Assembly: GCF_029637485.1 (NCBI RefSeq)
Contig: NZ_CP069128.1
Span: forward strand, 2,636,001 to 2,700,000
DNA: 64,000 nucleotides
Direction of reading: 5' to 3'
From: Sphingomonas sp. LHG3406-1
GTDB taxonomy: Bacteria; Pseudomonadota; Alphaproteobacteria; Sphingomonadales; Sphingomonadaceae
The notes under the pieces are model-generated. The model saw only the letters and a program-made list of their open reading frames with translations, made no database searches and was not told where the DNA came from. The position numbers and the translations under genes are program-made. How positions within the stretch are numbered: the stretch's first letter is position 1; every line of letters starts with the position of its first letter. Shown here one piece after another: positions 1 through 64,000 of the stretch.

Positions 1-1
1 C

Positions 2-118
2 GGTGACGCCAAGGTCGATGTCGGCAGCGACGAGTCGATGGACGCCTCCGACCCGCCTTCGTCTTCGCAGCCGGGTTGTGACGACGAGCCGGTGCCGTCT
101 TCTGGCTTCCCGTCCTAG
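2..118 (+). CDS. C-terminal end of a hypothetical protein (partial)
   Basis: An open frame without stops runs from the window edge to a TAG at 116-118 and encodes the last 38 residues of a protein that starts outside the window. The visible part is acidic and polar and contains MDASDPPS followed by a Pro/Ser-rich tail. Short sphingomonad proteins with a similar S-x-P-ASDPP-type motif exist, but this is a recollection and no function is known. The start and true length cannot be seen. Confidence 0.45.
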   Translation, partial: GDAKVDVGSDESMDASDPPSSSQPGCDDEPVPSSGFPS

Positions 119-318
119 GGCAATGCCCTGGGTCAAGGTGAGATGATCATTGCGTTGCAGGATTGCGACAGCAGGCGGATTATTGAATCTTCACGAGAAA
201 TTCCCGTGCAATCGCCTCCGGAACCAGTTTCAATATGAACCGGGGATGGGCCGATGGTTAAGCGATTTGCAACGCTTGATACGTCAATGTTCCTCCCGGA
301 GTTAAAGGAGCTGGGAGC

Positions 319-870
319 ATGACGACGCGTTCGACGCAGCCTGCCGGTGGAGCGTTGCTGCTGAGCGAGATGAAGGAGTTCGCGGGCTTTCCGAAGGCCA
401 CGCAGCGCTACATCCGACGCAGCCTCGACATCGCGTTCGGTCGTCGCGATGCGCTTGAATGCTGGGCGCGCGACGAGGGCGAAGCCGCCTCGATCCGGGC
501 GCAGGGCCGGCTCTACAAGCAGCTCGAAGCGCTCCGTCTTCAGGTTCCGGACGACAGTGGGCTCGACACGATCGACCCGTTCATGGGCCTGCTGATCACG
601 TTGACCGCCTTCGATCTGGGCCAGGACCGGATCCCGAACTTCGCCGCCTACCGCTTCCTCTACGAGCGATTGCTCGGTGCGGGGGCGCGGGCCTGGCTGC
701 CGGCGGCCTTCTGCGCCGCGTCGGCCCTCCCGCACCTGCATCCGGACCGTCGCCGGACCCTGCTGCAGTCGATCAGCGAAAGCGCGGCCACCGCGCCAGG
801 CTGGTCGAACCGCGAGCCGGTGTTCTGGCCGGAGTGGGTCGAGAAGGTGGACGTCGCCGCGGCGGCCTGA
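319..870 (+). CDS. hypothetical protein, 183 aa
   Basis: The ATG at 319 follows a good ribosome binding site (AAAGGAG, about 9 bases upstream), which supports this start. The protein is soluble-looking, mixed alpha-helical, with no signal peptide or transmembrane segment, and ends in an alanine run after a Trp-rich stretch (VFWPEWVEKV). I do not recognise a family. The gene stands alone: the 200 bases before it hold no gene, and the next genes lie on the other strand and converge on it. A long open frame on the opposite strand (133-741) is a high-GC shadow. Confidence 0.7.
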   Translation: MTTRSTQPAGGALLLSEMKEFAGFPKATQRYIRRSLDIAFGRRDALECWARDEGEAASIRAQGRLYKQLEALRLQVPDDSGLDTIDPFMGLLITLTAFDLGQDRIPNFAAYRFLYERLLGAGARAWLPAAFCAASALPHLHPDRRRTLLQSISESAATAPGWSNREPVFWPEWVEKVDVAAAA

Positions 871-945
871 TCATGTCACCCCGGGACTGACCCGGGGGTC
901 AGCCCTTCGCAGCGCCAAGGTCGAACGCAGGTAAGCGGGACCCGG

Positions 946-1446
946 TCAGGGCCGGGATGATGCTGACGCCCTCACGCTCGGATAGATCTCCGCAAGCCGC
1001 GCGATACTGTCGCGCGCGCTTCGATGGAGGATGTAGATCCCGCCCGCCTGCTCCCACGCCGCCATGTGCCGCTCGCTGTCGTCGACCAGCACGTCGGCGC
1101 CGGCCATGTGCCGGTGCTTGTCGCGGGCCATGCAGGTGATGATCGGAACGCCGGGGAAATGCTCGGCGGCCCAGCGCACCTTCTGCGGCGCGGCCCACTT
1201 GCCGATCGGCAGGCCGGTGAGGATCGTCGGCTCGAGGTGCCGCACCGCATCGAAAAGCTCGTCCGCATCCGCCATCTTCGGCAGCGTGGCGTAGAAGTCG
1301 CTGGCGCGCGCCAGCCGCTTCCAGAATTCGCCCTTGCCGTGCAGTGCCTCGAAGCTCCGGGCATCGCTTCCGAGGAGAGCCTGTACGCCAGCGTCGAGGT
1401 TGGCGAGGACGCCGTCGCAATCGAGGAAGAGCTTCGATTTGCTCAC
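946..1446 (-). CDS. HAD-family 5'-nucleotidase-like hydrolase
   Basis: The 166-residue product opens with LFLDCDGVLANL, the nucleophile motif (DxDGVLA) of haloacid-dehalogenase hydrolases of the 5'(3')-deoxyribonucleotidase type. TILTGLP fits motif II, and VLVDDSERH fits the acidic motif IV. Such enzymes remove phosphate from small substrates, often nucleoside monophosphates; the substrate here is not shown. The start is GTG at 1446, overlapping the stop of the upstream gene by four bases (GTGA), which argues against the longer frame reaching 1491. It is the last gene of a three-gene minus-strand run with a hypothetical protein and a Mur ligase. Confidence 0.8.
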   Translation of the reverse strand: MSKSKLFLDCDGVLANLDAGVQALLGSDARSFEALHGKGEFWKRLARASDFYATLPKMADADELFDAVRHLEPTILTGLPIGKWAAPQKVRWAAEHFPGVPIITCMARDKHRHMAGADVLVDDSERHMAAWEQAGGIYILHRSARDSIARLAEIYPSVRASASSRP

Positions 1447-1799
1447 CGCAGGCGGGCGGGCTTGAGGGTGAGCGGCACGGGATGATCCCATTCCTTCCAG
1501 CCGCGCTCCCTCAGCACGTCGTTGCTCTCCCTGGCCGAGCGGCCGTCCCCGAGCGACCAGGTGATGTGGTAGATGGAGCCGTCGGGTCGGTCGACGCTGC
1601 CGTCGATGCTGACCACCAAAGCCTCCACGCCCTGGTCGTCGTCGGTCGAGCCGAGCACGGCGGCGCGCACGTCCTGCGGCGGCTCGCTGAGGCGGACATC
1701 GAGGGTGACGTGGTGCGCGACGACCCGGGCGTAGCGGGGAGGGTGGTCGCGAAGCAGCGCCTCGCGTTCATCGGGGTCGAGGGTCCAGCCGTTGGTCAT
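1443..1799 (-). CDS. hypothetical protein, 118 aa
   Basis: A small soluble acidic protein with no signal peptide. A central HHVTLDV strand followed later by YHITWSL gives two H-x-T motifs, reminiscent of 2H phosphoesterase or tRNA-ligase-like folds, but this is only a suggestion. It sits 10 bases downstream of the Mur ligase gene and overlaps the HAD hydrolase start by four bases, so it is almost certainly co-transcribed and translationally coupled with them. Function unknown. Confidence 0.7.
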   Translation of the reverse strand: MTNGWTLDPDEREALLRDHPPRYARVVAHHVTLDVRLSEPPQDVRAAVLGSTDDDQGVEALVVSIDGSVDRPDGSIYHITWSLGDGRSARESNDVLRERGWKEWDHPVPLTLKPARLR

Positions 1800-1809
1800 C
1801 GCCCCTCAA

Positions 1810-3201
1810 TCAGCCGCGGTTGCCGAGGTTCCGGAGAAGATCGGCGGCGAACTCGCTGAGCGTGTCGTCCCGCGCACCGAGGATGGCGATGGTGTCGCCC
1901 GGCCCAGCCTCGGCGAGCAGGCGAGCGCCGATCGCGGTCCGTTCGGGCACATGCTCCGCCTTGCCGCCGCCGCGGACGATCGCGTCGGCCAGCCAGTCCG
2001 ATCCGCGCGAGCGGTCCACCGTCCCGCCCTGGTAGACGGGGTCGGACAGCAACAGCAGATCGTCGGCCCGCATGCCGCCGGCAAAGGTGGCGCTCAGCTC
2101 CTCGCCCATCTTGGCGAGCGGGCCATAGCCATGCGGCTGGAAGAAGATCAGCAGCCGTCCAGGGCCGGCGGCGAGGGTCGCCAGCGTCGCAGAAATCTTG
2201 TCGGGATTGTGCGCGAAATCGTCGATGACGGTCACGCCCGCGGCCGTTCCGACCGTCTCCAGCCGCCGCTTGAGGCCGGCGAAGGAGGCGAGGGCCGATG
2301 CCGCCTCGGCCAGCGGCACGCCCAGGGCCTGCACCGCGGCAAGGGCACCGAGCGCATTCGCGGCATTGTGGCGGCCGGGCAGGGGCAGAGTGACGGTGGT
2401 GCGCTCGGCGCCGCTCGCCACGGTGAAGGTCGAGCCGCGCGCGTCGAGGGCAAGGTCGCTGCCGCGAACCTGGGCGTCAGAAGCGTCAAAGCCGTAGCCG
2501 ACCGCGCCGGGCACGTCGGCGGCGATCGCCCGGCTTTCCGCATCGTCGAAATTGACCACCGCCGTGCCCGCCGCGCTGAGGAAGCCGCCGAACAGGGCCC
2601 GCAGCTCGTCCATCTCCTTGTGGTCGAGGGACACGTTGTTGAGCAGGGCGACGCCTGGCCGGTAAAGCGCGATCGAGCCGTCGCTTTCGTCCACCTCGCT
2701 GACGAACAGGCCGGGGTCGCCGACGAGGGCGCTGGCGAAGGGCGTGTCGGCGGAGACGAAATTCTTCATCACGGCGCCGTTCATCACCGTCGGGCGGCGA
2801 TCGAGGGCGTGGAGGATCCACCCGATCATCCCGGTGACGGTCGACTTGCCCGAGGTGCCGCCGACCGCGACGCTGCGCCCGGCTGCGTTGAGGAGCTGGC
2901 TCAGCAGTTGCGGGCGGGTGAGGTGGGCAAGGCCGAGTTCCCGCGCCCGGACCACGTCGGGAATGGTCTCCTCGACCGCGGCCGAGGTGATCAGGGTCAT
3001 GCCGGGCGCGAGGCCGCTGCCGTTCTGCGGGAAGAGGGCAATGCCCTGCGCCTTCAGGAATTCGAACTTGGCGGCGAGCCGGCCGGCGTCGAGCGCGCGG
3101 TCGGAACCCGCGACGCTGCCGCCCTTGGCGGCGACGATGCAGGCCAGGGGAAGCATGCCGCTGCCACCGATGCCGCAGAAGAAGGTGCTGGAACCCGTCA
3201 T
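1810..3201 (-). CDS. mpl: Mur ligase family protein, Mpl/MurC-like
   Basis: The 463-residue product has the three-domain Mur ligase layout. The N-terminal Rossmann-type domain begins FFCGIGGSGM, as in MurC and Mpl; the ATP-binding loop GGTSGKST is at residues 114-121; the C-terminal domain carries DDFAHNP. Mpl joins the recycled tripeptide L-Ala-gamma-D-Glu-meso-DAP to UDP-MurNAc in the cytoplasm. The divergent neighbour 47 bases away is an LD-carboxypeptidase, the enzyme that makes this tripeptide, which favours Mpl over biosynthetic MurC; the latter normally sits in the division cluster, not visible here. The ATG at 3201 was chosen because the glycine-rich loop follows at once; an upstream extension of the frame is Arg/Pro-rich junk. 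Confidence 0.8.
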   Translation of the reverse strand: MTGSSTFFCGIGGSGMLPLACIVAAKGGSVAGSDRALDAGRLAAKFEFLKAQGIALFPQNGSGLAPGMTLITSAAVEETIPDVVRARELGLAHLTRPQLLSQLLNAAGRSVAVGGTSGKSTVTGMIGWILHALDRRPTVMNGAVMKNFVSADTPFASALVGDPGLFVSEVDESDGSIALYRPGVALLNNVSLDHKEMDELRALFGGFLSAAGTAVVNFDDAESRAIAADVPGAVGYGFDASDAQVRGSDLALDARGSTFTVASGAERTTVTLPLPGRHNAANALGALAAVQALGVPLAEAASALASFAGLKRRLETVGTAAGVTVIDDFAHNPDKISATLATLAAGPGRLLIFFQPHGYGPLAKMGEELSATFAGGMRADDLLLLSDPVYQGGTVDRSRGSDWLADAIVRGGGKAEHVPERTAIGARLLAEAGPGDTIAILGARDDTLSEFAADLLRNLGNRG

Positions 3202-3248
3202 GCCGACCGCCCTATTGAGGGCCGCGGCGAGTGGCAACGGAGCATGGC

Positions 3249-4055
3249 ATGAGGATCGCAATTGTAGCGCCGAGCTGCCCGTTGAAGCGGGAGGCGGCCG
3301 AGCGCGTGCAGGCGCTTGCCGCCGAGCATGGCGCGACCCTTGCCGTCCACCCGCAATCCTTTCTCGAGGACGGCCACTTCGCCGGCAGCGACGCCGAGCG
3401 GCTGGCGGCGATCCGCGAAGTGCTGGCCGATCCGGCGGTCGATGCCGTGTGGCTGGCGCGCGGCGGCTACGGCTCCAACCGCATCGCCGAGGCGGCCGCC
3501 CGCGACCTTCCCGAAGCGGCAAGGTCGAAGCTGGTGCTCGGCTACAGCGATGGCGGTTTCGTCCTTGCTGCCCTCCACAAGGCGGGTGTTCCGGTGGCGC
3601 ATGGGCCGATGGTGCAGGACGTGCTCCGCGATGGCGGCGAGGCGGCAGTGCGCCGTGCACTCTCCTGGCTGGTGAAGCGGGATGCCGCAGCCGTGGAGCC
3701 GGGCGTCGATGGCCCGGCCTTCGCCTTCAACCTCGTCGTCCTTTCCAGCCTGATGGGCACGCCGCTCGAGCCCGATTTCGACGGCGCCGAGCTGCTGATC
3801 GAGGAGGTGGACGAGGAGATCTACCGGATCGACCGCTTCCTCTTCCATGTCTCCAGCCAGCCCGGCTTCGCAAGGCTCCGCCAGTTGCGCCTCGGCCGCT
3901 GCGCCTTGCGCGACAACGACCGGCCGTTCGGCGCCGACCTGGAGGCGGTCGTCCGCAGCTGGTGCGAGCGGTCCGGCGTGCCGTTCGGCGGCCATGCGGA
4001 CATCGGCCACGACGTGCTTAACAAGGTGGTGCCGTTTCCTTGCCGCAACGCATGA
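3249..4055 (+). CDS. ldcA: LD-carboxypeptidase (peptidase family S66)
   Basis: The 268-residue protein starts MRIAIVAPS and contains RGGYGSNR (71-78) and LGYSDGG with the presumed nucleophile Ser100, then the acidic LLIEEVDEEIYRIDR region and GHADIGHD near the C-terminus that supplies the Glu and His of the S66 triad. These cytoplasmic enzymes remove the terminal D-Ala from murein tetrapeptides during recycling. The in-frame ATG at 3231 is possible, but 3249 puts the first beta strand at the N-terminus as in the family. It is divergent from the Mpl-like ligase that would use its product. Confidence 0.88.
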   Translation: MRIAIVAPSCPLKREAAERVQALAAEHGATLAVHPQSFLEDGHFAGSDAERLAAIREVLADPAVDAVWLARGGYGSNRIAEAAARDLPEAARSKLVLGYSDGGFVLAALHKAGVPVAHGPMVQDVLRDGGEAAVRRALSWLVKRDAAAVEPGVDGPAFAFNLVVLSSLMGTPLEPDFDGAELLIEEVDEEIYRIDRFLFHVSSQPGFARLRQLRLGRCALRDNDRPFGADLEAVVRSWCERSGVPFGGHADIGHDVLNKVVPFPCRNA

Positions 4056-4134
4056 TGCGCTCTCTCTAGACGCCCTCTTGCAGAGGGGCGCGCTTTGCGC
4101 TCTATCTCCTCTCCGAAATCAACAGGAGGGCCTT

Positions 4135-4410
4135 ATGGCAAAAGCATCGAGCGGGACTGGGCGTAAGGCAGGGGGCGGTCTCGCGCGTCCGGTGACTCCG
4201 TCGCCTGATCTGGCAGCGATTGTCGGCAGCGAGCCGCTTCCGCGCAGCGAAGTCGTGTCGAAGGTGTGGGATCACATTCGCAAGAACAACCTGCAGAATC
4301 CGCAGAACAAGCGGGAAATCCTCGCTGACGACAAGCTGAAGAAGGTCTTCGGCACCGACAAGTGCACCATGTTCGAGATGAACAAGCACCTGTCCAAGCA
4401 CCTTTCGTAA
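4135..4410 (+). CDS. SWIB/MDM2 domain-containing protein
   Basis: A 91-residue basic protein. After a Gly/Ala/Lys-rich leader, residues from about 25 onward match a SWIB domain: LPRSEVVSKVWDHIRKNNLQ, then NKREILADDKLKKVFG and FEMNKHLSKHL. SWIB domains are known from eukaryotic chromatin remodellers and from short stand-alone proteins in Chlamydia and some Proteobacteria, where the role is poorly defined. A strong AGGAGG lies seven bases before the ATG. A perfect-looking terminator follows, so the gene is monocistronic. Confidence 0.88.
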   Translation: MAKASSGTGRKAGGGLARPVTPSPDLAAIVGSEPLPRSEVVSKVWDHIRKNNLQNPQNKREILADDKLKKVFGTDKCTMFEMNKHLSKHLS

Positions 4411-4437
4411 GCGCCGCAAGGCCGAGACGGCTTAGAA

Positions 4438-4467
4438 GGGGATCCGCCCGGGGCGGGTCCCCTTTTT
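4438..4467 (+). terminator. Rho-independent terminator after the SWIB gene
   Basis: A 12-base GC-rich stem with one mismatch (GGGGATCCGCCC against GGGCGGGTCCCC) is followed directly by five T residues. It lies 28 bases after the SWIB stop codon. Confidence 0.8.
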
Positions 4468-4494
4468 CATGCGTCGCGTGCGCGACTCAGGCCG

Positions 4495-5202
4495 CTAGCG
4501 GCAGGCGCGCCAGCCTCCGGGTCCGCGATCGGCCGTGTCGAGGTGCAGGTGATCGCGGTGCGCCTCGTTGTAGTCGGGGGAGAGGACGGTGCTGAAGCTG
4601 CGGCAGGCGGCATCGCGCGCTTCCCGCAGGAACGCACCCTCGGCCCCCTGTTCCTGCCAGTCGCGCAGGACCGAAAGGCGGCGGCCGTCCGCCAGTTCGA
4701 AGCCGAGGATGTCGACGGCGTCGGCGGTGGCATGCTCGCTCCAGGCGCCCTCTTCCCTGCCGTAGAGGCGGCGGCAGGAGAAACTGCCGGCATGGACGAA
4801 GCGGCGGACCTCGGTACCGAGCAGCCGCTGCGCCGCCGCCTGCGTCTCACGCTCCCATACGGTCAGCGCCGCCGCGACCGGGCAGCTGGTGACGAGACCG
4901 GCGGGGGCCGGCGTGATGCCGAGCGCGAGCGCGGTCCCGTCCTGATATCCGCAGGTCTCGCTAACGCGCCGGTCGGGTGCCGGCCGGCTGTCATTGCCCG
5001 CCGCCGCGAGCAGGGCACGGCAGCGCGGCGGATCCTGGCCGAGTTCGGCGATCTTCGCGGCGGTGAAGCGGCCGGGAGGGGCGGCGAGGTCGAGCTCGGT
5101 CCAGGGCAGGTCCGACCGGTTTCGTTTCATCCAGGCCGCGCCTTCGATCACGAACAGGGCCACGAGCGAGAAGATAAGGAATAACTTGAAGGCGCCGCGC
5201 AT
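4495..5202 (-). CDS. extensin-like family protein, membrane-anchored
   Basis: The 235-residue protein begins with a single hydrophobic segment (residues 5-23, FKLFLIFSLVALFVIEGAAW) that is a signal anchor, so the rest is periplasmic. The C-terminal two thirds match the extensin-like C-terminal domain: paired Cys residues, CGYQDGTALALGI, WSEHATADAVDILGFEL and the closing RDHLHLDTADRG, whose His-x-His resembles metallo-peptidases of the peptidoglycan type. Activity of the family is not established. It reads away from the downstream Nudix gene by only 27 bases and may form one unit with it. Confidence 0.83.
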   Translation of the reverse strand: MRGAFKLFLIFSLVALFVIEGAAWMKRNRSDLPWTELDLAAPPGRFTAAKIAELGQDPPRCRALLAAAGNDSRPAPDRRVSETCGYQDGTALALGITPAPAGLVTSCPVAAALTVWERETQAAAQRLLGTEVRRFVHAGSFSCRRLYGREEGAWSEHATADAVDILGFELADGRRLSVLRDWQEQGAEGAFLREARDAACRSFSTVLSPDYNEAHRDHLHLDTADRGPGGWRACR

Positions 5203-5229
5203 CGATATCGAGAACGCCAGGCGGCTGGC

Positions 5230-5865
5230 TCAGGTCCGGAGCGCGGTCTCTAGCCTTTCGGACGTAACCGGATAGCCGAGGTGCGCGGGGATGGTCAGCC
5301 AGCGAGTCCCGTCCCGTTCCTCCACCCACGGGCTGATGATTTCGACCGGGTGGGCGAGGGCATGGTCGCGCGCTTCGGCGAAGCCGGCGAATTGCGCCAG
5401 CCGTTCGAGGTTGCGGACGGTGGGGAAGATGGCACTCGCTGCGCCCGCGGCGATCTCCGCCAGCATCGCCCCGGCACCGATCCACAGCGCCCGCTCGCAT
5501 TCGCCCGGCTGCGGGGTCAGTTCGACCTCGTCGCGCGGTGCAGGAGCGAGGAAGAAGAAGGTATCGAAGCGGCGGTGGCGGACATTGTCGGGCCGCCAGC
5601 GGGCGAAGGGTACCAGTGCCTCGAGCGCGATCTCGAGTCCGGTCTCTTCGAGCGTCTCGCGAACCGCCGCCCTCGCCGCCGCCTGCTCGAGGGAGGACGC
5701 GCCTTCCCAGTCGGCCGCGTCGATCCGGCCGCCGGGGAAGACCATCGCGCCGCCGGCGAACGCCATGGTGCGTGGCCGCTCGACCATCAGCAGCTCGGGC
5801 GGGGCGCTCGCCCGGTCGCGGATCACCACCAGGGTCGCGGCGGGAATGGCCTCGCTGTCGCTCAT
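5230..5865 (-). CDS. Nudix hydrolase, NUDT19-like
   Basis: The 211-residue protein carries a Nudix box with the core RETLEETGLE preceded by GGAMVFPGGRID. The spacing between the GG segment and the REx2EE core is longer than in classical Nudix enzymes, as in the NUDT19/coenzyme A diphosphatase-like group. It should hydrolyse a nucleoside diphosphate derivative such as acyl-CoA or CoA, but the substrate is inferred. The start at 5865 (MSDSEAIPA) was preferred to the ATG at 5922, because the extension overlaps a terminator and is Arg-rich. Confidence 0.82.
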   Translation of the reverse strand: MSDSEAIPAATLVVIRDRASAPPELLMVERPRTMAFAGGAMVFPGGRIDAADWEGASSLEQAAARAAVRETLEETGLEIALEALVPFARWRPDNVRHRRFDTFFFLAPAPRDEVELTPQPGECERALWIGAGAMLAEIAAGAASAIFPTVRNLERLAQFAGFAEARDHALAHPVEIISPWVEERDGTRWLTIPAHLGYPVTSERLETALRT

Positions 5866-5897
5866 CACCGTCCAAGATGGAAAAGCATCGCGCAAAA

Positions 5898-5930
5898 GAA
5901 AAGGCCGGCGCCACGCGGGCACCGGCCTTT
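5898..5930 (-). terminator. terminator downstream of the small lipoprotein gene
   Basis: The arms AAAGGCCGG and CCGGCCTTT flank a 13-base loop, and on the minus strand the stem runs into a T-rich stretch. It lies 28 bases beyond the lipoprotein stop codon and separates that gene from the Nudix gene. Confidence 0.75.
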
Positions 5931-5957
5931 CCCTCGTTCGCTTGCGCGAACCGATGC

Positions 5958-6245
5958 TTACATCGCGTTGACGGCAGCAGCCGCGCCAGCGCCGTTCGCG
6001 GCGTTGACGTCGGCTTCGTCGATCGCTTCTTCCTTGCGCTCGCCTTCGGCCTCGAGGGCATCGGCCTGGTTCTCGAGGGTCGCGGCTTCGGCGCCGGTGG
6101 TGTTGTCGGCCATGGCCTCCAGATTGTCGGCAGCCGCCTCGTAATTCTCCTGGACGTTCTCGCCGAGCGAATCGTCACCCTGGCCACCGCAGGCAGCGAG
6201 GGCGAGGCTGGCAGCGCCGACAAGCGCGAAACTGATCTTCTTCAT
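5958..6245 (-). CDS. small Ala/Glu-rich lipoprotein
   Basis: The 95-residue product has a lipoprotein signal peptide ending in the lipobox LAAC (Cys19), followed by a highly acidic, Ala- and Asn-rich region with heptad-like spacing (NYEAAADNLEAMADN, ENQADALEAEGER) that is likely helical or coiled-coil. Its function is unknown; comparable short lipoproteins are common in sphingomonads. A good AAGGGGAGTG ribosome binding site precedes the ATG at 6245. The gene has its own terminator. Confidence 0.8.
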   Translation of the reverse strand: MKKISFALVGAASLALAACGGQGDDSLGENVQENYEAAADNLEAMADNTTGAEAATLENQADALEAEGERKEEAIDEADVNAANGAGAAAAVNAM

Positions 6246-6343
6246 GATGTCACTCCCCTTATGGTTCTCGTGAACGACGGGTCTTCTACCCGCTTGATCG
6301 CGCCAAACGCCAGCCCGATCCTTTCGGTTCCGTCACACCGACC

Positions 6344-6372
6344 TTGGATTTTTTCGGTTGATCCCCTACATC
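6344..6372 (+). promoter_or_regulatory. sigma-70-type promoter of ssrA
   Basis: A TTGGAT -35 element (6344-6349) and a TACATC -10 element (6367-6372) are separated by 17 bases. The predicted start near 6379 lies just before the tmRNA acceptor piece, where the promoter of a permuted ssrA gene is expected. Confidence 0.5.
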
Positions 6373-6384
6373 GGTCGGGCCGGG

Positions 6385-6748
6385 CAACCGGCTATGCTGG
6401 TAGATGGTAGGTTGAAATAGGCATTTCGGACCCGGGGGGCAGTACCCCGGCGCCTCCACCAGCAGCGGCGCGATGGATTTGAGCGGGGATCCCCGTGCGC
6501 GCCGTTGCTGATGGGGGCGAAACAGGATCGACGGGTGCAATAAAGGATTTGCTGCCAGCCGGCTTGGACAGGCCGTAAAACCGTCATTCTCACAAGTGCC
6601 AACGATAACGAGGCGCTCGCGATTGCTGCGTAACTGACGGCCTAACGGTCAGAAGTTACAAAGCTTAAGCGCGGTTGGACCGAACCGGGCAACAGAATCG
6701 GATTCCAGCGGCACGGGGAGCGCCGGGCAACAGAAGCTCCCCACTTTT
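6385..6748 (+). ncRNA. ssrA: tmRNA, circularly permuted two-piece form
   Basis: The acceptor piece comes first: a T-arm-like segment GGACCCGGGGGGCAGTACC, the 3' acceptor strand CGCCTCC (6451-6457) and an encoded CCA at 6459-6461. After about 50 bases of intervening sequence the coding piece begins with GGGGGCGAAACAGGATCGAC at 6513, and its GGGGGCG pairs with CGCCTCC to form the seven-pair acceptor stem with one G-U. The tag frame starts with the GCC resume codon at 6598 and reads ANDNEALAIAA then TAA (6631-6633). This is the alphaproteobacterial two-piece tmRNA, cut from one precursor, which rescues stalled ribosomes with SmpB. The outer ends are approximate. Two copies of CCGGGCAACAGAA lie in the 3' part. 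Confidence 0.95.
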
Positions 6749-6752
6749 CTTT
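6715..6752 (+). terminator. terminator of ssrA
   Basis: GGGGAGC (6715-6721) pairs with GCTCCCC (6736-6742), followed by the T-rich ACTTTTCTTT. It closes the tmRNA precursor before the amidohydrolase gene. Confidence 0.65.
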
Positions 6753-6800
6753 CCTTCCGCGCCATGTCAGCCTGCCTCCGTCCATGTGGGGGTCAGGAAC

Positions 6801-8897
6801 ATGCGCCGAGCCGTCTTCGCACTGATGATTGCCGCCGCGCCCGCGGCACTACTCGCCCATCCTTCGGACGGGATGCACGGACCGGTCGCCTTCGCCCAGG
6901 ATCCGCAGAAGGCGCCGTCGAAGCCTGTCCCGAAGGAGCAACTGCTGGTCCCGCCGGCCGAGGCCGCACGTTTCACCGTCGTTTCCGATGCGGGCACGCA
7001 CGGCCAGCAGTGGCGCTGGACCCTGCCCGATGGCCGAATCGCCTACCGCTACTCGCAGGAGCTGCGCGGCTGGATCACCGAGACCGACCAGACGGTGCGG
7101 CTCGATCCGGCCGGCAATCCGCTCGACGTCGAGATTCGCGGGGTCACGCTGGCCGGCGATGCCGCCGAGCGCTTCTCCACCGCGAATGGGACCGCCAGCT
7201 GGCAGAGCGCAAGCGACAGCGGCTCGGCCCTGGCCGGCGCCTTCTACCTGCCGTCGGGCGGGATCGACATGTCGAACGAGCTGCTGATCGCGCGGCTGGT
7301 CGCGGCCGGGGACAGGGGCACCGACCTGCTGCCGAGCGGCAAGGCGACGCTGACGCTCGGCCGCACGATGCAGGTGACCGGCCCTGGTGGGCCCAAGACC
7401 GTCCATCTCGCCTGGGTGCGCGGCATCCTGTCCTCGCCGATCCCGGTCTGGCTCGACGAGAACCGCCGCCTGTTCGCCATGGTCGACTCCATCTCGGTGG
7501 TGCCGGCCGGCTACGAATCGGCGCACAAGCTGCTTCGGGCCGCGCAGGAGGAGGCGACCGCCGCCGAGATCCGCAACGTCGCCGCGCGCTTCCTGACCGC
7601 CGAAGCGAAGGCGCCCGTCCTGTTCGACAACGTCCAGCTGTTCGACGCCGACCAGGGCCAGTTCCTGAAAGGCCGGGCGGTACTTGCCGTGAACGGCAGG
7701 ATCCAGGCAATCGGCGCGGCGGGAAGCCTGAAGGCCCCGGCCGGCGCCCGCCGCATCGACGGCAAGGGCAACACGCTCGTTCCCGGCATCTGGGACGCGC
7801 ACATGCACATCGGCGACGACTGGGCGGTGCTGGCCAACCTTGCCGGCGGCATGACCAGCTTCCGCAGCCCCGGCACCGAGATCGCCCGCGCCGCCGACGC
7901 CACCAGCCGCCGCAAGTCGGGCGCGCTGCTAATGGGCGAGCCCTTCATCTCGGCCATCATCGACAAGAAGGACCCGCTCGCCGCGCAAGGATCGGAAGTG
8001 GTGTCGAGCGAGGCCGAGGCGATCGCCGCCGTGCGCCGGATCAAGGATGCCGGCCTGTGGGGCGCGAAATTCTACACCTCGATGAATCCGGCGTGGATCG
8101 CGCCCGCCGCCGCCGAGGCGCACCGGCTCGGGCTGCACGTCCACGGCCACGTCCCCGCCACCATGAAGCCGAGCCAGGCGGTCGCCGCCGGCTATGACGA
8201 GCTCACCCACCTCAACTTCGTGGTGATGGAGGCGATGCCCAAGGACGTGCTGGACCGTGCCAATACGCGCCAGCGGATGGAGGGGCCGGCCAAGTTCTTC
8301 AAGGACGTCGACCTCGACGCGCCGCTGATGAAGGGCTTCATCGCCGATCTGGCGCGCCGCAAGACGGTGGTCGACCCGACCATCGTCATCTTCGAAAGCT
8401 TCCTCACCCAGGACGGCGGAAAGCCGCACCCGGCCTATGCGCCCTACATGGGCATCATCTCGCCCGTGCTCGACCGCTCCTTCCGCAGGGGCGGCTATCC
8501 GCTGGTCGAGGGCTATACCCGCGAGGACTATCGCAAGAGCTACGCCAACATGGTCGCGCTGATCAGCCGGCTGCACAAGGCGGGCGTGCCGATCGTCGCC
8601 GGCACCGACGGCTTCGGCGTCGAGATCATCCGCGAGCTGGAGATCTACCGGCAGGCCGGCATGACCAATGCCGAGGCGCTGCAGTCCGCGACCATCGTGC
8701 CCGCCCGCGTGGTCGGCGCCGACAAGCGCACCGGCTCCATCGCCGTCGGCAAGGAAGCGGACATGGTGCTGGTCGACGGCGACGTCTCGGCCGACCTCGG
8801 CGCGCTCCGCCGCACGCTGACGGTGGTCAGCGACGGGGTCGTGATGGACGCCGATGCGCTCCGCACCGCGGCCGGCTACAGCGGACGACCGAAGTAG
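6801..8897 (+). CDS. secreted amidohydrolase family protein
   Basis: A 698-residue protein with an N-terminal signal peptide (MRRAVFALMIAAAPAALLAH). The last 370 residues form a metal-dependent amidohydrolase: DAHMH with His334 and His336 as the first metal ligands, a GAKFYT segment that may hold the bridging Lys, HVHGHVP near residue 447, and GTDGFG with the catalytic Asp near residue 604. GKEADMVLVDGD is the typical closing strand. The first 280 residues are a beta-rich extension. The substrate is unknown; relatives include periplasmic prolidase- and imidazolonepropionase-like enzymes. ATG 6801 places the signal peptide at the N-terminus; the frame upstream lies over the ssrA terminator. 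Confidence 0.82.
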   Translation: MRRAVFALMIAAAPAALLAHPSDGMHGPVAFAQDPQKAPSKPVPKEQLLVPPAEAARFTVVSDAGTHGQQWRWTLPDGRIAYRYSQELRGWITETDQTVRLDPAGNPLDVEIRGVTLAGDAAERFSTANGTASWQSASDSGSALAGAFYLPSGGIDMSNELLIARLVAAGDRGTDLLPSGKATLTLGRTMQVTGPGGPKTVHLAWVRGILSSPIPVWLDENRRLFAMVDSISVVPAGYESAHKLLRAAQEEATAAEIRNVAARFLTAEAKAPVLFDNVQLFDADQGQFLKGRAVLAVNGRIQAIGAAGSLKAPAGARRIDGKGNTLVPGIWDAHMHIGDDWAVLANLAGGMTSFRSPGTEIARAADATSRRKSGALLMGEPFISAIIDKKDPLAAQGSEVVSSEAEAIAAVRRIKDAGLWGAKFYTSMNPAWIAPAAAEAHRLGLHVHGHVPATMKPSQAVAAGYDELTHLNFVVMEAMPKDVLDRANTRQRMEGPAKFFKDVDLDAPLMKGFIADLARRKTVVDPTIVIFESFLTQDGGKPHPAYAPYMGIISPVLDRSFRRGGYPLVEGYTREDYRKSYANMVALISRLHKAGVPIVAGTDGFGVEIIRELEIYRQAGMTNAEALQSATIVPARVVGADKRTGSIAVGKEADMVLVDGDVSADLGALRRTLTVVSDGVVMDADALRTAAGYSGRPK

Positions 8898-8965
8898 GAA
8901 GGGACGAAGCGGCATTGCAAGCCGCCAGTGTCCCACCTACGTAAGTCACCTGAGGCTTTGAGGGG

Positions 8966-9574
8966 ATGCCACGCACCATGACCACCATCCGTCGTTTCGG
9001 CCTGCTCGCGCCGCTGGCCGCCGTCAGCCTTGCCGGCTGCGGGATCAATTCGGTCCCCACCGCCGAGGAGAACGTCAACGCCAAGTGGGCGAATGTGCAG
9101 AACCAGTATCAGCGCCGGGTCGATCTCTACGGCAATCTGGTGTCGACGGTGCAGGCCGCCGCCAACCAGGAGCGGACGGTGCTCCGCGAGGTGACCGAAG
9201 CCCGCGCCCAGGCCGGCTCGATCCGACTGACGCCCGAGCAATTGTCCGATCCCGCCGCCATCCAGCGCTATGCCGATGCCCAGGCGCGGCTCGCGCCGCC
9301 GGTGGTCTTCCGCCAGCTGCAGGAAGCCTATCCGGAGCTCCAGGCCAACGCCAACTTCCGTGACCTGCAGGCGCAGATCGAGGGGACCGAGAACCGCATC
9401 TCCATCGCGCGGCAGGATTACAACGAGGCGGTGCAGCAGTATAACACCACCATCCGCACCTTCCCCGACGCGATCGGCGCACGGATCATCCATGGCGCCA
9501 AGCCCAGGGTTCCGTTCGAGGCGGTGACCCCGGGCGCCGACGTCGCGCCCAAGATCAACTTCAACACGCAGTAA
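8966..9574 (+). CDS. LemA family lipoprotein
   Basis: The product (202 aa from 8966, or 198 from the ATG at 8978) has a signal sequence ending in SLAGC, a lipobox. The remainder is the helical LemA domain: ENVNAKWANVQNQYQRR, DLYGNLVSTVQAA, and a C-terminal DYNEAVQQYNTTIRTFPD followed by the conserved PRVPFEA motif. LemA proteins are membrane-attached and of unclear biochemical role. It is the first gene of a tight run with three TPM-domain genes, a combination seen in many bacteria and suggestive of a joint envelope function. Confidence 0.9.
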   Translation: MPRTMTTIRRFGLLAPLAAVSLAGCGINSVPTAEENVNAKWANVQNQYQRRVDLYGNLVSTVQAAANQERTVLREVTEARAQAGSIRLTPEQLSDPAAIQRYADAQARLAPPVVFRQLQEAYPELQANANFRDLQAQIEGTENRISIARQDYNEAVQQYNTTIRTFPDAIGARIIHGAKPRVPFEAVTPGADVAPKINFNTQ

Positions 9575-9575
9575 G

Positions 9576-10043
9576 GTGCGCGGCGCGCTCATGCTCGGGA
9601 CCCTGCTCGTTGCCGGCTGCGGAGGCGAGCGTGATGGCGCTACGCCTGCCGTCGGTGTGGGAGAGCGATCCTCTCCGAACGACGGGGGCGGGCGGATCAT
9701 CGATCTCGCTGGCGTCCTTACGCCGGCCGAGAAGCTCGCGCTTGATCGGCGGGTCGCCCACGAACGGCAGGCCGATGGACGAGCGGTCCTTTTCATCGTC
9801 CTGAAGGCCGACGAGGCGCAAAGCCTGGAACAGGTAGGCTGGGCGGTCGGCAGGTCGATCGGAGCAAGCCGCCCCATCATCGTCCTTATCGATCCGGCCA
9901 GCCGTCAGGTGCGGGTCGAAGGGGATATACGGCTCGAGGACAAGGCTGCCGTCGCCGCCGCGATGCGCGATGACCTAGCCACCGGCAAGATTGCGCAGGC
10001 GGTCGATCGTGGCCTCACCCGACTTGAACAGCGGGCGCCCTGA
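9576..10043 (+). CDS. TPM-domain lipoprotein
   Basis: Starting at GTG 9576, one base after the LemA stop, the 155-residue protein has a short signal sequence with lipobox VAGC, a linker, and a TPM domain beginning IIDLAGVLTPAEKLAL. IVLIDPASRQVRVEGDIRLED matches the central strand-turn-strand of the family. It is short, with no transmembrane segment or Gly-rich tail. TPM domains occur with phosphatase-like or photosystem-repair roles; the role here is unknown. Its stop overlaps the start of the next TPM gene (TGATG). Confidence 0.75.
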   Translation: MRGALMLGTLLVAGCGGERDGATPAVGVGERSSPNDGGGRIIDLAGVLTPAEKLALDRRVAHERQADGRAVLFIVLKADEAQSLEQVGWAVGRSIGASRPIIVLIDPASRQVRVEGDIRLEDKAAVAAAMRDDLATGKIAQAVDRGLTRLEQRAP

Positions 10044-10897
10044 TGGCGCGCCTGCTTCTCCTCTGGCTCGCCGCCCTAGCGCTAGTTCAGCCTGCCGCGG
10101 CTCAGGACTTTCCCAAGCTCGACAACAGGCGCGTTGTTGATGCCGCTGAGATCATCCCGCCGGCCGAGGAAGCGGCGCTCAACGCCAAGTTGGAAGCACT
10201 CGAACAGCAAAGCACCCGCCAGCTGGTGGTCGCGACCGTTCCCGATCTCGGCGGTCTCGAGATTGAAGACTATGGCGTCCGTCTCGGCCGAAGCTGGGGA
10301 ATCGGGCAGAAGGAAGCGGACAATGGCGCCATCCTTCTGGTCGCGCCGAATCAGCGGCGTGTGCGGGTAGAGGTCGGCCTCGGGCTCGAGCCCATTCTCA
10401 CCGATGCCTTCTCAAACCGCGTCATCGAGGACACCATCATCCCGCGTTTTCGCGAGGGTGACTTCCCTGGTGGGATCACGGCGGGCACCGATGCCCTTAT
10501 TGCGCAACTCCAGGCTCCTCCCGAAGTGGCAGAGCGGGCCGTACTCGAGGCGGCGCAGAAGCAGCAGGCGCAACAGTCCAGGCAGCGCTCCTCCGGCGGT
10601 GCCGGCATCATCCCGGTCGTCTTCTGGGTGATGGTGGTCGGCTTCGTGCTCCTTTCCTTTGCCCGCCGCGCGGGCGGTCGTCGCTATCGTGGCAAGCGCA
10701 AGCGGGGCCGGGGTGGCGTCGATCCGCTGGTCGTGCTGTGGGGCCTCGATGTCCTCAGCCATGCTGCCCGCTCCGGCAGGGGTGGTGGCGGCGGCTGGGG
10801 CGGCGGCTTCGGCGGGGGTGGCGGCTTCGGGGGAGGCGGTGGCTTCTCGGGCGGCGGCGGTTCGTTCGGCGGCGGGGGAGCGTCGGGATCATGGTAA
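10043..10897 (+). CDS. TPM-domain membrane protein with Gly-rich tail
   Basis: The 284-residue protein has a signal peptide (cleavage near AAAQD), a TPM domain (about residues 25-150, with RVVDAAEII, NGAILLVAP and RRVRVEVGLGLEPILTD), one transmembrane segment (about 192-210, IIPVVFWVMVVGFVLLSFA), then a Lys/Arg-rich patch and a C-terminal tail of about 45 residues made of Gly with Phe, Ser and Trp. This is the YgcG-type layout: periplasmic TPM domain, cytoplasmic basic and glycine-rich end. It overlaps its neighbours at both ends, so it is translated as part of the LemA-TPM operon. Confidence 0.87.
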   Translation: MARLLLLWLAALALVQPAAAQDFPKLDNRRVVDAAEIIPPAEEAALNAKLEALEQQSTRQLVVATVPDLGGLEIEDYGVRLGRSWGIGQKEADNGAILLVAPNQRRVRVEVGLGLEPILTDAFSNRVIEDTIIPRFREGDFPGGITAGTDALIAQLQAPPEVAERAVLEAAQKQQAQQSRQRSSGGAGIIPVVFWVMVVGFVLLSFARRAGGRRYRGKRKRGRGGVDPLVVLWGLDVLSHAARSGRGGGGGWGGGFGGGGGFGGGGGFSGGGGSFGGGGASGSW

Positions 10898-11571
10898 GCC
10901 TTCGCCTCACGCCCGAGGATCACCAGCGCGTCAGCACCGCCATCGCCGCGGCCGAAGCGGGCAGCGACGGCGAGATATTGACCATCGTGTCCGGCGAATC
11001 CGACGCCTATCACGACGTCGCCCTGCACTGGGCGGTGGCGGCGATGATCCTCGTCCTCGCCTTTGCGGCCTGGCAGACGGCCTTCCTTGCCTCGCTGTGG
11101 GACCGGCTGTTCGGCGACTGGGGGGAGCATGCGACCCCCGGTCAGCTGCTCTTCTTCGTGATGATCCTGGCAGTGGCGAAATTCCTCGCCGTGCTGCTGA
11201 TCCTCAAGTGGCGGCCGCTGCGGCTGGCGCTGACCCCCGGCGCGACCAAGACCCGCCGGGTCCGCCGCCGCGCCATCGCCCTGTTCCGCGCCGCCGCCGA
11301 GCGGCGGACGGTCGGGCGCACCGGCGTGCTCATCTACCTCAGCCTTGCCGAGCACCGCGCCGAGATCGTCGCCGACGAGGCGGTGGCGAAGGTCACCACG
11401 CCCGAATGCTGGGGCGACGCCATGGCCGAACTGGTCGCCGAGATCCGCGCCGCCAGGCCCGGCGAGGGACTGGTGCTGGCGGTCGAGGAGGTCGGCGAAG
11501 TGCTCGCCCGCCATTTCCCCAAGACCGGCGGCGACAGCAACGAAATCCCTGACAAGCTGATCGAGCTGTGA
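10891..11571 (+). CDS. TPM-domain membrane protein
   Basis: The 226-residue product starts at ATG 10891, inside the last codons of the previous gene. Residues 1-40 begin the TPM domain (EDHQRVSTAIAAAEAGSDGEI), but two hydrophobic segments (about 45-65 and 84-103) are inserted before the second half of the domain (RTVGRTGVLIYLSLAEHRAEIVAD). This layout differs from the preceding TPM protein. Its function is unknown. The stop TGA overlaps the GTG of the following Nudix gene by four bases. Confidence 0.8.
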   Translation: MVSLRLTPEDHQRVSTAIAAAEAGSDGEILTIVSGESDAYHDVALHWAVAAMILVLAFAAWQTAFLASLWDRLFGDWGEHATPGQLLFFVMILAVAKFLAVLLILKWRPLRLALTPGATKTRRVRRRAIALFRAAAERRTVGRTGVLIYLSLAEHRAEIVADEAVAKVTTPECWGDAMAELVAEIRAARPGEGLVLAVEEVGEVLARHFPKTGGDSNEIPDKLIEL

Positions 11572-12116
11572 GCCGCGATCCCGATTTCGACCTGCCGCCC
11601 GAGACCATGTGGGCGGGGCGCTTCGTCACGGCGCAGCGCAAGGGCAAGTGGGAATATGCGGGCCGCGTCGGCGGCATCCGCGCGGTCGTGGTGCTTGCCG
11701 AGCATGACGGCTGCTGGATCCTGGTCGAGCAGCCGCGTGCCGCGGTCGGCGGCCAGTGCCTCGAACTGCCCGCGGGGCTGGTCGGCGACCATGGCGACGG
11801 CGCCACGATCGAAGGCACCGCGGTCAGGGAGCTGGAGGAGGAAACGGGCTTCACCGCCGAGCGGATCGAGAGGCTCGGCGATTTCCATGCCTCACCCGGC
11901 ATGCTCAGCGAAAGCTTCACCCTCGTCCGCGCCCACGGCGTCCGCCGGATCGGCGAGGGCGGTGGCGTGCCCGGCGAGGAGGACATCATCGTCCATCTCG
12001 TGCCCAAGGCCGAGCTGGCGGACTTCGTCGCGGAACGCCGCGCCGCCGGAATCGCCATGGATGTCAAGATGCTGCTTCCCCTCGCGCCATTTCTTCTTGG
12101 TGGATCAGCAACTTAG
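11568..12116 (+). CDS. Nudix hydrolase, ADP-ribose pyrophosphatase-like
   Basis: A 182-residue protein from GTG 11568. It contains LPAGLVGDHG and the Nudix core AVRELEEETGF at residues 86-96, with the upstream AGRVGGIRAVVVLAEHDGCWILVEQ strands as in ADP-ribose or other nucleoside-diphosphate-sugar pyrophosphatases. The LPAGLV segment before the box is typical for that group. The substrate is inferred from the family only. It is the last gene of the LemA-TPM run and overlaps the previous gene by four bases. Confidence 0.83.
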   Translation: MSRDPDFDLPPETMWAGRFVTAQRKGKWEYAGRVGGIRAVVVLAEHDGCWILVEQPRAAVGGQCLELPAGLVGDHGDGATIEGTAVRELEEETGFTAERIERLGDFHASPGMLSESFTLVRAHGVRRIGEGGGVPGEEDIIVHLVPKAELADFVAERRAAGIAMDVKMLLPLAPFLLGGSAT

Positions 12117-12243
12117 CAAGCGCGGGTTAAGCCCGGTGCGCTATTGTCGGAAGCCATGCCCCGCCGTCTGTCGAACTTCCTCTTGGCGAGATCGGCATTC
12201 CCCGCCAGTGACAGCGGCGCAACGAAGATGAGGTCGTTCCTTG

Positions 12244-14409
12244 ATGCTCAAGCCTGCTCTTTTCGCCAGTTCCGCCATGCTCCTGCTCGCCGGATGCGCC
12301 TCCGTGCCCGCGGCTGAGCCCGTGACCCCGGCTGCCGTGGCCGACGCCGCGCCGCCGGCTGCTGCCGCTCCGGCGGTGCCCGACAACATCCTGCTGGCCG
12401 ACTGGACCGGCGCCTATGGCGGGGTGCCGCCGTGGAACCAGGTCAAGGTCAGCGACTTCCCGCAGGCCTTCACCTTCGCCATCGACGAGCAGCGCCGCGA
12501 ATATCGCGCCATCGCCGACAATTCCGAAGCGCCGACCTTCGCCAACACCATCGAGGCGATGCAGAAGGCGGGCGACCGGCTCGACCGCGTCGGCTCCATC
12601 TTCGGTGTCTACACCGACAATCTGTCGACCCCCGAGATCCAGGCGCTCGACAAGGAATGGAGCCCCAAGCTCAGCGCGGCGAGCGACGAGATCACGCTTG
12701 ATCCGAAGCTCTTCGCGCGGATCGAGACGCTCTACAACAATCGCGCCAGCCTCGGTCTCGACGCGGCGCAGTCGCGCCTCCTGACCCGCACCTACGAGAG
12801 CTTCGTCCGCAACGGCGCCAAGCTCAGCCCCGAGCAGAAGCAGCAACTGTCGGGCTACAACCAGCAGCTGGCGTCGCTGTTCAGCGACTTCAACGCCCGG
12901 CTGCTCGCCGACGAGGGCACGTTCATCCAGGCCAGCGAGGCCGAAATGAGGGGCGTTCCCGCCGACGTGAAGGCGGTCGCCGCCAGCGTCGCCAAGGACA
13001 AGGGCCTGCCCGCCGGCACCTACGCCATCCGCAACACCCGTTCGGCGGTCGAGCCGGTGCTGACCTTCGGCAGCAACCGTGCGCTCCGGCAGAAGGTGTT
13101 CAACGCCTTCGTCGGCCGCGGCGACAACGGCAATGCCAACGACACCAACGGCCTCATCCGGCAGATCGTGAAGCTGCGCGCGGACCGCGCCAATTTGCTC
13201 GGCTATCCGACCCATGCTCACTGGCGCATGCAGGACACGATGGCCAAGTCGCCGGACCGGGCGATGGAGCTGATGATGAAGGTCTGGCCGGCCGCGGTCG
13301 CCCGCGTGAAGCAGGAGGTCGCCGAACAGGCGCCCTTCGCCCGTCGCGAAGGCGTCCGCACCGTCGAGCCGTGGGACTATCGCTACTTCAACGAGAAGGT
13401 GCGCAAGGCCAAGTACGACCTCAGCGAAGAGGAGATCAAACCCTACTTCCAGCTCGACAACCTGGTCGAGGGCATGTTCTGGAGCGCGGGCCAGCTCTAC
13501 GGCATGCAGTTCAAGGAAAATACCGGCGCGGTGCCGGTCTTCCACCCGGACGTCCGCACCTTCGAGGTGACCCGCGAGGGCAAGCCGATCGGCCTGTTCT
13601 ATCTCGACACCTATGGCCGCGAGGGCAAGCGGTCGGGCGCCTGGATGACCAGCTACCGCCTGCCGAGCGATCTCACCGGCCGCGATCCGGCGCTGGTCAG
13701 CAACAACAACAATTTCAACAAGCCGGGACCGGGCGAGCCGGTGCTGATCAGCCTCGATGACGCGTCCACGCTCTTCCACGAGTTCGGGCACGCCATCCAC
13801 TATCTGCTGTCGGAGGTGCGTTATCCGGGCTTCAACGGAGCGCAGCGCGACTTCGTCGAATATCCGAGCCAGGTGAACGAGAATTGGCTGCTGACCCAGC
13901 CGGTGCTCAGCCGCTTTGCCAAGCATTACAAGACCGGCCAGCCGATGCCGCAGTCGCTGGTCGACAAGATCGAGAAGGCGGACACCTTCGGCCAGGGCTT
14001 TGCGACGGTCGAATATCTGTCGTCCGCGCTGGTCGACATGAAGCTGCACCTGCAGCCCGGCGGAGAGGTCGATCCGGACGCGTTCGAGCGGCAGACCCTG
14101 GCCGAACTCGGCATGCCCCGAGAGATGGTGATGCGTCACCGCCTGCCGCAGTTCGGCCACCTGTTCAGCTCGGACGCCTATTCGGCCGGATATTACAGCT
14201 ATCTGTGGTCGGAGACGATGGACGCCGACACCTGGGCGGCGTTCGAGGAGACCGGCGATCCGTTCAACAAGACGATCGCCGAGCGCTTCCGGACCATCCT
14301 GCTGTCGACCGGCAACCAGACCGACCGTGCGGAGGCCTACCGCCAGTTCCGCGGCCGGGATCCGGACGTGACGGCGCTGCTGAAGCGTCGCGGCTTTCCG
14401 GTGAACTGA
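12244..14409 (+). CDS. M3 family metallopeptidase, peptidyl-dipeptidase Dcp-like lipoprotein
   Basis: The 721-residue product has a lipoprotein signal with LLLAGC, a Pro/Ala-rich linker, then the M3 fold. The zinc motif HEFGH lies at residues 512-516 within TLFHEFGHAIHYLLS, and the downstream third ligand region is EYPSQVNENWL. The C-terminal DAYSAGYYSYLWSE is typical of Dcp/oligopeptidase A. It should cleave small peptides, here on the periplasmic side as a lipid-anchored enzyme, in contrast to cytoplasmic E. coli Dcp. ATG 12244 is preferred over TTG 12241. A 677-codon frame on the other strand is a shadow. Confidence 0.9.
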   Translation: MLKPALFASSAMLLLAGCASVPAAEPVTPAAVADAAPPAAAAPAVPDNILLADWTGAYGGVPPWNQVKVSDFPQAFTFAIDEQRREYRAIADNSEAPTFANTIEAMQKAGDRLDRVGSIFGVYTDNLSTPEIQALDKEWSPKLSAASDEITLDPKLFARIETLYNNRASLGLDAAQSRLLTRTYESFVRNGAKLSPEQKQQLSGYNQQLASLFSDFNARLLADEGTFIQASEAEMRGVPADVKAVAASVAKDKGLPAGTYAIRNTRSAVEPVLTFGSNRALRQKVFNAFVGRGDNGNANDTNGLIRQIVKLRADRANLLGYPTHAHWRMQDTMAKSPDRAMELMMKVWPAAVARVKQEVAEQAPFARREGVRTVEPWDYRYFNEKVRKAKYDLSEEEIKPYFQLDNLVEGMFWSAGQLYGMQFKENTGAVPVFHPDVRTFEVTREGKPIGLFYLDTYGREGKRSGAWMTSYRLPSDLTGRDPALVSNNNNFNKPGPGEPVLISLDDASTLFHEFGHAIHYLLSEVRYPGFNGAQRDFVEYPSQVNENWLLTQPVLSRFAKHYKTGQPMPQSLVDKIEKADTFGQGFATVEYLSSALVDMKLHLQPGGEVDPDAFERQTLAELGMPREMVMRHRLPQFGHLFSSDAYSAGYYSYLWSETMDADTWAAFEETGDPFNKTIAERFRTILLSTGNQTDRAEAYRQFRGRDPDVTALLKRRGFPVN

Positions 14410-14412
14410 AAA

Positions 14413-14449
14413 GGGGGGCGTCGTCCTGGCTGAGGCCGGGACGACGCCC
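14413..14449 (-). terminator. terminator between convergent genes
   Basis: A perfect 11-bp stem (GGGCGTCGTCC with GGACGACGCCC) lies three bases from the phosphotransferase stop. On the minus strand it is followed by CCC and TTTT, so it mainly terminates that gene and may also stop the M3 peptidase transcript. Confidence 0.7.
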
Positions 14450-14451
14450 AG

Positions 14452-15522
14452 CTACAGCCGCGCCTGTTCCGCCTGCGCCCAGGCCATGGCGGCCAGCGGT
14501 TCCAGCACCTTTACGGTGGCCTCGGCATGGGCGCTCGAGGCGCTTCCGCGGGCGAGGCGGCCCTTGATGCCGTGGATGATGGCGGCCAGCCGGAACAGGT
14601 TGAAGACCATCAGATAGTCGAAGGCGGGAATGCCCTCGCGGCCCGTGCGCCGGCAGTAAGCGGCGACATAGTCGTCCTCGCTCGGGATGCCGAGCGCGGC
14701 GAGATCGAGCCCGGCGAGCCCGGTCATCGCGCTGCCCGCCGGCATCCGGTACATCATGCAGTGATAGACGAAGTCGCTGATCGGATCGCCGAGCGTCGAC
14801 AGCTCCCAGTCGAGCACCGCCCGGACCCTCGGCGCCGCCGCGTCGAAGATCATGTTGTCGCAGCGATAGTCGCCGTGGATGATCCGGCTTTCGCCCTCGT
14901 CGGACGGGAGGTTCTTCTCCAGCCACGCGACCAGCCTGTCCATGGTTTCCAGCCGGCCGGCCTCGACGTCGGTGAGATATTGCTTCGACCAGCGCGCCAC
15001 CTGCCGCGCGACGAAGCCGCCGGCCTTGCCATAGTCGCCAAGCCCGACCGCGGCCGGATCATAGCTGTGCAGCTGCGCGATGGTGGCGTTCATCGCGTCG
15101 AAGTGCGCGGCGCGCGCCGCCGGCTCCAGCCCGGGAAAATGTGCTTCCCAGACGATTCGGCCAGGCACCATGTCCATCACGAAGAAGGCGGTGCCGATGA
15201 CGGCCTCGTCCTCGCACAGGGCGTGGACCCGAGGCACCGGAAAGCCCTGGCCGCCGAGCCCCGCCATGACGCGGTATTCGCGGTCGACCGCATGCGCGCC
15301 GGGCAGGGTCTTGCCTGGCGGCTTGCGGCGGAGGACGTAGGAGGCGCGCGGCGTGTCCAGCTTGTAGGTCGGGTTCGACTGCCCGCCCTTGAACTGGCTG
15401 ACGGTCAGCGGTCCCTCGAAGCCGGCGACGTGCGCCGTCATCCAGTCGGCCAGCACCGCCTCGTCGAAGCGGAGCCGCTCGGAAACATTGCGGGTGCCGG
15501 TATTGGCGGTGGTACGGTCCAT
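14452..15522 (-). CDS. phosphotransferase family protein, ACAD10/11-like
   Basis: The 356-residue protein has an aminoglycoside-phosphotransferase (kinase-like) fold. FKGGQSNPTYKL is the nucleotide-binding loop, YVLRRKPPGK carries the ATP-binding Lys, IHGDYRCDNMIF is the catalytic HGDxxxxN loop, and VLDWELSTLGDPISD is the DxD/E metal motif. Homologues are fused to acyl-CoA dehydrogenase in ACAD10/11, where they phosphorylate 4-hydroxy acyl-CoAs; a role in fatty-acid handling is therefore possible. The start at 15522 (MDRTTANTG) was chosen because the upstream frame is Arg-rich and overlaps the promoter region of the divergent gene. Confidence 0.87.
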   Translation of the reverse strand: MDRTTANTGTRNVSERLRFDEAVLADWMTAHVAGFEGPLTVSQFKGGQSNPTYKLDTPRASYVLRRKPPGKTLPGAHAVDREYRVMAGLGGQGFPVPRVHALCEDEAVIGTAFFVMDMVPGRIVWEAHFPGLEPAARAAHFDAMNATIAQLHSYDPAAVGLGDYGKAGGFVARQVARWSKQYLTDVEAGRLETMDRLVAWLEKNLPSDEGESRIIHGDYRCDNMIFDAAAPRVRAVLDWELSTLGDPISDFVYHCMMYRMPAGSAMTGLAGLDLAALGIPSEDDYVAAYCRRTGREGIPAFDYLMVFNLFRLAAIIHGIKGRLARGSASSAHAEATVKVLEPLAAMAWAQAEQARL

Positions 15523-15584
15523 CGCGGGCACCCTAAGCGCGGCGAAGCGCGAAACAAGCCGCATGGCCGGTGCATTGTGTCGCC

Positions 15585-16430
15585 ATGCCCCGTATCGTTC
15601 ATCTTTCCGACCTCCACTTCGGCGCGCACGACGAGACAATCGTCGCCGCCGTCCTGCAGGAGGTCGACGGCGCCAAGCCCGACCTCGTCATCATCAGCGG
15701 CGACTTCACCCAGCGCGCCCGCACCGAGCAGTTCGTCGAAGCCGGGCGCTTCCTCGAGAAGCTGCGCGATGCCGGGCACGAGGTGATGGCGGTGCCCGGC
15801 AACCATGACGTGCCGCTCTACGACGTCATCCGCCGCTTCCTCTCGCCGCTCGCGCGCTACAAAAGGTTCATCGACGACGAGCTCTGTCCGTGGCACCAGC
15901 TGCCCGGCGTGTCGGTGCTGGGCCTCAACACCGCGCGGTCGCTGACCATCAAGGACGGGCGGCTCAACGCCGAGCAGATCGACTTCGTCCGCCGCCACTT
16001 CGCCGATGTGCCCAAGGGCGACCTCAAGCTGCTGGTCACGCACCATCCGCTGTTCGCCCTGCCGGTCGATGATGGCGGCATCCTCGGGCGGCCGCTCGGG
16101 CGGCAGGAGCTGGCGCTGGACGCCGTCAACGAACTCGGCATCGACCTGCTGCTCGCCGGGCACAATCATCGCGCTTCGACCCACCAGGCGCGTGACCTGG
16201 TGACTCGGGCAGGGGGCGCGCTGGTCGTCCAGGCCGGCACCGCCACCTCCATCCGGCTGCGCGAGGAGGAGCAGAGCTTCAACATCATCGAGGCGTCGGA
16301 GGGCGAGGTCACCATCGGCCTCAAGCGCTGGGCCGGCGCGCGCTTCGAGACGGCCGAGCCGACCCGGTTCCGCCGCGCCGAGGACGGCTGGCACCAGGCC
16401 AGGGTGCTGAGCGATCCGGCCGAGGCTTGA
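15585..16430 (+). CDS. metallophosphoesterase, 3',5'-cyclic nucleotide phosphodiesterase-like
   Basis: The 281-residue protein has the full calcineurin-type motif set: HLSDLHFG (D-x-H), VIISGDFTQR (GD), VPGNHDVP (GNHD), LLVTHHPLF (H) and LLLAGHNHRA (GHxH). These residues bind two metals. The class III cyclic-AMP phosphodiesterase group has this arrangement, but the substrate is not evident. The ATG at 15585 begins MPRIVHLSD, so the first strand is N-terminal; the upstream in-frame GTG at 15570 adds little. Confidence 0.88.
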   Translation: MPRIVHLSDLHFGAHDETIVAAVLQEVDGAKPDLVIISGDFTQRARTEQFVEAGRFLEKLRDAGHEVMAVPGNHDVPLYDVIRRFLSPLARYKRFIDDELCPWHQLPGVSVLGLNTARSLTIKDGRLNAEQIDFVRRHFADVPKGDLKLLVTHHPLFALPVDDGGILGRPLGRQELALDAVNELGIDLLLAGHNHRASTHQARDLVTRAGGALVVQAGTATSIRLREEEQSFNIIEASEGEVTIGLKRWAGARFETAEPTRFRRAEDGWHQARVLSDPAEA

Positions 16431-16461
16431 GCCACAAGCCCGCCGCGTCCATGAGGCAGCG

Positions 16462-17301
16462 ATGATCGACGGCTTCGACCTGGATGATTTCGTGACCCGC
16501 GTGCTCGCCGAGGACCTGGGGCAGGGCGGCGACGTGACGTCCGCCTCGACCATCCCGGCGGACGCGCGCTTCACCGCCACCATGAACTGCCGCGAGGAGA
16601 TCGTGGTCGCCGGCCTTGCGCTGGCGGAAGCCTTCTTCCGCCGGCTCGATCCCGAGGTGCGCCTCTCGAGCGAGGTGGCCGATGGCGACAGGGTTCCGGC
16701 CGGGACCGTGCTGATGCGCCTTGCGGGACAGGCGCGCGCCATGCTGACCGCGGAGCGTTCGGCGCTCAACACCCTTCAGCACCTGTCCGGAATCGCGACC
16801 CTGACCCGCCGCTATGTCGATGCGATCGACGGTACGGGCGCAACCCTGCTCGATACACGCAAGACCATTCCCGGCCTGCGTCTCCTCGGCAAATATGCGG
16901 CGCGCATGGGCGGCGCGACCAATCACCGTTTGCGGCTCGACGACGGCCTCCTCATCAAGGACAATCATGTCGCGGTGAATGGCTCGGTCGACGCTGCCGT
17001 AGCACGCGCGAGGGCGGCGGGAAGCGGCCTTCAAATGCAGGTCGAAGTCGACCGCATCGAACAGATCGAGCCGGCGCTGGCGGCGGGCGCCGAACGGCTT
17101 CTGCTCGACAACATGCCGCCGCCGGTGCTTCGCCAAGCGGTCGCGCTGGTGGCCGGGCGCGTGCCGCTCGAAGCCTCGGGCGGCGTCAACCTGCAGACCA
17201 TCCGTGCCATTGCCGAGACCGGCGTCGATTACATCTCCGTCGGGCGCATCACCCAGTCCGCGCCGGCAGTCGATATCGGGCTCGATTTCGCGTTAACTTA
17301 G
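16462..17301 (+). CDS. nadC: nicotinate-nucleotide pyrophosphorylase (carboxylating)
   Basis: The 279-residue sequence matches quinolinate phosphoribosyltransferase throughout. ERSALNTLQHLSGIAT, DTRKTIPGLRLL, NHRLRLDDGLLIKDNHV, LLLDNMPP and ASGGVNLQTIRAIAETGVDYISVG appear in order and include the Arg/Lys/His residues that bind quinolinate and PRPP. It makes nicotinate mononucleotide, the last step of de novo NAD pyridine-ring synthesis. nadA and nadB are not in this window, so it stands apart from the rest of the pathway. It lies 31 bases after the phosphoesterase and may be co-transcribed with it. Confidence 0.95.
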   Translation: MIDGFDLDDFVTRVLAEDLGQGGDVTSASTIPADARFTATMNCREEIVVAGLALAEAFFRRLDPEVRLSSEVADGDRVPAGTVLMRLAGQARAMLTAERSALNTLQHLSGIATLTRRYVDAIDGTGATLLDTRKTIPGLRLLGKYAARMGGATNHRLRLDDGLLIKDNHVAVNGSVDAAVARARAAGSGLQMQVEVDRIEQIEPALAAGAERLLLDNMPPPVLRQAVALVAGRVPLEASGGVNLQTIRAIAETGVDYISVGRITQSAPAVDIGLDFALT

Positions 17302-17330
17302 CTGAACGGCGACCGACAGCGCGGTTCAGC
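17301..17330. repeat. inverted repeat between nadC and the glycine-zipper gene
   Basis: GCTGAAC (17301-17307) and GTTCAGC (17324-17330) form a 7-bp stem around a 16-base GC-rich loop. There is no T-run, so it may be a structured leader of the next gene, whose ATG is 53 bases further on, rather than a terminator. Confidence 0.4.
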
Positions 17331-17382
17331 CGCTCGTCAGTGCGACAGGCGCAGAACGGCTCCAACAAGAAGGAGCCCGATC

Positions 17383-17769
17383 ATGGCCAAGAAGTTTCTC
17401 ATCGCCGCCTCCGCCGCCTCGCTGCTCGCGATTCCGGCCGCCGCGCAGGCGCAATATTATCCGGGCGACCCCTATTACGGGCGCTACGACAATCGATACG
17501 ACCGCGGCTACAACGGCCGAACCTATTACGGGAACCGCTGTTCGGGCACGACCGGCACGGTGATCGGCGGCGTCGCCGGCGCGGTGGTCGGAAGCCAGAT
17601 CGCGGGCGGGCGTCGCACCTACGATTATTACGGCAACCGCCGCGGCGGAAGCAGCGCGACCGGTGCCATCATCGGCGGTGCGGTCGGCGCCCTGCTGGGC
17701 CGCAAGGTCGACAAGGACAGCTGCAAGCGCCGCAACAACGGCTACAACGATTACGGCTATCGCTACTAA
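17383..17769 (+). CDS. glycine-zipper 2TM-domain envelope protein
   Basis: The 128-residue protein has a signal peptide (cleavage after AAAQAQ near residue 23), a Tyr/Arg/Gly-rich region (YYPGDPYYGRYDNRYDRGYN), then two glycine-zipper segments, GTVIGGVAGAVVGSQIAGG and GAIIGGAVGALLGRKVD. This is the Rick_17kDa/glycine-zipper arrangement that packs into outer-membrane helices. Two Cys residues (in NRCSGT and KDSCKR) could form a disulfide. An AAGGAG site precedes the ATG and a terminator follows, so it is monocistronic and probably abundantly expressed. Confidence 0.82.
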   Translation: MAKKFLIAASAASLLAIPAAAQAQYYPGDPYYGRYDNRYDRGYNGRTYYGNRCSGTTGTVIGGVAGAVVGSQIAGGRRTYDYYGNRRGGSSATGAIIGGAVGALLGRKVDKDSCKRRNNGYNDYGYRY

Positions 17770-17791
17770 GCGTCGCGCAAGCCGCACCAGG

Positions 17792-17823
17792 GGACCGCCG
17801 GGAACGTTCCGGCGGTCCTTTTT
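17792..17823 (+). terminator. Rho-independent terminator of the glycine-zipper gene
   Basis: A perfect 10-bp stem GGACCGCCGG / CCGGCGGTCC around a GAACGTT loop is followed by five T residues. Confidence 0.85.
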
Positions 17824-17885
17824 CGTTTGGGGCTGGCCGCTTGGGCGTTATAGGCCCGTCACTTAACGCAAGGAGTGCCAGGGCT

Positions 17886-19292
17886 GTGTTCAAGGGTTTG
17901 TCGCCACTAAACTATCGCGGCCGCGAAGTCTGGCCGCTGGTCGAGGGCGGCAAGGGCGTGAGCGCCACCAATCACATGAGCTCCGGCGCCTGGGCGGCCG
18001 CCGGCGGCATCGGCACGGTCAGCGCGGTCAACGCCGACAGCTACGATCCCGAAGGCCGCATCATCCCGCAGGTCTACAACGGCATGACTCGCCGCGAGCG
18101 TCACGACGAGCTGATCCGCTACGCGATCGACGGCGCGGTGACGCAGGTGAAGAAGGCCTATGACGTCGCCAGCGGGCGCGGCGCCATCAACATCAACGTC
18201 CTGTGGGAAATGGGCGGCGCGCAGCACGTCCTCCACGGCGTGCTCGAGCGGACCAAGGGGCTGGTCGCCGGAGTCACCTGCGGCGCGGGCATGCCCTACA
18301 AGCTGTCCGAGATCGCGGCCCAGTACAACGTCTCCTACCTGCCGATCGTCAGCTCCGGCCGCGCGTTCCGTGCGCTGTGGAAGCGCGCCTACAGCAAGGT
18401 CTCCGAGCTGCTGAGCGCGGTGGTCTACGAGGATCCCTGGCTGGCCGGCGGCCACAATGGCCTCAGCAATGCCGAGGACCCGCGCGCGCCGCAGGATCCC
18501 TATCCGCGCGTGCGCGAACTTCGGGCCGTGATGCGCGAAGGCGGCATCAGCGACGACGTGCCGATCGTCATGGCCGGCGGTGTGTGGCGGCTGGACGAGT
18601 GGGAAGACTGGATCGACAATCCCGAACTGGGCGCGATCATGTTCCAGTTCGGCACCCGCCCGCTGCTGACGCAGGAAAGCCCGATCCCGGCCGAGTGGAA
18701 GGCGCGCTTGATGACACTGGAGGAGGGCGACGTCCTGCTCCACAAGTTCAGCCCGACCGGCTTCTATTCCTCCGCCGTGCGCAATCCCTTCCTGCGCAGC
18801 CTCGAGGCGCGCAGCGAGCGGCAGATCGCCTTCACCAAGGAAGCGGTCGGCGACCATTCGTTCGAGCTCGATGTCGGCATCGGCACCAAGAAGAATTACT
18901 GGGTCACCAAGGGCGATTTGCAGCATGCCCGCGAATGGTATGGCGCGGGTTACACCCAGGCTATGAAGACACCGGACGACACGCTCGTCTTCGTCAGCCC
19001 CGAGGAAGAGAAGATCATCCGCAAGGACCAGGCCGACTGCATGGGCTGCCTTTCGCAGTGCAGCTTCTCGAGCTGGGCGGACAACGAGAAGAACAGCACG
19101 GGCCGGCTTGCCGATCCGCGCAGCTTCTGCATCCAGAAGACGCTGCAGGACATCGCCCATGGCGGTCCGGTCGACCAGAACCTCATGTTCGCCGGCCACG
19201 CCGCCTTCCGCTTCAAGACCGATCCCTTCTATTCCAATGGCTTCGTGCCCACCGTGAAGCAGCTGGTGGATCGAATCCGCACGGGAGCATGA
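17886..19292 (+). CDS. NAD(P)H-dependent flavin oxidoreductase, nitronate monooxygenase-related
   Basis: The 468-residue protein follows the 2-nitropropane dioxygenase/nitronate monooxygenase barrel. GVSATNHMSSGAWAAAGGIGTVS binds FMN near the N-terminus, with VTCGAGMP, LPIVSSGRAFR and IVMAGGVW further on and a GAIMFQFGTRPLL segment. It is longer than usual and has a C-terminal Cys cluster DCMGCLSQC (Cys385, 388, 392) that could bind a metal or iron-sulfur centre; this is inferred. The GTG at 17886 (VFKGLSPLN) fits, with AAGGAG 11 bases upstream. The substrate is unknown. Its TGA overlaps the next ATG. Confidence 0.83.
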   Translation: MFKGLSPLNYRGREVWPLVEGGKGVSATNHMSSGAWAAAGGIGTVSAVNADSYDPEGRIIPQVYNGMTRRERHDELIRYAIDGAVTQVKKAYDVASGRGAININVLWEMGGAQHVLHGVLERTKGLVAGVTCGAGMPYKLSEIAAQYNVSYLPIVSSGRAFRALWKRAYSKVSELLSAVVYEDPWLAGGHNGLSNAEDPRAPQDPYPRVRELRAVMREGGISDDVPIVMAGGVWRLDEWEDWIDNPELGAIMFQFGTRPLLTQESPIPAEWKARLMTLEEGDVLLHKFSPTGFYSSAVRNPFLRSLEARSERQIAFTKEAVGDHSFELDVGIGTKKNYWVTKGDLQHAREWYGAGYTQAMKTPDDTLVFVSPEEEKIIRKDQADCMGCLSQCSFSSWADNEKNSTGRLADPRSFCIQKTLQDIAHGGPVDQNLMFAGHAAFRFKTDPFYSNGFVPTVKQLVDRIRTGA

Positions 19293-19765
19293 TGAAGCGC
19301 CTGCTTGGTCTGTCACTGATGGTCGTGGCCGCGACGGCGGCTGCGCAGGACAGGCCGGTCCCTTACTGGGCGTCGATCAAGAGCGGCAAGGCGCTGATGC
19401 GAACCGGCCCGGCGACGACCTATCCCGGCACCTGGCTGTACATGCGCCGCGACCTGCCGATCCGCGTGCTCAAGCTGCATGAGGACTGGCGGCTGATCGA
19501 GGACAGCGAGGGCACGCGCGGCTGGATGCGCCGGGTCCTGCTCAGCGACACGCGCACGGCGCTCGTCGCCGGCTCGTCACCGCGGCCGGTCCACGCCCGC
19601 CCCGACGAATCCAGCCGCGTCCGCTACATGGTCGAGCCCGGAGTCGTCGGCCGGATCGACGATTGCGGCGGCGACGGCTGGTGCCACATCACGATCGGCC
19701 AGCGCGAAGGCCACATCAGGGTCGGCAATTTGTGGGGTGTTGCGCCCGACGAGGTGGTCGACTGA
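19289..19765 (+). CDS. SH3-domain periplasmic protein
   Basis: A 158-residue protein with a signal peptide (MMKRLLGLSLMVVAATAAAQ), then two bacterial SH3-like repeats (ALMRTGPATTYPGTWLYMRRDLPIRVL...GWMRRVLL and PVHARPDESSRVRYMVEPGVVG...GHIRVGNLWGV), as in the DUF1058/SH3_4 family. Such domains bind peptidoglycan or proteins in the periplasm. The ATG overlaps the stop of the flavin oxidoreductase (ATGATG), so the two are translationally coupled although functionally dissimilar. Confidence 0.83.
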   Translation: MMKRLLGLSLMVVAATAAAQDRPVPYWASIKSGKALMRTGPATTYPGTWLYMRRDLPIRVLKLHEDWRLIEDSEGTRGWMRRVLLSDTRTALVAGSSPRPVHARPDESSRVRYMVEPGVVGRIDDCGGDGWCHITIGQREGHIRVGNLWGVAPDEVVD

Positions 19766-19788
19766 GGCGCGCGCGCGGCCTGTAAAGA

Positions 19789-19821
19789 ACTCTTGACTGA
19801 CAAGAGTGTTTGACATACCCC
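19789..19821 (+). promoter_or_regulatory. promoter with palindromic operator for the HTH gene
   Basis: ACTCTTG (19789-19795) and CAAGAGT (19801-19807) form a perfect 7-bp inverted repeat with a five-base spacer. A TTGACT -35 (19793-19798) lies in it and a TACCCC -10-like element follows 17 bases later (19816-19821). The HTH start codon at 19829 would then be about the transcription start, giving a leaderless or near-leaderless mRNA. The overlap suggests autorepression by the small HTH protein; this is an inference. Confidence 0.45.
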
Positions 19822-19828
19822 TTGGCCC

Positions 19829-20035
19829 ATGGAGAACCGGGTCAAGGATTGGCGCGAGCAGTCGGGTTGGTCGCAGGGCGAACTCGCCCGCCGCCTCGGC
19901 GTGTCGCGCCAGACCGTCAATGCGGTCGAGACCGACAAGTACGACCCGAGCCTCCCGCTGGCGCTGCGCATGGCGAAATTGTTCGCCGTGCCGGTCGACC
20001 AGCTGTTCCTTGACCATTGGGAGCCGGAAGCATGA
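19829..20035 (+). CDS. small HTH transcriptional regulator (XRE, YozG-like)
   Basis: The 68-residue protein is a single helix-turn-helix domain: NRVKDWREQSGWSQGELARR, then LGVSRQTVNAVETDKYDPSL with the recognition helix, and LALRMAKLFAVPVDQLFL. This matches the short XRE type that often pairs with a membrane protein. There is no visible Shine-Dalgarno sequence before the ATG, consistent with leaderless translation. It overlaps the following membrane-protein gene by four bases (ATGA), so the regulator is likely to control the pair through the palindrome just upstream. Confidence 0.87.
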   Translation: MENRVKDWREQSGWSQGELARRLGVSRQTVNAVETDKYDPSLPLALRMAKLFAVPVDQLFLDHWEPEA

Positions 20036-20691
20036 CCTCGCCGCTGCAGACATCGAATGCAAAGGTGCGCAAGACGATCCTTCAGCTAGTGATGGGTGGG
20101 GTGGTCGGTGCCGTCGCGATGATCGCGATGCTGACCGCCCTCGAACGCCATGCCGGCCTGCTCGAGGACAGTGGGCGGCTGGCGGCGCTGGCCACGGCCT
20201 TGATCTATGCGCTCATGTCCGCCTTCGTCGGCTTTGGAACGCTCGTTCCGGGGGTCGGCGCGAAGACGCTCAACGTCGAGGACCGCGAGGAGATCGCCGA
20301 GCAGAAGCAGGCGCTGGTCATCGGCAGCCTTTCGTTTCTCCTGGTGGCGATCTTCCTGGGTGCCCTTGCGCTGGGGAGCACTCCGGCATGGGCAGGCCCG
20401 CTGCCGACCGGCGTCGCGGCGCTCGTCGCGGGTGCTGCCGTCGTCATCCTCGTGGCGCTCAGCATCCGCTACCGCAATCTCGGTGACGAGATGATGCAAC
20501 TCGCGTCCAAGGAAGCGAGCGGCATCCTGCTGCTGCTGTTGCTGGCGACCGTCGGGGCGAAGTCGGCGGCCGCGCAGCTTGGCTATGCGACCCCGATGGC
20601 GCCGCTGGAATTCCTCGCCAGCTTCTTCGCGCTCTACCTCGTCGCCGTCTTCGTTGCCGTCGGGCGGCGGGGCCTGCTCACGCCGCGCTAG
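20032..20691 (+). CDS. multi-pass membrane protein coupled to the HTH gene
   Basis: The 219-residue protein has about six hydrophobic segments: near 18-36, 50-70, 94-112, 125-145, 165-180 and 190-211. Between the second and third lies a polar loop, NVEDREEIAEQKQALVIG. No catalytic motif is seen. The layout resembles the membrane partners found next to short XRE regulators in many bacteria; its role is unknown. The start overlaps the HTH stop, and its TAG at 20689-20691 shares the palindromic CTAG with the stop of the convergent thiolase gene. Confidence 0.78.
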   Translation: MTSPLQTSNAKVRKTILQLVMGGVVGAVAMIAMLTALERHAGLLEDSGRLAALATALIYALMSAFVGFGTLVPGVGAKTLNVEDREEIAEQKQALVIGSLSFLLVAIFLGALALGSTPAWAGPLPTGVAALVAGAAVVILVALSIRYRNLGDEMMQLASKEASGILLLLLLATVGAKSAAAQLGYATPMAPLEFLASFFALYLVAVFVAVGRRGLLTPR

Positions 20692-21881
20692 ACCAGCTCG
20701 ACCGCGACCGCCGTCGCTTCGCCGCCACCGATGCAGAGGCTGGCGATACCGCGCTTCAGGCCCTTCTGCTTGAGCGCATTGAGCAGGGTGACGAGGATGC
20801 GGGTGCCGCTGGCGCCGATCGGGTGACCAAGCGCGGTCGCGCCGCCATGGACGTTGATCCTGTCGTGGCCGATGCCGAGGTCCTTCATCGCGAACATGGC
20901 GACGCAGGCGAAGGCCTCGTTGACCTCGAACAGGTCGACCTCGCCGATGCTCCAGCCGGCCTTGTCGAGCACCTTGTGGATGGCGCCGATGGGGGCGATC
21001 GTGAACTCGGCCGGGGCCTGCGCATGGGCGGCGGTGGCGACGATCCGGGCAACGGGCTTCAGGCCCTTCGCCTGAGCCTCGGACTCGCGGGCAAGCACGA
21101 CGGCGGCGGCACCGTCCGAAATGGAAGAGCTGGTCGCCGCAGTGATCGTGCCTTCCTTGTGGAAGGCGGGCTTCAGCTGCGGGATCTTGTCCGGACGGCC
21201 GCGGCCGGGCGCTTCGTCGGTGTCGACCACGGTCTCGCCCGCCCGGCTCTTCACCGTCACCGGCACGATCTCGTCGGCGAACCCGCCATTGTCGATCGCC
21301 GACTTGGCGCGGTTGAGGCTCTCGATGGCATAGCTGTCCATGCTCTCGCGGGTGAGCTGATAGTCGTTGGCGGTCGCCTGCGCGAAGCTGCCCATCGCCC
21401 GCCCTTCCTCATAGGCATCTTCCAGCCCGTCGAGGAACATGTGGTCGTAGGCGGTGTCGTGGCCGATGCGCGCGCCGCTGCGGTGCTTCTTCAGCAGATA
21501 GGGCGCGTTGGTCATGCTCTCCATGCCGCCGGCGACGATGACGTCGGCATTGCCGACCGCGATCGCTTCGGCGCCCATGATGACCGTCTGCATGCCCGAT
21601 CCGCAGACCTTGTTGACGGTGGTCGCCTGCACGCTCGTCGGAAGCCCGGCCTTGATCGCCGCCTGGCGGGCAGGGGCCTGACCCAGTCCGGCCGGGAGCA
21701 CGCAGCCCATGTAGATGCGGTCGATGTCGCCGCCCTCGACTCCGGCCCGCTCGACCGCCGCCTTGACGGCCGTGGCGCCGAGATCGGTCGCGCTGACGTC
21801 GGCGAGCGCGCCCTGCATCGCGCCCATCGGGGTGCGGGCATAGGAGAGGATGACGACGGGATCGGAAGCGGCGGTGGCCAT
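20688..21881 (-). CDS. acetyl-CoA C-acyltransferase (thiolase)
   Basis: The 397-residue enzyme has all thiolase signatures: nucleophile Cys93 in NKVCGSGMQ, NEAFACVAMFAM, the catalytic His in GGATALGHPIGASG, and the second Cys in SLCIGGGEATA. It belongs to the degradative or biosynthetic acetoacetyl-CoA thiolase group, and the neighbouring isovaleryl-CoA dehydrogenase suggests a role at the end of leucine or fatty-acid breakdown. The start at 21881 (MATAASDPV) was preferred over the upstream ATG at 21941 because the conserved first strand follows at once. Confidence 0.93.
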   Translation of the reverse strand: MATAASDPVVILSYARTPMGAMQGALADVSATDLGATAVKAAVERAGVEGGDIDRIYMGCVLPAGLGQAPARQAAIKAGLPTSVQATTVNKVCGSGMQTVIMGAEAIAVGNADVIVAGGMESMTNAPYLLKKHRSGARIGHDTAYDHMFLDGLEDAYEEGRAMGSFAQATANDYQLTRESMDSYAIESLNRAKSAIDNGGFADEIVPVTVKSRAGETVVDTDEAPGRGRPDKIPQLKPAFHKEGTITAATSSSISDGAAAVVLARESEAQAKGLKPVARIVATAAHAQAPAEFTIAPIGAIHKVLDKAGWSIGEVDLFEVNEAFACVAMFAMKDLGIGHDRINVHGGATALGHPIGASGTRILVTLLNALKQKGLKRGIASLCIGGGEATAVAVELV

Positions 21882-21969
21882 GAGGCGGACTCCGTGTGAA
21901 GATTGTTGCACTGCAATAAGCATTCGGGCCGCCTTGTCCAAGTCTCCGCGCCTCTGCTAGCGCCGCCCC

Positions 21970-23127
21970 ATGTCCGCACCCACACTCGATTTCGACCTCG
22001 GCGACATGGCCGATACCATCCGCGAGTCGACGGAGCGTTTCGCCGCCGACCGCATCGCCCCGCTCGCCGCCGAGATCGACCGCGACGACCGCTTTCCGAT
22101 CGAGCTCTGGCCCGAGATGGGTGCGCTCGGCCTTCATGGCATCACCGTCGAGGAGGAGTGGGGCGGGCTCGGCCTCGGCTATCTCGAGCATGTCGTCGCG
22201 CAGGAGGAAGTCGCCCGCGCCTCGGCTTCGGTGGGCCTCAGCTATGGCGCCCATTCCAACCTCTGCATCAACCAGATCCGCCGATGGGCGAATGACGAGC
22301 AGAAGCGCAAGTACCTGCCCGGACTGATCAGCGGCGACCAGGTCGGCGCGCTGGCGATGAGCGAGGTCGGGGCCGGGTCCGACGTCGTGTCGATGAAGCT
22401 CAAAGCCGAGAAGAGCGGCAACGGCTATCGCCTCAACGGTACCAAATTCTGGATCACCAACGGCGCCTATGCCGACGTGCTGGTGGTCTATGCCAAGACG
22501 TCGCCGGAAGCCGGCAGCCGCGGCATCACCACCTTCCTGATCGAAAAGGGCATGGAGGGTTTCTCCATCGGCCAGAAGATCGACAAGGTCGGGATGCGCG
22601 GCTCACCGACCAGCGAACTGGTGTTCGACGATTGCTTCGTTCCGGCCGAGAACATCATGGGTCCCGAGAATGGCGGCGTCGGCGTGCTGATGAGCGGCCT
22701 CGACTATGAGCGGACCGTGCTCGCCGGGATCCAGCTCGGGATCATGCAGGCCTGCCTCGACGTGGTCCTGCCCTACGTCCGCGAGCGCAAGCAGTTCGGG
22801 AAGCCGATCGGCGCGCAGCAGCTGATGCAGGCCAAGATTGCTGACATGTATGTCGCGCTCAATTCCGCCCGCGCCTATGTCTATCAGGTCGCCAAGGCCT
22901 GCGACGCCGGCAAGACCACCCGCTTCGACGCCGCCGGCGCGATCCTGCTGGCGAGCGAAAGCGCGTTCAAGGTCGCGGGCGAAGCGGTCCAGGCGCTGGG
23001 CGGCGCGGGCTATACCAAGGATTGGCCGGTCGAGCGCTTCATGCGCGACGCCAAGCTGCTCGACATCGGCGCCGGCACCAACGAGATCCGCCGCATGCTG
23101 ATCGGGCGGGAGCTGATCGGGGCCTGA
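21970..23127 (+). CDS. ivd: isovaleryl-CoA dehydrogenase
   Basis: A 385-residue acyl-CoA dehydrogenase. [15 protein letters not shown] and FWITNG bind [22 protein letters not shown] and [16 protein letters not shown] are C-terminal signatures. The catalytic Glu in this subfamily lies on the inner helix, and Glu247 in [11 protein letters not shown] fits, unlike straight-chain dehydrogenases that use a Glu nearer the C-terminus. [17 protein letters not shown] is also characteristic. It converts isovaleryl-CoA to 3-methylcrotonyl-CoA; the methylcrotonyl-CoA carboxylase genes lie a few kilobases downstream. It is divergent from the thiolase gene. Confidence 0.92.
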
Positions 23128-23139
23128 CCTTCCTGCTTC

Positions 23140-23229
23140 CGTCATGCTGAACTTGTTTCAGCAACCACAGCGCAACGTGAACTACCGTTCGCGTCGCGCC
23201 GTGGACCCTAGAACAAGTTCAGGGTGACG
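23140..23229. repeat. REP-like palindromic element
   Basis: Two arms of about 22 bases (CGTCATGCTGAACTTGTTTC at 23140 and its imperfect reverse complement ending at 23229) face each other across about 46 bases. The consensus CCTGAACTTGTT resembles palindromic repeats I remember as common between sphingomonad genes. It fills the gap between ivd and the HPF-like gene and could serve as a bidirectional terminator. Confidence 0.65.
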
Positions 23230-23241
23230 GTTGAAGGCTCC

Positions 23242-23562
23242 TCAACGCGCCCCCTGCTTGCCGACCACCTTGTCATAGGCGTGCAGCACCTTGTCGCAGG
23301 CGGAGCGGACGACCGCCTCGACTCCGACACCTTCCGCCGACGCTGCGACCGGCGCGAGATTCTCGGGCCGGACCTCGACCATGCAGCGGAATTCCGGATT
23401 ATTGGTTCGGCTTTCCTTCACGTGCCCCAGGTGGATCTCCGCGCGGGTGACTTTGTCCGCGATGCGGCTGAGACGGTCCTCGACCATCTGCTCGACCCGG
23501 TCCAGGTCGGCCTCGCGATCTTCCATCTGATTGTCGCGGTTCACCTGTACGAACATGCCCAT
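23242..23562 (-). CDS. HPF/RaiA-like ribosome-associated protein
   Basis: The 106-residue protein (104 from the second Met) has the beta-alpha-beta pattern of S30EA/RaiA factors: FVQVNRDNQMEDREADLDRVEQMVEDRLSRIADKVTRAEIHL, then CMVEVRPENLAPVAASAEG and an amphipathic C-terminal helix ending DKVVGKQG. Such proteins sit in the mRNA channel of the 30S subunit and inactivate ribosomes in stationary phase. The match is moderate. It lacks the C-terminal extension of long HPF, so it is a short-form or divergent member. It is 113 bases from the M13 peptidase stop and separately transcribed or read through. Confidence 0.72.
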   Translation of the reverse strand: MGMFVQVNRDNQMEDREADLDRVEQMVEDRLSRIADKVTRAEIHLGHVKESRTNNPEFRCMVEVRPENLAPVAASAEGVGVEAVVRSACDKVLHAYDKVVGKQGAR

Positions 23563-23674
23563 CTCCTTGTCGGATTGTCAGGCATGAAACGCGTGCTGGA
23601 GACAGGCGGTTGCGGCTAGCCTCCGGCGAACGGAAGACTGGCCGCAACCCTGATGCGAGCGACCGCAGTCGCGA

Positions 23675-25759
23675 CTACCAGACCTTCACCCGCTGCTCGG
23701 GCGCGAGATGCAGCTTCTGCCCGGGCTTGACGTCGAAGGCATTGTACCAGGCGTCGAGGTTGCGGACGGTAAGCGCGCGATACTGGCCGGGCGCATGGCC
23801 GTCCGTGGCGATACGGCCGCGGAGCGCCTCTTCGCGCATCTTGGTCGCCCAGGCCTGCGCATAGGCGATGAAGAAGCGCTGGTCGCCGGTCGTGCCGTCG
23901 ATGGTCGGCGCCGGCTTGCCGCCGAGGCTGTCCTGATAGGCCTGGTAGGCGGCGGCGAGCCCGGCCACGTCGGCGATATTCTCGCCCAGCGTCAGCCGTC
24001 CGTTCACGCGCAGGCCGGGCAGCGGCTCATAGGCGTCATATTGCCTGGCGAGCGCGTCGCCGGCTTGCTGGAAGCGCTGGAAGTCGGCCGGGCTCCACCA
24101 GTTGCGCAGACGCCCGGTCGAATCGAACAAGGCGCCGTTATTGTCGAAGCTGTGGCTGATCTCGTGCCCGATCACGCTTCCGATCGCGCCATAATTGTAG
24201 GCGGCATCGGCCTTGGGATCGAAGAAGGGCCGCACCAGGATGGCGGCCGGGAAGTTCAGCGCGTTCTGGACGGGCAGGTTGACGGCGTTCACCAGCTGCG
24301 GCGGCATCCACCATTCGGCGCGGTCCATCGGCTTGCCGATCTTGGCGATCTGGTGGCGGTATTCGGCCAGGCTCGCGGCCTTCTGGTTGCCATAGGCGTC
24401 GGCGCCGATGGTGACCGCCGAATAATCGCGCCAGTTGTCGGGATAGCCGACGCCGACGACGATCGACCGCACCTTCTTGAGCGCCTCTTCCTTGGTCGAG
24501 GGCCCCATCCAGTCGAGCGCCTCGACGCGCTTGGCGAAAGCAGCCTTGATGTTGTCGACCATCTGCTGGACCTCGGCCTTGGCCGACGCCGGGAAGTAGC
24601 GATCGACATAGGCCTTGCCGACCGCGTCCTGAAGCGCGTTGCTGGTGGCGTTCAGCGCCTGCGCCTCGCGCGGCCGCTGCTGCGGCGTGCCCGAAAGGGC
24701 GGTGCCGTTGAAGGCGAAGCTGGCGTCGCGGATCGGCGTCGGCAGGACGTTCGCCTGCTGGTTCAGCGTGTGGAAGACCAGCCAGTCCTTCCACGCGTCG
24801 AGCGGCTCCGAGCCGACCAGCGCGGCGAGCTTGGGAATGGCGGTCGCATGATAGGCCTGGAACTTGGGCGCCGATCCCAGCTGCGCGGCGCCGAGCAGGG
24901 CGCCCCAGTCGAGGCCGGGCGCATTCTTCTCCAGCTCCGCGCGCGTCCAGACGGTCGCTGCCTTGCTGAAGTCCTCGCTTTCCTCGCGGCTGGCATGGGC
25001 CTGTGCGATCTTGCCTTCGAGCGCGATGATCCGCTGCGCAGCGCCGGCCGCGTCGGGCGATCCGGCCGCCTGCATGATCGTCTGGACATAGCCCCTGTAC
25101 TTGTCGCGGATCCCCGCCATCTTGGCATCGGCCGACAAGTAATATTCGCGCTCCGGCATGCCGAGGCCGCCCTGCAGCAGATAGGGTAGGGTCTCGCCCG
25201 GCGTGCTCAGGCCCTGCGTCACGAAAACACCGAACAGATTGTCGGTCTGGAAGTTGGTCGCGTTGAGCGGGTCGACGTCGGCGCGGAGCGTGCCGCCGAT
25301 CGCCGCGGCAAGCGCGCGCTTGTCGCCAATGGCGGCGATCGCATCGAGGTCCGCCTTGGCCGCCGACATGCCGGCGCGATCGATCGCGGCGGTGTCGAGA
25401 TAGGCCTTGTAGTAGTTGGCGATGCGGCCCTCGTTGGTGCCGGCATCGGGGTTGCTCTTGAGGATCGTGTCGAACAGCTCGCGGGTGTTCTTCTCGCGGA
25501 CCTGGTCGGCGATGAAGAAACCGCCGACGCTGGAGCGATCGGCCGGGATCTGCGTGTTCTTCATCCACCCGCCATTGGCGAAGGCGTAGAAGTCGTCGCC
25601 AGGCGCCACCGACCTGTCCATCGCGGCAGGGACGATGCCCAGCCCGGTCCCGGCCGCGGCCTCGACCTTCTGCTCGCCGCTGCCAGTCCCGCCGCAGGCG
25701 GTGATGGCAAGGCTGAGGGCGAGGGCCGAAGCGGCAAGGAAGAAGGGCGAGCGCGACAT
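23675..25759 (-). CDS. M13 family metallopeptidase (neprilysin/PepO-like) lipoprotein
   Basis: The 694-residue product has a lipoprotein signal (ALSLAITACGG), the N-terminal M13 domain beginning MDRSVAPGDDFYAFANGGWM, and the zinc site HEISH at residues 532-536 with the third ligand Glu593 in GENIAD. The C-terminal FFIAYAQAWATKMREE and QYRALTVRNLDAWYNAF motifs complete the family. It degrades small peptides in the periplasm and is anchored by lipid. The start at 25759 places the signal peptide correctly; the ATG at 25819 would extend it into the promoter region of the divergent carboxylase gene. Confidence 0.93.
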   Translation of the reverse strand: MSRSPFFLAASALALSLAITACGGTGSGEQKVEAAAGTGLGIVPAAMDRSVAPGDDFYAFANGGWMKNTQIPADRSSVGGFFIADQVREKNTRELFDTILKSNPDAGTNEGRIANYYKAYLDTAAIDRAGMSAAKADLDAIAAIGDKRALAAAIGGTLRADVDPLNATNFQTDNLFGVFVTQGLSTPGETLPYLLQGGLGMPEREYYLSADAKMAGIRDKYRGYVQTIMQAAGSPDAAGAAQRIIALEGKIAQAHASREESEDFSKAATVWTRAELEKNAPGLDWGALLGAAQLGSAPKFQAYHATAIPKLAALVGSEPLDAWKDWLVFHTLNQQANVLPTPIRDASFAFNGTALSGTPQQRPREAQALNATSNALQDAVGKAYVDRYFPASAKAEVQQMVDNIKAAFAKRVEALDWMGPSTKEEALKKVRSIVVGVGYPDNWRDYSAVTIGADAYGNQKAASLAEYRHQIAKIGKPMDRAEWWMPPQLVNAVNLPVQNALNFPAAILVRPFFDPKADAAYNYGAIGSVIGHEISHSFDNNGALFDSTGRLRNWWSPADFQRFQQAGDALARQYDAYEPLPGLRVNGRLTLGENIADVAGLAAAYQAYQDSLGGKPAPTIDGTTGDQRFFIAYAQAWATKMREEALRGRIATDGHAPGQYRALTVRNLDAWYNAFDVKPGQKLHLAPEQRVKVW

Positions 25760-25883
25760 GGTTTTTCCTTGGAAGGGGTTGTCTGCCTCCTCGCTGCGAC
25801 CGGCCAACGTGCTTTGCAAGCGCCACGCGGCCCGCTAGGCGCCAACGACCATCGCTGTTCGACGAACGGAAGCAAGAGCCCGC

Positions 25884-27521
25884 ATGAGCGCACCGCGCCT
25901 CGACACCAAGGTCAATCCGGACAGCCCGGAATTTCGCGCTCGTGACGCGCATAACCGGGCGCTGGTGGAGAAGCTGCGCGCCGACGTCGCCGCGTCCGCG
26001 CTCGGCGGCAATCAGAAGTCGCGCGACCGGCATGTTTCCCGTGGAAAACTGCTGCCTCGGGAACGCGTCGAGCGGTTGCTCGATCCCGGTTCGCCCTTCC
26101 TCGAGATCGGCCAGCTCGCCGCCAATGACCTCTATGAGGGCGAGGTGCCGGGCGCCGGAATCATCTGCGGGATCGGCCGCGTGTCGGGCCGGCAGGCGAT
26201 GATCGTCTGCAACGACGCCACCGTGAAGGGCGGCACTTATTATCCGCTGACGGTCAAGAAGCACCTGCGCGCGCAGGAAATCGCCGAGGCCAACCGGCTG
26301 CCGTGCATCTATCTGGTGGATTCGGGCGGCGCCAACCTGCCGCACCAGGCCGAGGTCTTCCCCGACCGCGACCATTTCGGGCGCATCTTCTTCAACCAGG
26401 CCAACATGAGCGCGCTCGGAATCCCGCAGATCGCCTGCGTCATGGGGTCGTGCACCGCCGGCGGCGCTTACGTCCCGGCGATGAGCGACGAGAGCGTCAT
26501 TGTCCGGGGCCAGGGCACCATCTTCCTCGGCGGCCCTCCGCTGGTGAAGGCGGCGACCGGCGAGGAGATCAGCGCCGAGGACCTCGGCGGCGGCGACCTC
26601 CATGCGCGCAAGAGCGGGGTGGTGGATCACCTCGCCGAGGACGACGAGCATGCGCTGACGATCGTTCGGGATATTCTATCGACCGTGCCCCCAAGCGCGT
26701 TCGCCCTGAGCGACGTCGACGGGCGTGCGTCGACGTCGCTCAGCACGAACGTCAAGGAGAGCAGGCCGCCGCTCTACGACCCCGCCGAACTCTACGGCAT
26801 CATCCCCGAAGACGTCCGTGCGCCCTACGACGTGCACGAGGTCATCGCCCGCATCGTCGACGCATCCGAATTCCACGAGTTCAAGCCGCTTTACGGCGCC
26901 ACGCTCGTCTGCGGCTTCGCGCATATCCACGGCATGCCGGTCGCGATCCTGGCGAACAATGGCGTCCTGTTCAGCGAGAGCGCGGTCAAGGGCGCGCACT
27001 TCATCGAGCTCGCCTGCCAGCGCCGAGTGCCCTTGCTGTTCCTGCAGAACATTTCCGGCTTCATGGTCGGCGGGAAGTATGAGGCGGAGGGCATCGCCAA
27101 GCATGGCGCGAAGCTGGTCACCGCCGTCGCCACCGCGCAGGTGCCCAAGGTCACCGTGCTGATCGGCGGCAGCTTCGGGGCCGGCAATTACGGCATGTGC
27201 GGCCGCGCCTATTCGCCCCGCTTCCTTTTTTCATGGCCCAACAGCCGGATCAGCGTGATGGGCGGCGAGCAGGCGGCGAGCGTGCTGGCCACCGTCCACC
27301 GTGACGCCGACAAGTGGAGCCCGGAGGAAGCCGAAGCCTTCAAGGCCCCGATCCGCGACGATTACGAGGCGCAGGGCCACCCCTGGCACGCCACCGCCCG
27401 CCTGTGGGACGACGGCATCATCGACCCCGCCCAGACCCGCGACGTCCTCGGCCTCGCCTTCGCCGCCTGTTTGAACGCGCCCGTTCCGGAGCGTCCGCAG
27501 TTCGGCGTTTTCCGGATGTAG
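25884..27521 (+). CDS. mccB: 3-methylcrotonyl-CoA carboxylase beta subunit (carboxyltransferase)
   Basis: The 545-residue protein matches the MCC beta/propionyl-CoA carboxylase beta family. [57 protein letters not shown] and [15 protein letters not shown] form the N-terminal carboxyltransferase domain, and [15 protein letters not shown] with [14 protein letters not shown] the C-terminal one. The GANLPHQAE segment is characteristic of MCC. It moves CO2 from biotin on the alpha subunit (29632-31494) to 3-methylcrotonyl-CoA. An 18-codon palindromic insertion (26698-26751) sits in the linker between the domains and keeps the frame. Confidence 0.93.
26698..26751. repeat. in-frame palindromic element inside mccB
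   Basis: Two 23-base arms face each other with an 8-base spacer. The inner 15 bases (CTGAGCGACGTCGAC at 26706 and its exact reverse complement ending at 26743) are perfect, and the outer parts CGTTCG/CGAACG also match with two differences between. Its 54 bases equal 18 codons and leave the frame open, encoding [16 protein letters not shown]. The consensus resembles palindromic repeats scattered in sphingomonad genomes. Confidence 0.7.
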
Positions 27522-27550
27522 GCTTCGACCTCAAATCACGATTGGAGCTT

Positions 27551-28537
27551 ATGCGTACCGACTGGACTCGCGCGGAAGTTGCCGCGCTTTTCGACCTGCC
27601 GTTCACCGACCTTCTCTTTCGCGCCGCCGAGACCCATCGCGCGCACCATGCCGCAGGCGAGGTGCAGCTTTGCACCCTGCTCTCCATCAAGACCGGCGGT
27701 TGCCCGGAGGATTGCGGCTATTGCTCGCAGTCGGCGTTCGCGGGCTCCGGCCTCAAGGCCGAGAAGCTGATGGACGTCGACGCCGTCTTCGCCTCGGCTG
27801 CCGAGGCCAAGGCCGCCGGCTCACAGCGCTTCTGCATGGGCGCGGCGTGGCGCAGCCCCAAGGATCGCGACATGGCCGCCGTCTGCCGGATGGTCGAGGG
27901 CGTCAAGGCGATGGGGCTGGAGACCTGCATGACGCTGGGCATGCTGTCGGGAGAGCAGGCGCGGCAGCTCAAGGCCGCCGGCCTCGACTATTACAACCAC
28001 AACATCGACACCTCGCCCGAACATTATGCCGAGATCATCTCGACCCGGACCTTCCAGGAGCGGCTCGACACGCTGGAGGAGGTCCGCTCGGCCGGGATCG
28101 CGGTTTGCTGCGGCGGGATCGTCGGCATGGGTGAGAGCCGCGAGGATCGCGTCGGCTTCCTCCACGCCCTCGCCACCCTGCCGCGCCATCCCGAAAGCGT
28201 GCCGGTCAACGCGCTCGTCCCGGTCAAGGGCACGGTGCTCGGCGACATGTACGCGGGCGAGCGGCTGATCGACGACATCGAGTTCGTCCGCACCGTCGCC
28301 GTCGCGCGCCTCACCATGCCGCGCTCGATGGTCCGCCTGTCGGCCGGGCGCGAAAGCATGTCCGAAGCGACGCAGGCGCTGTGCTTTCTCGCCGGCGCCA
28401 ACAGCATCTTCACCGGCGACAAGTTGCTGACCACCGCCAACGCCGGCGACAGCAGGGATGCGGCGCTGTTCGCCAAGCTCGGCCTCAGGCCGATGCAGGC
28501 CGAGGAGCCGATGCGGGTGCTCGAAGCCGCGGAATAG
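27551..28537 (+). CDS. bioB: biotin synthase
   Basis: The 328-residue radical-SAM enzyme has the CPEDCGYC motif at residues 51-58, which holds the 4Fe-4S cluster with AdoMet, and the conserved [36 protein letters not shown] and GTDLA-equivalent segments; the Arg of LSAGRESM near the C-terminus belongs to the 2Fe-2S site. It inserts sulfur into dethiobiotin. It starts 29 bases after mccB, so it is probably co-transcribed with a biotin-dependent enzyme rather than with bioF, bioA and bioD, which are not in the window. Confidence 0.95.
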
Positions 28538-28641
28538 TCCCGCGGCGGGACATCCAGGCTTCGTCGGAACGGATGCGTAATCACCTGTTCACGCTGGCTC
28601 GGTCAGCAACGGCCCGTGCCGCCGATCACGGAGCCAAGCCG

Positions 28642-29586
28642 ATGCTGACCATCATTGCCGCCCAGGCGCTCGCCGCCGCCGCCTCGCCCGACCTCGCCCC
28701 GCGCTCGCTGCAGCATCAGGGGCGCACGCGCAGCTGGTCGGAGCATGTGCCCGCCGCCTGCGTCCGGCCGGCGACGCCCTGCCTGACCGTGCTGATGCTG
28801 CACGGCGGCTCGCCGCCCGAACTTCGCCAGCGAATGGCGCAGCGCTCGGGCCGCGAGCGTACGCCCGAACTGGTCGCGACTGCCACCGGCATGGTCGACG
28901 CCGCCCGCCGCGACGGCTTCATCCTGATCGTGCCCAAGGCCGCGGATGGCAACTGGGCCGACGGCCGCGAGGGCGTGGCGGCGGGGATCGACGACGTCGG
29001 CTTTCTGCGCGCGGTGCTGGCCGACGTCGCCAAGCGCGCGGCAATTTCGCCTGAACGGACCTTCTCGGCCGGCGTGTCGAACGGCGGGATGATGAGTTTT
29101 CGCCTTGCCTGCGAAGCGAGCGACCGGATCCGCGGCGTCGGCGCAGTCGTCGCCAACATGAGCGTCGATCTGGCCGCCGCCTGTCCGAAGGGCCGACCGG
29201 TCGACATCGTGCAGGTGCTCGGAGCCGCCGATCCGCTGATGAAATATGATGGCGGACGAATCCCCAGCCAGGGCGGCAACGGGACGACCTCGGCGGCCGA
29301 CACGCTGCGGCTGTGGAGCGCCAGGCTCGATACACCCACCGCCGCCGAGAGGAAGCTGAACGAAGAGGTGACGCTTCGCACCGTCACCGCGCGTAACGGG
29401 CGCATCGCGCAATATACCCTCGCGTCCTATGGCCACGGCTGGCCGAGCGGCAGCGAAGGGGAACTGGCCGGCGCGGGCGGCTTTGCGGGACGGGTGATGC
29501 AGCGGCTTCGCGGCACCAACCCGACCCGCTTCGACGCGACGAGGGTGCTGATCGACTTCTTCAAGGCGACTCCGCCCCGCCGCTGA
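28642..29586 (+). CDS. alpha/beta-hydrolase esterase, PHB depolymerase-like (LpqC type)
   Basis: The 314-residue protein from ATG 28642 has a signal peptide-like start (LTIIAAQALAAAAS), and the catalytic nucleophile lies in AGVSNGGMMS. LMLHGGSPPE forms the oxyanion hole region, VLGAADPLMKYDGG supplies the acidic residue, and YGHGWPSGS the His. These are secreted esterases of the polyhydroxybutyrate depolymerase / LpqC group; the natural substrate is unknown. An earlier in-frame ATG at 28573 would add 23 residues before the signal peptide. It lies between bioB and the MCC alpha gene. Confidence 0.8.
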   Translation: MLTIIAAQALAAAASPDLAPRSLQHQGRTRSWSEHVPAACVRPATPCLTVLMLHGGSPPELRQRMAQRSGRERTPELVATATGMVDAARRDGFILIVPKAADGNWADGREGVAAGIDDVGFLRAVLADVAKRAAISPERTFSAGVSNGGMMSFRLACEASDRIRGVGAVVANMSVDLAAACPKGRPVDIVQVLGAADPLMKYDGGRIPSQGGNGTTSAADTLRLWSARLDTPTAAERKLNEEVTLRTVTARNGRIAQYTLASYGHGWPSGSEGELAGAGGFAGRVMQRLRGTNPTRFDATRVLIDFFKATPPRR

Positions 29587-29631
29587 CCGCCGCCACTGTT
29601 CCGGAGCGTGGCGGGCGGCTATGCGCCGGCC

Positions 29632-31494
<1,863 letters not shown>

Positions 31495-31609
31495 TCCTGT
31501 CCTACAGGCGGCCGCTTCGATACATCGGCGCAAGGCACCGAAGTGTCCGAAGCTGAACAAGTGAACGACGTGGACGCGACTTGCTTTTTTCTCGGGAGAG
31601 CGTGAAGAC

Positions 31610-32389
31610 ATGAACATCAACGGCATTGCGGCAGTGGTCACCGGCGGCGCGTCCGGCCTTGGCGAAGCGACCGCGCGGGCGCTTGCGGCCAAGGGTGCGA
31701 AGGTCGCCATCTTCGACCGGAACCAGGAGCAGGGCGAGAAGGTCGCAGCCGAGATTGGCGGCATCTTCTGCGAAGTGGACGTCACCAATGACGACACCGT
31801 CGCCGCCGGCTTCGAAAAGGCGCGCGCCGCCCACGGGCAGGAGCGGGTGCTGGTCAACTGCGCGGGCGTCGCCAATGCCGTGAAGACCGTCGGCCGCGAC
31901 CGCGAGACCAAGGCGGTGAAGAAGTATCCGCTTCACCAGTTCGAACTGGTGATCGGCATCAATCTCATCGGCTCCTTCCGCTGCATCGCGCATTCGGCCG
32001 CGGGGATGGTCGACGCCGAGCCGCTCGAGGACGGCGAGAAGGGCGTGATCATCAACACCGCCTCGGTCGCTGCGGAGGACGGCCAGATCGGCCAGGCCGC
32101 TTATTCGGCGTCCAAGGGCGGCGTGCTGGCGATGACCCTGCCGATTGCTCGCGACCTCATGAACGAAGGCGTGCGGGTCAACACCATTCTTCCCGGCGTG
32201 TTCAAGACGCCGATGGTCGCGATGATGCCGCCGCAGGTCCAGGATGCGCTCGGCGCGCAGGTGCCTTTCCCGAAGCGCCTCGGTCGTCCCGAGGAATATG
32301 CCCAGCTCGCCGTTTTCATGGTCGAGAGCGGCTACATGAATGCCGAACATGTTCGCCTCGACGGCGGCATCCGCATGGCCCCGAAGTAA
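31610..32389 (+). CDS. SDR oxidoreductase, 3-hydroxyacyl-CoA dehydrogenase type II-like
   Basis: The 259-residue protein has TGGASGLG (residues 11-18) for NAD binding, LVNCAGVA, the catalytic Ser in NTASVA and YSASK with the Tyr and Lys of the active site. KTVGRDRETKAVKKYPLHQFELVIGINLIGSF matches the HSD17B10/2-methyl-3-hydroxybutyryl-CoA dehydrogenase group better than generic SDRs. Placed after the MCC genes, it fits branched-chain amino acid degradation (isoleucine branch) or beta-oxidation. A GGGAG site is present upstream. Confidence 0.88.
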   Translation: MNINGIAAVVTGGASGLGEATARALAAKGAKVAIFDRNQEQGEKVAAEIGGIFCEVDVTNDDTVAAGFEKARAAHGQERVLVNCAGVANAVKTVGRDRETKAVKKYPLHQFELVIGINLIGSFRCIAHSAAGMVDAEPLEDGEKGVIINTASVAAEDGQIGQAAYSASKGGVLAMTLPIARDLMNEGVRVNTILPGVFKTPMVAMMPPQVQDALGAQVPFPKRLGRPEEYAQLAVFMVESGYMNAEHVRLDGGIRMAPK

Positions 32390-32393
32390 GCAC

Positions 32394-33209
32394 GTGAATC
32401 TGGAAGCGCTTCTTCCGCCACTCGCGGCGGCGTGCCGCGAGGCGGGAGAAGCGATCCTTGCGGTGCGGCGCGCCGGCTTCGACGTCGAGCATAAGGATGA
32501 TTCGTCGCCGGTGACCGTCGCCGATCGCGCGGCGGAGAGGATCCTGCTTGCGGCGCTTGGCCGGCACGCCCCGGGCATTCCCGTGGTCGCGGAGGAAGAA
32601 GTGGCCGCGGGCCGCGTGCCCGCCGTTGGCGACGCCTTCTTCCTCGTCGATCCGCTGGACGGCACCAAGGAGTTCGTCCGTGGCGGGGACGACTATACCG
32701 TCAACGTCGGGCTGATCGTCGCGGGAGAGCCGCGGCTCGGACTGGTGCTTGCGCCCGAGCAGTGCAGGCTCTGGGCGGGCGTGGTCGGTCGTTCCGCCTT
32801 CGTCGAGGGAGGAGACGGTGAGCGCCAGCCGCTCCAGGTGAGCCGGCCTTCGACGCCGCTAAGGGTGATCGCCTCCAAGTCGCACATGAACCAGGCGACC
32901 ACGGATTATGTCGCCTCGGCCGCGCCCGATGCCAAGCTGGTGTCGGTCGGCTCCAGCCTGAAATTCTGCCTGGTGGCGGAGGGCAGGGCGGATCTCTACC
33001 CGCGACTGTCGCCGACGTCGGAGTGGGATACGGCCGCCGGCCATGCCGTGCTGCTTGCGGCGGGTGGACGGGTCGATGGCCCGGACGGGCGAGCACTCGG
33101 CTATGGCAAGGCCGCGTTCCTCAACCGCGGCTTCGTTGCAACCGCCGGTTGGGCGGCGCCGCTGCTGCAGCCGTACCTGGATCAACTGGACCTGACGATC
33201 GATCGCTGA
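32394..33209 (+). CDS. cysQ: 3'(2'),5'-bisphosphate nucleotidase
   Basis: The 271-residue protein contains the inositol-monophosphatase-fold motifs VVAEEE, FLVDPLDGTKEFV (the DPxDGTxEF signature) and WDTAAGHAVLLAAGG. It removes the 3'-phosphate from PAP, the by-product of sulfate assimilation and protein acyl-carrier transfer. The GTG at 32394 lies five bases after the SDR stop, so it is co-transcribed with that gene although metabolically unrelated. KDDSSPVTVADRAAE is the N-terminal family block. Confidence 0.9.
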   Translation: MNLEALLPPLAAACREAGEAILAVRRAGFDVEHKDDSSPVTVADRAAERILLAALGRHAPGIPVVAEEEVAAGRVPAVGDAFFLVDPLDGTKEFVRGGDDYTVNVGLIVAGEPRLGLVLAPEQCRLWAGVVGRSAFVEGGDGERQPLQVSRPSTPLRVIASKSHMNQATTDYVASAAPDAKLVSVGSSLKFCLVAEGRADLYPRLSPTSEWDTAAGHAVLLAAGGRVDGPDGRALGYGKAAFLNRGFVATAGWAAPLLQPYLDQLDLTIDR

Positions 33210-33451
33210 TCGACCGAATTGCTCCATATCGGATCACCATTCGCGCGGCGGAGATCGGGGCCTTCGATTGCCATGTCGTCAAGCTCGCGGCGAATGGCGC
33301 GGAGCCGCGACAGCAAGCCGTGCGCCTCGCCGCCGGCCGCCGGGTCGCTCATCAGATGCTCGGCAAGGCGAATGGTCTGCCGCAGTCCATAACGGAGCGT
33401 CACCAGTAGTTCGCCTCGTGCCGCCGTGTCTCCGCTATTCAGCTCGTTCAT
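33182..33451 (-). CDS. hypothetical protein, 89 aa
   Basis: An open frame reads from ATG 33451 (MNELNSGDTAARGELL) to 33182. It encodes a helical, charged protein with a leucine-spaced middle (TLRYGLRQTIRLAEHL, LLSRLRAIRRELDD). A GAGAGG stretch precedes the start. It overlaps the 3' end of cysQ by 28 bases and is divergent from the winged-helix gene. Low codon bias and size make it uncertain; I cannot name a family. Confidence 0.5.
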   Translation of the reverse strand: MNELNSGDTAARGELLVTLRYGLRQTIRLAEHLMSDPAAGGEAHGLLSRLRAIRRELDDMAIEGPDLRRANGDPIWSNSVDQRSIVRSS

Positions 33452-33612
33452 GACCACCCTCTCGCTCCACACCCCCTCTGCCGCAAGATCCCTCGGACTG
33501 GTTGCGGGTGCGTGCCCATCAACTCCAGACTGGCGCAACTTTTCGCTGACATGGCGCCATTTTGCCATGTAGTCTCATCGAGCTCGGATAATTGACCCAT
33601 AAGGATGGTGTC

Positions 33613-34536
33613 ATGACTCTTGCCCTATCCCCCCTCGTTCAGTCCTATTCGCATGAAATTCGTGCGCCCATCATGGTGGTCGGCGACTCCGAGGATGCAC
33701 GCCGGCGCGCAGTTGGAACGGCGTCACTTAGCGAGGTTTCGCTCCTCTCCGACCTTACGCCTGCAGAGGCGAGCGAGGCGCTGGACGAAAGAGCGACGCT
33801 TTCGGCGATCTGGATCGAGCTCGACGAGGCACCCGGCGCAGCGGTCCGTCGCCTGCTTGACAAGGCGGGTCGCGAGGCAGCCCGCAAGAGCTGCGGCGTG
33901 GTCCTGTCTCTCCGCCTGGAGCACCTAGACGAAACCCTCCAGCATGTCGGCGACAGCGATGTTGAACTGCTGGTCAACGCCAGTGAGATGGAGCGGCTGG
34001 CGGCGCTTTCGCTGGCGGTGCAGCCGTCCCGGGAGATGCGCGCGCACGATGTCGCATCGGATGCCAGCGCGGCTCGCCTGCGGCAACTCAGCGAAGAGGT
34101 CAGCCGCATCGCGACGGCTCTTTCGCGGCTCAGCAGCACTTCCGATGGCCCGCCGCTTTCCCCCGCGACGATGGCGCCGCCCCGCGCCGACCTGCCGACC
34201 GTCTCCGCCGAGGCGTTGCGCGCGATGATCAGGGCGCGGCGGCTGCGGAGCAGCTATCTCCCCGCGGACCTCTTCGCCGATCCGGCGTGGGACATGCTCC
34301 TCGACCTCCTCCAGGCGGAAATCGTGCAGCACCGGGTGCCGGTATCGAGCCTGTGCATCGCCGCGGCCGTACCTGCGACCACGGCGCTGCGCTGGATCAA
34401 GGCCATGACCGACCGCGGATTGCTTCTGCGGCGGGATGACCCCCATGACGGTCGCCGCGTGTTCATCGAGATGGCGCAACCGACCAGCGCCGCACTCCGC
34501 CGCTACTTTCAGGAGGCCGGCATGGTCGCGGTCTGA
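33613..34536 (+). CDS. winged-helix (MarR-like) DNA-binding protein
   Basis: The 307-residue protein has a C-terminal winged helix: LLDLLQAEIVQHRVPVSSLC, AAAVPATTALRWIKAMTDRG (recognition helix) and LLLRRDDPHDGRRVFIEM (wing), as in MarR-type regulators. The first 130 residues look like a receiver-like alpha/beta fold (APIMVVGDSEDARRRA..., GVVLSLRLEHL) without an obvious phospho-acceptor Asp set, followed by a helical linker (LRQLSEEVSRIATALSRL). The whole resembles sphingomonad regulators of unknown target. It ends 46 bases before tRNA-Val. Confidence 0.75.
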   Translation: MTLALSPLVQSYSHEIRAPIMVVGDSEDARRRAVGTASLSEVSLLSDLTPAEASEALDERATLSAIWIELDEAPGAAVRRLLDKAGREAARKSCGVVLSLRLEHLDETLQHVGDSDVELLVNASEMERLAALSLAVQPSREMRAHDVASDASAARLRQLSEEVSRIATALSRLSSTSDGPPLSPATMAPPRADLPTVSAEALRAMIRARRLRSSYLPADLFADPAWDMLLDLLQAEIVQHRVPVSSLCIAAAVPATTALRWIKAMTDRGLLLRRDDPHDGRRVFIEMAQPTSAALRRYFQEAGMVAV

Positions 34537-34582
34537 ACATCGCTCTTGTGTTCGCGCGCGTAGCCATGCACGGACGCCGGGT

Positions 34583-34658
34583 GGGCGCTTAGCTCAGCTG
34601 GTAGAGCGGCTCGTTTACACCGAGTAGGTCGGCGGTTCGAACCCGTCAGCGCCCACCA
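34583..34658 (+). tRNA. tRNA-Val (anticodon TAC)
   Basis: A 76-nt cloverleaf including an encoded CCA. Acceptor strands GGGCGCT/AGCGCCC pair fully, the D arm is GCTCAGCTGGTAGAGC, the anticodon stem GCTCG/CGAGT closes a TTTACAC loop with TAC at 34616-34618, and the T arm has GTTCGAAC. The anticodon UAC reads GUA and other GUN valine codons. The region on its 3' side starts with an XRE regulator. Confidence 0.96.
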
Positions 34659-34830
34659 TGATTTCCAAGATCATTGTTTCGCCTTCCGCCACGGACCTCA
34701 GACGCGGACCTCGCAGATGACGCGCTCTCCAGGCCCGTCGCCGATTCTGTTCGCCATGGGCCCGGCAGTTCCGGGCACCAGCTGATGGAAGAGATCGACG
34801 GACCTGCGCTGATCTGGCGATCGGACCGGT

Positions 34831-35397
34831 TCAGCCGAACGAGCGCACGAGCTTCACCGGAAGTGCGACATAGGGCGGGTCGTTGATGACCACCTGTCGT
34901 GCTCCACTGCCCAGGGGCAGGAGGTGCAGCTTGCCGTCTTCCCGTGCAAGCAGGCGGCCGAACTGAAATCGACCGGTCGGCCGCGGAACCAGGATGTCCC
35001 GGTTGATTGCGCGTCCGAATTCCTCGGCCTGGATGCGATCGCACCAGAGTTCGTCGCCGTTGCGATAGTCGCCGATGCTGGATGTAACCAATATGGCCAC
35101 CTGAGCAGGGGCGGGGCGAGGGGGAAGGGCGACCTGCGCCTTGCGCGGGGCCGAGGCGCCGTCGCTGCCAAGCAGGGCCAGCACCTCCAGCTTTTCGCTC
35201 TCCGGGTGGTCAACAAGATCGGTGGGGGACACGCCAAGCGCGTCTGCGATGCGATTCAGCCAACCGATGCTGACCGTTCTCATTCCCGTCTCCAGCCGGC
35301 CGACCGTTTGTGGCGTGGTCGGCGGCTTGCAGGCCCGGGCAACGTCGTCGAGCGTCATCCGCTTCGCTTTGCGAACCTCCCTGATGCGTGTGATCAT
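34831..35397 (-). CDS. XRE-family regulator with S24-like C-terminal region
   Basis: The 188-residue protein begins with an HTH domain (ITRIREVRKAKRMTLDDVARAC, TPQTVGRLETGMRTVSIGWL, ADALGVSPTDLV). The C-terminal half (VTSSIGDYRNGDELWCDRI, FQFGRLLAREDGKLHLLPLG) has the beta-rich look of LexA/CI-type S24 domains, but I see no convincing Ser-Lys protease pair, so self-cleavage is doubtful. It is divergent from the DUF6456 gene; GTGAGTTTCAC at 35419 between them is a small inverted repeat that may be an operator. It could be a phage-derived or chromosomal repressor. Confidence 0.82.
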   Translation of the reverse strand: MITRIREVRKAKRMTLDDVARACKPPTTPQTVGRLETGMRTVSIGWLNRIADALGVSPTDLVDHPESEKLEVLALLGSDGASAPRKAQVALPPRPAPAQVAILVTSSIGDYRNGDELWCDRIQAEEFGRAINRDILVPRPTGRFQFGRLLAREDGKLHLLPLGSGARQVVINDPPYVALPVKLVRSFG

Positions 35398-35490
35398 GTC
35401 TTGTCCCTAACCGCTTCGGTGAGTTTCACTGTCCTACATCTAATCAACTCTGGCAAGATGCTTCTCGAATCGGGCTGGGAAGGGGTGCAG

Positions 35491-35964
35491 ATGTCGAGAA
35501 GGATGCTGGTAGAGAAGAGCCTTGCCGATGCAGGCGAGGGAACCAAGAAGGTGCGTCGTTCCGTAACGGTGAACCAGGTCGAGTCCCCGCTTGGCTGGCT
35601 TCACAAGCACGGGCACCTGAGCCTTCGTCAGTTCGATGCCGGCGAGCAGCTGCGGTCCGATTGGGAGCGGGCGAACCTTTCGCCAAGCGTCACCATGCGC
35701 TGGGACATATCCACGCATCAGCGCCGGATCGGGAGCAAGGAGGGCGCGCTTGCGCCGTCGGAGAGGCAAGCGGCAGCACGGGAGCGCTTCGACGGTGCCC
35801 TTGCCGCGGCCGGTCCGGGGATGTCCGATATCCTATGGCGAATTGTCTGTGCGGGAGAGGGGATGCGCGAAGCCGAGACTGCCCTCGGCTGGCCTGCGCG
35901 CGCAGGCAAGCTGGTGCTCGGCATGTCGCTGGATCGTGTTGCCGACTATTACCGATTGAAGTGA
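35491..35964 (+). CDS. DUF6456 protein, GafZ-like GTA-activator domain
   Basis: The 157-residue protein is basic and has the DUF6456 pattern: VNQVESPLGWLHKHGHLS, then QFDAGEQLRSDWERANLSPSVTMRWD, and near the C-terminus DILWRIVCAGEGMREAE and LGWPARAGKLVLGMSLDRVADYY. This domain forms the C-terminal part of GafA, activator of the Rhodobacter gene transfer agent, and the separate GafZ protein of other orders (recalled knowledge). The ATG at 35491 has a good GGAAGGGG site; an ATG at 35458 is less likely. A GTA-like capsid block starts 2.3 kb downstream. Confidence 0.8.
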   Translation: MSRRMLVEKSLADAGEGTKKVRRSVTVNQVESPLGWLHKHGHLSLRQFDAGEQLRSDWERANLSPSVTMRWDISTHQRRIGSKEGALAPSERQAAARERFDGALAAAGPGMSDILWRIVCAGEGMREAETALGWPARAGKLVLGMSLDRVADYYRLK

Positions 35965-35989
35965 GGCGGGCCGTGGAATTGTAGAAGAG

Positions 35990-36021
35990 GGAAGGAGCGG
36001 AGTGGTTCTTCCGCTCCTTCC
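35990..36021 (+). terminator. terminator between DUF6456 and the convergent gene
   Basis: A perfect 12-bp stem GGAAGGAGCGGA / TCCGCTCCTTCC with an eight-base loop lies 26 bases after the DUF6456 stop. The T-run is weak, so termination efficiency is uncertain; it may serve both convergent genes. Confidence 0.6.
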
Positions 36022-36036
36022 GGAGTTTCGTGCTTT

Positions 36037-36555
36037 CTAGATCCCGCGACCCTCGACGTCGCTCTCACGACCTTGGCTCCGCTCGATCTCGATGTCCGTT
36101 GTGCCATCACCGTCGTTGTCGTCGAGGGCGCCCTGACCGTCACTCGCGAAATCCTGGTCGTCACCGCCGGTCGTCTGGCCGGAGCCACCGTAACCACCGC
36201 CACCAAGAGCGGACGGCGTGCCGTCGGAGCCGGCGCCGCCCAGATCATCGTCGGAGCCAGTGAAGAGCCGCTGGCCGCCCTGGTCGCCGCGATCCTGGCC
36301 CATGTCATTCTCCTGGCCGAGGCTGCTGCTGTTCTGGCTCAATTCGTCGGTCTCGCCGCTGTTGCCGTACGAGGCCTGTCCGGTCGACATCGCGCCGCCG
36401 TCCTGGCCCTGACCCTGATCGGTGGGTTGTTGCTGCTGCTGCTGGCCCGTCGGCTGCTGGTTGCCTTGCTGATCCCTGGCGCGCTGCCCGTCGGCTTCCT
36501 GCGATGTCTGCTGACCATAGCCTTGCTGGCCGGGCGTGCGTTCGTCGGCGTTCAT
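36037..36555 (-). CDS. disordered Gln/Gly/Asp-rich protein, 172 aa
   Basis: The protein is almost entirely low complexity: a Gln-rich first third (with a run of six Gln), a Gly/Ser/Asp-rich middle, and an acidic end (LDDNDGDGTTDIEIE) that resembles calcium-loop sequence only loosely. There is no signal peptide or hydrophobic core, so it is probably intrinsically disordered. The ATG at 36555 has a GGAGGAG site eight bases upstream, which supports expression. I do not recognise a family; similar proteins are often stress-induced in sphingomonads. Confidence 0.7.
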   Translation of the reverse strand: MNADERTPGQQGYGQQTSQEADGQRARDQQGNQQPTGQQQQQQPTDQGQGQDGGAMSTGQASYGNSGETDELSQNSSSLGQENDMGQDRGDQGGQRLFTGSDDDLGGAGSDGTPSALGGGGYGGSGQTTGGDDQDFASDGQGALDDNDGDGTTDIEIERSQGRESDVEGRGI

Positions 36556-36655
36556 CTGTGCTTCTCCTCCGTGCGCCCCATGCTCGTGAAGCAACAAAGG
36601 TCGGACGGGAGCCAACGTTCCAGCAGCTTGCGACCAGTCGAAGGCGGGTGCGCCA

Positions 36656-36690
36656 AAAGGAAAGGGCCGCCCGGTCTCCCGGACGGCCCC
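36656..36690 (-). terminator. terminator of the rpsF-rpsR-rplI operon
   Basis: On the minus strand GGGCCGTCCGG pairs with CCGGGCGGCCC (one G-U) around a four-base loop and is followed by TTTCCTTTT. It lies 28 bases after the rplI stop. Confidence 0.85.
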
Positions 36691-36717
36691 AGCCTTGTTG
36701 TTCGCGGAAAAAGGAGA

Positions 36718-37314
36718 TCAGGCGTTGTCGGCCTGATCCTCTTCAGCGGTCACCTCGGCGGTGGCGCCCGGCTCGGCGTTCGGATCGTATTCCTCGGTGA
36801 AGCCGGCGTTGTCGCGCTCGAACATCTGGGCCATGACGTCCACGCCCTGGGCCTGAAGATCGGCCTCCTCGGGCGAGCGGGCGACGTTGACCTTCACGGT
36901 GACGGACACTTCGGGATGAAGCGCCACGCGCACTTCGTGCATGCCGATCGCCTTGATGGGACGATCGAGCACGACCTGGCTCTTCGCGACCTTGGCACCG
37001 TCGGCCTCAAGGGCATCGACGATGTCGCGGGCGCTGACCGAACCGTAGAGCTGGCCGGTGTTGGAGGCCTGGCGGATCAGCTGAACCGTCTTGCCGTCGA
37101 TGCCCTTGGCCGAGCCCTCGGCAGCCGAACGACGCTCGGCATTGTCGGACTCGATCTTGGCGCGGTTGGCTTCGAACAGCTTGCGGTTGGCCTCGTTGGC
37201 ACGAAGCGCCTTCTTGTTCGGAAGCAGGTAGTTGCGGGCGAAACCGTTCTTGACGGTGACGACATCGCCGATGGCGCCGAGCTTCTCGACGCGCTCAAGC
37301 AGGATGACTTCCAT
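36718..37314 (-). CDS. rplI: 50S ribosomal protein L9
   Basis: The 198-residue protein begins with the L9 N-terminal domain (MEVILLERVEKLGAIGDVVTVKNGFARNYLLPNKKA), which binds 23S rRNA, a long helix, and the C-terminal domain with LYGSVSARDIVDAL and VSVTVKVNVARSPEEA. It exceeds the usual 150 residues by about 45: an acidic, Ala/Glu-rich tail that other alphaproteobacterial L9 proteins also have to varying degrees. It is the last gene of the operon. Confidence 0.97.
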   Translation of the reverse strand: MEVILLERVEKLGAIGDVVTVKNGFARNYLLPNKKALRANEANRKLFEANRAKIESDNAERRSAAEGSAKGIDGKTVQLIRQASNTGQLYGSVSARDIVDALEADGAKVAKSQVVLDRPIKAIGMHEVRVALHPEVSVTVKVNVARSPEEADLQAQGVDVMAQMFERDNAGFTEEYDPNAEPGATAEVTAEEDQADNA

Positions 37315-37326
37315 GAATAGCGCTCC

Positions 37327-37551
37327 TTACTTGACCACGTAGGGCAGCAGGCCGATGTGCCGGGCGCGCTTGATCGCCTTGGCCAGCTCGCGCTGCTTCT
37401 TGGTGCTCACCGCGGTGATGCGGCTCGGGACGATCTTGCCGCGTTCGGACACGAAGCCCTGAAGCAGACGGACATCCTTGTAATCGATGCGGGGCGCGTC
37501 CTTGCCCGAGAAGGGGCAGGACTTGCGGCGGCGGAAGAATGCACGGGCCAT
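37327..37551 (-). CDS. rpsR: 30S ribosomal protein S18
   Basis: The 74-residue basic protein contains [36 protein letters not shown] and [22 protein letters not shown], which match S18 end to end. It binds S6 on the platform of the 30S subunit. It starts three bases after rpsF and precedes rplI by 12 bases, as in the usual operon. Confidence 0.97.
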
Positions 37552-37554
37552 CGG

Positions 37555-37950
37555 TTACGCTCCCATCTCTTCGCGGGGACCGCGCTCGGGCCGGTCACCA
37601 CGATCGCCGCGGGGGCCGCGATCGCGCTCCTGACGGCGCATCATGGCCGAAGGACCCTTCTCATGCGCGTCGACGCGCACCGTCATGTAGCGGATGACAT
37701 CTTCGTTGATGCCGGTCTGACGCTCGAGCTCCGCGACGGCAGCGGCCGGCGCGTCGATGTCGAGCATCACATAATGAGCCTTGCGATTCTTCGCGATGCG
37801 ATAGGCAAGGCCGCGCAGGCCCCACGTCTCGGCCTTGACAACGCTTCCGCCGTGCTCGGTGATGATGTTGGTTGCCGTCTCAGCAAGGGCGTCCACCTGG
37901 GCTTGCGCCAGGTCCTGCCTTGCGAGAAAGACATGCTCGTAGAGCGGCAT
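37555..37950 (-). CDS. rpsF: 30S ribosomal protein S6
   Basis: The 131-residue protein starts [16 protein letters not shown] and has [21 protein letters not shown] and [17 protein letters not shown], the S6 signature blocks. The C-terminal 25 residues are an Arg/Gly/Asp-rich tail ([16 protein letters not shown]) that can be modified with glutamate in some species. It is the first gene of the operon, and the 276-base gap upstream must hold its promoter; I see no clear consensus for it. Confidence 0.97.
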
Positions 37951-38141
37951 GATTTTCTCTCATGTTGGCCGATCGCTGGCGCCCGCCCCATGCGGAAGCC
38001 CCTCCGGCTGTCGTCGATAATGCTTGCCCGCCAGCCAGACGAATCTGCTCGGCGGACGGAGGCCTCTGGCACAGGAAGGCGCCCACTGCAAGCATGCGGC
38101 CTGAAACGCTATCGAGTAGAAACCAGACAGGCACAAAACGC

Positions 38142-38170
38142 TTGACATCGTCACGCTGTTATGGCACAAG
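38142..38170 (+). promoter_or_regulatory. weak candidate promoter before the portal gene
   Basis: A perfect TTGACA (38142-38147) is followed after 17 bases by CACAAG, a poor -10 element. It lies 57 bases before the portal start codon. The good -35 and poor -10 would fit an activator-dependent promoter, but this is speculative. Confidence 0.3.
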
Positions 38171-38226
38171 AAGGCAAGCTAGGCTGAATCGGAAGAGCGG
38201 CCGGCAGCAATCAACAGGGAAGTGAA

Positions 38227-39339
38227 ATGGGTTGGTTCGGACGCAAGTCGGCGGACCTTCCGCCGCCATTCCTGCCGTTTGCCTTCGAGGAGGACCGGAA
38301 CCCGTTTCCAACCGGACCACAGGCGCAGTTGAACGAGGTTTTCGTCAAGAACCCCGTTGGACAGCGCGCCGTGCGCTTGGTGGCCGGTGCGGTCGGATCG
38401 CTCAAGGTTTATTCGATCGAGGGTGACGAGAAGGCGGCCGGACTGCTCGGGCGGTGCAGCCTTCTCGAACAGGCCGCGGCGTCGCTGCTCCTGCATGGCA
38501 ATGCCTATCTGCAGATCATTGAAGCGCTCGACACGCCGGCGGAAATCTTTCCGCTTCGGGCGGACCGGGTCAGCGTCGAAGTCGACGACCGTGGATGGCC
38601 GCGGGCTTATCTCTACCGGGCAGGGCGCAAGACCAGCCGCATCAGCCGGAGGGACCATCTCGAGCGCGTCAAGCTCATCCACGTGAAGGCCCTCAACCCG
38701 AGCCAGGAGCAGCAGGGGCTGGGTTGCCTGGGCGCTGCCAGTGCAGCGGCTGCGATCCACAATCGCGCCAGTCACTGGAACAAGGCGCTGCTCGACAACT
38801 CGGCTCGGCCATCCGGTGCCCTCACCTACGAGCCGAAGGACGGAGCCGCGATGAGCCAGTCACAGTTCGAACGGCTGCGGCAGGAGGTCGAACGGCAGTT
38901 CTGCGGAAGCCTCAACGCGGGGCGGCCGATGTTGCTCGAGGGGGGACTGCGCTGGCAGGCGCTTGGCCTCACCCCAACCGACATGGATTTCGTCGCCATC
39001 AAGGAGGCTGCGGCTCGGGACATCGCGCTGGCGTTTGGCGTGCCCCCGGTCTTGCTGGGATTACCGGGCGACACCGCCTACGCCAATCTGCGCGAGGCGG
39101 GCCGCGCCTTGTACCGGCAGACGGTGCTGCCCCTGGCGGAAAGAATCCTGAGCGAAGTGTCGGAGGCTTTGTCGGAGTGGCTTGGTCACGTGCGCCTGGC
39201 CGTCGACACCGACGCCATCAGCGATCTCGCTGAGGACAGGGAGAGGCTGTGGCAGATGGTCTCCTCGGCCGACTTCATCACCGATGACGAGAAGCGGGAG
39301 CTTCTCGGGTTCAAGCCGATTGCGGGGGACGTTCATTGA
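38227..39339 (+). CDS. HK97-family phage/GTA portal protein
   Basis: The 370-residue protein matches phage portals: NPVGQRAVRLVAGAVGSL, a central SRRDHLERVKLIHVKALNPS, and FVAIKEAAARDIALAFGVPPVLLG followed by ANLREAGRALYRQTVLPLAERI. The portal is the dodecameric ring through which DNA enters the capsid and is a GTA g3 homologue. No terminase gene precedes it: the upstream gene is the divergent rpsF. Its TGA overlaps the TTG start of the next gene. Confidence 0.92.
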   Translation: MGWFGRKSADLPPPFLPFAFEEDRNPFPTGPQAQLNEVFVKNPVGQRAVRLVAGAVGSLKVYSIEGDEKAAGLLGRCSLLEQAAASLLLHGNAYLQIIEALDTPAEIFPLRADRVSVEVDDRGWPRAYLYRAGRKTSRISRRDHLERVKLIHVKALNPSQEQQGLGCLGAASAAAAIHNRASHWNKALLDNSARPSGALTYEPKDGAAMSQSQFERLRQEVERQFCGSLNAGRPMLLEGGLRWQALGLTPTDMDFVAIKEAAARDIALAFGVPPVLLGLPGDTAYANLREAGRALYRQTVLPLAERILSEVSEALSEWLGHVRLAVDTDAISDLAEDRERLWQMVSSADFITDDEKRELLGFKPIAGDVH

Positions 39340-39656
39340 CCCGCATTTCGTCGGATGAACTGCTGGCCAAGCTGATCGTCAGCGCGGAGGGCCGGCCGTT
39401 CGACCTCGCCGGACTGCGAGCACTCGTTGAGGAAGCCAGTCATGCCGGCGCCATTCGAGCGCTCGCGGTGCTTGGCCTCGAAGACGGCCACGCGCGCCGC
39501 GATGTCGATGAGTTACGCGAACTTCTGGGGACGTGGCGAGACGTGAAGAGATCGGCTTGGCAAGCAGTTGCGCGCTGGATCGTCAGGGTTCTCCTGGCGC
39601 TCGTGATGCTGGGGCTCGCGTACCGATTGAGGCTCACCGACTTGCTGAAGAACTGA
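39336..39656 (+). CDS. DUF6127 family GTA-associated protein
   Basis: The 106-residue product starts at TTG 39336, overlapping the portal stop by four bases. It has a helical N-terminal part (SDELLAKLIVSAEGRPFDLAGLRALVEEASHAGA), a DELRELLGTWRDVKRSAWQAVARW amphipathic helix and a C-terminal transmembrane segment (about 83-100, VRVLLALVMLGLAYRL). Proteins of this kind occupy the g3.5 position between portal and protease in GTA clusters. The role is unknown. Confidence 0.78.
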   Translation: MTRISSDELLAKLIVSAEGRPFDLAGLRALVEEASHAGAIRALAVLGLEDGHARRDVDELRELLGTWRDVKRSAWQAVARWIVRVLLALVMLGLAYRLRLTDLLKN

Positions 39657-39657
39657 G

Positions 39658-40083
39658 ATGCGCAACGAGCGCGCCCGCATGGGCCTGCGCTTCGCTGGCT
39701 ACGCTTCGGTTTTCGACAAGCTGGACAGGGGCGGCGATATCGTCCGTCGTGGCGCTTTCCGGCGGACGATCGAGGCGCAGGCGAGGGTGCCGTTGCTGTG
39801 GCAGCATCAGTCCGGTCGTGTGATCGGCATCGTCGAACATCTGGCTGAGGATGAGCGCGGGCTGCAGGTCATCGGGCGGCTGAACGACGACCGGCTGGGG
39901 CGGGCTCTCGGCGAAGAACTTTCGCGCGGTCGGCTTTCGGGCCTCAGCTTCGGCTACCGCGTAACCGCCTCGGCGCGCGGTCCTGAAGCGCGTGAACTCA
40001 ATCAAGTCGAACTGCTGGAGATAAGCCTGGTCCGGCAGCCGATGCAGCCGCTCGCACGCGTGCACAAGCTCGATCAGCAATAG
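39658..40083 (+). CDS. HK97-family prohead protease
   Basis: The 141-residue protein has FAGYASVFDKLDRGGDIVRRGAF, LWQHQSGRVIG with the catalytic His, and GRLSGLSFGYRVTAS with the catalytic Ser, followed by LLEISLVRQPM, the family C-terminal block. It cleaves the scaffolding part of the capsid protein during maturation (GTA g4). It starts one base after the DUF6127 stop. Confidence 0.92.
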   Translation: MRNERARMGLRFAGYASVFDKLDRGGDIVRRGAFRRTIEAQARVPLLWQHQSGRVIGIVEHLAEDERGLQVIGRLNDDRLGRALGEELSRGRLSGLSFGYRVTASARGPEARELNQVELLEISLVRQPMQPLARVHKLDQQ

Positions 40084-40113
40084 CAAACGACCAATTTTCA
40101 AGTGGAGAAATCA

Positions 40114-41229
40114 ATGGAATTCAAGGCGGATCCGCTGGCGGAGTCGTTCGTGGCCCTTCAGCATGATGACGGCGTCGAGGGGCTGCGTGCCGAACTGGAC
40201 GCGCTCAAGACGCGCCTGCGGCACAATCTTGTCGCCGCAGGACGACCCGATATCGATGCCGAGCAGAAGAGCGCCGGACAGGAGCGCTTTACCGACTTCC
40301 TCCGGACCGGCGAGGCCCTCACCGAAGGCAAGTCGGTCGACAATGCTTCGGCGGGCGCGGGCGGCCTGGCTGTGCCGCGCGAGATCGACGAGGTGATCGA
40401 CCGGACCCTGGTGGCGATCTCTCCGATCCGGCGCATCAGCAACGTGGTCAAGGTAGGCAGCTCCAACTACCGCAAGCTGATCACCAATGGTGGAACGCCG
40501 TCGGGCTGGGTTGGGTTCGAGGCTCTCCGCCCCGAAACCGCGACGCCAACGTTCACCGAAATCGTACCCGCTAGCGGTGAGCTCTACGCCAATCCGGCCG
40601 CTTCGCAGCACATGCTGGACGATGCCCTGTTCGACGTCGAGGCATGGCTCGCAAACGAGATCGCGACCGAATTCGCCCGCGCTGAAGGCATGGCGTTCGT
40701 GAAGGGCACCGGCACCAATCAACCGCTCGGCTTCCTCTCCTCGCCCAACGCGACGGCTGTTGATGCAAGCCGGCCGATCGGCACGTTGCAGACGATCGGC
40801 ACGGGCGTCGCGGGCGGTTTCCCGGCCAGCAATCCCCAGGACAAGCTCGTCGACCTCGTCCAGTCGCTTCGTCAGCCCTATCGCCAGGGTGCGGTCTTCG
40901 TGATGAATTCGGCGACTGCGGCGGTGGTGCGCAAGATGAAGACTGCCGACGGCGCCTTCATCTGGCAGTCCGGCATGGTGGCCGGCCAGCCGGCGACGCT
41001 GCTCGGTTACCCGGTGGTCGAGGCGGAGGACATGCCCGATGTCGCTGCCAACAGCCTGTCGATCGCATTCGGCAACTTCAAGGCCGGCTACATCATCACC
41101 GAGCGGGCCGAAACGAGCATCCTGCGCGATCCCTATTCGAAGAAGCCCTACGTCTACTTCTACGCGACTAAGCGGGTCGGCGGCCAGGTCGTGAACTCGG
41201 AAGCGATCAAGCTTCTCAAGTTCGCCTAA
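40114..41229 (+). CDS. HK97-family major capsid protein
   Basis: The 371-residue protein has a charged N-terminal scaffold region (to about residue 80) that the protease would remove, then VPREIDEVIDRTLVAISPIRRIS, the E-loop region with GGTPSGWVGFEALRPETATPTF, and the C-terminal DPYSKKPYVYFYATKRVGGQVVN. It forms the icosahedral shell (GTA g5). The ATG at 40114 has GTGGAG just upstream; a GTG at 40102 is less likely. The next genes in a GTA (adaptors, tail tube, tape measure) are missing here. Confidence 0.93.
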   Translation: MEFKADPLAESFVALQHDDGVEGLRAELDALKTRLRHNLVAAGRPDIDAEQKSAGQERFTDFLRTGEALTEGKSVDNASAGAGGLAVPREIDEVIDRTLVAISPIRRISNVVKVGSSNYRKLITNGGTPSGWVGFEALRPETATPTFTEIVPASGELYANPAASQHMLDDALFDVEAWLANEIATEFARAEGMAFVKGTGTNQPLGFLSSPNATAVDASRPIGTLQTIGTGVAGGFPASNPQDKLVDLVQSLRQPYRQGAVFVMNSATAAVVRKMKTADGAFIWQSGMVAGQPATLLGYPVVEAEDMPDVAANSLSIAFGNFKAGYIITERAETSILRDPYSKKPYVYFYATKRVGGQVVNSEAIKLLKFA

Positions 41230-41278
41230 CCTTCCTCTTCTTCCCCCGGACAGATCTGCAGAAAGCGCGACAGCACAC

Positions 41279-41791
41279 ATGGCGCAACTATTCACGCCCA
41301 AGTTCGTGGACATGGTTCGGGTCACCACGACGACCCAAGGCACCGGAGCCTTTGTCTGCGGGCCCGCTGCATCCGGCTTTTCGAGCTTCGCGGAGTCCTT
41401 GTCCGTCGGGGACAGCTTCTATTACTCGGTTCAAGGGGTTGATCGACCTCAAGAGCGGGAAGTGGGCCGAGGCACGCTGCTGAGCAACGGCAGCATCAGC
41501 CGTCAGCCTATCAAGGGCACTCTCACCAACTTCACGTCGGGTACCTTCCGCTTCGCTGGGCGTTTGTCGCAGTTGGCGATGAGTTGCAGTCCGGGGGAGA
41601 CGGCACACAGCGTTGGCTCGTGCGCGAAAAGCACATTTCGGGCGAACAAGTCTCGTTGCGGATCGAAAGAGCTCCCCACGCAATCGGAGTCGCCGCTGCA
41701 GATGCCGGAGGACGTGCGATTGCAGAAGGTATTGAGGAAGGCACGCCAAGGGTATTGCTCGCCGAGCTTCCCATGTCCTCTGGGGCGTTGA
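41279..41791 (+). CDS. small phage-type protein with disrupted C-terminus
   Basis: Residues 1 to about 89 look like a complete phage structural module: VRVTTTTQGTGAFVCGPAAS, FAESLSVGDSFYYSVQGVD, EREVGRGTLLSNGSISRQPI and LTNFTSGT, a pattern found in tail-associated proteins of sphingomonad phages. After about 41545 the frame continues as Ser/Cys/Arg-rich sequence up to 41791 that has no such character, while the same DNA in another frame encodes the large tail protein. The last 80 residues are therefore probably an artefact of a deletion. There is no good ribosome binding site. Confidence 0.55.
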   Translation: MAQLFTPKFVDMVRVTTTTQGTGAFVCGPAASGFSSFAESLSVGDSFYYSVQGVDRPQEREVGRGTLLSNGSISRQPIKGTLTNFTSGTFRFAGRLSQLAMSCSPGETAHSVGSCAKSTFRANKSRCGSKELPTQSESPLQMPEDVRLQKVLRKARQGYCSPSFPCPLGR

Positions 41792-42630
41792 ACAGGCCGG
41801 CGCTTGCGATTGCCTGGTCTGGATGGCCGCGAGGATGGCGCCCTCAGGCATTGCAGCTTTCGCTGGGCGGCATTTCTCAAGACGTCGTGCCAGCGCCTGC
41901 GCCAGCAGCCATCGGAAAGCTGACGAGCGCTCTGGCCACGTCTGTCAGTGAGTTGCTCGACCGCGATAATGTTATCGATGTGGCCTTCGACGAAGATCCC
42001 ATGCTCATTAGCTGCGACGAGCCCGCTCTGCTCTCCGGCGCCAATATTCTTCTGATCAATCAGGAATTGCTTCAGTTCGGAACCGCGGAACGGGTGGACG
42101 AACATCGATACCGCTTGCGGCATCTTCTGCGGTGTCGGCATTCGAGTGGCTCAGGCAGAGCGCACGCCATCGGAGATGACGTCCTTTTGCTCAGACCCGG
42201 AACCTATGCGAGCCTGGAAGCGAACGTCGAGCAAAGTGGAGCAGAGGCGCGCCTCACGATGATGGTACCGGATGGCACCAGCACTGAGAGCCTGATCACG
42301 ATAGAGGGACTTGCGACCCGACCATGGTCCCCAGTCCATCCGGATTGGCGTATCGACGATAATGGTCTCACGATGAGTTGGAGCCGCAGGTCACGACTGG
42401 GCCTCGCTTGGCTGGACAGTGTCGATGTACCGCTCGACGCAAGCCGTGAGCGCTACCGAATACGGCTCAGGGGTGACGGGTCCACTTGGTTCGAGACTGA
42501 GGTCGAGAGCTGTTCGGTGTCGCTGCTGCATGCGGAGCTGGCAAGACTAGGAGCAATGCCCTGGGAATGTGAGATCCGGCAGCTTGGCGACTACGCCATC
42601 GGCACGTCGCTCACCTTCAGAATCGAATAG
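41584..42630 (+). CDS. C-terminal fragment of large GTA tail/baseplate protein (g15-like)
   Basis: The 348 residues resemble the last third of the GTA TIM-barrel tail protein: DGTQRWLVREKHISGEQVSL, the LLAELPMSSGALNRPALAIAW block, LLSGANILLINQELLQFGTAE, RLRHLLRCRHSSGSGRAH and the fibronectin-like DNGLTMSWSRRSRLGLAW. A full protein is about 700-1300 residues; the N-terminal part is absent. The frame is open back to 41443 but has no ATG; TTG 41584 is the only near start, so translation may be weak or require a fusion. GC bias is lower than in neighbouring chromosomal genes. Confidence 0.65.
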   Translation: MQSGGDGTQRWLVREKHISGEQVSLRIERAPHAIGVAAADAGGRAIAEGIEEGTPRVLLAELPMSSGALNRPALAIAWSGWPRGWRPQALQLSLGGISQDVVPAPAPAAIGKLTSALATSVSELLDRDNVIDVAFDEDPMLISCDEPALLSGANILLINQELLQFGTAERVDEHRYRLRHLLRCRHSSGSGRAHAIGDDVLLLRPGTYASLEANVEQSGAEARLTMMVPDGTSTESLITIEGLATRPWSPVHPDWRIDDNGLTMSWSRRSRLGLAWLDSVDVPLDASRERYRIRLRGDGSTWFETEVESCSVSLLHAELARLGAMPWECEIRQLGDYAIGTSLTFRIE

Positions 42631-42642
42631 GGATCAACATCG

Positions 42643-43140
42643 ATGGCAACTTCTCCGCGGCTTACTCTGCCGCTTCTCGCGGTCGGCCAGTCGCAAAAGG
42701 AGCTTACGCACAACGAGGCGCTCGTCCTGCTCGACATGCTGGTCCAGAGCGTGTGCGCTGGTGCTCCGACCAATTTGCCTCCATCTGGCCCGGCAGTTGG
42801 TGATCTTCACCTGTGCGGGACTGCGCCGACAGGAGCCTGGGCCGGGCGCTCGAACGCGATTGCAATGTGGAGTGGCTCGGGCTGGCGCTTCATTCCCGCA
42901 TTCGAAGGGATGGCACTGCGAGCGAAGACGAGCGGATTGCAATGGCAGTTCGCAAACGGGGAATGGCGTGAAGGCAAGATCCTTGCGAAGGAACTGCATA
43001 TCAACGATCAAAAAGTAGTCGGCCCTAGATGGCAGTCGATTTCCGATGTGGCGGGTGGCAGCAATGTCGATGCTGAGGCGCGGAGCGCCATAAATCAGAT
43101 ACTCGTGGCTCTTAGGGCCCACGGCTTGATCGACAGCTGA
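42643..43140 (+). CDS. DUF2793 family GTA-associated protein
   Basis: The 165-residue protein begins with the DUF2793 block TPRLTLPLLAVGQSQKELTHNEAL (here SPRLTLPLLAVGQSQKELTH) and LDMLVQSVCA, followed by PPSGPAVGDLHLCG, WSGSGWRFIPAFEGM and a helical C-terminus (AEARSAINQILVALRAHGLID). It lies 12 bases after the tail fragment, its usual position after g15 in sphingomonad GTAs, which supports common origin. It may form a tail fibre or receptor-binding tip; unproven. Confidence 0.82.
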   Translation: MATSPRLTLPLLAVGQSQKELTHNEALVLLDMLVQSVCAGAPTNLPPSGPAVGDLHLCGTAPTGAWAGRSNAIAMWSGSGWRFIPAFEGMALRAKTSGLQWQFANGEWREGKILAKELHINDQKVVGPRWQSISDVAGGSNVDAEARSAINQILVALRAHGLIDS

Positions 43141-43258
43141 GTGCGGCGTGCAGGACACAGGCGCCTGAAAACGTTTCGGCTGCACGCACAAAAGCGGGAA
43201 CTGTCCGCTGTCCTTCCATATTAGTGGCCGAGATCGACCACTATTTGGGGGGAGCGAC

Positions 43259-44107
<849 letters not shown>

Positions 44108-44116
44108 GTCTCCCTT

Positions 44117-44154
44117 CGAGCCTCGGTTCTCAATTGTCTGAGAGCCGGGGCTCG
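44117..44154 (+). terminator. hairpin after the barrel gene
   Basis: A 16-bp stem with two G-U pairs (CGAGCCTCGGTTCTCA and its partner ending GGGGCTCG) has a six-base loop. It lies 9 bases after the stop codon. The T-run is poor. Confidence 0.55.
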
Positions 44155-44186
44155 ACCCCGTTTGGGTCAGGCCGTAAGGCCACACA

Positions 44187-45206
44187 ATGCACTGTCCCTT
44201 GCGCCTGCGCTGCGATGCTGCATCGCTGGTCAGCAATTTTCAGCGACTGCAGAGAGTTGCGTCCGTTCCAGCTGGAGCGGCGATCAAGGCTGACGGGTAC
44301 GGTCTCGGAGCTAGGCAAGTAAGCCGCGCTCTTCTTGAGGCGGGGTGCAGAGATTTCTTCGTCTCCACCTGGTGGGAAGCTTCGCGGCTTGGCGATCTGC
44401 CTGACGGCTCGGTTGCCGTTCTCCACGGGCTTGGTCCCTCCGACCGACCGCCGCCAAGCGTGCGGCCCGTGCTCATTTCCGTCCAGCAGGTCGAACGCTG
44501 GAAGGCCCTTCCCCAACCCGATCTGCCCTGCGACGTAATGATCGACACCGGCATGAACCGTCTCGGCCTGAGACCCGATGAGATCGAGGCACTCAAGGGG
44601 CTCACGATCCACACGCTTCATAGCCACCTTGTCGCGGCTGACGAGGATAGTGAACTCAACCAGCGCCAGCTGACCATTTTTCGCGCATTGCGCGCGGCAA
44701 TTCCGGCCCAGCGCTACAGCTTGGCGAACAGCGCCGGCATCTTCCTCGGACCCGAATTTGCCTTCGATCTCGTCCGGCCGGGTCTTGCGCTCTACGGCGG
44801 CGTTCCGCGAGCCGAGGCGAGGGGGATGATCCAGACGGTTGTAGCTCTCGAAGCTCAGGTCATACAGCGACGCAACGTCAGTCGTGGCGAGACGGTGGGC
44901 TACAGCGCCACCTTCACCGCCGACAGCGATATGGCCGTGGCCGTCATCAATATCGGTTATGCGGATGGCTACTGGCGCGGCTTTTCGTCCCGCGGATCGG
45001 CGTTCTTCGCTGGGGAACAGCTTCCGGTGATCGGCCGGGTCTCCATGGATCTCGTCACCCTCGACGCCAGCGCCGCCCCAGGTTTGCGCGAGGGCGACTG
45101 GGTAACGCTCGACTTTGAGCTCGAGGAAAGCGCACGGCTCTCCGGTATGTCCCAATACGAGCTACTTACGGGACTTGGCTGTCGGTATGAGCGCGTTTGG
45201 GCTTAG
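44187..45206 (+). CDS. alr: alanine racemase
   Basis: The 339-residue protein has the PLP-binding Lys34 in AAIKADGYGLG, the barrel motifs MIDTGMNRLG and LHSHLV, FDLVRPGLALYGG, and the second catalytic base Tyr in GETVGYSATFTA; GYADGYWRG and IGRVSMDLV complete the dimer site. It interconverts L- and D-alanine for peptidoglycan. At 339 residues it is slightly shorter than the typical 360. The last 41 bases overlap the convergent nth gene. Its GC bias is lower than in surrounding housekeeping genes. Confidence 0.92.
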   Translation: MHCPLRLRCDAASLVSNFQRLQRVASVPAGAAIKADGYGLGARQVSRALLEAGCRDFFVSTWWEASRLGDLPDGSVAVLHGLGPSDRPPPSVRPVLISVQQVERWKALPQPDLPCDVMIDTGMNRLGLRPDEIEALKGLTIHTLHSHLVAADEDSELNQRQLTIFRALRAAIPAQRYSLANSAGIFLGPEFAFDLVRPGLALYGGVPRAEARGMIQTVVALEAQVIQRRNVSRGETVGYSATFTADSDMAVAVINIGYADGYWRGFSSRGSAFFAGEQLPVIGRVSMDLVTLDASAAPGLREGDWVTLDFELEESARLSGMSQYELLTGLGCRYERVWA

Positions 45207-45843
45207 GCGCATCCAGTCGCTTCGCTCTGTAGCGGCAAAGGTCGACGATCGGGCAGCGCCAGCATTCCGGTACGCGGGCCTTGCAGATGTAGCGCCCGTG
45301 CAGGATCAGCCAGTGATGCGCGTGGGTAAGGAACGGCGGCGGGGTCACCTTCGCCAGCTTTAGCTCGACGTCCAGCGGCGTCTTGCCAGGAGCGAGGCCG
45401 GTGCGATTGGCAACTCGAAAGACATGCGTGTCGACCGCGATCGTCGGCTCGCCAAAAGCGATGTTGAGCACGACATTCGCCGTTTTTCGGCCGACCCCCG
45501 CCAGCTGCTCGAGCGCAGCCCGGTTGCGCGGCACCTCTCCCCCGAACCGCTCGATGAGCTGCTCGGCCATCAGCATCATGTTCTTGGCCTTGGTGTTGAA
45601 CAGGCCGATGGTCTTGATGTGCTCCTTGATGCCCTCCTCGCCGAGCGAGATCATGGCCGCCGGTGTGTCCGCGACCTTGAACAACTTGCGGGTGGCGAGA
45701 TTGACGCTGACGTCGGTCGCTTGGGCGGAGAGGGCCACTGCGACCAGCAGGGTGTAAGGCGTCGTCCACTCGAGTTCGCCCTGTGGCTCGGGGTTGAGTT
45801 CCGCCAGCCGCAGGAAGATGTCGCCAGCCAGCTTGCGGCTCAT
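45166..45843 (-). CDS. nth: endonuclease III
   Basis: The 225-residue HhH-GPD glycosylase/AP-lyase has Lys120 in GVGRKTANV and Asp138 in VDTHVFRV, the catalytic pair, and Cys187, 194, 197 and 203 for the 4Fe-4S cluster, all at the same positions as in the E. coli enzyme. It removes oxidised pyrimidines and nicks abasic sites. It overlaps dapB by four bases (ATGA). Confidence 0.96.
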   Translation of the reverse strand: MSRKLAGDIFLRLAELNPEPQGELEWTTPYTLLVAVALSAQATDVSVNLATRKLFKVADTPAAMISLGEEGIKEHIKTIGLFNTKAKNMMLMAEQLIERFGGEVPRNRAALEQLAGVGRKTANVVLNIAFGEPTIAVDTHVFRVANRTGLAPGKTPLDVELKLAKVTPPPFLTHAHHWLILHGRYICKARVPECWRCPIVDLCRYRAKRLDAPKPKRAHTDSQVP

Positions 45844-46550
45844 CTCGTCGCAACCACGTCGCGCATCCCGTAGAGTCCGGGCGCGCGTCCGAGCAAGAAC
45901 CGCACCGCCGCCAGCGCGCCGCGAGCGAAGATCATCCGATCCTCCGCCCGATGCGAGAGGATCAGCCGTTCCTCAGGGCCGGCGAAGATGACGTCATGGT
46001 CACCAACCACCGTGCCACCGCGCAGCGCGGCAAAGCCAATCGCGCCTTCTTCCCGCTTCAGCTGGCGGCCACTCCGCGCATCTTCGCGGCGAAGTGGCAC
46101 ACCGCGGCCTCGTGCCGCCGACTCCCCAAGCGACAGAGCCGTACCCGATGGCGCATCGCGCTTCATCCGGTGATGCATCTCCAGGACCTCGATGTCCCAC
46201 TCGCGGCCGAGCACCCGTGCCGCCCGCTCAACGAGGTCCTCGAGCAGCGCCACGCCAAGCGACGTATTTGAAGCCCGCAGCACCGCCACCGTTCGGCTCG
46301 CTTCCGCGATGCGCCGCGTGGCGAAGTCGTCGAGGCCGGTTGTCCCGATCAGGATCGGTACCCCCGCACGGGTCGCGCGGTCGAGCGATCCGGCAAGCGC
46401 TTCGGGAACTGAGAAGTCGACGATGATGTCGCCTTGATCCGGGGAGAGGGCGAAGCCGCCATCCTCCGTGGCCGCGGCCGCAATGGCTTTGCCCATGCGC
46501 CCGTTGGGGGCGATGAGTGTCAGGCGGATTGGCTGCTGATCGGTACGCAT
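45840..46550 (-). CDS. dapB: 4-hydroxy-tetrahydrodipicolinate reductase
   Basis: The 236-residue protein has a Rossmann motif (LIAPNGRMGKAI), IVDFSVPEAL, GTTGLD, the signature EMHHRMKRDAPSGTAL with His and Lys for catalysis, and HRAEDRMIFARGALAAVRFL at the end. It makes tetrahydrodipicolinate for DAP and lysine. It lies between the thioesterase and nth in one minus-strand run. Confidence 0.95.
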   Translation of the reverse strand: MRTDQQPIRLTLIAPNGRMGKAIAAAATEDGGFALSPDQGDIIVDFSVPEALAGSLDRATRAGVPILIGTTGLDDFATRRIAEASRTVAVLRASNTSLGVALLEDLVERAARVLGREWDIEVLEMHHRMKRDAPSGTALSLGESAARGRGVPLRREDARSGRQLKREEGAIGFAALRGGTVVGDHDVIFAGPEERLILSHRAEDRMIFARGALAAVRFLLGRAPGLYGMRDVVATR

Positions 46551-46596
46551 GCCGTCACCTTGGCGGCGGCCCGACCTTCGCGCAATGGCGGAGCCG

Positions 46597-46980
46597 TCAG
46601 GCCGGAAGGAAGCGGTTCACCACATCCTTGGCGAGCCGGGCCGGACGCATGCTGTTCGCGTCGAGGCAGCACCAAGTGCTCTTCACCTCGGCCAGCACAT
46701 CCTCGCCGCGACGGATCACCGTCGTGAACAAGGCCCTCGCGCCCTGCACCCGCTCGGCAATCACGTCCGCCACGACCACATCGTCGAGGAAGGTCGGCCG
46801 GCGAAATTCGATCTCGTGCTTGAGCGCTACCCACAGGTGCCGGGTCACCGCTTCGGACGGCGCCACCTTTTCCCAATAGCGCACCACTGCTTCCTGGACC
46901 CACTTCAGGTACACGCTGTTGTTGACGTGCCCCATGTGGTCGATGTCTGCAGGCTCGATACCGATGCTGTGGCGATACAT
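46597..46980 (-). CDS. hotdog-fold acyl-CoA thioesterase
   Basis: The 127-residue protein has the 4-hydroxybenzoyl-CoA thioesterase/YbgC pattern: PADIDHMGHVNNSVYLKWVQEA with the catalytic Asp14, LKHEIEFRRPTFLDDVV and STWCCLD. The ATG at 46980 starts with MYRHSIGIEP; a longer frame to 47217 lies over the divergent sirtuin gene and is not real. The chain length of its substrate is unknown. It is the first gene of the thioesterase-dapB-nth run. Confidence 0.86.
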   Translation of the reverse strand: MYRHSIGIEPADIDHMGHVNNSVYLKWVQEAVVRYWEKVAPSEAVTRHLWVALKHEIEFRRPTFLDDVVVADVIAERVQGARALFTTVIRRGEDVLAEVKSTWCCLDANSMRPARLAKDVVNRFLPA

Positions 46981-47040
46981 GGTGTGCCTTATCGTAGCTG
47001 CAGTGGCTGCTGACAATAGTGTCAACAAACAGGTTATAGA

Positions 47041-47766
47041 ATGGTTGCGTCGGAGCGAGGAAAAGGTGCGGCAATTGTCATCCTGACCGGCGCCGGAATC
47101 TCTGCTGACAGCGGCGTGGCGACGTTCCGGAGGCCCGATGGGCTGTGGGAAGGGCACAGGGTCGAGGATGTTGCAACGCCGCAGGCCTTCGCCCGCAATC
47201 CTGCTCTGGTCCACCACTTCTACGATGAACGGCGCGCGAAGCTAGCGTCGGTGACGCCGAACGCTGCCCATCTGGCGCTCGCTACGCTCGAACGCCATTG
47301 GCCCGGTCCCTTCCTGCTGGTCACGCAAAACGTCGACAATCTGCACGATCGCGCCGGGTCGGAGCGACTGATCCACATGCATGGTGCGCTGAAGAAGGGC
47401 TGGTGCCGGGCCTGCGACGCGCGCTTCCCTTGGGACGGCCCGATGGGGGAGGGGGCGCGCTGCCCGGTCTGCGAAACCATCGGCATGGTAAGGCCCGACA
47501 TCGTCTGGTTCGGTGAGATGCCTTATGGGATGGACGTTATCGATGAGGTCATTCGAAATTGCGACCTGTTCGTCTCGATCGGGACATTGGGGGCCGTCTA
47601 TCCGGCCGCCGGCTTCGTTCAGACCGCTCGCTACGTCGGCGCCCACTGCCTCGAGCTCAATCTCGACCCCAGTCAGGGCAGCATCTTCTTCCACGAGACG
47701 CGCCTCGGCCGCGCGTCCGAGATCGTGCCGCAATGGGTCGACGAACTGCTTCAGGACGTCAGGTAG
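47041..47766 (+). CDS. cobB: NAD-dependent protein deacylase (sirtuin)
   Basis: The 241-residue class III sirtuin has GAGISADSG (residues 17-25) for NAD, TQNVDNLH (95-102), catalytic His114, and the zinc Cys122, 125, 141 and 144. Tyr61 and Arg64 in FYDERR are the YxxR pair that binds succinyl or malonyl groups, so desuccinylation is as likely as deacetylation. It is divergent from the thioesterase gene; its 3' end overlaps the convergent small gene by 16 bases. Confidence 0.93.
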   Translation: MVASERGKGAAIVILTGAGISADSGVATFRRPDGLWEGHRVEDVATPQAFARNPALVHHFYDERRAKLASVTPNAAHLALATLERHWPGPFLLVTQNVDNLHDRAGSERLIHMHGALKKGWCRACDARFPWDGPMGEGARCPVCETIGMVRPDIVWFGEMPYGMDVIDEVIRNCDLFVSIGTLGAVYPAAGFVQTARYVGAHCLELNLDPSQGSIFFHETRLGRASEIVPQWVDELLQDVR

Positions 47767-47915
47767 ATCACCACCGCGACGGCGATGGCGGTGGCCAGCA
47801 GGAAGGCGACCAGGCAGGCTTTCCAGCCAAAGCGCCGACGGATCGTATCACTCGCAATGTCCGCGCCGATCTCGGCCGCGCTGCCGACCGCATCGATGAT
47901 GAGGTCGGCCGGCAT
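47751..47915 (-). CDS. 54-aa membrane protein coupled to era
   Basis: A 54-codon frame whose ATG (47915-47913) overlaps the era stop as TGATG. The product has an amphipathic acidic N-terminus (ADLIIDAVGSAAEIGADIAS), a basic stretch (IRRRFGWK) and a transmembrane helix (about 33-52, ACLVAFLLATAIAVAVVIYL). A charge rule N-in is suggested. It is too short for common gene callers. Translational coupling to era and the sensible membrane topology support reality; function unknown. Confidence 0.7.
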   Translation of the reverse strand: MPADLIIDAVGSAAEIGADIASDTIRRRFGWKACLVAFLLATAIAVAVVIYLTS

Positions 47916-48808
47916 CAGTTTGCCCAGTCCAGCCCGATGTCTTCATAAAGGCCGCGATCCTCGGCCCAGCGCGGTGCCACCTTCACGTGCAGGAACAGGT
48001 GCACCTTGCGCCCGAGATGCTCGGCGATCGCCTCGCGCGCGGCGGCTCCGATCGCCTTCAGCTTGGATCCGCCCTTGCCGAGCACGATCGCCTTCTGGCT
48101 GTCGCGCTCGATCAGGATCTGCTGGTGGATGACGGTCGAGCCGTCCTTGCGTTCTTCCCACTTCTCGGTCTCGACCGCGCTTGCGTAGGGAAGTTCGGCG
48201 TGGAGCTGCAGGTAGAGCTGCTCGCGGGTCAGCTCCGCTGCGACCATCCGATCGGTCGCGTCGCTGAGCTGGTCCTCGGGATAGTGCCATGGTCCTTCCG
48301 GCATGACCGCGGCGAGGTGCCGCTTCACATCCGCCACGCCATCGCCGCTGGTCGCCGACACCATGAAGACCTGCTCCGGCTGCAGCCTTGCGCTCAGCTC
48401 GGTCGCGAGCTTCAGCAGGTCGCCCTTCTTGGCGATGTCCACCTTGTTCAGGACCAGGATCTTGGGCTCCGGCCGGCCCTCGATGCCTTCCAGCACCATC
48501 TCGGCGCGCTGGCCGATCGTGGCGGCCGCATCGACGACCAGCACCAGCCGGTCGGCACTTTCGGCGCCCTCCCAGGCCGCCTTGACCATGGCGCGATCGA
48601 GCCGCCGCTTCGGCGCGAAGATGCCGGGCGTATCGACCAGCAGGATCTGGCTTTGCCCTTCGATGGCGATGCCCATCAGCCGCGCCCGCGTCGTCTGGGC
48701 CTTGGGGCTGACAATCGCCACCTTCTGGCCGACCAGCCCGTTCACCAGGGTCGACTTGCCGGCATTGGGCGCACCGATCACCGCCACCAGTCCGCACCGC
48801 TCACTCAC
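47915..48808 (-). CDS. era: GTPase Era
   Basis: The 297-residue protein has the GTPase motifs IGAPNAGKST (G1), DTPGIF (G3), LNKVD (G4) and SATSG (G5). ELPYASAVETEKWEERKDGS and HQQILIERDSQKAIVLGKGGSKLKAIG form the C-terminal KH domain. It helps 16S rRNA maturation and 30S assembly. It starts at GTG 48808, overlapping the rnc stop by four bases, the classical rnc-era order. Confidence 0.97.
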   Translation of the reverse strand: MSERCGLVAVIGAPNAGKSTLVNGLVGQKVAIVSPKAQTTRARLMGIAIEGQSQILLVDTPGIFAPKRRLDRAMVKAAWEGAESADRLVLVVDAAATIGQRAEMVLEGIEGRPEPKILVLNKVDIAKKGDLLKLATELSARLQPEQVFMVSATSGDGVADVKRHLAAVMPEGPWHYPEDQLSDATDRMVAAELTREQLYLQLHAELPYASAVETEKWEERKDGSTVIHQQILIERDSQKAIVLGKGGSKLKAIGAAAREAIAEHLGRKVHLFLHVKVAPRWAEDRGLYEDIGLDWAN

Positions 48809-49470
48809 TTCAACTTCTCCAGCAGCGCCGCCGCGGCGGCCTTTTCGGCTTCCTGCTTGTTCGGGCCGACACCTTCCGCCTCGCCAAGACTGCCGAGGCT
48901 GACCCGGACAGTGAAGGTCGGCGCATGGCTCGGTCCGCTGCTCTTCACCACTTCGTAGACGGGCGAACGCCGCCGCCGGGCTTCGGCCAGTTCGTGCAGC
49001 AGCGACTTGGGGTGCCGCGGCGCTTCGCCGCCGAGTACCGCGAGGTGCGGCTCCCAGGCGCGCCGGATGAAGGTGCGCGCCGCGTCCAGCCCCAGTTCGA
49101 GATAGAGCGCCGCGATCAGCGCTTCGACAACGTCGCCGACGACATTCTCGCTGCGCGCGGCATTGTCGTCGCGCGCCTGCTTGCCCAGACGCAGGACCGC
49201 AGGCACGCCCAGTGCCATCCCGACGTCCGCGCAGGTCGCCCGCGACACCAGCGAGGTCAGCCGGTGCGACAACTGCCCCTCGGGATCGCGCGGAAAGCGC
49301 TCCTCCAGCCATTCGGCGATCACCAGCCCGAGCACCCGGTCACCGAGGAACTCCAGCCGCTGGTAATGCTCCCTGCCGTGGCTCGGGTGGGTCAGCGCGC
49401 GTTCGAACGGCTTGATGTTGGCCGGACTGGCGCCGAGCTTTTCCTCGACGAAGCTGCGGACCGCGCTCAA
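48805..49470 (-). CDS. rnc: ribonuclease III
   Basis: The 221-residue protein has the signature RLEFLGDRVLGLV (Glu40, Asp44) and the second acidic site GDVVEALIAALYLE, then a C-terminal double-stranded-RNA-binding domain (PKSLLHELAEARRRR, GPNKQEAEKAAAAALLEKL). It processes rRNA precursors. The start is most likely TTG 49470, overlapping the lepB stop by four bases; no ATG or GTG fits in the frame nearby. It sits between lepB and era as in many bacteria. Confidence 0.95.
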   Translation of the reverse strand: MSAVRSFVEEKLGASPANIKPFERALTHPSHGREHYQRLEFLGDRVLGLVIAEWLEERFPRDPEGQLSHRLTSLVSRATCADVGMALGVPAVLRLGKQARDDNAARSENVVGDVVEALIAALYLELGLDAARTFIRRAWEPHLAVLGGEAPRHPKSLLHELAEARRRRSPVYEVVKSSGPSHAPTFTVRVSLGSLGEAEGVGPNKQEAEKAAAAALLEKLK

Positions 49471-50261
49471 TGGCCGCTCCCGATGCGGTCGTAGCGGGCG
49501 GCGGTGAACCACGTCCATGGCAGCAGCCACGACGCGCTTCCATCGGTCGACCAGAAGGTCGTCATCGCCCGGCCGACCAGCGCCTCGACCGGCACGAACC
49601 CCATGCCGCCCAGCGCGGGCGGGATGCGGCTGTCCGCGCTGTCGTCGCGATTGTCGCCCATCATGAAGACATTGCCCGCGGGCACCCGCACCGGGCCGAA
49701 ATCGTCGACCACCGGATTGTCGACCTGGTCGAGCACGACATAGCTTTCGCCGTTCGGAAGCGTTTCGCGAAAGCCGCTGAACAGGCACTTTCCGCCTTCG
49801 ACCCGCGGCTGCACCGCGCGGCACGGCGAATTGGGACTGACCTCGATCCCGATGTCGGCGACCGGCACCCTCAGGATCGCCCGGCCGTTGAGGATCAGCT
49901 GCCCCTGCCGGGTCGCGACCACGTCGCCGGGGAGGCCGATCACCCGCTTGATCACGTCATTGCCTTCGGGCCCGCGGAACACCGCCACGTCACCGCGCTC
50001 GGGAAGCGAGGCGAACAGGCGGCCCTCGATCGGCGGAAAGCCGAGCAGGAAGCTCGCCCGGCTATAGCCATAGGGCCATTTGGAAACGAGCAGGTAATCG
50101 CCGACATAGAGCCCGGGCAGCATAGAGCCCGACGGGATGCTGAAGGGCGCGACGATCAGGCTTCGCAGCACCCAGGCGAACAACAGCACCAGCAGGACCA
50201 TCCGCAACAGCCCGCCACCGGCCTCGCTGCCGTCCTTCTTCTTCTCGGTCGTCTCAACCAT
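49467..50261 (-). CDS. lepB: signal peptidase I
   Basis: The 264-residue protein has one N-terminal transmembrane segment (about 19-38), the nucleophile Ser46 in IPSGSM, the general base Lys106 in NDVIKRVIGLPGD, and the family box GNVFMMGDNRDDSADSR. It removes signal peptides on the outer side of the inner membrane. It is the first gene of the lepB-rnc-era-small protein run and is divergent from pgi. Confidence 0.96.
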   Translation of the reverse strand: MVETTEKKKDGSEAGGGLLRMVLLVLLFAWVLRSLIVAPFSIPSGSMLPGLYVGDYLLVSKWPYGYSRASFLLGFPPIEGRLFASLPERGDVAVFRGPEGNDVIKRVIGLPGDVVATRQGQLILNGRAILRVPVADIGIEVSPNSPCRAVQPRVEGGKCLFSGFRETLPNGESYVVLDQVDNPVVDDFGPVRVPAGNVFMMGDNRDDSADSRIPPALGGMGFVPVEALVGRAMTTFWSTDGSASWLLPWTWFTAARYDRIGSGH

Positions 50262-50346
50262 GCGGCTGCCAGCCTTGCGTCCGCTGTCGCCCGCCGGTCA
50301 AGCGCGGCAGGGTGTATTTCGTGCCCGCCGTCGCTATGTCCGCCTC

Positions 50347-51828
50347 ATGCCCACCCCATCGTTCCTGGCCGATTTCCGGCCACAGCCGCTGTCCGACCTG
50401 TTCGCCGCCGATCCCGCCCGGGCGGAGGATCTCGCCTTCGACCTCGCCGGCATTCGCTTCGACTTCAGCAAGACCCATCTCAGCCGCGACCTGATCGATC
50501 GCCTCGACCCGATGCCTTATGGCGCGGCCCTCGCCAGCCTGCTCGCGGGCGAGGTGGTCAATGCGACGGAAGGGCGCGCCGCCGAGCATCCGGCCGAGCG
50601 CGGGACCGGCTCGCCCGACGCTGTCGCCCTCGCCGGTCAGCGCCGCCATCGCATGCGGGCCCTCATTGACGCCATCGAGGCCGGAGCCTTCGGCGACATC
50701 ACCGGCATCCTCCACATCGGCATTGGCGGCTCGGCGCTCGGTCCGGCGCTGCTGGTCGACGCGCTGGGGCGGACCGAGCGGCGCTACAAGGTCGAGATCC
50801 TGTCCAACATCGACGGCCAGTCGGTCGATGCAGCGCTTGCCCGGCTCGATCCTGCGACGACGCTCGTCGCCATCGCCTCCAAGACCTTCACCACCGCCGA
50901 GACCCTGCGCAACGCCGACGCCGCGCTCGCCTGGCTCGAGGAGGCAGGCGTTGAGGACCCTTATGGCCGCCTGATCGCCCTTACTGCTGCGCCCGAGCGC
51001 GCGCTCGAATTCGGCATCGACGAGACCCGCATCCTGCCCTTCGCGCCAAGCGTCGGCGGCCGCTATTCCCTGTGGTCGGCGATCGGCTTTCCGGCCGCCC
51101 TTGCGCTCGGCATGGATGCCTTCGAGCAACTGCTGGAAGGGGCGGCGATGGTCGACGAGCATGTCGCCGAAGCCGCCCCGCAGGCCAACGTGCCCCTGCT
51201 CGCCGCCATTGCCGACCTCCTCTACACGCAGCAGCTCAAGGCCGAGACCCGCGCCGTCTTCGCCTATGACGATCGCCTCAGCCTGCTGCCCTCCTACCTC
51301 CAGCAGCTCGTCATGGAATCGAACGGCAAGTCGGCCGGCATCGACGGCCAGCCGGCCGGCGGCCACACCTCCGCCATCCTGTGGGGCGGCACCGGCACCG
51401 ATGCCCAGCATGCCGTCTTCCAGCTCCTCCACCAGGGCACCCACCTCGTGCCGGTCGAGTTCGTCGCCGTCGCGGCGCAGGGCGACGAGCAGGACCCCGC
51501 CCATCACCGCGAGCTACTCCTCAACTGCTTCGCGCAGGGCGCCGCGCTGATGGCCGGCCGGTCGTCGGACGACCTTCACCGCGACTATCCCGGCAATCGC
51601 CCCTCGACCACCATCCTCCTCGACGACCTCGACCCGACCAGCCTCGGCGCCCTGATCGCCTTCTACGAGCATCGCACCTTCGCCGAGGCCGTGCTGCTCG
51701 GCATCAACCCGTTCGACCAGTTCGGGGTCGAACTCGGCAAGGAGATGGCGCGCGCCATCGACGATCCGGAGACACGCTCGGCTTTCGATCCCTCGACCCG
51801 CGCCCTCATCGAGAAGGCAGGCCTGTGA
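50347..51828 (+). CDS. pgi: glucose-6-phosphate isomerase
   Basis: The 493-residue protein has HIGIGGSALGPALLVDAL, VAIASKTFTTAETL, GGRYSLWSAIGFPAAL, VMESNGKSAGIDGQ with the catalytic Glu/Lys region and INPFDQFGVELGKEMA at the C-terminus. It interconverts glucose and fructose 6-phosphate. ATG 50347 is the first sensible start after the lepB promoter region. Its stop overlaps the GTG of gor by four bases. Confidence 0.96.
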   Translation: MPTPSFLADFRPQPLSDLFAADPARAEDLAFDLAGIRFDFSKTHLSRDLIDRLDPMPYGAALASLLAGEVVNATEGRAAEHPAERGTGSPDAVALAGQRRHRMRALIDAIEAGAFGDITGILHIGIGGSALGPALLVDALGRTERRYKVEILSNIDGQSVDAALARLDPATTLVAIASKTFTTAETLRNADAALAWLEEAGVEDPYGRLIALTAAPERALEFGIDETRILPFAPSVGGRYSLWSAIGFPAALALGMDAFEQLLEGAAMVDEHVAEAAPQANVPLLAAIADLLYTQQLKAETRAVFAYDDRLSLLPSYLQQLVMESNGKSAGIDGQPAGGHTSAILWGGTGTDAQHAVFQLLHQGTHLVPVEFVAVAAQGDEQDPAHHRELLLNCFAQGAALMAGRSSDDLHRDYPGNRPSTTILLDDLDPTSLGALIAFYEHRTFAEAVLLGINPFDQFGVELGKEMARAIDDPETRSAFDPSTRALIEKAGL

Positions 51829-53177
51829 CCGACCAGCACTTCGACTATGACCTGTTCGTCGTCGGGGCCGGCTCCGGCGGAGTCCGCGCCGCCCGAATCG
51901 CCGCCGGCCATGGCGCGCGCGTCGCAGTCGCCGAGGAGCACAAGGTCGGCGGGACCTGCGTCATCCGCGGCTGCGTGCCCAAGAAGCTGCTCGTCTACGG
52001 AGCCCATTTCGCCGAGGACCTCGACGATGCCGCCATGTTCGGCTGGGACATTCCCGAGCGCCGCTTCGACTGGCCGACCCTGCGCGACAATGTCCTTGCC
52101 GAAGTCAGCCGCCTTGAAGGCCTCTACGGAGAGACGCTCGCCAACCATAAGGTGACCGTCTTCAAGACGCGCGCGGTGCTTACCGGCCCGAACAGCCTGT
52201 CACTTGCCGACGGCCGGACCATTACCGCCGGCAAGATCCTGCTCGCGCCCGGTGCCCGCCCGGCGCTGCCGGATGTTCCCGGCATCGAACATGCCATCAC
52301 CTCGAACGACGTCTTCCACCTCGAGCGGCTGCCCAAAAGGGTGGTGATCGCCGGCGGCGGCTACATCGCCAACGAGTTCGCCGGCATCTTCCACCAGCTC
52401 GGCGCCCACGTCACCATCGTCAATCGCTCGGACACCATCCTTCGCGGATATGACGAGCAGATCGTCGACCGGCTGGTGAAGATCAGCGTCGCCAAGGGCA
52501 TCGACTTCCGCTTCAACGCCGGCTTCGAGGCGCTGGAGCAGCAGGAAGACGGCTCGATCCTCTGCCGCATGCGCGGCACCCAGGACATCGTCGCCGACGA
52601 GGTGCTGTTCGCCATCGGCCGCCTGCCGAACACCGAGGAGCTCGGTCTCGACCGGCTCGGCGTCAAGCTGACCGAGCGCGGCGCCATCGTGGTCGACAAG
52701 GAATATCGCTCGTCGGTGCCCAGCATCTTCGCGGTCGGCGACGTCACCGACCGGGTGCAGCTGACCCCGGTCGCCATCCGCGAAGGGCATGCCTTTGCCG
52801 ACACACAGTTCGGCGGGCATCCCTGCGTGGTCGACTATGACAACATTCCGTCCAGCTGCTTCAGCCACCCGCCGATCGGTCTCGTCGGGCTCACCGAAAG
52901 CCAGGCCAAGAACAAGCTCGGCGTAATCCGCACCTACACGTCGGACTTCCGGCCGATGAAATATGTCCTCGCCGGCCGCAACGAGCGCGCGCTCTACAAG
53001 CTTGTTGTCGACGAGGGCTCGGACAGGGTGGTGGGCGTGCACCTGATCGGTCCCGACGCGCCCGAGATCCTGCAGGGCGCCGCCATCGCGGTGAAGGCCG
53101 GGCTCACCAAGGCCGACTTCGACGCCACCGTCGCGCTCCACCCGACGATGGCCGAGGAACTGGTGCTGATGCGCTGA
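51825..53177 (+). CDS. gor: glutathione-disulfide reductase
   Basis: The 450-residue flavoprotein has VVGAGSGGVRAARIAA for FAD, the redox pair Cys45/Cys50 in GGTCVIRGCVPKK, VIAGGGYIANEFAGIF for NADPH, VFAVGDVT-like SIFAVGDVTDRVQL and the His-Glu pair in LHPTMAEELV. NRSDTILRGYDEQI is the family linker. It reduces glutathione disulfide. Overlap with pgi suggests shared translation, and both contribute to NADPH-linked redox balance. Confidence 0.95.
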   Translation: MTDQHFDYDLFVVGAGSGGVRAARIAAGHGARVAVAEEHKVGGTCVIRGCVPKKLLVYGAHFAEDLDDAAMFGWDIPERRFDWPTLRDNVLAEVSRLEGLYGETLANHKVTVFKTRAVLTGPNSLSLADGRTITAGKILLAPGARPALPDVPGIEHAITSNDVFHLERLPKRVVIAGGGYIANEFAGIFHQLGAHVTIVNRSDTILRGYDEQIVDRLVKISVAKGIDFRFNAGFEALEQQEDGSILCRMRGTQDIVADEVLFAIGRLPNTEELGLDRLGVKLTERGAIVVDKEYRSSVPSIFAVGDVTDRVQLTPVAIREGHAFADTQFGGHPCVVDYDNIPSSCFSHPPIGLVGLTESQAKNKLGVIRTYTSDFRPMKYVLAGRNERALYKLVVDEGSDRVVGVHLIGPDAPEILQGAAIAVKAGLTKADFDATVALHPTMAEELVLMR

Positions 53178-53185
53178 CTCCAATT

Positions 53186-53207
53186 CCCCTCCCGCAGGCG
53201 GGAGGGG
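53186..53207. repeat. hairpin CCCCTCCCGC between gor and the next gene
   Basis: A perfect 10-bp inverted repeat with a two-base centre. There is no T-run. Such CCCTCCCGC hairpins recur between genes in sphingomonads in my recollection. Confidence 0.5.
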
Positions 53208-53225
53208 AGTGCTAGGCACGCGTCC

Positions 53226-54812
53226 GTGACCTACGACGCAATCATCATCGGTGCCGGCCACAACGGCCTCGTCTGCAGCTACTATCTGGCGAAGAAGGGC
53301 CTGAAGGTCGCCATCCTCGAGGCGCAACCCAATGTCGGCGGCGCGGCGGTCACCGATGAATTCCTGCCCGGCTTCAAGAACAGCGCGGCAAGCTACACCG
53401 TCAGCCTCCTCAACCCCAAGGTCATCCGCGACCTCGACCTTGCTCGCCACGGCTTGAAGGTCGTCCTGCGCAAGATCGACAACTTCCTTCCCGGCGACGG
53501 CGACTACCTCCTCGGCGGCCGCGGCGGGCTGACCCGGGCCGAGATCGTCCGCCACCATGAAGCCGACGGCGCCGGCTACGACCGCTACATGGCGGAGCTC
53601 GAAACAGTCGTACCCCTCATTCAGAAGTGGCTGCTGAAGGCACCGCCACAGGCTGGAGCCGGTCTGGCTGGTCTCCCTGCCATGCTCAGCCTCGGCCGTG
53701 ACCTGGTCGGCCTATCGACTGACGAAGTGCGCATCGTTCACGATTATGCGACTAAGTCGGCCGGCGGCATTCTCGATCGCCACTTCAAGGGCGATCTCGC
53801 CAAGGCCCTGTTCGGGTTCGACGGCGTGGTCGGCAACTTCGCCTCACCCTATTCGGCCGGGACCGCCTACGTCCTTCTCCACCATCTGTTCGGCGAGGCG
53901 GCCGGCGTTCCCGGCGCCTGGGGCCATGCGATCGGCGGCATGGGCGCGATTACCCAGGCCATGGCTCGTGCCGCTCGCGAGGCGGGGGTCGACATCGTCC
54001 TCAATGCATCGGCGGAAGAGATCATCGTCGAGCGCGACCGCGCCGTCGGCGTGGTCGCGCAGGGCAAGGCGTGGCGCGCGTCGCGCGTGGTCGCCGGGGT
54101 CAACCCGCGGCTCCTGTTCGGCAAGCTCCTGCCGCAGGGCGCGGTGTCCGATACCGTCAACCGCCACATGGCGGGCTGGGCGTGCGAAAGCGCGACCTTC
54201 CGAATGAACGTGGCGCTCTCCGAACTGCCGAAGTTCACCGTCAAGCCGGAGAAGGGCGACCATCTCACCGCCGGCATCATCATGGCGCCCAGCCTCGACT
54301 ACATGGACCGCGCCTTCACCGATGCAAAGCAGCAGGGCTGGTCCAAGCAGCCGATCATCGAGATGCTGATCCCGACGACGCTCGACCCGGCCCTCGCGCC
54401 CAAGGGCAAGCATGTCGCCAGCCTCTTCTGCCAGCACTTCCGCTACCAGCTTCCGGGCGGCAAGAACTGGGACAAGGTGCGCGACAAGGTCGCCGACCAC
54501 ATCATCGCCACCGTCGACAGCCACGCTCCGGGCTTCGCCGCCAGCATCATCGGCCGCCAGATCCATTCGCCGCTCGACCTCGAGCGCCGCTTCGGCCTGA
54601 TCGGCGGCGACATCTTCCACGGCAAGATGGGTCTCGACCAGTTGTTCAGCGCCCGTCCGATGATCGGTGCCGCCGACTATCGCATGCCCTTGCCCGGCCT
54701 CTACCTCTGCGGCTCGGGCGCGCACCCGGGCGGTGGAGTCACCGGCGCCCCGGGCCACAACGCTGCGCAGGCCATCCTCGCCGACCGCCGTCCCTGGAAG
54801 CGCAGCGCTTGA
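53226..54812 (+). CDS. PYROXD2-like phytoene desaturase-family oxidoreductase
   Basis: The 528-residue protein starts at GTG 53226 with IIIGAGHNGLVCSYYLAKKGLKVAILEA, a dinucleotide-binding motif, and NVGGAAVTDEFLPGF. YAGTAYVLLHHLFG-like SAGTAYVLLHHLFGEAAG and GLYLCGSGAHPGGGVTGAPGHNAA at the end are typical of the PYROXD2/phytoene dehydrogenase-like group. The substrate is unknown; it is not a carotenoid gene by context. It is coupled by a four-base overlap to the CoA-transferase. Confidence 0.85.
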   Translation: MTYDAIIIGAGHNGLVCSYYLAKKGLKVAILEAQPNVGGAAVTDEFLPGFKNSAASYTVSLLNPKVIRDLDLARHGLKVVLRKIDNFLPGDGDYLLGGRGGLTRAEIVRHHEADGAGYDRYMAELETVVPLIQKWLLKAPPQAGAGLAGLPAMLSLGRDLVGLSTDEVRIVHDYATKSAGGILDRHFKGDLAKALFGFDGVVGNFASPYSAGTAYVLLHHLFGEAAGVPGAWGHAIGGMGAITQAMARAAREAGVDIVLNASAEEIIVERDRAVGVVAQGKAWRASRVVAGVNPRLLFGKLLPQGAVSDTVNRHMAGWACESATFRMNVALSELPKFTVKPEKGDHLTAGIIMAPSLDYMDRAFTDAKQQGWSKQPIIEMLIPTTLDPALAPKGKHVASLFCQHFRYQLPGGKNWDKVRDKVADHIIATVDSHAPGFAASIIGRQIHSPLDLERRFGLIGGDIFHGKMGLDQLFSARPMIGAADYRMPLPGLYLCGSGAHPGGGVTGAPGHNAAQAILADRRPWKRSA

Positions 54813-55972
54813 AACCCCTCGACGGGATCAGGGTGCTCGACCTCAGCCGGGTCCTCGCCGGCCCGTGGTGCACGCAGCTCCTTGCCGACCTCGGCGCCGA
54901 CGTCATCAAGATCGAGCGGCCGGGGCAGGGGGACGACACCCGCCACTGGGGCCCGCCCTGGCATGGCGACGGCGAGGAGCGCGTGGCCGCCTATTTCCTC
55001 GCCTGCAATCGCGGGAAGCGCAGTGCCGCCATCGACCTCGCCAGCGAGGAAGGTGCCGAACAGGTGCGCGCCCTTGCCGATCGCAGCGACGTCGTCGTCG
55101 AGAACTTCAAGGTCGGAGCGCTCCGCCGCTATGGGCTGGACGCGGCGACGCTGCGCGCCCGCAACCCGCGCCTCGTTTACGCCAGCATCACCGGCTTTGG
55201 TCAGGACGGCCCCCGCGCCGGCCAAGCCGGCTACGACTTCATGATCCAGGGCCAAGCCGGCCTGATGAGCATCACCGGCCTTCCCGACGAAGTCGAGAAT
55301 GGCGGTCCACTACGCGCCGGGGTCGCCGTCGTGGACCTGTTCACCGGCATGTATACCGCCAGCGCCATCCTCGCCGCGCTGGTCCGGCGCGGCACGACGG
55401 GGGAGGGCGCGACCATCGACAGCGCCCTGTTCGACTGCGGCCTGGCGTTGCTCGCCAATCAGGCCAGCAATTATCTCGTCAGCGGCCAAAGCCCGCCGCG
55501 GCAGGGCAATACGCACCCCAATCTCGTACCCTACCAGCCCTTCGCTTGCGCCGATAAGCCGCTGATCATCGCTGTCGGCAACGATCGCCAGTTCGCGTCG
55601 CTCGCCACCCTGCTCGGCAATGGCGAGTGGATCACCGATCCCCGCTACGCCACCAATGCCGCCCGCATTGCCCATCGCGCCGAGCTGGTCGCGGCGATCG
55701 AAGCCGTCACCCGCACTCGGCCGGCCGCTCACTGGTATGAAGCCTGCGAGCGGGCGGGCATACCAGCCGGCCCCATCAACAGCATCGCGCAGGCGCTCGC
55801 CGACCCGCAAGCCGCCCACCGCGCCATGCTGCGGGAGATGGAAGGATACCGGCTGCTCGGAAGCCCGGTCCGGCTCGACGGACATCGTTTGGACACTGAT
55901 CGCCCTCCCCCGCTCCTGGGAGAGCATACGACGGAGGTGCTGGCAGCGCTGGCGCTAGATCAGCGAACGTAG
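54809..55972 (+). CDS. CaiB/BaiF family CoA-transferase
   Basis: The 387-residue type III CoA-transferase has LDLSRVLAGPWCTQLLADLGADVIKIERPG, NRGKRSAAIDLASEEG, the catalytic Asp in AGYDFMIQGQAGLMSITG, GVAVVDLFTGMYTASAI and AGIPAGPINSI. The donor and acceptor acids are unknown. The start is TTG 54809, overlapping the oxidoreductase stop; no ATG or GTG fits as well. Confidence 0.88.
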   Translation: MKPLDGIRVLDLSRVLAGPWCTQLLADLGADVIKIERPGQGDDTRHWGPPWHGDGEERVAAYFLACNRGKRSAAIDLASEEGAEQVRALADRSDVVVENFKVGALRRYGLDAATLRARNPRLVYASITGFGQDGPRAGQAGYDFMIQGQAGLMSITGLPDEVENGGPLRAGVAVVDLFTGMYTASAILAALVRRGTTGEGATIDSALFDCGLALLANQASNYLVSGQSPPRQGNTHPNLVPYQPFACADKPLIIAVGNDRQFASLATLLGNGEWITDPRYATNAARIAHRAELVAAIEAVTRTRPAAHWYEACERAGIPAGPINSIAQALADPQAAHRAMLREMEGYRLLGSPVRLDGHRLDTDRPPPLLGEHTTEVLAALALDQRT

Positions 55973-56130
55973 GCGTTGCCGACCAATGGTCCGAGCCCGT
56001 CATAGCGGCGCACCTGCCGCTCGTAAAATTCGGCCAGATCCATGTAGGCGAGCCGCACGCGCGGATCGGACGCGGCAAAGGCCTTTCTCAGCGCGTCATC
56101 GAGACGCTCCCTAAACTCTACCGACCCCAT
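55960..56130 (-). CDS. 56-aa hypothetical protein
   Basis: A 56-codon frame from ATG 56130 to TGA 55960. The product is helical: FRERLDDALRKAFAASDPRVRLAYMDLAEFYERQVRRY, a pattern of small alphaproteobacterial proteins in which a short DP-R-A-Y-LAEFY core recurs. It overlaps the convergent CoA-transferase by 13 bases. It is below the usual length cut-off but has normal codon use and a plausible start; I judge it real but unproven. Confidence 0.55.
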   Translation of the reverse strand: MGSVEFRERLDDALRKAFAASDPRVRLAYMDLAEFYERQVRRYDGLGPLVGNAYVR

Positions 56131-56351
56131 CGCTTGCCCCTCCCGCCGCTGCGAGTAGCGACATGGCTTCAGCTAGCCAACTGGAAACATAGGGGTTTTT
56201 GCCGATCAAGCTTCCACTTCGGGGTCATTAATTGACCTTGGGAAGGGAGCTTGAGGAGGCGCGTTAACACCAAGATGGGGATGAGTGCTGGCTTGCCGGC
56301 GAACAAAGGTGATGATCGGCTTGATCCGGGGATCAGAACGACGTCGAGTCA

Positions 56352-57077
56352 CTATTCGGCCTGGCCATACTTGCTTTCAATGAAGCGCCCCTGGGTGCTG
56401 AATGCATCGACGTCGCGCTTCGCCAGCCGCTCGCTTACTTCACTAAGAGCGGTGCGGCTGGCAGCTAGTCCCTCGACCAGCCGCTGGTCCACCGTTTTGC
56501 CTTCCGCATCCGCCTCGCTCCGGTAGGCGGGCGGCACGTTGGCATAGCGATCGATGAGGCCGGGCAGGTGGACACTCATCAGTCGCCGGGCGTCCTGTGC
56601 GTCGGGATCGAGGAGATCGACCCGCTCCAAGGTCTGCTTCAGTGTCGTCAGTTCTGCCGTGATCTGGTCGAGCACCGGCTGCGCCGGAGCGGGTAGGGCG
56701 CGGCGGGTACGATAGAGGAAGCTGTCGAACCGCTGTACCATCTCGCCGTTCGGTATGTCCTGCGGCACGGTCGGAAGTGTCGTCTCCTCGCGGCTGCCCC
56801 AGAAGAAGAGCAGGCCGGCGATGGCGATTGCCAGGCCCACCGCCGCAAGGAAGCCGAACATGCCGATCGGCGTCACTACGCCTACCACGATCGTCAGTAT
56901 GCTGATCGTCAGGAGAGCCAGCACTGCATTGCGGGTCGCGCGGCCGTAGCGGCGCAGCTTACGTTGCCGCTCGCGCCGGGCCTGCATCGCGACCGGTCCT
57001 TCGCGCTCGTCGATGACGGTCATGACCCGTTCGAACCGGGCCAGCGCCTTGGTAACCTTGGCGTCGGTCTCGGTCAC
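56352..57077 (-). CDS. XpaC-like membrane protein partner of TelA
   Basis: The 241-residue protein has two adjacent transmembrane segments (about 50-70 and 75-94) after a charged N-terminal helix, followed by a long helical cytosolic region (EMVQRFDSFLYRTRRALPAP... VDQRLVEGLAASRTALSEVSERLAKRD). It is the usual neighbour of TelA in many bacteria and is annotated there as 5-bromo-4-chloroindolyl phosphate hydrolysis (XpaC) protein, a name without established activity. It is coupled to telA by a four-base overlap. Confidence 0.75.
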   Translation of the reverse strand: MTETDAKVTKALARFERVMTVIDEREGPVAMQARRERQRKLRRYGRATRNAVLALLTISILTIVVGVVTPIGMFGFLAAVGLAIAIAGLLFFWGSREETTLPTVPQDIPNGEMVQRFDSFLYRTRRALPAPAQPVLDQITAELTTLKQTLERVDLLDPDAQDARRLMSVHLPGLIDRYANVPPAYRSEADAEGKTVDQRLVEGLAASRTALSEVSERLAKRDVDAFSTQGRFIESKYGQAE

Positions 57078-58288
57078 TTGGCGTCGAGCGGGGTGAAGGC
57101 GGGTGCCGAATCGAGCTTGGCCTGATTGGCGCCTTCGGCACGGGCGATGTAGCCGCGGCTCTTCTCCACTTCGGTCCCGAGCGTGTTGACCGTTTGCTTC
57201 ATGTTCTCGAGCGCCTTCAGCTTGAAGCTGTCGATCGAGTCCATCGTGTCGTAGATGTTCTGGAAGGCCCGCTGCAGCGTCTCGAGCGGGATGGTCGAGC
57301 TCGCCGCCTGCTCGTGGATCGCGGCCGACTGGGTCTTGAGCATCGTGCCGGTCGACTCGATCATGCCCGCCGTCGTCGTGTTGAGCGCACCGATCTGCTC
57401 CAGCACCAGCTTCTGGTTGGTCAAAGCCTGGGCGACCGTCACCGCCGTCCGCAAGGCCGCGACGGTGGTCGTGGACGCCCGGTCGACGCCCTTCACCAGC
57501 TCGACGTTGTTCTTCTTGACGATGTCGAGGGCCAGATAACCCTGCACCGTCACCGCCATCTGCGTCAGCAGGTCGGTGGTGCGCTGGCGAGTGTAGAAAA
57601 GCGCGGTCTCGCGGATCGCCTTGGCCTTGGCCGGCTCCGTGGCATCGAGGCTAAGCGCCGTCTCCTCGAGCTTGGCATCGAGCGCCTTGGAGATGTGGAT
57701 CATCTGCTCGAGCTTGTGCATCGTCTTCCACAAGTTCGCGCGCTCGGTGTCGATGGCGGCATTGTCCATCAGCAGCTCGTCCTTGCCGCTCTGCAGCCTG
57801 GCGAGGATCGCGCTGATGTGGCTCTGCGCGCTCTGATACTGGCGGAAATAGCCCTTGATCGAGTTGCCGAAGGGAATGAGGCCGAACAGCTTGCGGCCGG
57901 GGGACAGCGCGCCGTTGCGCTTGGGATCGAGCGCTTCGACCGTGGTCCGCAATTGCGTGAGATCCGCGCCGATGCCGGTGTCGCTGTCGATTGCTTTCAC
58001 CGGGCGGTCGAGAAAGCGGTTCGACGCGCCGGCCGCCTCGGCGATCTCCTTGCGGCCCATGGCGGTCAGCTGATCGACCTTCTTGCCGAATTCCGGCGAA
58101 TTGCTGTCGAGCGCGACGAGTTCGCCGACGAAGCTGTCGACCTTCTTCTCGAGCTCGGTCCGTTCGCCGTCCTTGAGCGGCACAAGGCCGGCCGCTTCCT
58201 GGGGGAGCACGGGCTGGAGCACCGCCGGCGGGTCCAGCTTGAGCTTCGTCGCCGTGGCAATCTGGGTCTCGGTCGCGTCGGTAGCCAT
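57074..58288 (-). CDS. telA: toxic anion resistance protein TelA family
   Basis: The 404-residue protein is almost wholly helical with long coiled-coil-like regions. LIPFGNSIKGYFRQYQSAQSHI, ILARLQSGKDELLMDNAAID, LALDIVKKNNVELVKGVDRA and TTVAALRTAVTVAQALTNQ are the TelA blocks. The family is linked to tellurite and other stress resistance without a known mechanism. The second ATG (58288) is at better distance from the GGGGAG site than the first (58291). Confidence 0.88.
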   Translation of the reverse strand: MATDATETQIATATKLKLDPPAVLQPVLPQEAAGLVPLKDGERTELEKKVDSFVGELVALDSNSPEFGKKVDQLTAMGRKEIAEAAGASNRFLDRPVKAIDSDTGIGADLTQLRTTVEALDPKRNGALSPGRKLFGLIPFGNSIKGYFRQYQSAQSHISAILARLQSGKDELLMDNAAIDTERANLWKTMHKLEQMIHISKALDAKLEETALSLDATEPAKAKAIRETALFYTRQRTTDLLTQMAVTVQGYLALDIVKKNNVELVKGVDRASTTTVAALRTAVTVAQALTNQKLVLEQIGALNTTTAGMIESTGTMLKTQSAAIHEQAASSTIPLETLQRAFQNIYDTMDSIDSFKLKALENMKQTVNTLGTEVEKSRGYIARAEGANQAKLDSAPAFTPLDAK

Positions 58289-58490
58289 CATTCTCCCCTT
58301 CTCTGGCCAGCATGGCGGGAGGCCCTGTCTGGCGCAAGAAGCTTGGGTGTATTGTAAGAGTGATACAGCCCCGCTTCAAGCGGTAGGACGTGGTCAAGGA
58401 ACCGTTAACCGCGTCTTCGAGGGTTTCGCTTACTTTGTTCCAGCTAGGAACGCGCCGAGCGAACTCCTTTTTTCTTACGCGAGAGAGTCC

Positions 58491-59834
58491 ATGCTGCGAC
58501 TGCTGAAGAAGCTCCGGCGCGACGAGCGCGGGAATATCCTAATCATCACTGCCGCGGCGATGCCGATGCTGATCGGCCTCGCCGGACTGGCTACCGATAC
58601 CATCCAGTGGGCTCTCTGGAAGCGTCAGCTGCAGCGCGCCGCCGACTCGGCCGCGATCGCCGGTGTCTACGAGCGTAACGCGACCCCGCTCGGTGCGACG
58701 ACGACCGTCAAGCAGGCCGTCAACCGCGACCTCACTCTGAACCAGCATGCTGGCAGCCTCCTCGAGGAGGCGGAGCTGGAGCTGGACATCGCGGATACGC
58801 CGGCACCCGACCGCCGGATCAACCAGGTAGGGGTGACCCTGAAGCTTCAGAAGGGACTTCCCTTCAGCAGCTTCTTCATGCCGACGGCTCCGATCATTCG
58901 GGTGCGCGCGGTCGCCGCCAGCGTTCCGGGCGCCGGCGAATATTGCGTCATCGCGCTCGACGATCGGGACGTCACCGGCGCCGACATCGGCGGCAGCACG
59001 ACGGTGGATCTTGGCGACTGCTGCCTGATCGCCAATTCGACCCACGCCAACGAGGCGTTCAAGAACACCGGTGCCGGCTCCACGGTGAAGGCGGGCTGCA
59101 TCGCGGCCGTGGGCGGCGTGCAATATTCGAAGTCGCCGAACTGGCAGGTGAAGAACTACTTCCCGTACAGCGAGCCGGCGGCCGATCCGTACGCCAATCT
59201 TCCCTCGCCCAAGCCGGAAGACTGCACTTCCAGCAATACCATCACCATGTCCTCCCAGCAGAAGGACTATCCGATCGATCGGAGTTCGACCGACGACGGT
59301 CAGACCATCTGCATCAATGGAGGGTTCGAGGTGAAGGGTCACCTCACGCTGGGTGCCGGCACCTACATCATCAACACCAACGGTCCCAACGACGACCTGA
59401 CGATGAATGCCACGGACACCAGCATCACCTGTGATGGCTGCACCATCATCCTCACCAATCTCACCGATCCTACCAAGACCGGCAACTTCCGACTGACCGG
59501 CGGAACGCTCGATCTCAAGGCGCCGACAGCGCTTGACGCGCCCTATCGCGGGGTCGCGCTCTATCAGGATCGGCGGGCAGTGGACGACGGCAAGCGTGGC
59601 ACCAATCATGTCAACGGCAACAACACCAGTGGCATCCAGGGCGTGATGTACATGCCGGGCAGATCGCTGCTCTATAACGGTGGCGGCGGCGTTGCGCAGA
59701 ACAAGTGCATGCAGCTGATTGCGAAGCGCGTCGACTTCACCGGAAACAGCGGGTTCAAGATGGGCAGCCTGTGCGGTGATGCCGGGCTGACCGGACACAG
59801 TGGCGGCGGCTGGCTGGTGAGGCTGGTATCGTGA
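58491..59834 (+). CDS. TadG-like pilus assembly protein
   Basis: The 447-residue protein begins with a TadG/Flp-type N-terminus: LRRDERGNILIITAAAMPMLIGLAGLATDTIQWALWKRQLQRAADSAAIAG, a pilin-like transmembrane segment and the conserved AADSAAIAG. The large periplasmic part has Cys pairs (CVIAL, DCCLIA, CDGCTI) and may fold as a beta-helix. It is the first of three overlapping minor pilin genes. No Tad ATPase, platform or secretin gene is in the window, so these are either separate or part of another cluster. Confidence 0.82.
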   Translation: MLRLLKKLRRDERGNILIITAAAMPMLIGLAGLATDTIQWALWKRQLQRAADSAAIAGVYERNATPLGATTTVKQAVNRDLTLNQHAGSLLEEAELELDIADTPAPDRRINQVGVTLKLQKGLPFSSFFMPTAPIIRVRAVAASVPGAGEYCVIALDDRDVTGADIGGSTTVDLGDCCLIANSTHANEAFKNTGAGSTVKAGCIAAVGGVQYSKSPNWQVKNYFPYSEPAADPYANLPSPKPEDCTSSNTITMSSQQKDYPIDRSSTDDGQTICINGGFEVKGHLTLGAGTYIINTNGPNDDLTMNATDTSITCDGCTIILTNLTDPTKTGNFRLTGGTLDLKAPTALDAPYRGVALYQDRRAVDDGKRGTNHVNGNNTSGIQGVMYMPGRSLLYNGGGGVAQNKCMQLIAKRVDFTGNSGFKMGSLCGDAGLTGHSGGGWLVRLVS

Positions 59835-60319
59835 TGCGCCGGCTTGCTCGAAATCTCGCGGGCGACGATGCCGGGGCTGCCATCATCGAACTGGCCTTGG
59901 CGGCACCGATCCTTGCGCTGATGATCATGGGCACCGCCGACATCGCGCTGGCCTACAGCCGCAAGCTCGCGCTCGAACAGGGTGCGCAGCGTGCGGTCGA
60001 GAAGGTCATGCAGACGACCCAGCTGAAGCAGGTTCAGACAACAATCGCGGATGAAGTCGCCATACAGGCGAAGGTCGATGCCAGCCGGGTCACGGTGACC
60101 TTCCCGAAATATTGCGATGGCCGCTTGTTGCCTGACCTGGGCAGGGACGACGACGGATTCGCCAAAGGGGAATGCGATCCCGACGAGACTCCGGCCCATT
60201 ACATCCAGGTCGTCGTGACGGACGAGTACAAGCCTTTGTTCCCGACGCTCCACTTGGGCACGAAGCTCTCCAACGGGAAGTACCGCGTCATCGCTCAGGC
60301 AGGGATGAGAACCAAATGA
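59834..60319 (+). CDS. TadE-family minor pilin
   Basis: The 161-residue protein has a TadE N-terminus DDAGAAIIELALAAPILALMIMGTADIALAY with a transmembrane segment at about residues 18-38 and then a Glu-rich helix (ALEQGAQRAVEKVMQTTQL). Two Cys residues (YCDGR, GECDP) probably form a disulfide. The ATG at 59834 overlaps the TadG stop by one base; the GTG at 59831 would overlap by four. Confidence 0.83.
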   Translation: MRRLARNLAGDDAGAAIIELALAAPILALMIMGTADIALAYSRKLALEQGAQRAVEKVMQTTQLKQVQTTIADEVAIQAKVDASRVTVTFPKYCDGRLLPDLGRDDDGFAKGECDPDETPAHYIQVVVTDEYKPLFPTLHLGTKLSNGKYRVIAQAGMRTK

Positions 60320-61002
60320 AGATGCCGTCCATGATCCGCGACGATCGCGGCGCGACCACGGTCGAGCTTGCATTCGCCTTCCCCATCTTCATCGTGATGG
60401 TGTGGATGATGGTCCAGTTCGGCCTGGTGTTCCGGGCCAATTCGGGCATTCAGCACAGCCTCGGGCAGGGCGCGCGCTATGCGACGCTCTATCCGACCCC
60501 GACGGACGAGCAGATCGACGCCAAGATGGACGAGGCGGTTTACGGTATCGGACCGGGCACCTTCACCACCAAGGTGACCGACGTTCCGGCCGAGGGCTAC
60601 AAGGACCTCGAGGTTACTTACACCCAGGCGACCAATCTTCTGCTGTTTGCTGGACCGAACATCAGCATCAGTAAGTCCAAGCGCGTTTGGGTGGCCGGCG
60701 GCATTCGCGGTGGCAGCAGCAGCGGTGGCAGCAGTGGCGGCAGCAGCGGAGGCGGCTCGACCGATCCGACGCCACCGAGCACGGACCCCTCCGTTCCGCC
60801 GCCGACTCCGGACCCGACTCCGGACCCGACGCCGACTCCGACGCCGACTCCGACGCCGACCCCGGATCCGACGCCGACTCCGGATCCGACGCCGACCCCG
60901 ACCCCGACTCCGACCCCGGATCCGACGCCAACCCCTGGCAACGGTAACGGCAATGGCAATGGCAATGTCAGCTGCACGAAGAAGAACGGCAAAAGCTGCT
61001 AG
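60316..61002 (+). CDS. TadE-family minor pilin with Pro-Thr repeat tail
   Basis: The 228-residue protein has DDRGATTVELAFAFPIFIVMVWMMVQFGLVF, the TadE transmembrane segment, a short globular part to about residue 120, a Gly/Ser spacer and then PTPDPTPTP repeats for about 45 residues, followed by a Gly-Asn repeat and a Cys-containing end ([12 protein letters not shown]). The repeat region is likely an extended or cell-wall-spanning stalk. Its stop shares CTAG with the convergent enoyl-CoA hydratase. Its ATG overlaps the preceding TadE gene by four bases. Confidence 0.82.
   Translation: MKMPSMIRDDRGATTVELAFAFPIFIVMVWMMVQFGLVFRANSGIQHSLGQGARYATLYPTPTDEQIDAKMDEAVYGIGPGTFTTKVTDVPAEGYKDLEVTYTQATNLLLFAGPNISISKSKRVWVAGGIRGGSSSGGSSGGSSGGGSTDPTPPSTDPSVPPPTPDPTPDPTPTPTPTPTPTPDPTPTPDPTPTPTPTPTPDPTPTPGNGNGNGNGNVSCTKKNGKSC
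60802..60936. repeat. 6-bp-based tandem repeat encoding Pro-Thr/Pro-Asp
   Basis: Units of CCGACT, CCGACC, CCGACG and CCGGAT/CCGGAC alternate over about 135 bases. The hexamers encode Pro-Thr or Pro-Asp, which suggests that the tract expands and contracts by units of two codons. Confidence 0.8.
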
Positions 61003-61763
61003 GGGCGGGCACCACGTGCCGCGAAGAAGGCCATGATCGCACTCCTGACCTCTTCGGAGGTCAGGCGCTCGGAGAAATGGCCATTTTCAAGGTCCATGCG
61101 CTCCAGCACGTCTTCATGCTGCGCACCGCGAAGCAGGCGCTGTGTCAGCCGTAGCGCCTGCGGCGGTCGGGCGAGTAGCGCAGCGACCACCTCGTCCACC
61201 GTCTCGGACAAGCCGCCAGCTTGCGCGCGATGAGTGACGAGGCCGAATCGCTCCGCCTCATCGACTCCGAAGGGCTCCCCGATAAGCAGATATTTGGCAG
61301 CCAGCTGGCGTCCGGCAAGCCGCGGCAGGATGAGCGAACTGGCCGCTTCCGGAACCAGGCCAAGCTCGGTGAACGGCATCTTGAAGCGCGTGCCCTCCTC
61401 GGCGACTACCAGATCGCAATGGAACAGCATGGTGGTGCCGATGCCGATCGCATTGCCGTGTACCGCCGCGACCAAGGGCACCTGGTTGGTCGCGAGTGCC
61501 TTCAGCAGGCGCCAGACCGGAATGTCGGTTTGCCCATCCTGCGGAAGCTCGTTCATGAAGTCGGCGAGATCGTTGCCGCCGGTAAAGTCGACACCTTCAC
61601 CCTCGAGCGTGATGACGCGGATCTCGGGATCATCCTGCGCTCCGGCGATGGCATCGGCGAGAGCGGCGTACATGGCCACCGTAATGGCGTTGCGCCGGTC
61701 CGGCCGGTTCAGGAGAAGGCGGAGGTGAGCGCCCTTGCGCTCGGTTCTGACATGCTCGGTCAT
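60999..61763 (-). CDS. enoyl-CoA hydratase/isomerase family protein
   Basis: The 254-residue crotonase-fold protein has [20 protein letters not shown], the oxyanion segments [11 protein letters not shown] and [44 protein letters not shown]. It lacks the classical ExxxE pair of true hydratases at the second position (Glu in [10 protein letters not shown] but not the earlier one), so it may be an isomerase or hydratase of another substrate. Convergent with the pilin gene. Confidence 0.85.
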
Positions 61764-61825
61764 GGACCCGTCTCTGCCTTGCCGCTAAGCGACACGCAAC
61801 TGCAGCCCAAGGACGGTACCCTCCC

Positions 61826-62479
61826 ATGAAGTTCTTCGCCGACACCGCCGACATCGCCGATATCCGCGAGCTGATGGACACTGGCCTGCTCGATGGTGTG
61901 ACCACCAATCCCAGCCTGGTGAAGAAGTCGGGCGGCCACTTCATCGAGACCGTGACCGAGATCGCGAGGATCTGCCCCGGACCGGTGTCGGCCGAGGTGG
62001 TGGCGCTCGACCATGCCGAGATGATGCGCGAGGCCGAGGTGCTCCGGAAGATCGCCGACAACATCACCATCAAGGTCCCGCTCACCCTCGACGGGCTCAA
62101 GACCTGCAAGGCGCTGACCAGCGAAGGCACGATGGTCAATGTGACCCTCTGCTTCTCAGCAAACCAGGCGCTGCTCGCGGCCAAGGCGGGCGCAACCTTC
62201 ATCTCGCCCTTTGTTGGCCGCCACGACGACGTCGGTTACCCTGGCATGGAGCTGATCGCCGATATTCGGATGATCTACGACAATTACGACTTCGGGACCG
62301 AGATCCTGGTGGCGAGCGTGCGCAACCCGATCCACGTGCACGAAAGTGCGAAGCTGGGTGCCGACGTGATGACCGCGCCGCCAGCCGTCATCAAGGCGCT
62401 TTTCAACCATCCGCTGACTGACAAGGGCATCGCGTCCTTCCTCAAGGACTGGGAAGCGACCGGCCAGAAGATCGGCTGA
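61826..62479 (+). CDS. fsa: fructose-6-phosphate aldolase/transaldolase
   Basis: The 217-residue TIM-barrel protein starts [16 protein letters not shown], has [13 protein letters not shown], the Schiff-base Lys in [37 protein letters not shown] and [21 protein letters not shown]. It belongs to the short transaldolase/FSA group. In alphaproteobacteria these proteins usually act as transaldolases in the pentose phosphate pathway. Activity (aldolase versus transaldolase) cannot be told from the sequence alone. Confidence 0.92.
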
Positions 62480-62535
62480 TTCGGTCGCCGCGGGAAGGCA
62501 CTGGACGTTAACCTTCGTCCGCCTACACTCGCGAC

Positions 62536-63093
62536 ATGGGTAAGCTCCTCTCGTTCGAGGATCATGCGTTGACGCGTCTGCGCGCGCGCGTTGCTGCTGC
62601 GGAAGAGGCGCGGGAAGACCTGCTCGCCTTTGCGCGTGGCCAGTCCGGCGCGGTTGCCGCCATCCACCAGGCGGTGCTCGCCGCGCTGGAGGCGAGCGAC
62701 TTCGATCATCTTCTCCACGTCGTGGTGCAGGAATGGCCGCTCATCCTGGGCCTCGATGCGGTGGCGCTGGGGCTGATCGTCGGTGATCGTGGCTTCCGCG
62801 TCGACAGTTCGGGCATACAGCATTGCGAAGCGGCCTTGCTCCGTCAGTGGATCGACCGGGCCGAATCAGTCGAACTGCGCACTGTGGAACGGGGCCATGC
62901 CCTTTTCGGGCCCGCGTCCGACCTGATCGGGGCGGAAGCTCTGATCCGGCTGCCTGATGCACTGCCCGAAGCCATTCTCCTCCTCGGGCAGCGCGGCGCC
63001 CAGTCGCTCGATGGTCGTCATGGCTCTGAACTGCTGCTGTTCCTCGGCGTCAGCCTCGCCGCTATACTGCGGCGGTGGACGATCAATCCCTGA
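62536..63093 (+). CDS. DUF484 family protein
   Basis: The 185-residue protein has an N-terminal coiled-coil helix (LTRLRARVAAAEEAREDLLAFARG) and a GAF-like domain (LLHVVVQEWPLILGLDAVALGLIV, LLGQRGAQSLDGRHGSELLLFLGVSLAAILRRW). DUF484 genes are regularly next to xerC in Proteobacteria, where a role is unknown. Its end overlaps the GTG start of xerC by 19 bases. Confidence 0.83.
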   Translation: MGKLLSFEDHALTRLRARVAAAEEAREDLLAFARGQSGAVAAIHQAVLAALEASDFDHLLHVVVQEWPLILGLDAVALGLIVGDRGFRVDSSGIQHCEAALLRQWIDRAESVELRTVERGHALFGPASDLIGAEALIRLPDALPEAILLLGQRGAQSLDGRHGSELLLFLGVSLAAILRRWTINP

Positions 63094-63998
63094 CCGAAGG
63101 CGCGCGGGCGCTCGTCGTCCGCTTCGACTCGACGCTTCGGCTCGATCGGCGGCGCAGCCCGCATACGGCACGCGCCTATGTCGCGACCGCGCACCGCTTC
63201 ATCGCCTTTCTTGAGAGCTATCGCGGCGGGCCTGTCGGGCCGCAGCATTTCGGCGCGATCGAGGCTGTCGATCTCCGCGCCTATCTGGCGCAGCGCCGGG
63301 GCGAGGGGCTCGGTCCCTCGTCGGCGGCGCGCGAGATGTCGGCCGTGCGTGCCTTTCTTCGCTTCGCGGCCGAACAGCAGGGCACCCCTGCTGCGTTGCC
63401 GCGGGTGAAGGCGCCCAAGCGCCCGCGTACACTCCCGCGCCCTGCCGCACCCGGCGATGCCCTCGCGCTTGCCGAGGAGACGGGGGCACTGGCGAAGGAG
63501 CCTTGGATCGCCGCCCGCGACACGGCGCTTCTGCTGCTTCTCTACGGCTCGGGCCTGCGCATTTCCGAAGCCCTGTCCTTGCCCGCGCGCACGCATCCGC
63601 TCGGCAGCACCGTCCGGGTCATCGGCAAGCGCAACAAGACGCGGGTGGTGCCGGTGCTTCCGCTCGTGGCGGCCGCCGTCGCCGACTATGTCCGGCTGTG
63701 CCCCTGGCCGCTGGCCGGGGTGGAGCCGCTGTTCCGCGGAGCGAAGGGTGGGCCGTTGAGTGCCGATGTCGTCCGGAGAGCGGTCGCTGCCGCCCGCCGG
63801 GTCCTCGGCCTCGACGATCGCATCACACCGCATGCACTGCGGCACAGCTTCGCCACACACCTGCTTGCCGGCGGCGCCGACCTCCGGACTCTGCAGGAGC
63901 TGCTTGGCCACGCGAGCCTGTCATCAACCCAGATCTACACGGCCGTGGACGCTGCCCACTTGCTGGACGTCTGGCGACACGCGCATCCGAGGGCCTGA
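63075..63998 (+). CDS. xerC: tyrosine recombinase XerC
   Basis: The 307-residue recombinase has the catalytic set Arg162 (GSGLRISEAL), Lys185 (IGKRNKTRVV), His253/Arg256 (PHALRHSFATHLL), His279 (LGHASLSSTQIYT) and the nucleophile Tyr288. The N-terminal SAM-like core-binding domain (HTARAYVATAHRFIAFLES) precedes it. It resolves chromosome dimers with XerD at dif. It starts at GTG 63075 inside DUF484. Two bases remain after the stop at the window end. Confidence 0.95.
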   Translation: MDDQSLTEGARALVVRFDSTLRLDRRRSPHTARAYVATAHRFIAFLESYRGGPVGPQHFGAIEAVDLRAYLAQRRGEGLGPSSAAREMSAVRAFLRFAAEQQGTPAALPRVKAPKRPRTLPRPAAPGDALALAEETGALAKEPWIAARDTALLLLLYGSGLRISEALSLPARTHPLGSTVRVIGKRNKTRVVPVLPLVAAAVADYVRLCPWPLAGVEPLFRGAKGGPLSADVVRRAVAAARRVLGLDDRITPHALRHSFATHLLAGGADLRTLQELLGHASLSSTQIYTAVDAAHLLDVWRHAHPRA

Positions 63999-64000
63999 GG

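Follow-up and report, generated by a model that had tools for sequence, protein, structure and literature searches.

A stretch of 64,000 nucleotides (the window) contains, at 38227–43140, a short run of genes in which the complete head genes of a gene transfer agent (GTA), a domesticated virus-like apparatus that transfers DNA, stand next to a piece of its tail. This arrangement raises the question of whether a young deletion has struck a decaying cluster or whether a particle made of heads alone has been kept. The original prediction, made from the window's letters, left room for both and saw in the second a new kind of domesticated compartment. Taken together, the comparisons described below make it very probable that what survives here is an RcGTA-like gene transfer agent decaying step by step, its tail lost in a young deletion.

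Head genes, deletion scar and distant terminase

The portal gene (38227..39339, forward strand; PF04860, 221 bits, E 2e-65) resembles Rcc01684 of RcGTA. It is followed on the same strand by genes for a DUF6127 protein (39336..39656; PF19622, 91 bits), a prohead protease of the Peptidase_S78 family (39658..40083; PF04586, 103 bits; TIGR01543) and a full-length HK97-fold major capsid protein of 375 aa (40102..41229; PF05065, 284 bits). All four frames are intact, and the profiles confirm the predicted GTA order across 38227–41229. Among solved structures, the best relative of the capsid is RcGTA Rcc01687, with an alignment that reaches the last residue, and the best relative of the portal is the RcGTA portal; by these and by profile searches, homologues of the RcGTA head genes are present at the locus. 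The GTA genes of the region are these four and a piece of the megatron gene, and the criterion given in PMC6821227 for an RcGTA-like cluster is at least six GTA genes within one region. A genome-wide search (one contig, 99.98 % complete) placed the portal family here only. No phage replication or integration genes were noticed by eye beside the cluster among the ORFs at 33–48 kb.

On its left the cluster adjoins rpsF (37555..37950, reverse strand) of an rpsF-rpsR-rplI group named by eye, beside which the Rfam search found no leader and one tRNA only. On its right lies an outer-membrane beta-barrel gene (43259..44107, forward strand; PF13505); a relative of it was present in 20 of the 31 cluster loci scanned, some of them at other chromosomal sites.

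A 27-bp promoter-like element, TTGACATCGTCACGCTGTTATGGCACA, marks the start of the GTA operon (38142..38168, forward strand) and ends 58 bases before the portal. It matches the search pattern TTGACATYGTNACGCTNNTNNGGYACA perfectly and is the single match in this genome at up to three mismatches; none is expected in the shuffled window, the reversed-pattern control gave 0 matches, and a generic sigma-70 scan did not call the element. At the same threshold it was found once in 13 of the 14 genomes of the genus searched and twice in G009, where the second copy lies at the distant terminase. Copies without mismatch occur in this genome (G000), G028 and G070. Wherever positions were compared, the element precedes the first cluster gene, which is TerS/TerL in undivided clusters and the portal in divided ones. 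In L039, which is not part of the genus set, two copies lie 2.5 kb from each other, and one of these precedes TerS. In the 20 kb that surround the distant terminase of the present genome, every candidate site has six mismatches or more. We infer that the element is a promoter, and it offers a short sequence signature for seeking GTA loci and their regulator.

The small phage-type gene that was predicted to follow the capsid is a gene fragment. It (41285..41545, forward strand) corresponds to codons 3–89 of a large GTA gene (own profile, 108 bits, 3–89 of 753) whose full-length relatives have 714–800 codons; the full-length relative in L033 has no Pfam match. An 11-base deletion junction (41546..41556) marks where homology to this post-capsid gene ends and megatron homology begins. 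The megatron remnant (41557..42621, forward strand; own profile, 171 bits) covers codons 375–730 of 732 without an internal stop, in a frame different from that of the 89-codon remnant upstream. In the frame 41584–42630 it aligns with positions 962–1287 of the 1299 of NF048004, scoring 112.7 bits against a cut-off of 800. The predicted C-terminal part of the large tail protein was thus recognized correctly, as was the DUF2793 gene behind it, which is complete (42643..43140, forward strand; PF10983, 76 bits). Profiles of the post-capsid gene and of the megatron were our own, built from the fuller clusters of relatives.

In three sister species, G011, G017 and G031, the same two junction points lie 8530, 8520 and 8475 bp apart, respectively. 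The interval is occupied by the remainder of the large gene, a gene of 93 aa, gp6, gp7, gp8, the tail tube, a 766-aa tail protein, DUF2163, NlpC and the opening half of the megatron, with gene names taken from the domains of G009-type relatives or from position. By this comparison, the small gene and the tail third are the scar of one internal deletion of about 8.5 kb. A deletion had been among the original explanations, and mapping its junction inside two genes upholds it. A calculation with assumed indel rates has every second neutral copy of the megatron remnant broken by 0.007–0.014 substitutions per site, and the open frame of the remnant fits a young deletion.

Adaptor genes, as predicted, and head-completion genes are missing from the locus, and so is a complete tail set (tail tube, tape measure and baseplate genes). 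Genome-wide searches of the tail genes covered the tail tube family, the 766-aa tail protein and the tape measure, none of which gave a match, and the megatron, whose one place is the remnant. The observation that no terminase precedes the portal holds for the cluster but not for the genome. The search for a second locus that had been proposed recovered an open TerL of 438 aa with both terminase domains (C1:2303.7–2305.5 kb), about 370 kb away, preceded by a TerS-like ORF that is named by position and a weak own profile (43 bits). This is the one place of the terminase-N family in the genome.

The same site in related species

The rpsF-rpsR-rplI genes adjoin the portal in all 10 species of a split clade (this genome, G009, G011, G017, G028, G031, G064, G069, G070 and G087), and in all of them the terminase lies apart from the rpsF-side operon. 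In 18 other mapped clusters of the genus, TerL adjoins the portal. The chromosomal site is fixed across these 10 species and is met again in the G020 scar; the right flank of G011, G017 and G031 also matches this genome (DUF2793, barrel gene and alr, names by eye). Because the terminase is elsewhere in all 10 species, a portal without a terminase is seen even in the otherwise full clusters of G009 and G064. G011, G017 and G070 carry it at the same place as this genome, and G028, G031 and G020 share a different place, so the terminase may have moved more than once. In G017 a stop cuts TerL 31 codons short of where its aligned part ends, and the TerL of G028 contains an internal stop. A full GTA split over several loci, which the original prediction had considered in close relatives, is thereby found in part: the sisters have a fuller GTA at this site and their terminase at a separate locus.

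The tape-measure profile matches G009, G064 and G021 and has no match in G000, G017, G031, G028 or G070; the tape measure of G087 lacks its middle. A single weak match in G011 lies about 420 kb away from the cluster, close to second matches of portal and capsid. Neither a tape measure nor gp10 (sought at clusters only) is present in the clusters of G011, G017 and G031. By parsimony, the loss of both would predate the deletion in this genome. The original idea of a very recent deletion is tenable for the tail, but older than this deletion are the separation of the terminase and, on the same parsimony, the loss of tape measure and gp10. The fuller clusters are not all sound: the capsid frame of G021, the portal of G012 and gp6 of G003 are broken. 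Between G011 and G017 the tail tube is 61 % identical and the capsid 91 %; tail tube identity in five other pairs is 92, 90, 88, 82 and 72 %, the last pair including G087. Saturation of synonymous sites drove pairwise omega to its bounds for many gene pairs, and the unsaturated estimates, which alone were used, are low for the tail genes of G011 and G017 despite the missing tape measure. Some particle may therefore still work in these two species.

An rpoB tree of 20 genomes, without G007 (whose rpoB is in two pieces), gave ((G028,G031),(G020,(G000,(G017,(G011,G070))))) with support of 91–100 within the clade, except for 65 at the node joining G020. Tail genes are kept in G031, G017 and G011 and gone in G028, G000, G070 and G020. 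In G028 and G070 the capsid is fused in frame to DUF2793, at different bases; in G020 the promoter-like element stands shortly before DUF2793, which begins at about codon 14. The capsids of G070 and of G011, which keeps its tail, are 99 % identical, and this too speaks for separate deletion events. The tail was lost separately in this genome, G028, G070 and G020. The proposed synteny comparison has thus revealed, at the same site, both fuller clusters and sister species with their own, different deletions. In G069, outside the rpoB clade, the capsid stops at the same spot as the G028 and G070 junctions. A selected capsid-DUF2793 fusion was considered for G028, G070 and G069 and dropped, as their junctions are close but differ and G069 has a stop.

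Other scars outside the clade were found in G065, G073, G074, G076, G086, G007 and G062. In eight genomes (G014, G022, G025, G034, G066, G071, G075 and G079), remnants of megatron or DUF2793 come after a retained TerS and/or TerL or part of TerL; G091 retains terminase and megatron fragments. The right side begins at or after megatron codon 203 or in DUF2793 in 21 of 22 mapped scars, and the G014 scar additionally retains the 93-aa gene. The 22 scars take in G010 (86 % complete, with many frame breaks that may be sequencing errors), which was left out of counts over good genomes, that is, those at least 90 % complete and at most 5 % contaminated. In G094 terminase, portal, DUF6127 and protease are still present, and the stretch examined showed no further GTA gene behind them. 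Only one of the six tail-less clusters with a capsid match in good genomes, that of the present genome, has a full-length capsid. The capsids of G028, G070 and G069 have lost their final 19 residues, although the RcGTA capsid possesses this end too; that of G065 has a frame break, and that of G074 is a 76-codon piece.

One homologous site therefore displays a series that runs from full clusters (G009, G064) through tape-measure-less clusters (G011, G017, G031) and tail-less ones (this genome, G028, G070, G069) to G020, where only the promoter-like element and DUF2793 are left. The manner and order in which a domesticated GTA is lost thereby become testable with sister species.

Order of loss and selection on the remaining genes

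The genus set comprised 71 genomes, of which 53 were good. TerL matched 48 of the 71 (38 of the good ones), the portal query 32 (27) and the 766-aa tail protein 18 (14). All 14 good genomes with the 766-aa protein also have a portal match. A portal match without the tail protein, in some cases only a fragment, was found in 12 of the 53, G094 being counted among them although not among the 22 scars, and the reverse in none; the G091 portal match (33 % identity, distant) had been dropped from the 27. A sign test on 12 against 0 discordant genomes gave p = 0.0005; the species are not fully independent, but their junctions differ. The tail protein without a portal match was seen in G092 (86 % complete, outside the good set) and in G030 (83 % complete), where the capsid and other head-tail genes were found.

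The separate dN/dS estimates that had been proposed revealed no relaxation. Omega was obtained from a self-written GY94 branch model, and portal, protease and capsid were fitted jointly on a fixed topology, without DUF6127; in the single-gene fit, the protease branch length of this genome reached its bound. Joint omega was 0.050, 0.052 and 0.011 on the tail-less tips of this genome, G028 and G070, and 0.093, 0.047 and 0.026 on the tail-bearing tips of G031, G017 and G011, with no relaxed selection on the head genes of the tail-less tips in these values. Fitted singly on this tip, portal (0.029) and capsid (0.041) both reject an omega of 1, as does the joint value. DUF6127 alone gave 0.083 here against 0.018 elsewhere, and TerL 0.119 against 0.082; neither difference is significant, and for TerL a value of 1 is rejected. 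As a control, the TerL of G028, its internal stop notwithstanding, still gave 0.035, so tip omega is blind to recent loss and calls for caution. Half of neutral head-gene copies would be broken by 0.003–0.006 substitutions per site, indel rates again being assumed. Intact heads with low omega mean either that the deletions are very young or that the heads stayed under selection. Survivorship also matters, because old tail-less clusters would no longer be visible with intact heads.

Interpretation and comparison with known systems

The history that we favour would begin with the separation of the terminase from the head-tail operon in a common ancestor, followed by the loss of tape measure and gp10. 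Without these two no normal long-tailed particle would form, and the remaining tail genes would have lost their value. These steps would have preceded the mapped deletion of about 8.5 kb, which joined codon 89 of the post-capsid gene to the middle of the megatron and removed the other tail genes that the tail-bearing sisters retain. Deletion mutants may have spread because they escaped the cost of making particles and lysing, and the head genes may be open because the deletion is young and there has been no time to break them. Transcription of the head operon may continue from the intact element, but would yield tail-less heads at most.

Several observations run against decay: the tail-less tips show no relaxation of omega, the promoter-like element is perfect in their three genomes (G000, G028, G070), tail genes are at low omega in G011 and G017 without a tape measure, and the tail is lost ahead of the head, a direction not expected of random decay. 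Selection might instead have kept a particle of heads, or of heads and terminase, perhaps to store DNA or to package nutrients, with the heads perhaps filled by the distant terminase and acting inside the cell or after lysis. We regard this as unlikely. The four open head genes and open TerL, the rejection of 1 by portal, capsid and TerL omega on this tip, the perfect element, and the finding that all 12 discordant good genomes lost the tail first would all agree with it. Against it, every other tail-less cluster has a cut or broken capsid or none, the locus no longer has adaptor and head-completion genes, and the shared element is missing at the distant terminase. Tip omega, moreover, cannot see recent loss, as the broken G028 TerL illustrates, and that of DUF6127 is higher here, if not significantly so. 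A genus-wide version, in which GTA decay passes through a selected head-only stage, with useful tail-less heads still made from the conserved promoter and a terminase encoded apart from them, is similarly doubtful; if true, it would explain why the tail is lost before the head and the head before the terminase. Since the relatives lost the same part in separate deletions, the locus looks like decay and not like a newly built compartment, and a capsid-only compartment as a new kind finds no support, the other tail-less clusters being cut elsewhere with the capsid damaged or gone.

A working GTA whose tail comes from unrecognized replacement genes elsewhere would be in keeping with the warning in PMC9765227 that incomplete clusters may hide analogous replacements, and the terminase is indeed encoded elsewhere. 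We consider it very unlikely, given that the scar is a deletion within two genes and not a replacement, that the sole megatron place is the remnant, and that no recognizable relative of the tube, tape measure or 766-aa protein exists genome-wide, although analogues without sequence likeness would escape such a search. An ordinary prophage remnant or an assembly error is more improbable still. HK97-type heads are common in phages and 560 phage records match the capsid, but every one does so at less than 60 % identity and the solved structures closest to capsid and portal belong to RcGTA; the same site recurs in ten species, the sisters bear their own deletions, and the genome is one nearly complete contig. 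Stepwise decay thus remains the preferred reading. From the original prediction it retains the deletion, and it sets aside the capsid-only compartment; the missing genes were not lost in a single step.

The gene order of RcGTA, from Rhodobacter capsulatus, is portal, small gene, protease, capsid and, further on, megatron. The locus shares this order and differs from RcGTA in being without tail genes and in having its terminase at another locus. Its fuller relatives differ as well, in adding the large gene after the capsid and in a 766-aa protein with non-contractile-tail-sheath, TIM and DUF2460 domains. As a complete tail is missing, the locus is classed as a decayed RcGTA-like cluster and not as a working GTA. 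A literature search returned no title or abstract opening describing this decay series, which is not proof of absence. Passages from PMC10883770, PMC7947584 and PMC9836097 hold nothing on it, and PMC6821227 cites a study of an "ancient prophage" in Sphingomonadales. In Caulobacter crescentus, the -35 and -10 hexamers of the CcGTA promoter flank a putative GafZ element (PMC11150451). The promoter-like element described here likewise opens its cluster and has a distinctive stretch between the hexamers, but differs in sequence. Incomplete RcGTA-like clusters of alphaproteobacteria have been called abundant (PMC9765227); the present locus, likewise with a partial gene set, belongs to that known group as a sphingomonad case. 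Compared with the clusters as presented there, it has a mapped deletion junction and several intermediates at one site, and the useful part is this series of decay states together with the promoter-like element.

Deletions in the capsid gene

In three tail-less loci of the genus set (L043, L124 and L130), separate deletions cut the capsid gene after an identical motif, YVYFYAT. Two of the three created an open fusion of the capsid with DUF2793. Clear microhomology was not shown at these three deletions. A deletion hotspot following YVYFYAT in the capsid gene is possible.

Tail and terminase genes in related genomes

The tail-bearing sister clusters L041, L040 and L042 (of genomes G011, G017 and G031, respectively) have open tail genes and lack the tape measure and gp10. 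Their tail tube is fast-changing, and these clusters might produce a short-tailed particle. In L033, the locus of a fuller relative, the tail protein of sphingomonad GTAs (L033:16955-19255) combines the N domain of a non-contractile tail sheath, its TIM barrel and DUF2460; a 93-aa fibre-tail adaptor resembling gp77 of phage GP4 is encoded at L033:13756-14037.

The location of TerL varies within the genus, with several different chromosomal places observed. In G020 (L177), TerL is still open and the portal, the capsid and the 766-aa tail protein have all been lost.

Genes surrounding the cluster

An outer-membrane beta-barrel gene at 43259-44107 of the window contains a long proline tract. Relatives of this gene were present in 20 of the 31 cluster loci scanned, including clusters at other sites. 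None was found in the G009 and G064 cluster loci, although alr follows DUF2793 there. A tRNA gene (34583-34655) was the sole Rfam match within 33-48 kb of the window. Elsewhere, rpoB of G007 (G007:C1:2175462-2179519) was read as two overlapping pieces, which reflect either an assembly frameshift or a genuine split.

The element at the start of the operon

The GTA operon starts with a near-unique 27-bp element (window 38142-38168) kept throughout the genus. Conservation is equally strong in its -35 and in the spacer that separates its hexamers. In C. crescentus, the corresponding spacer holds a putative GafZ element (PMC11150451).
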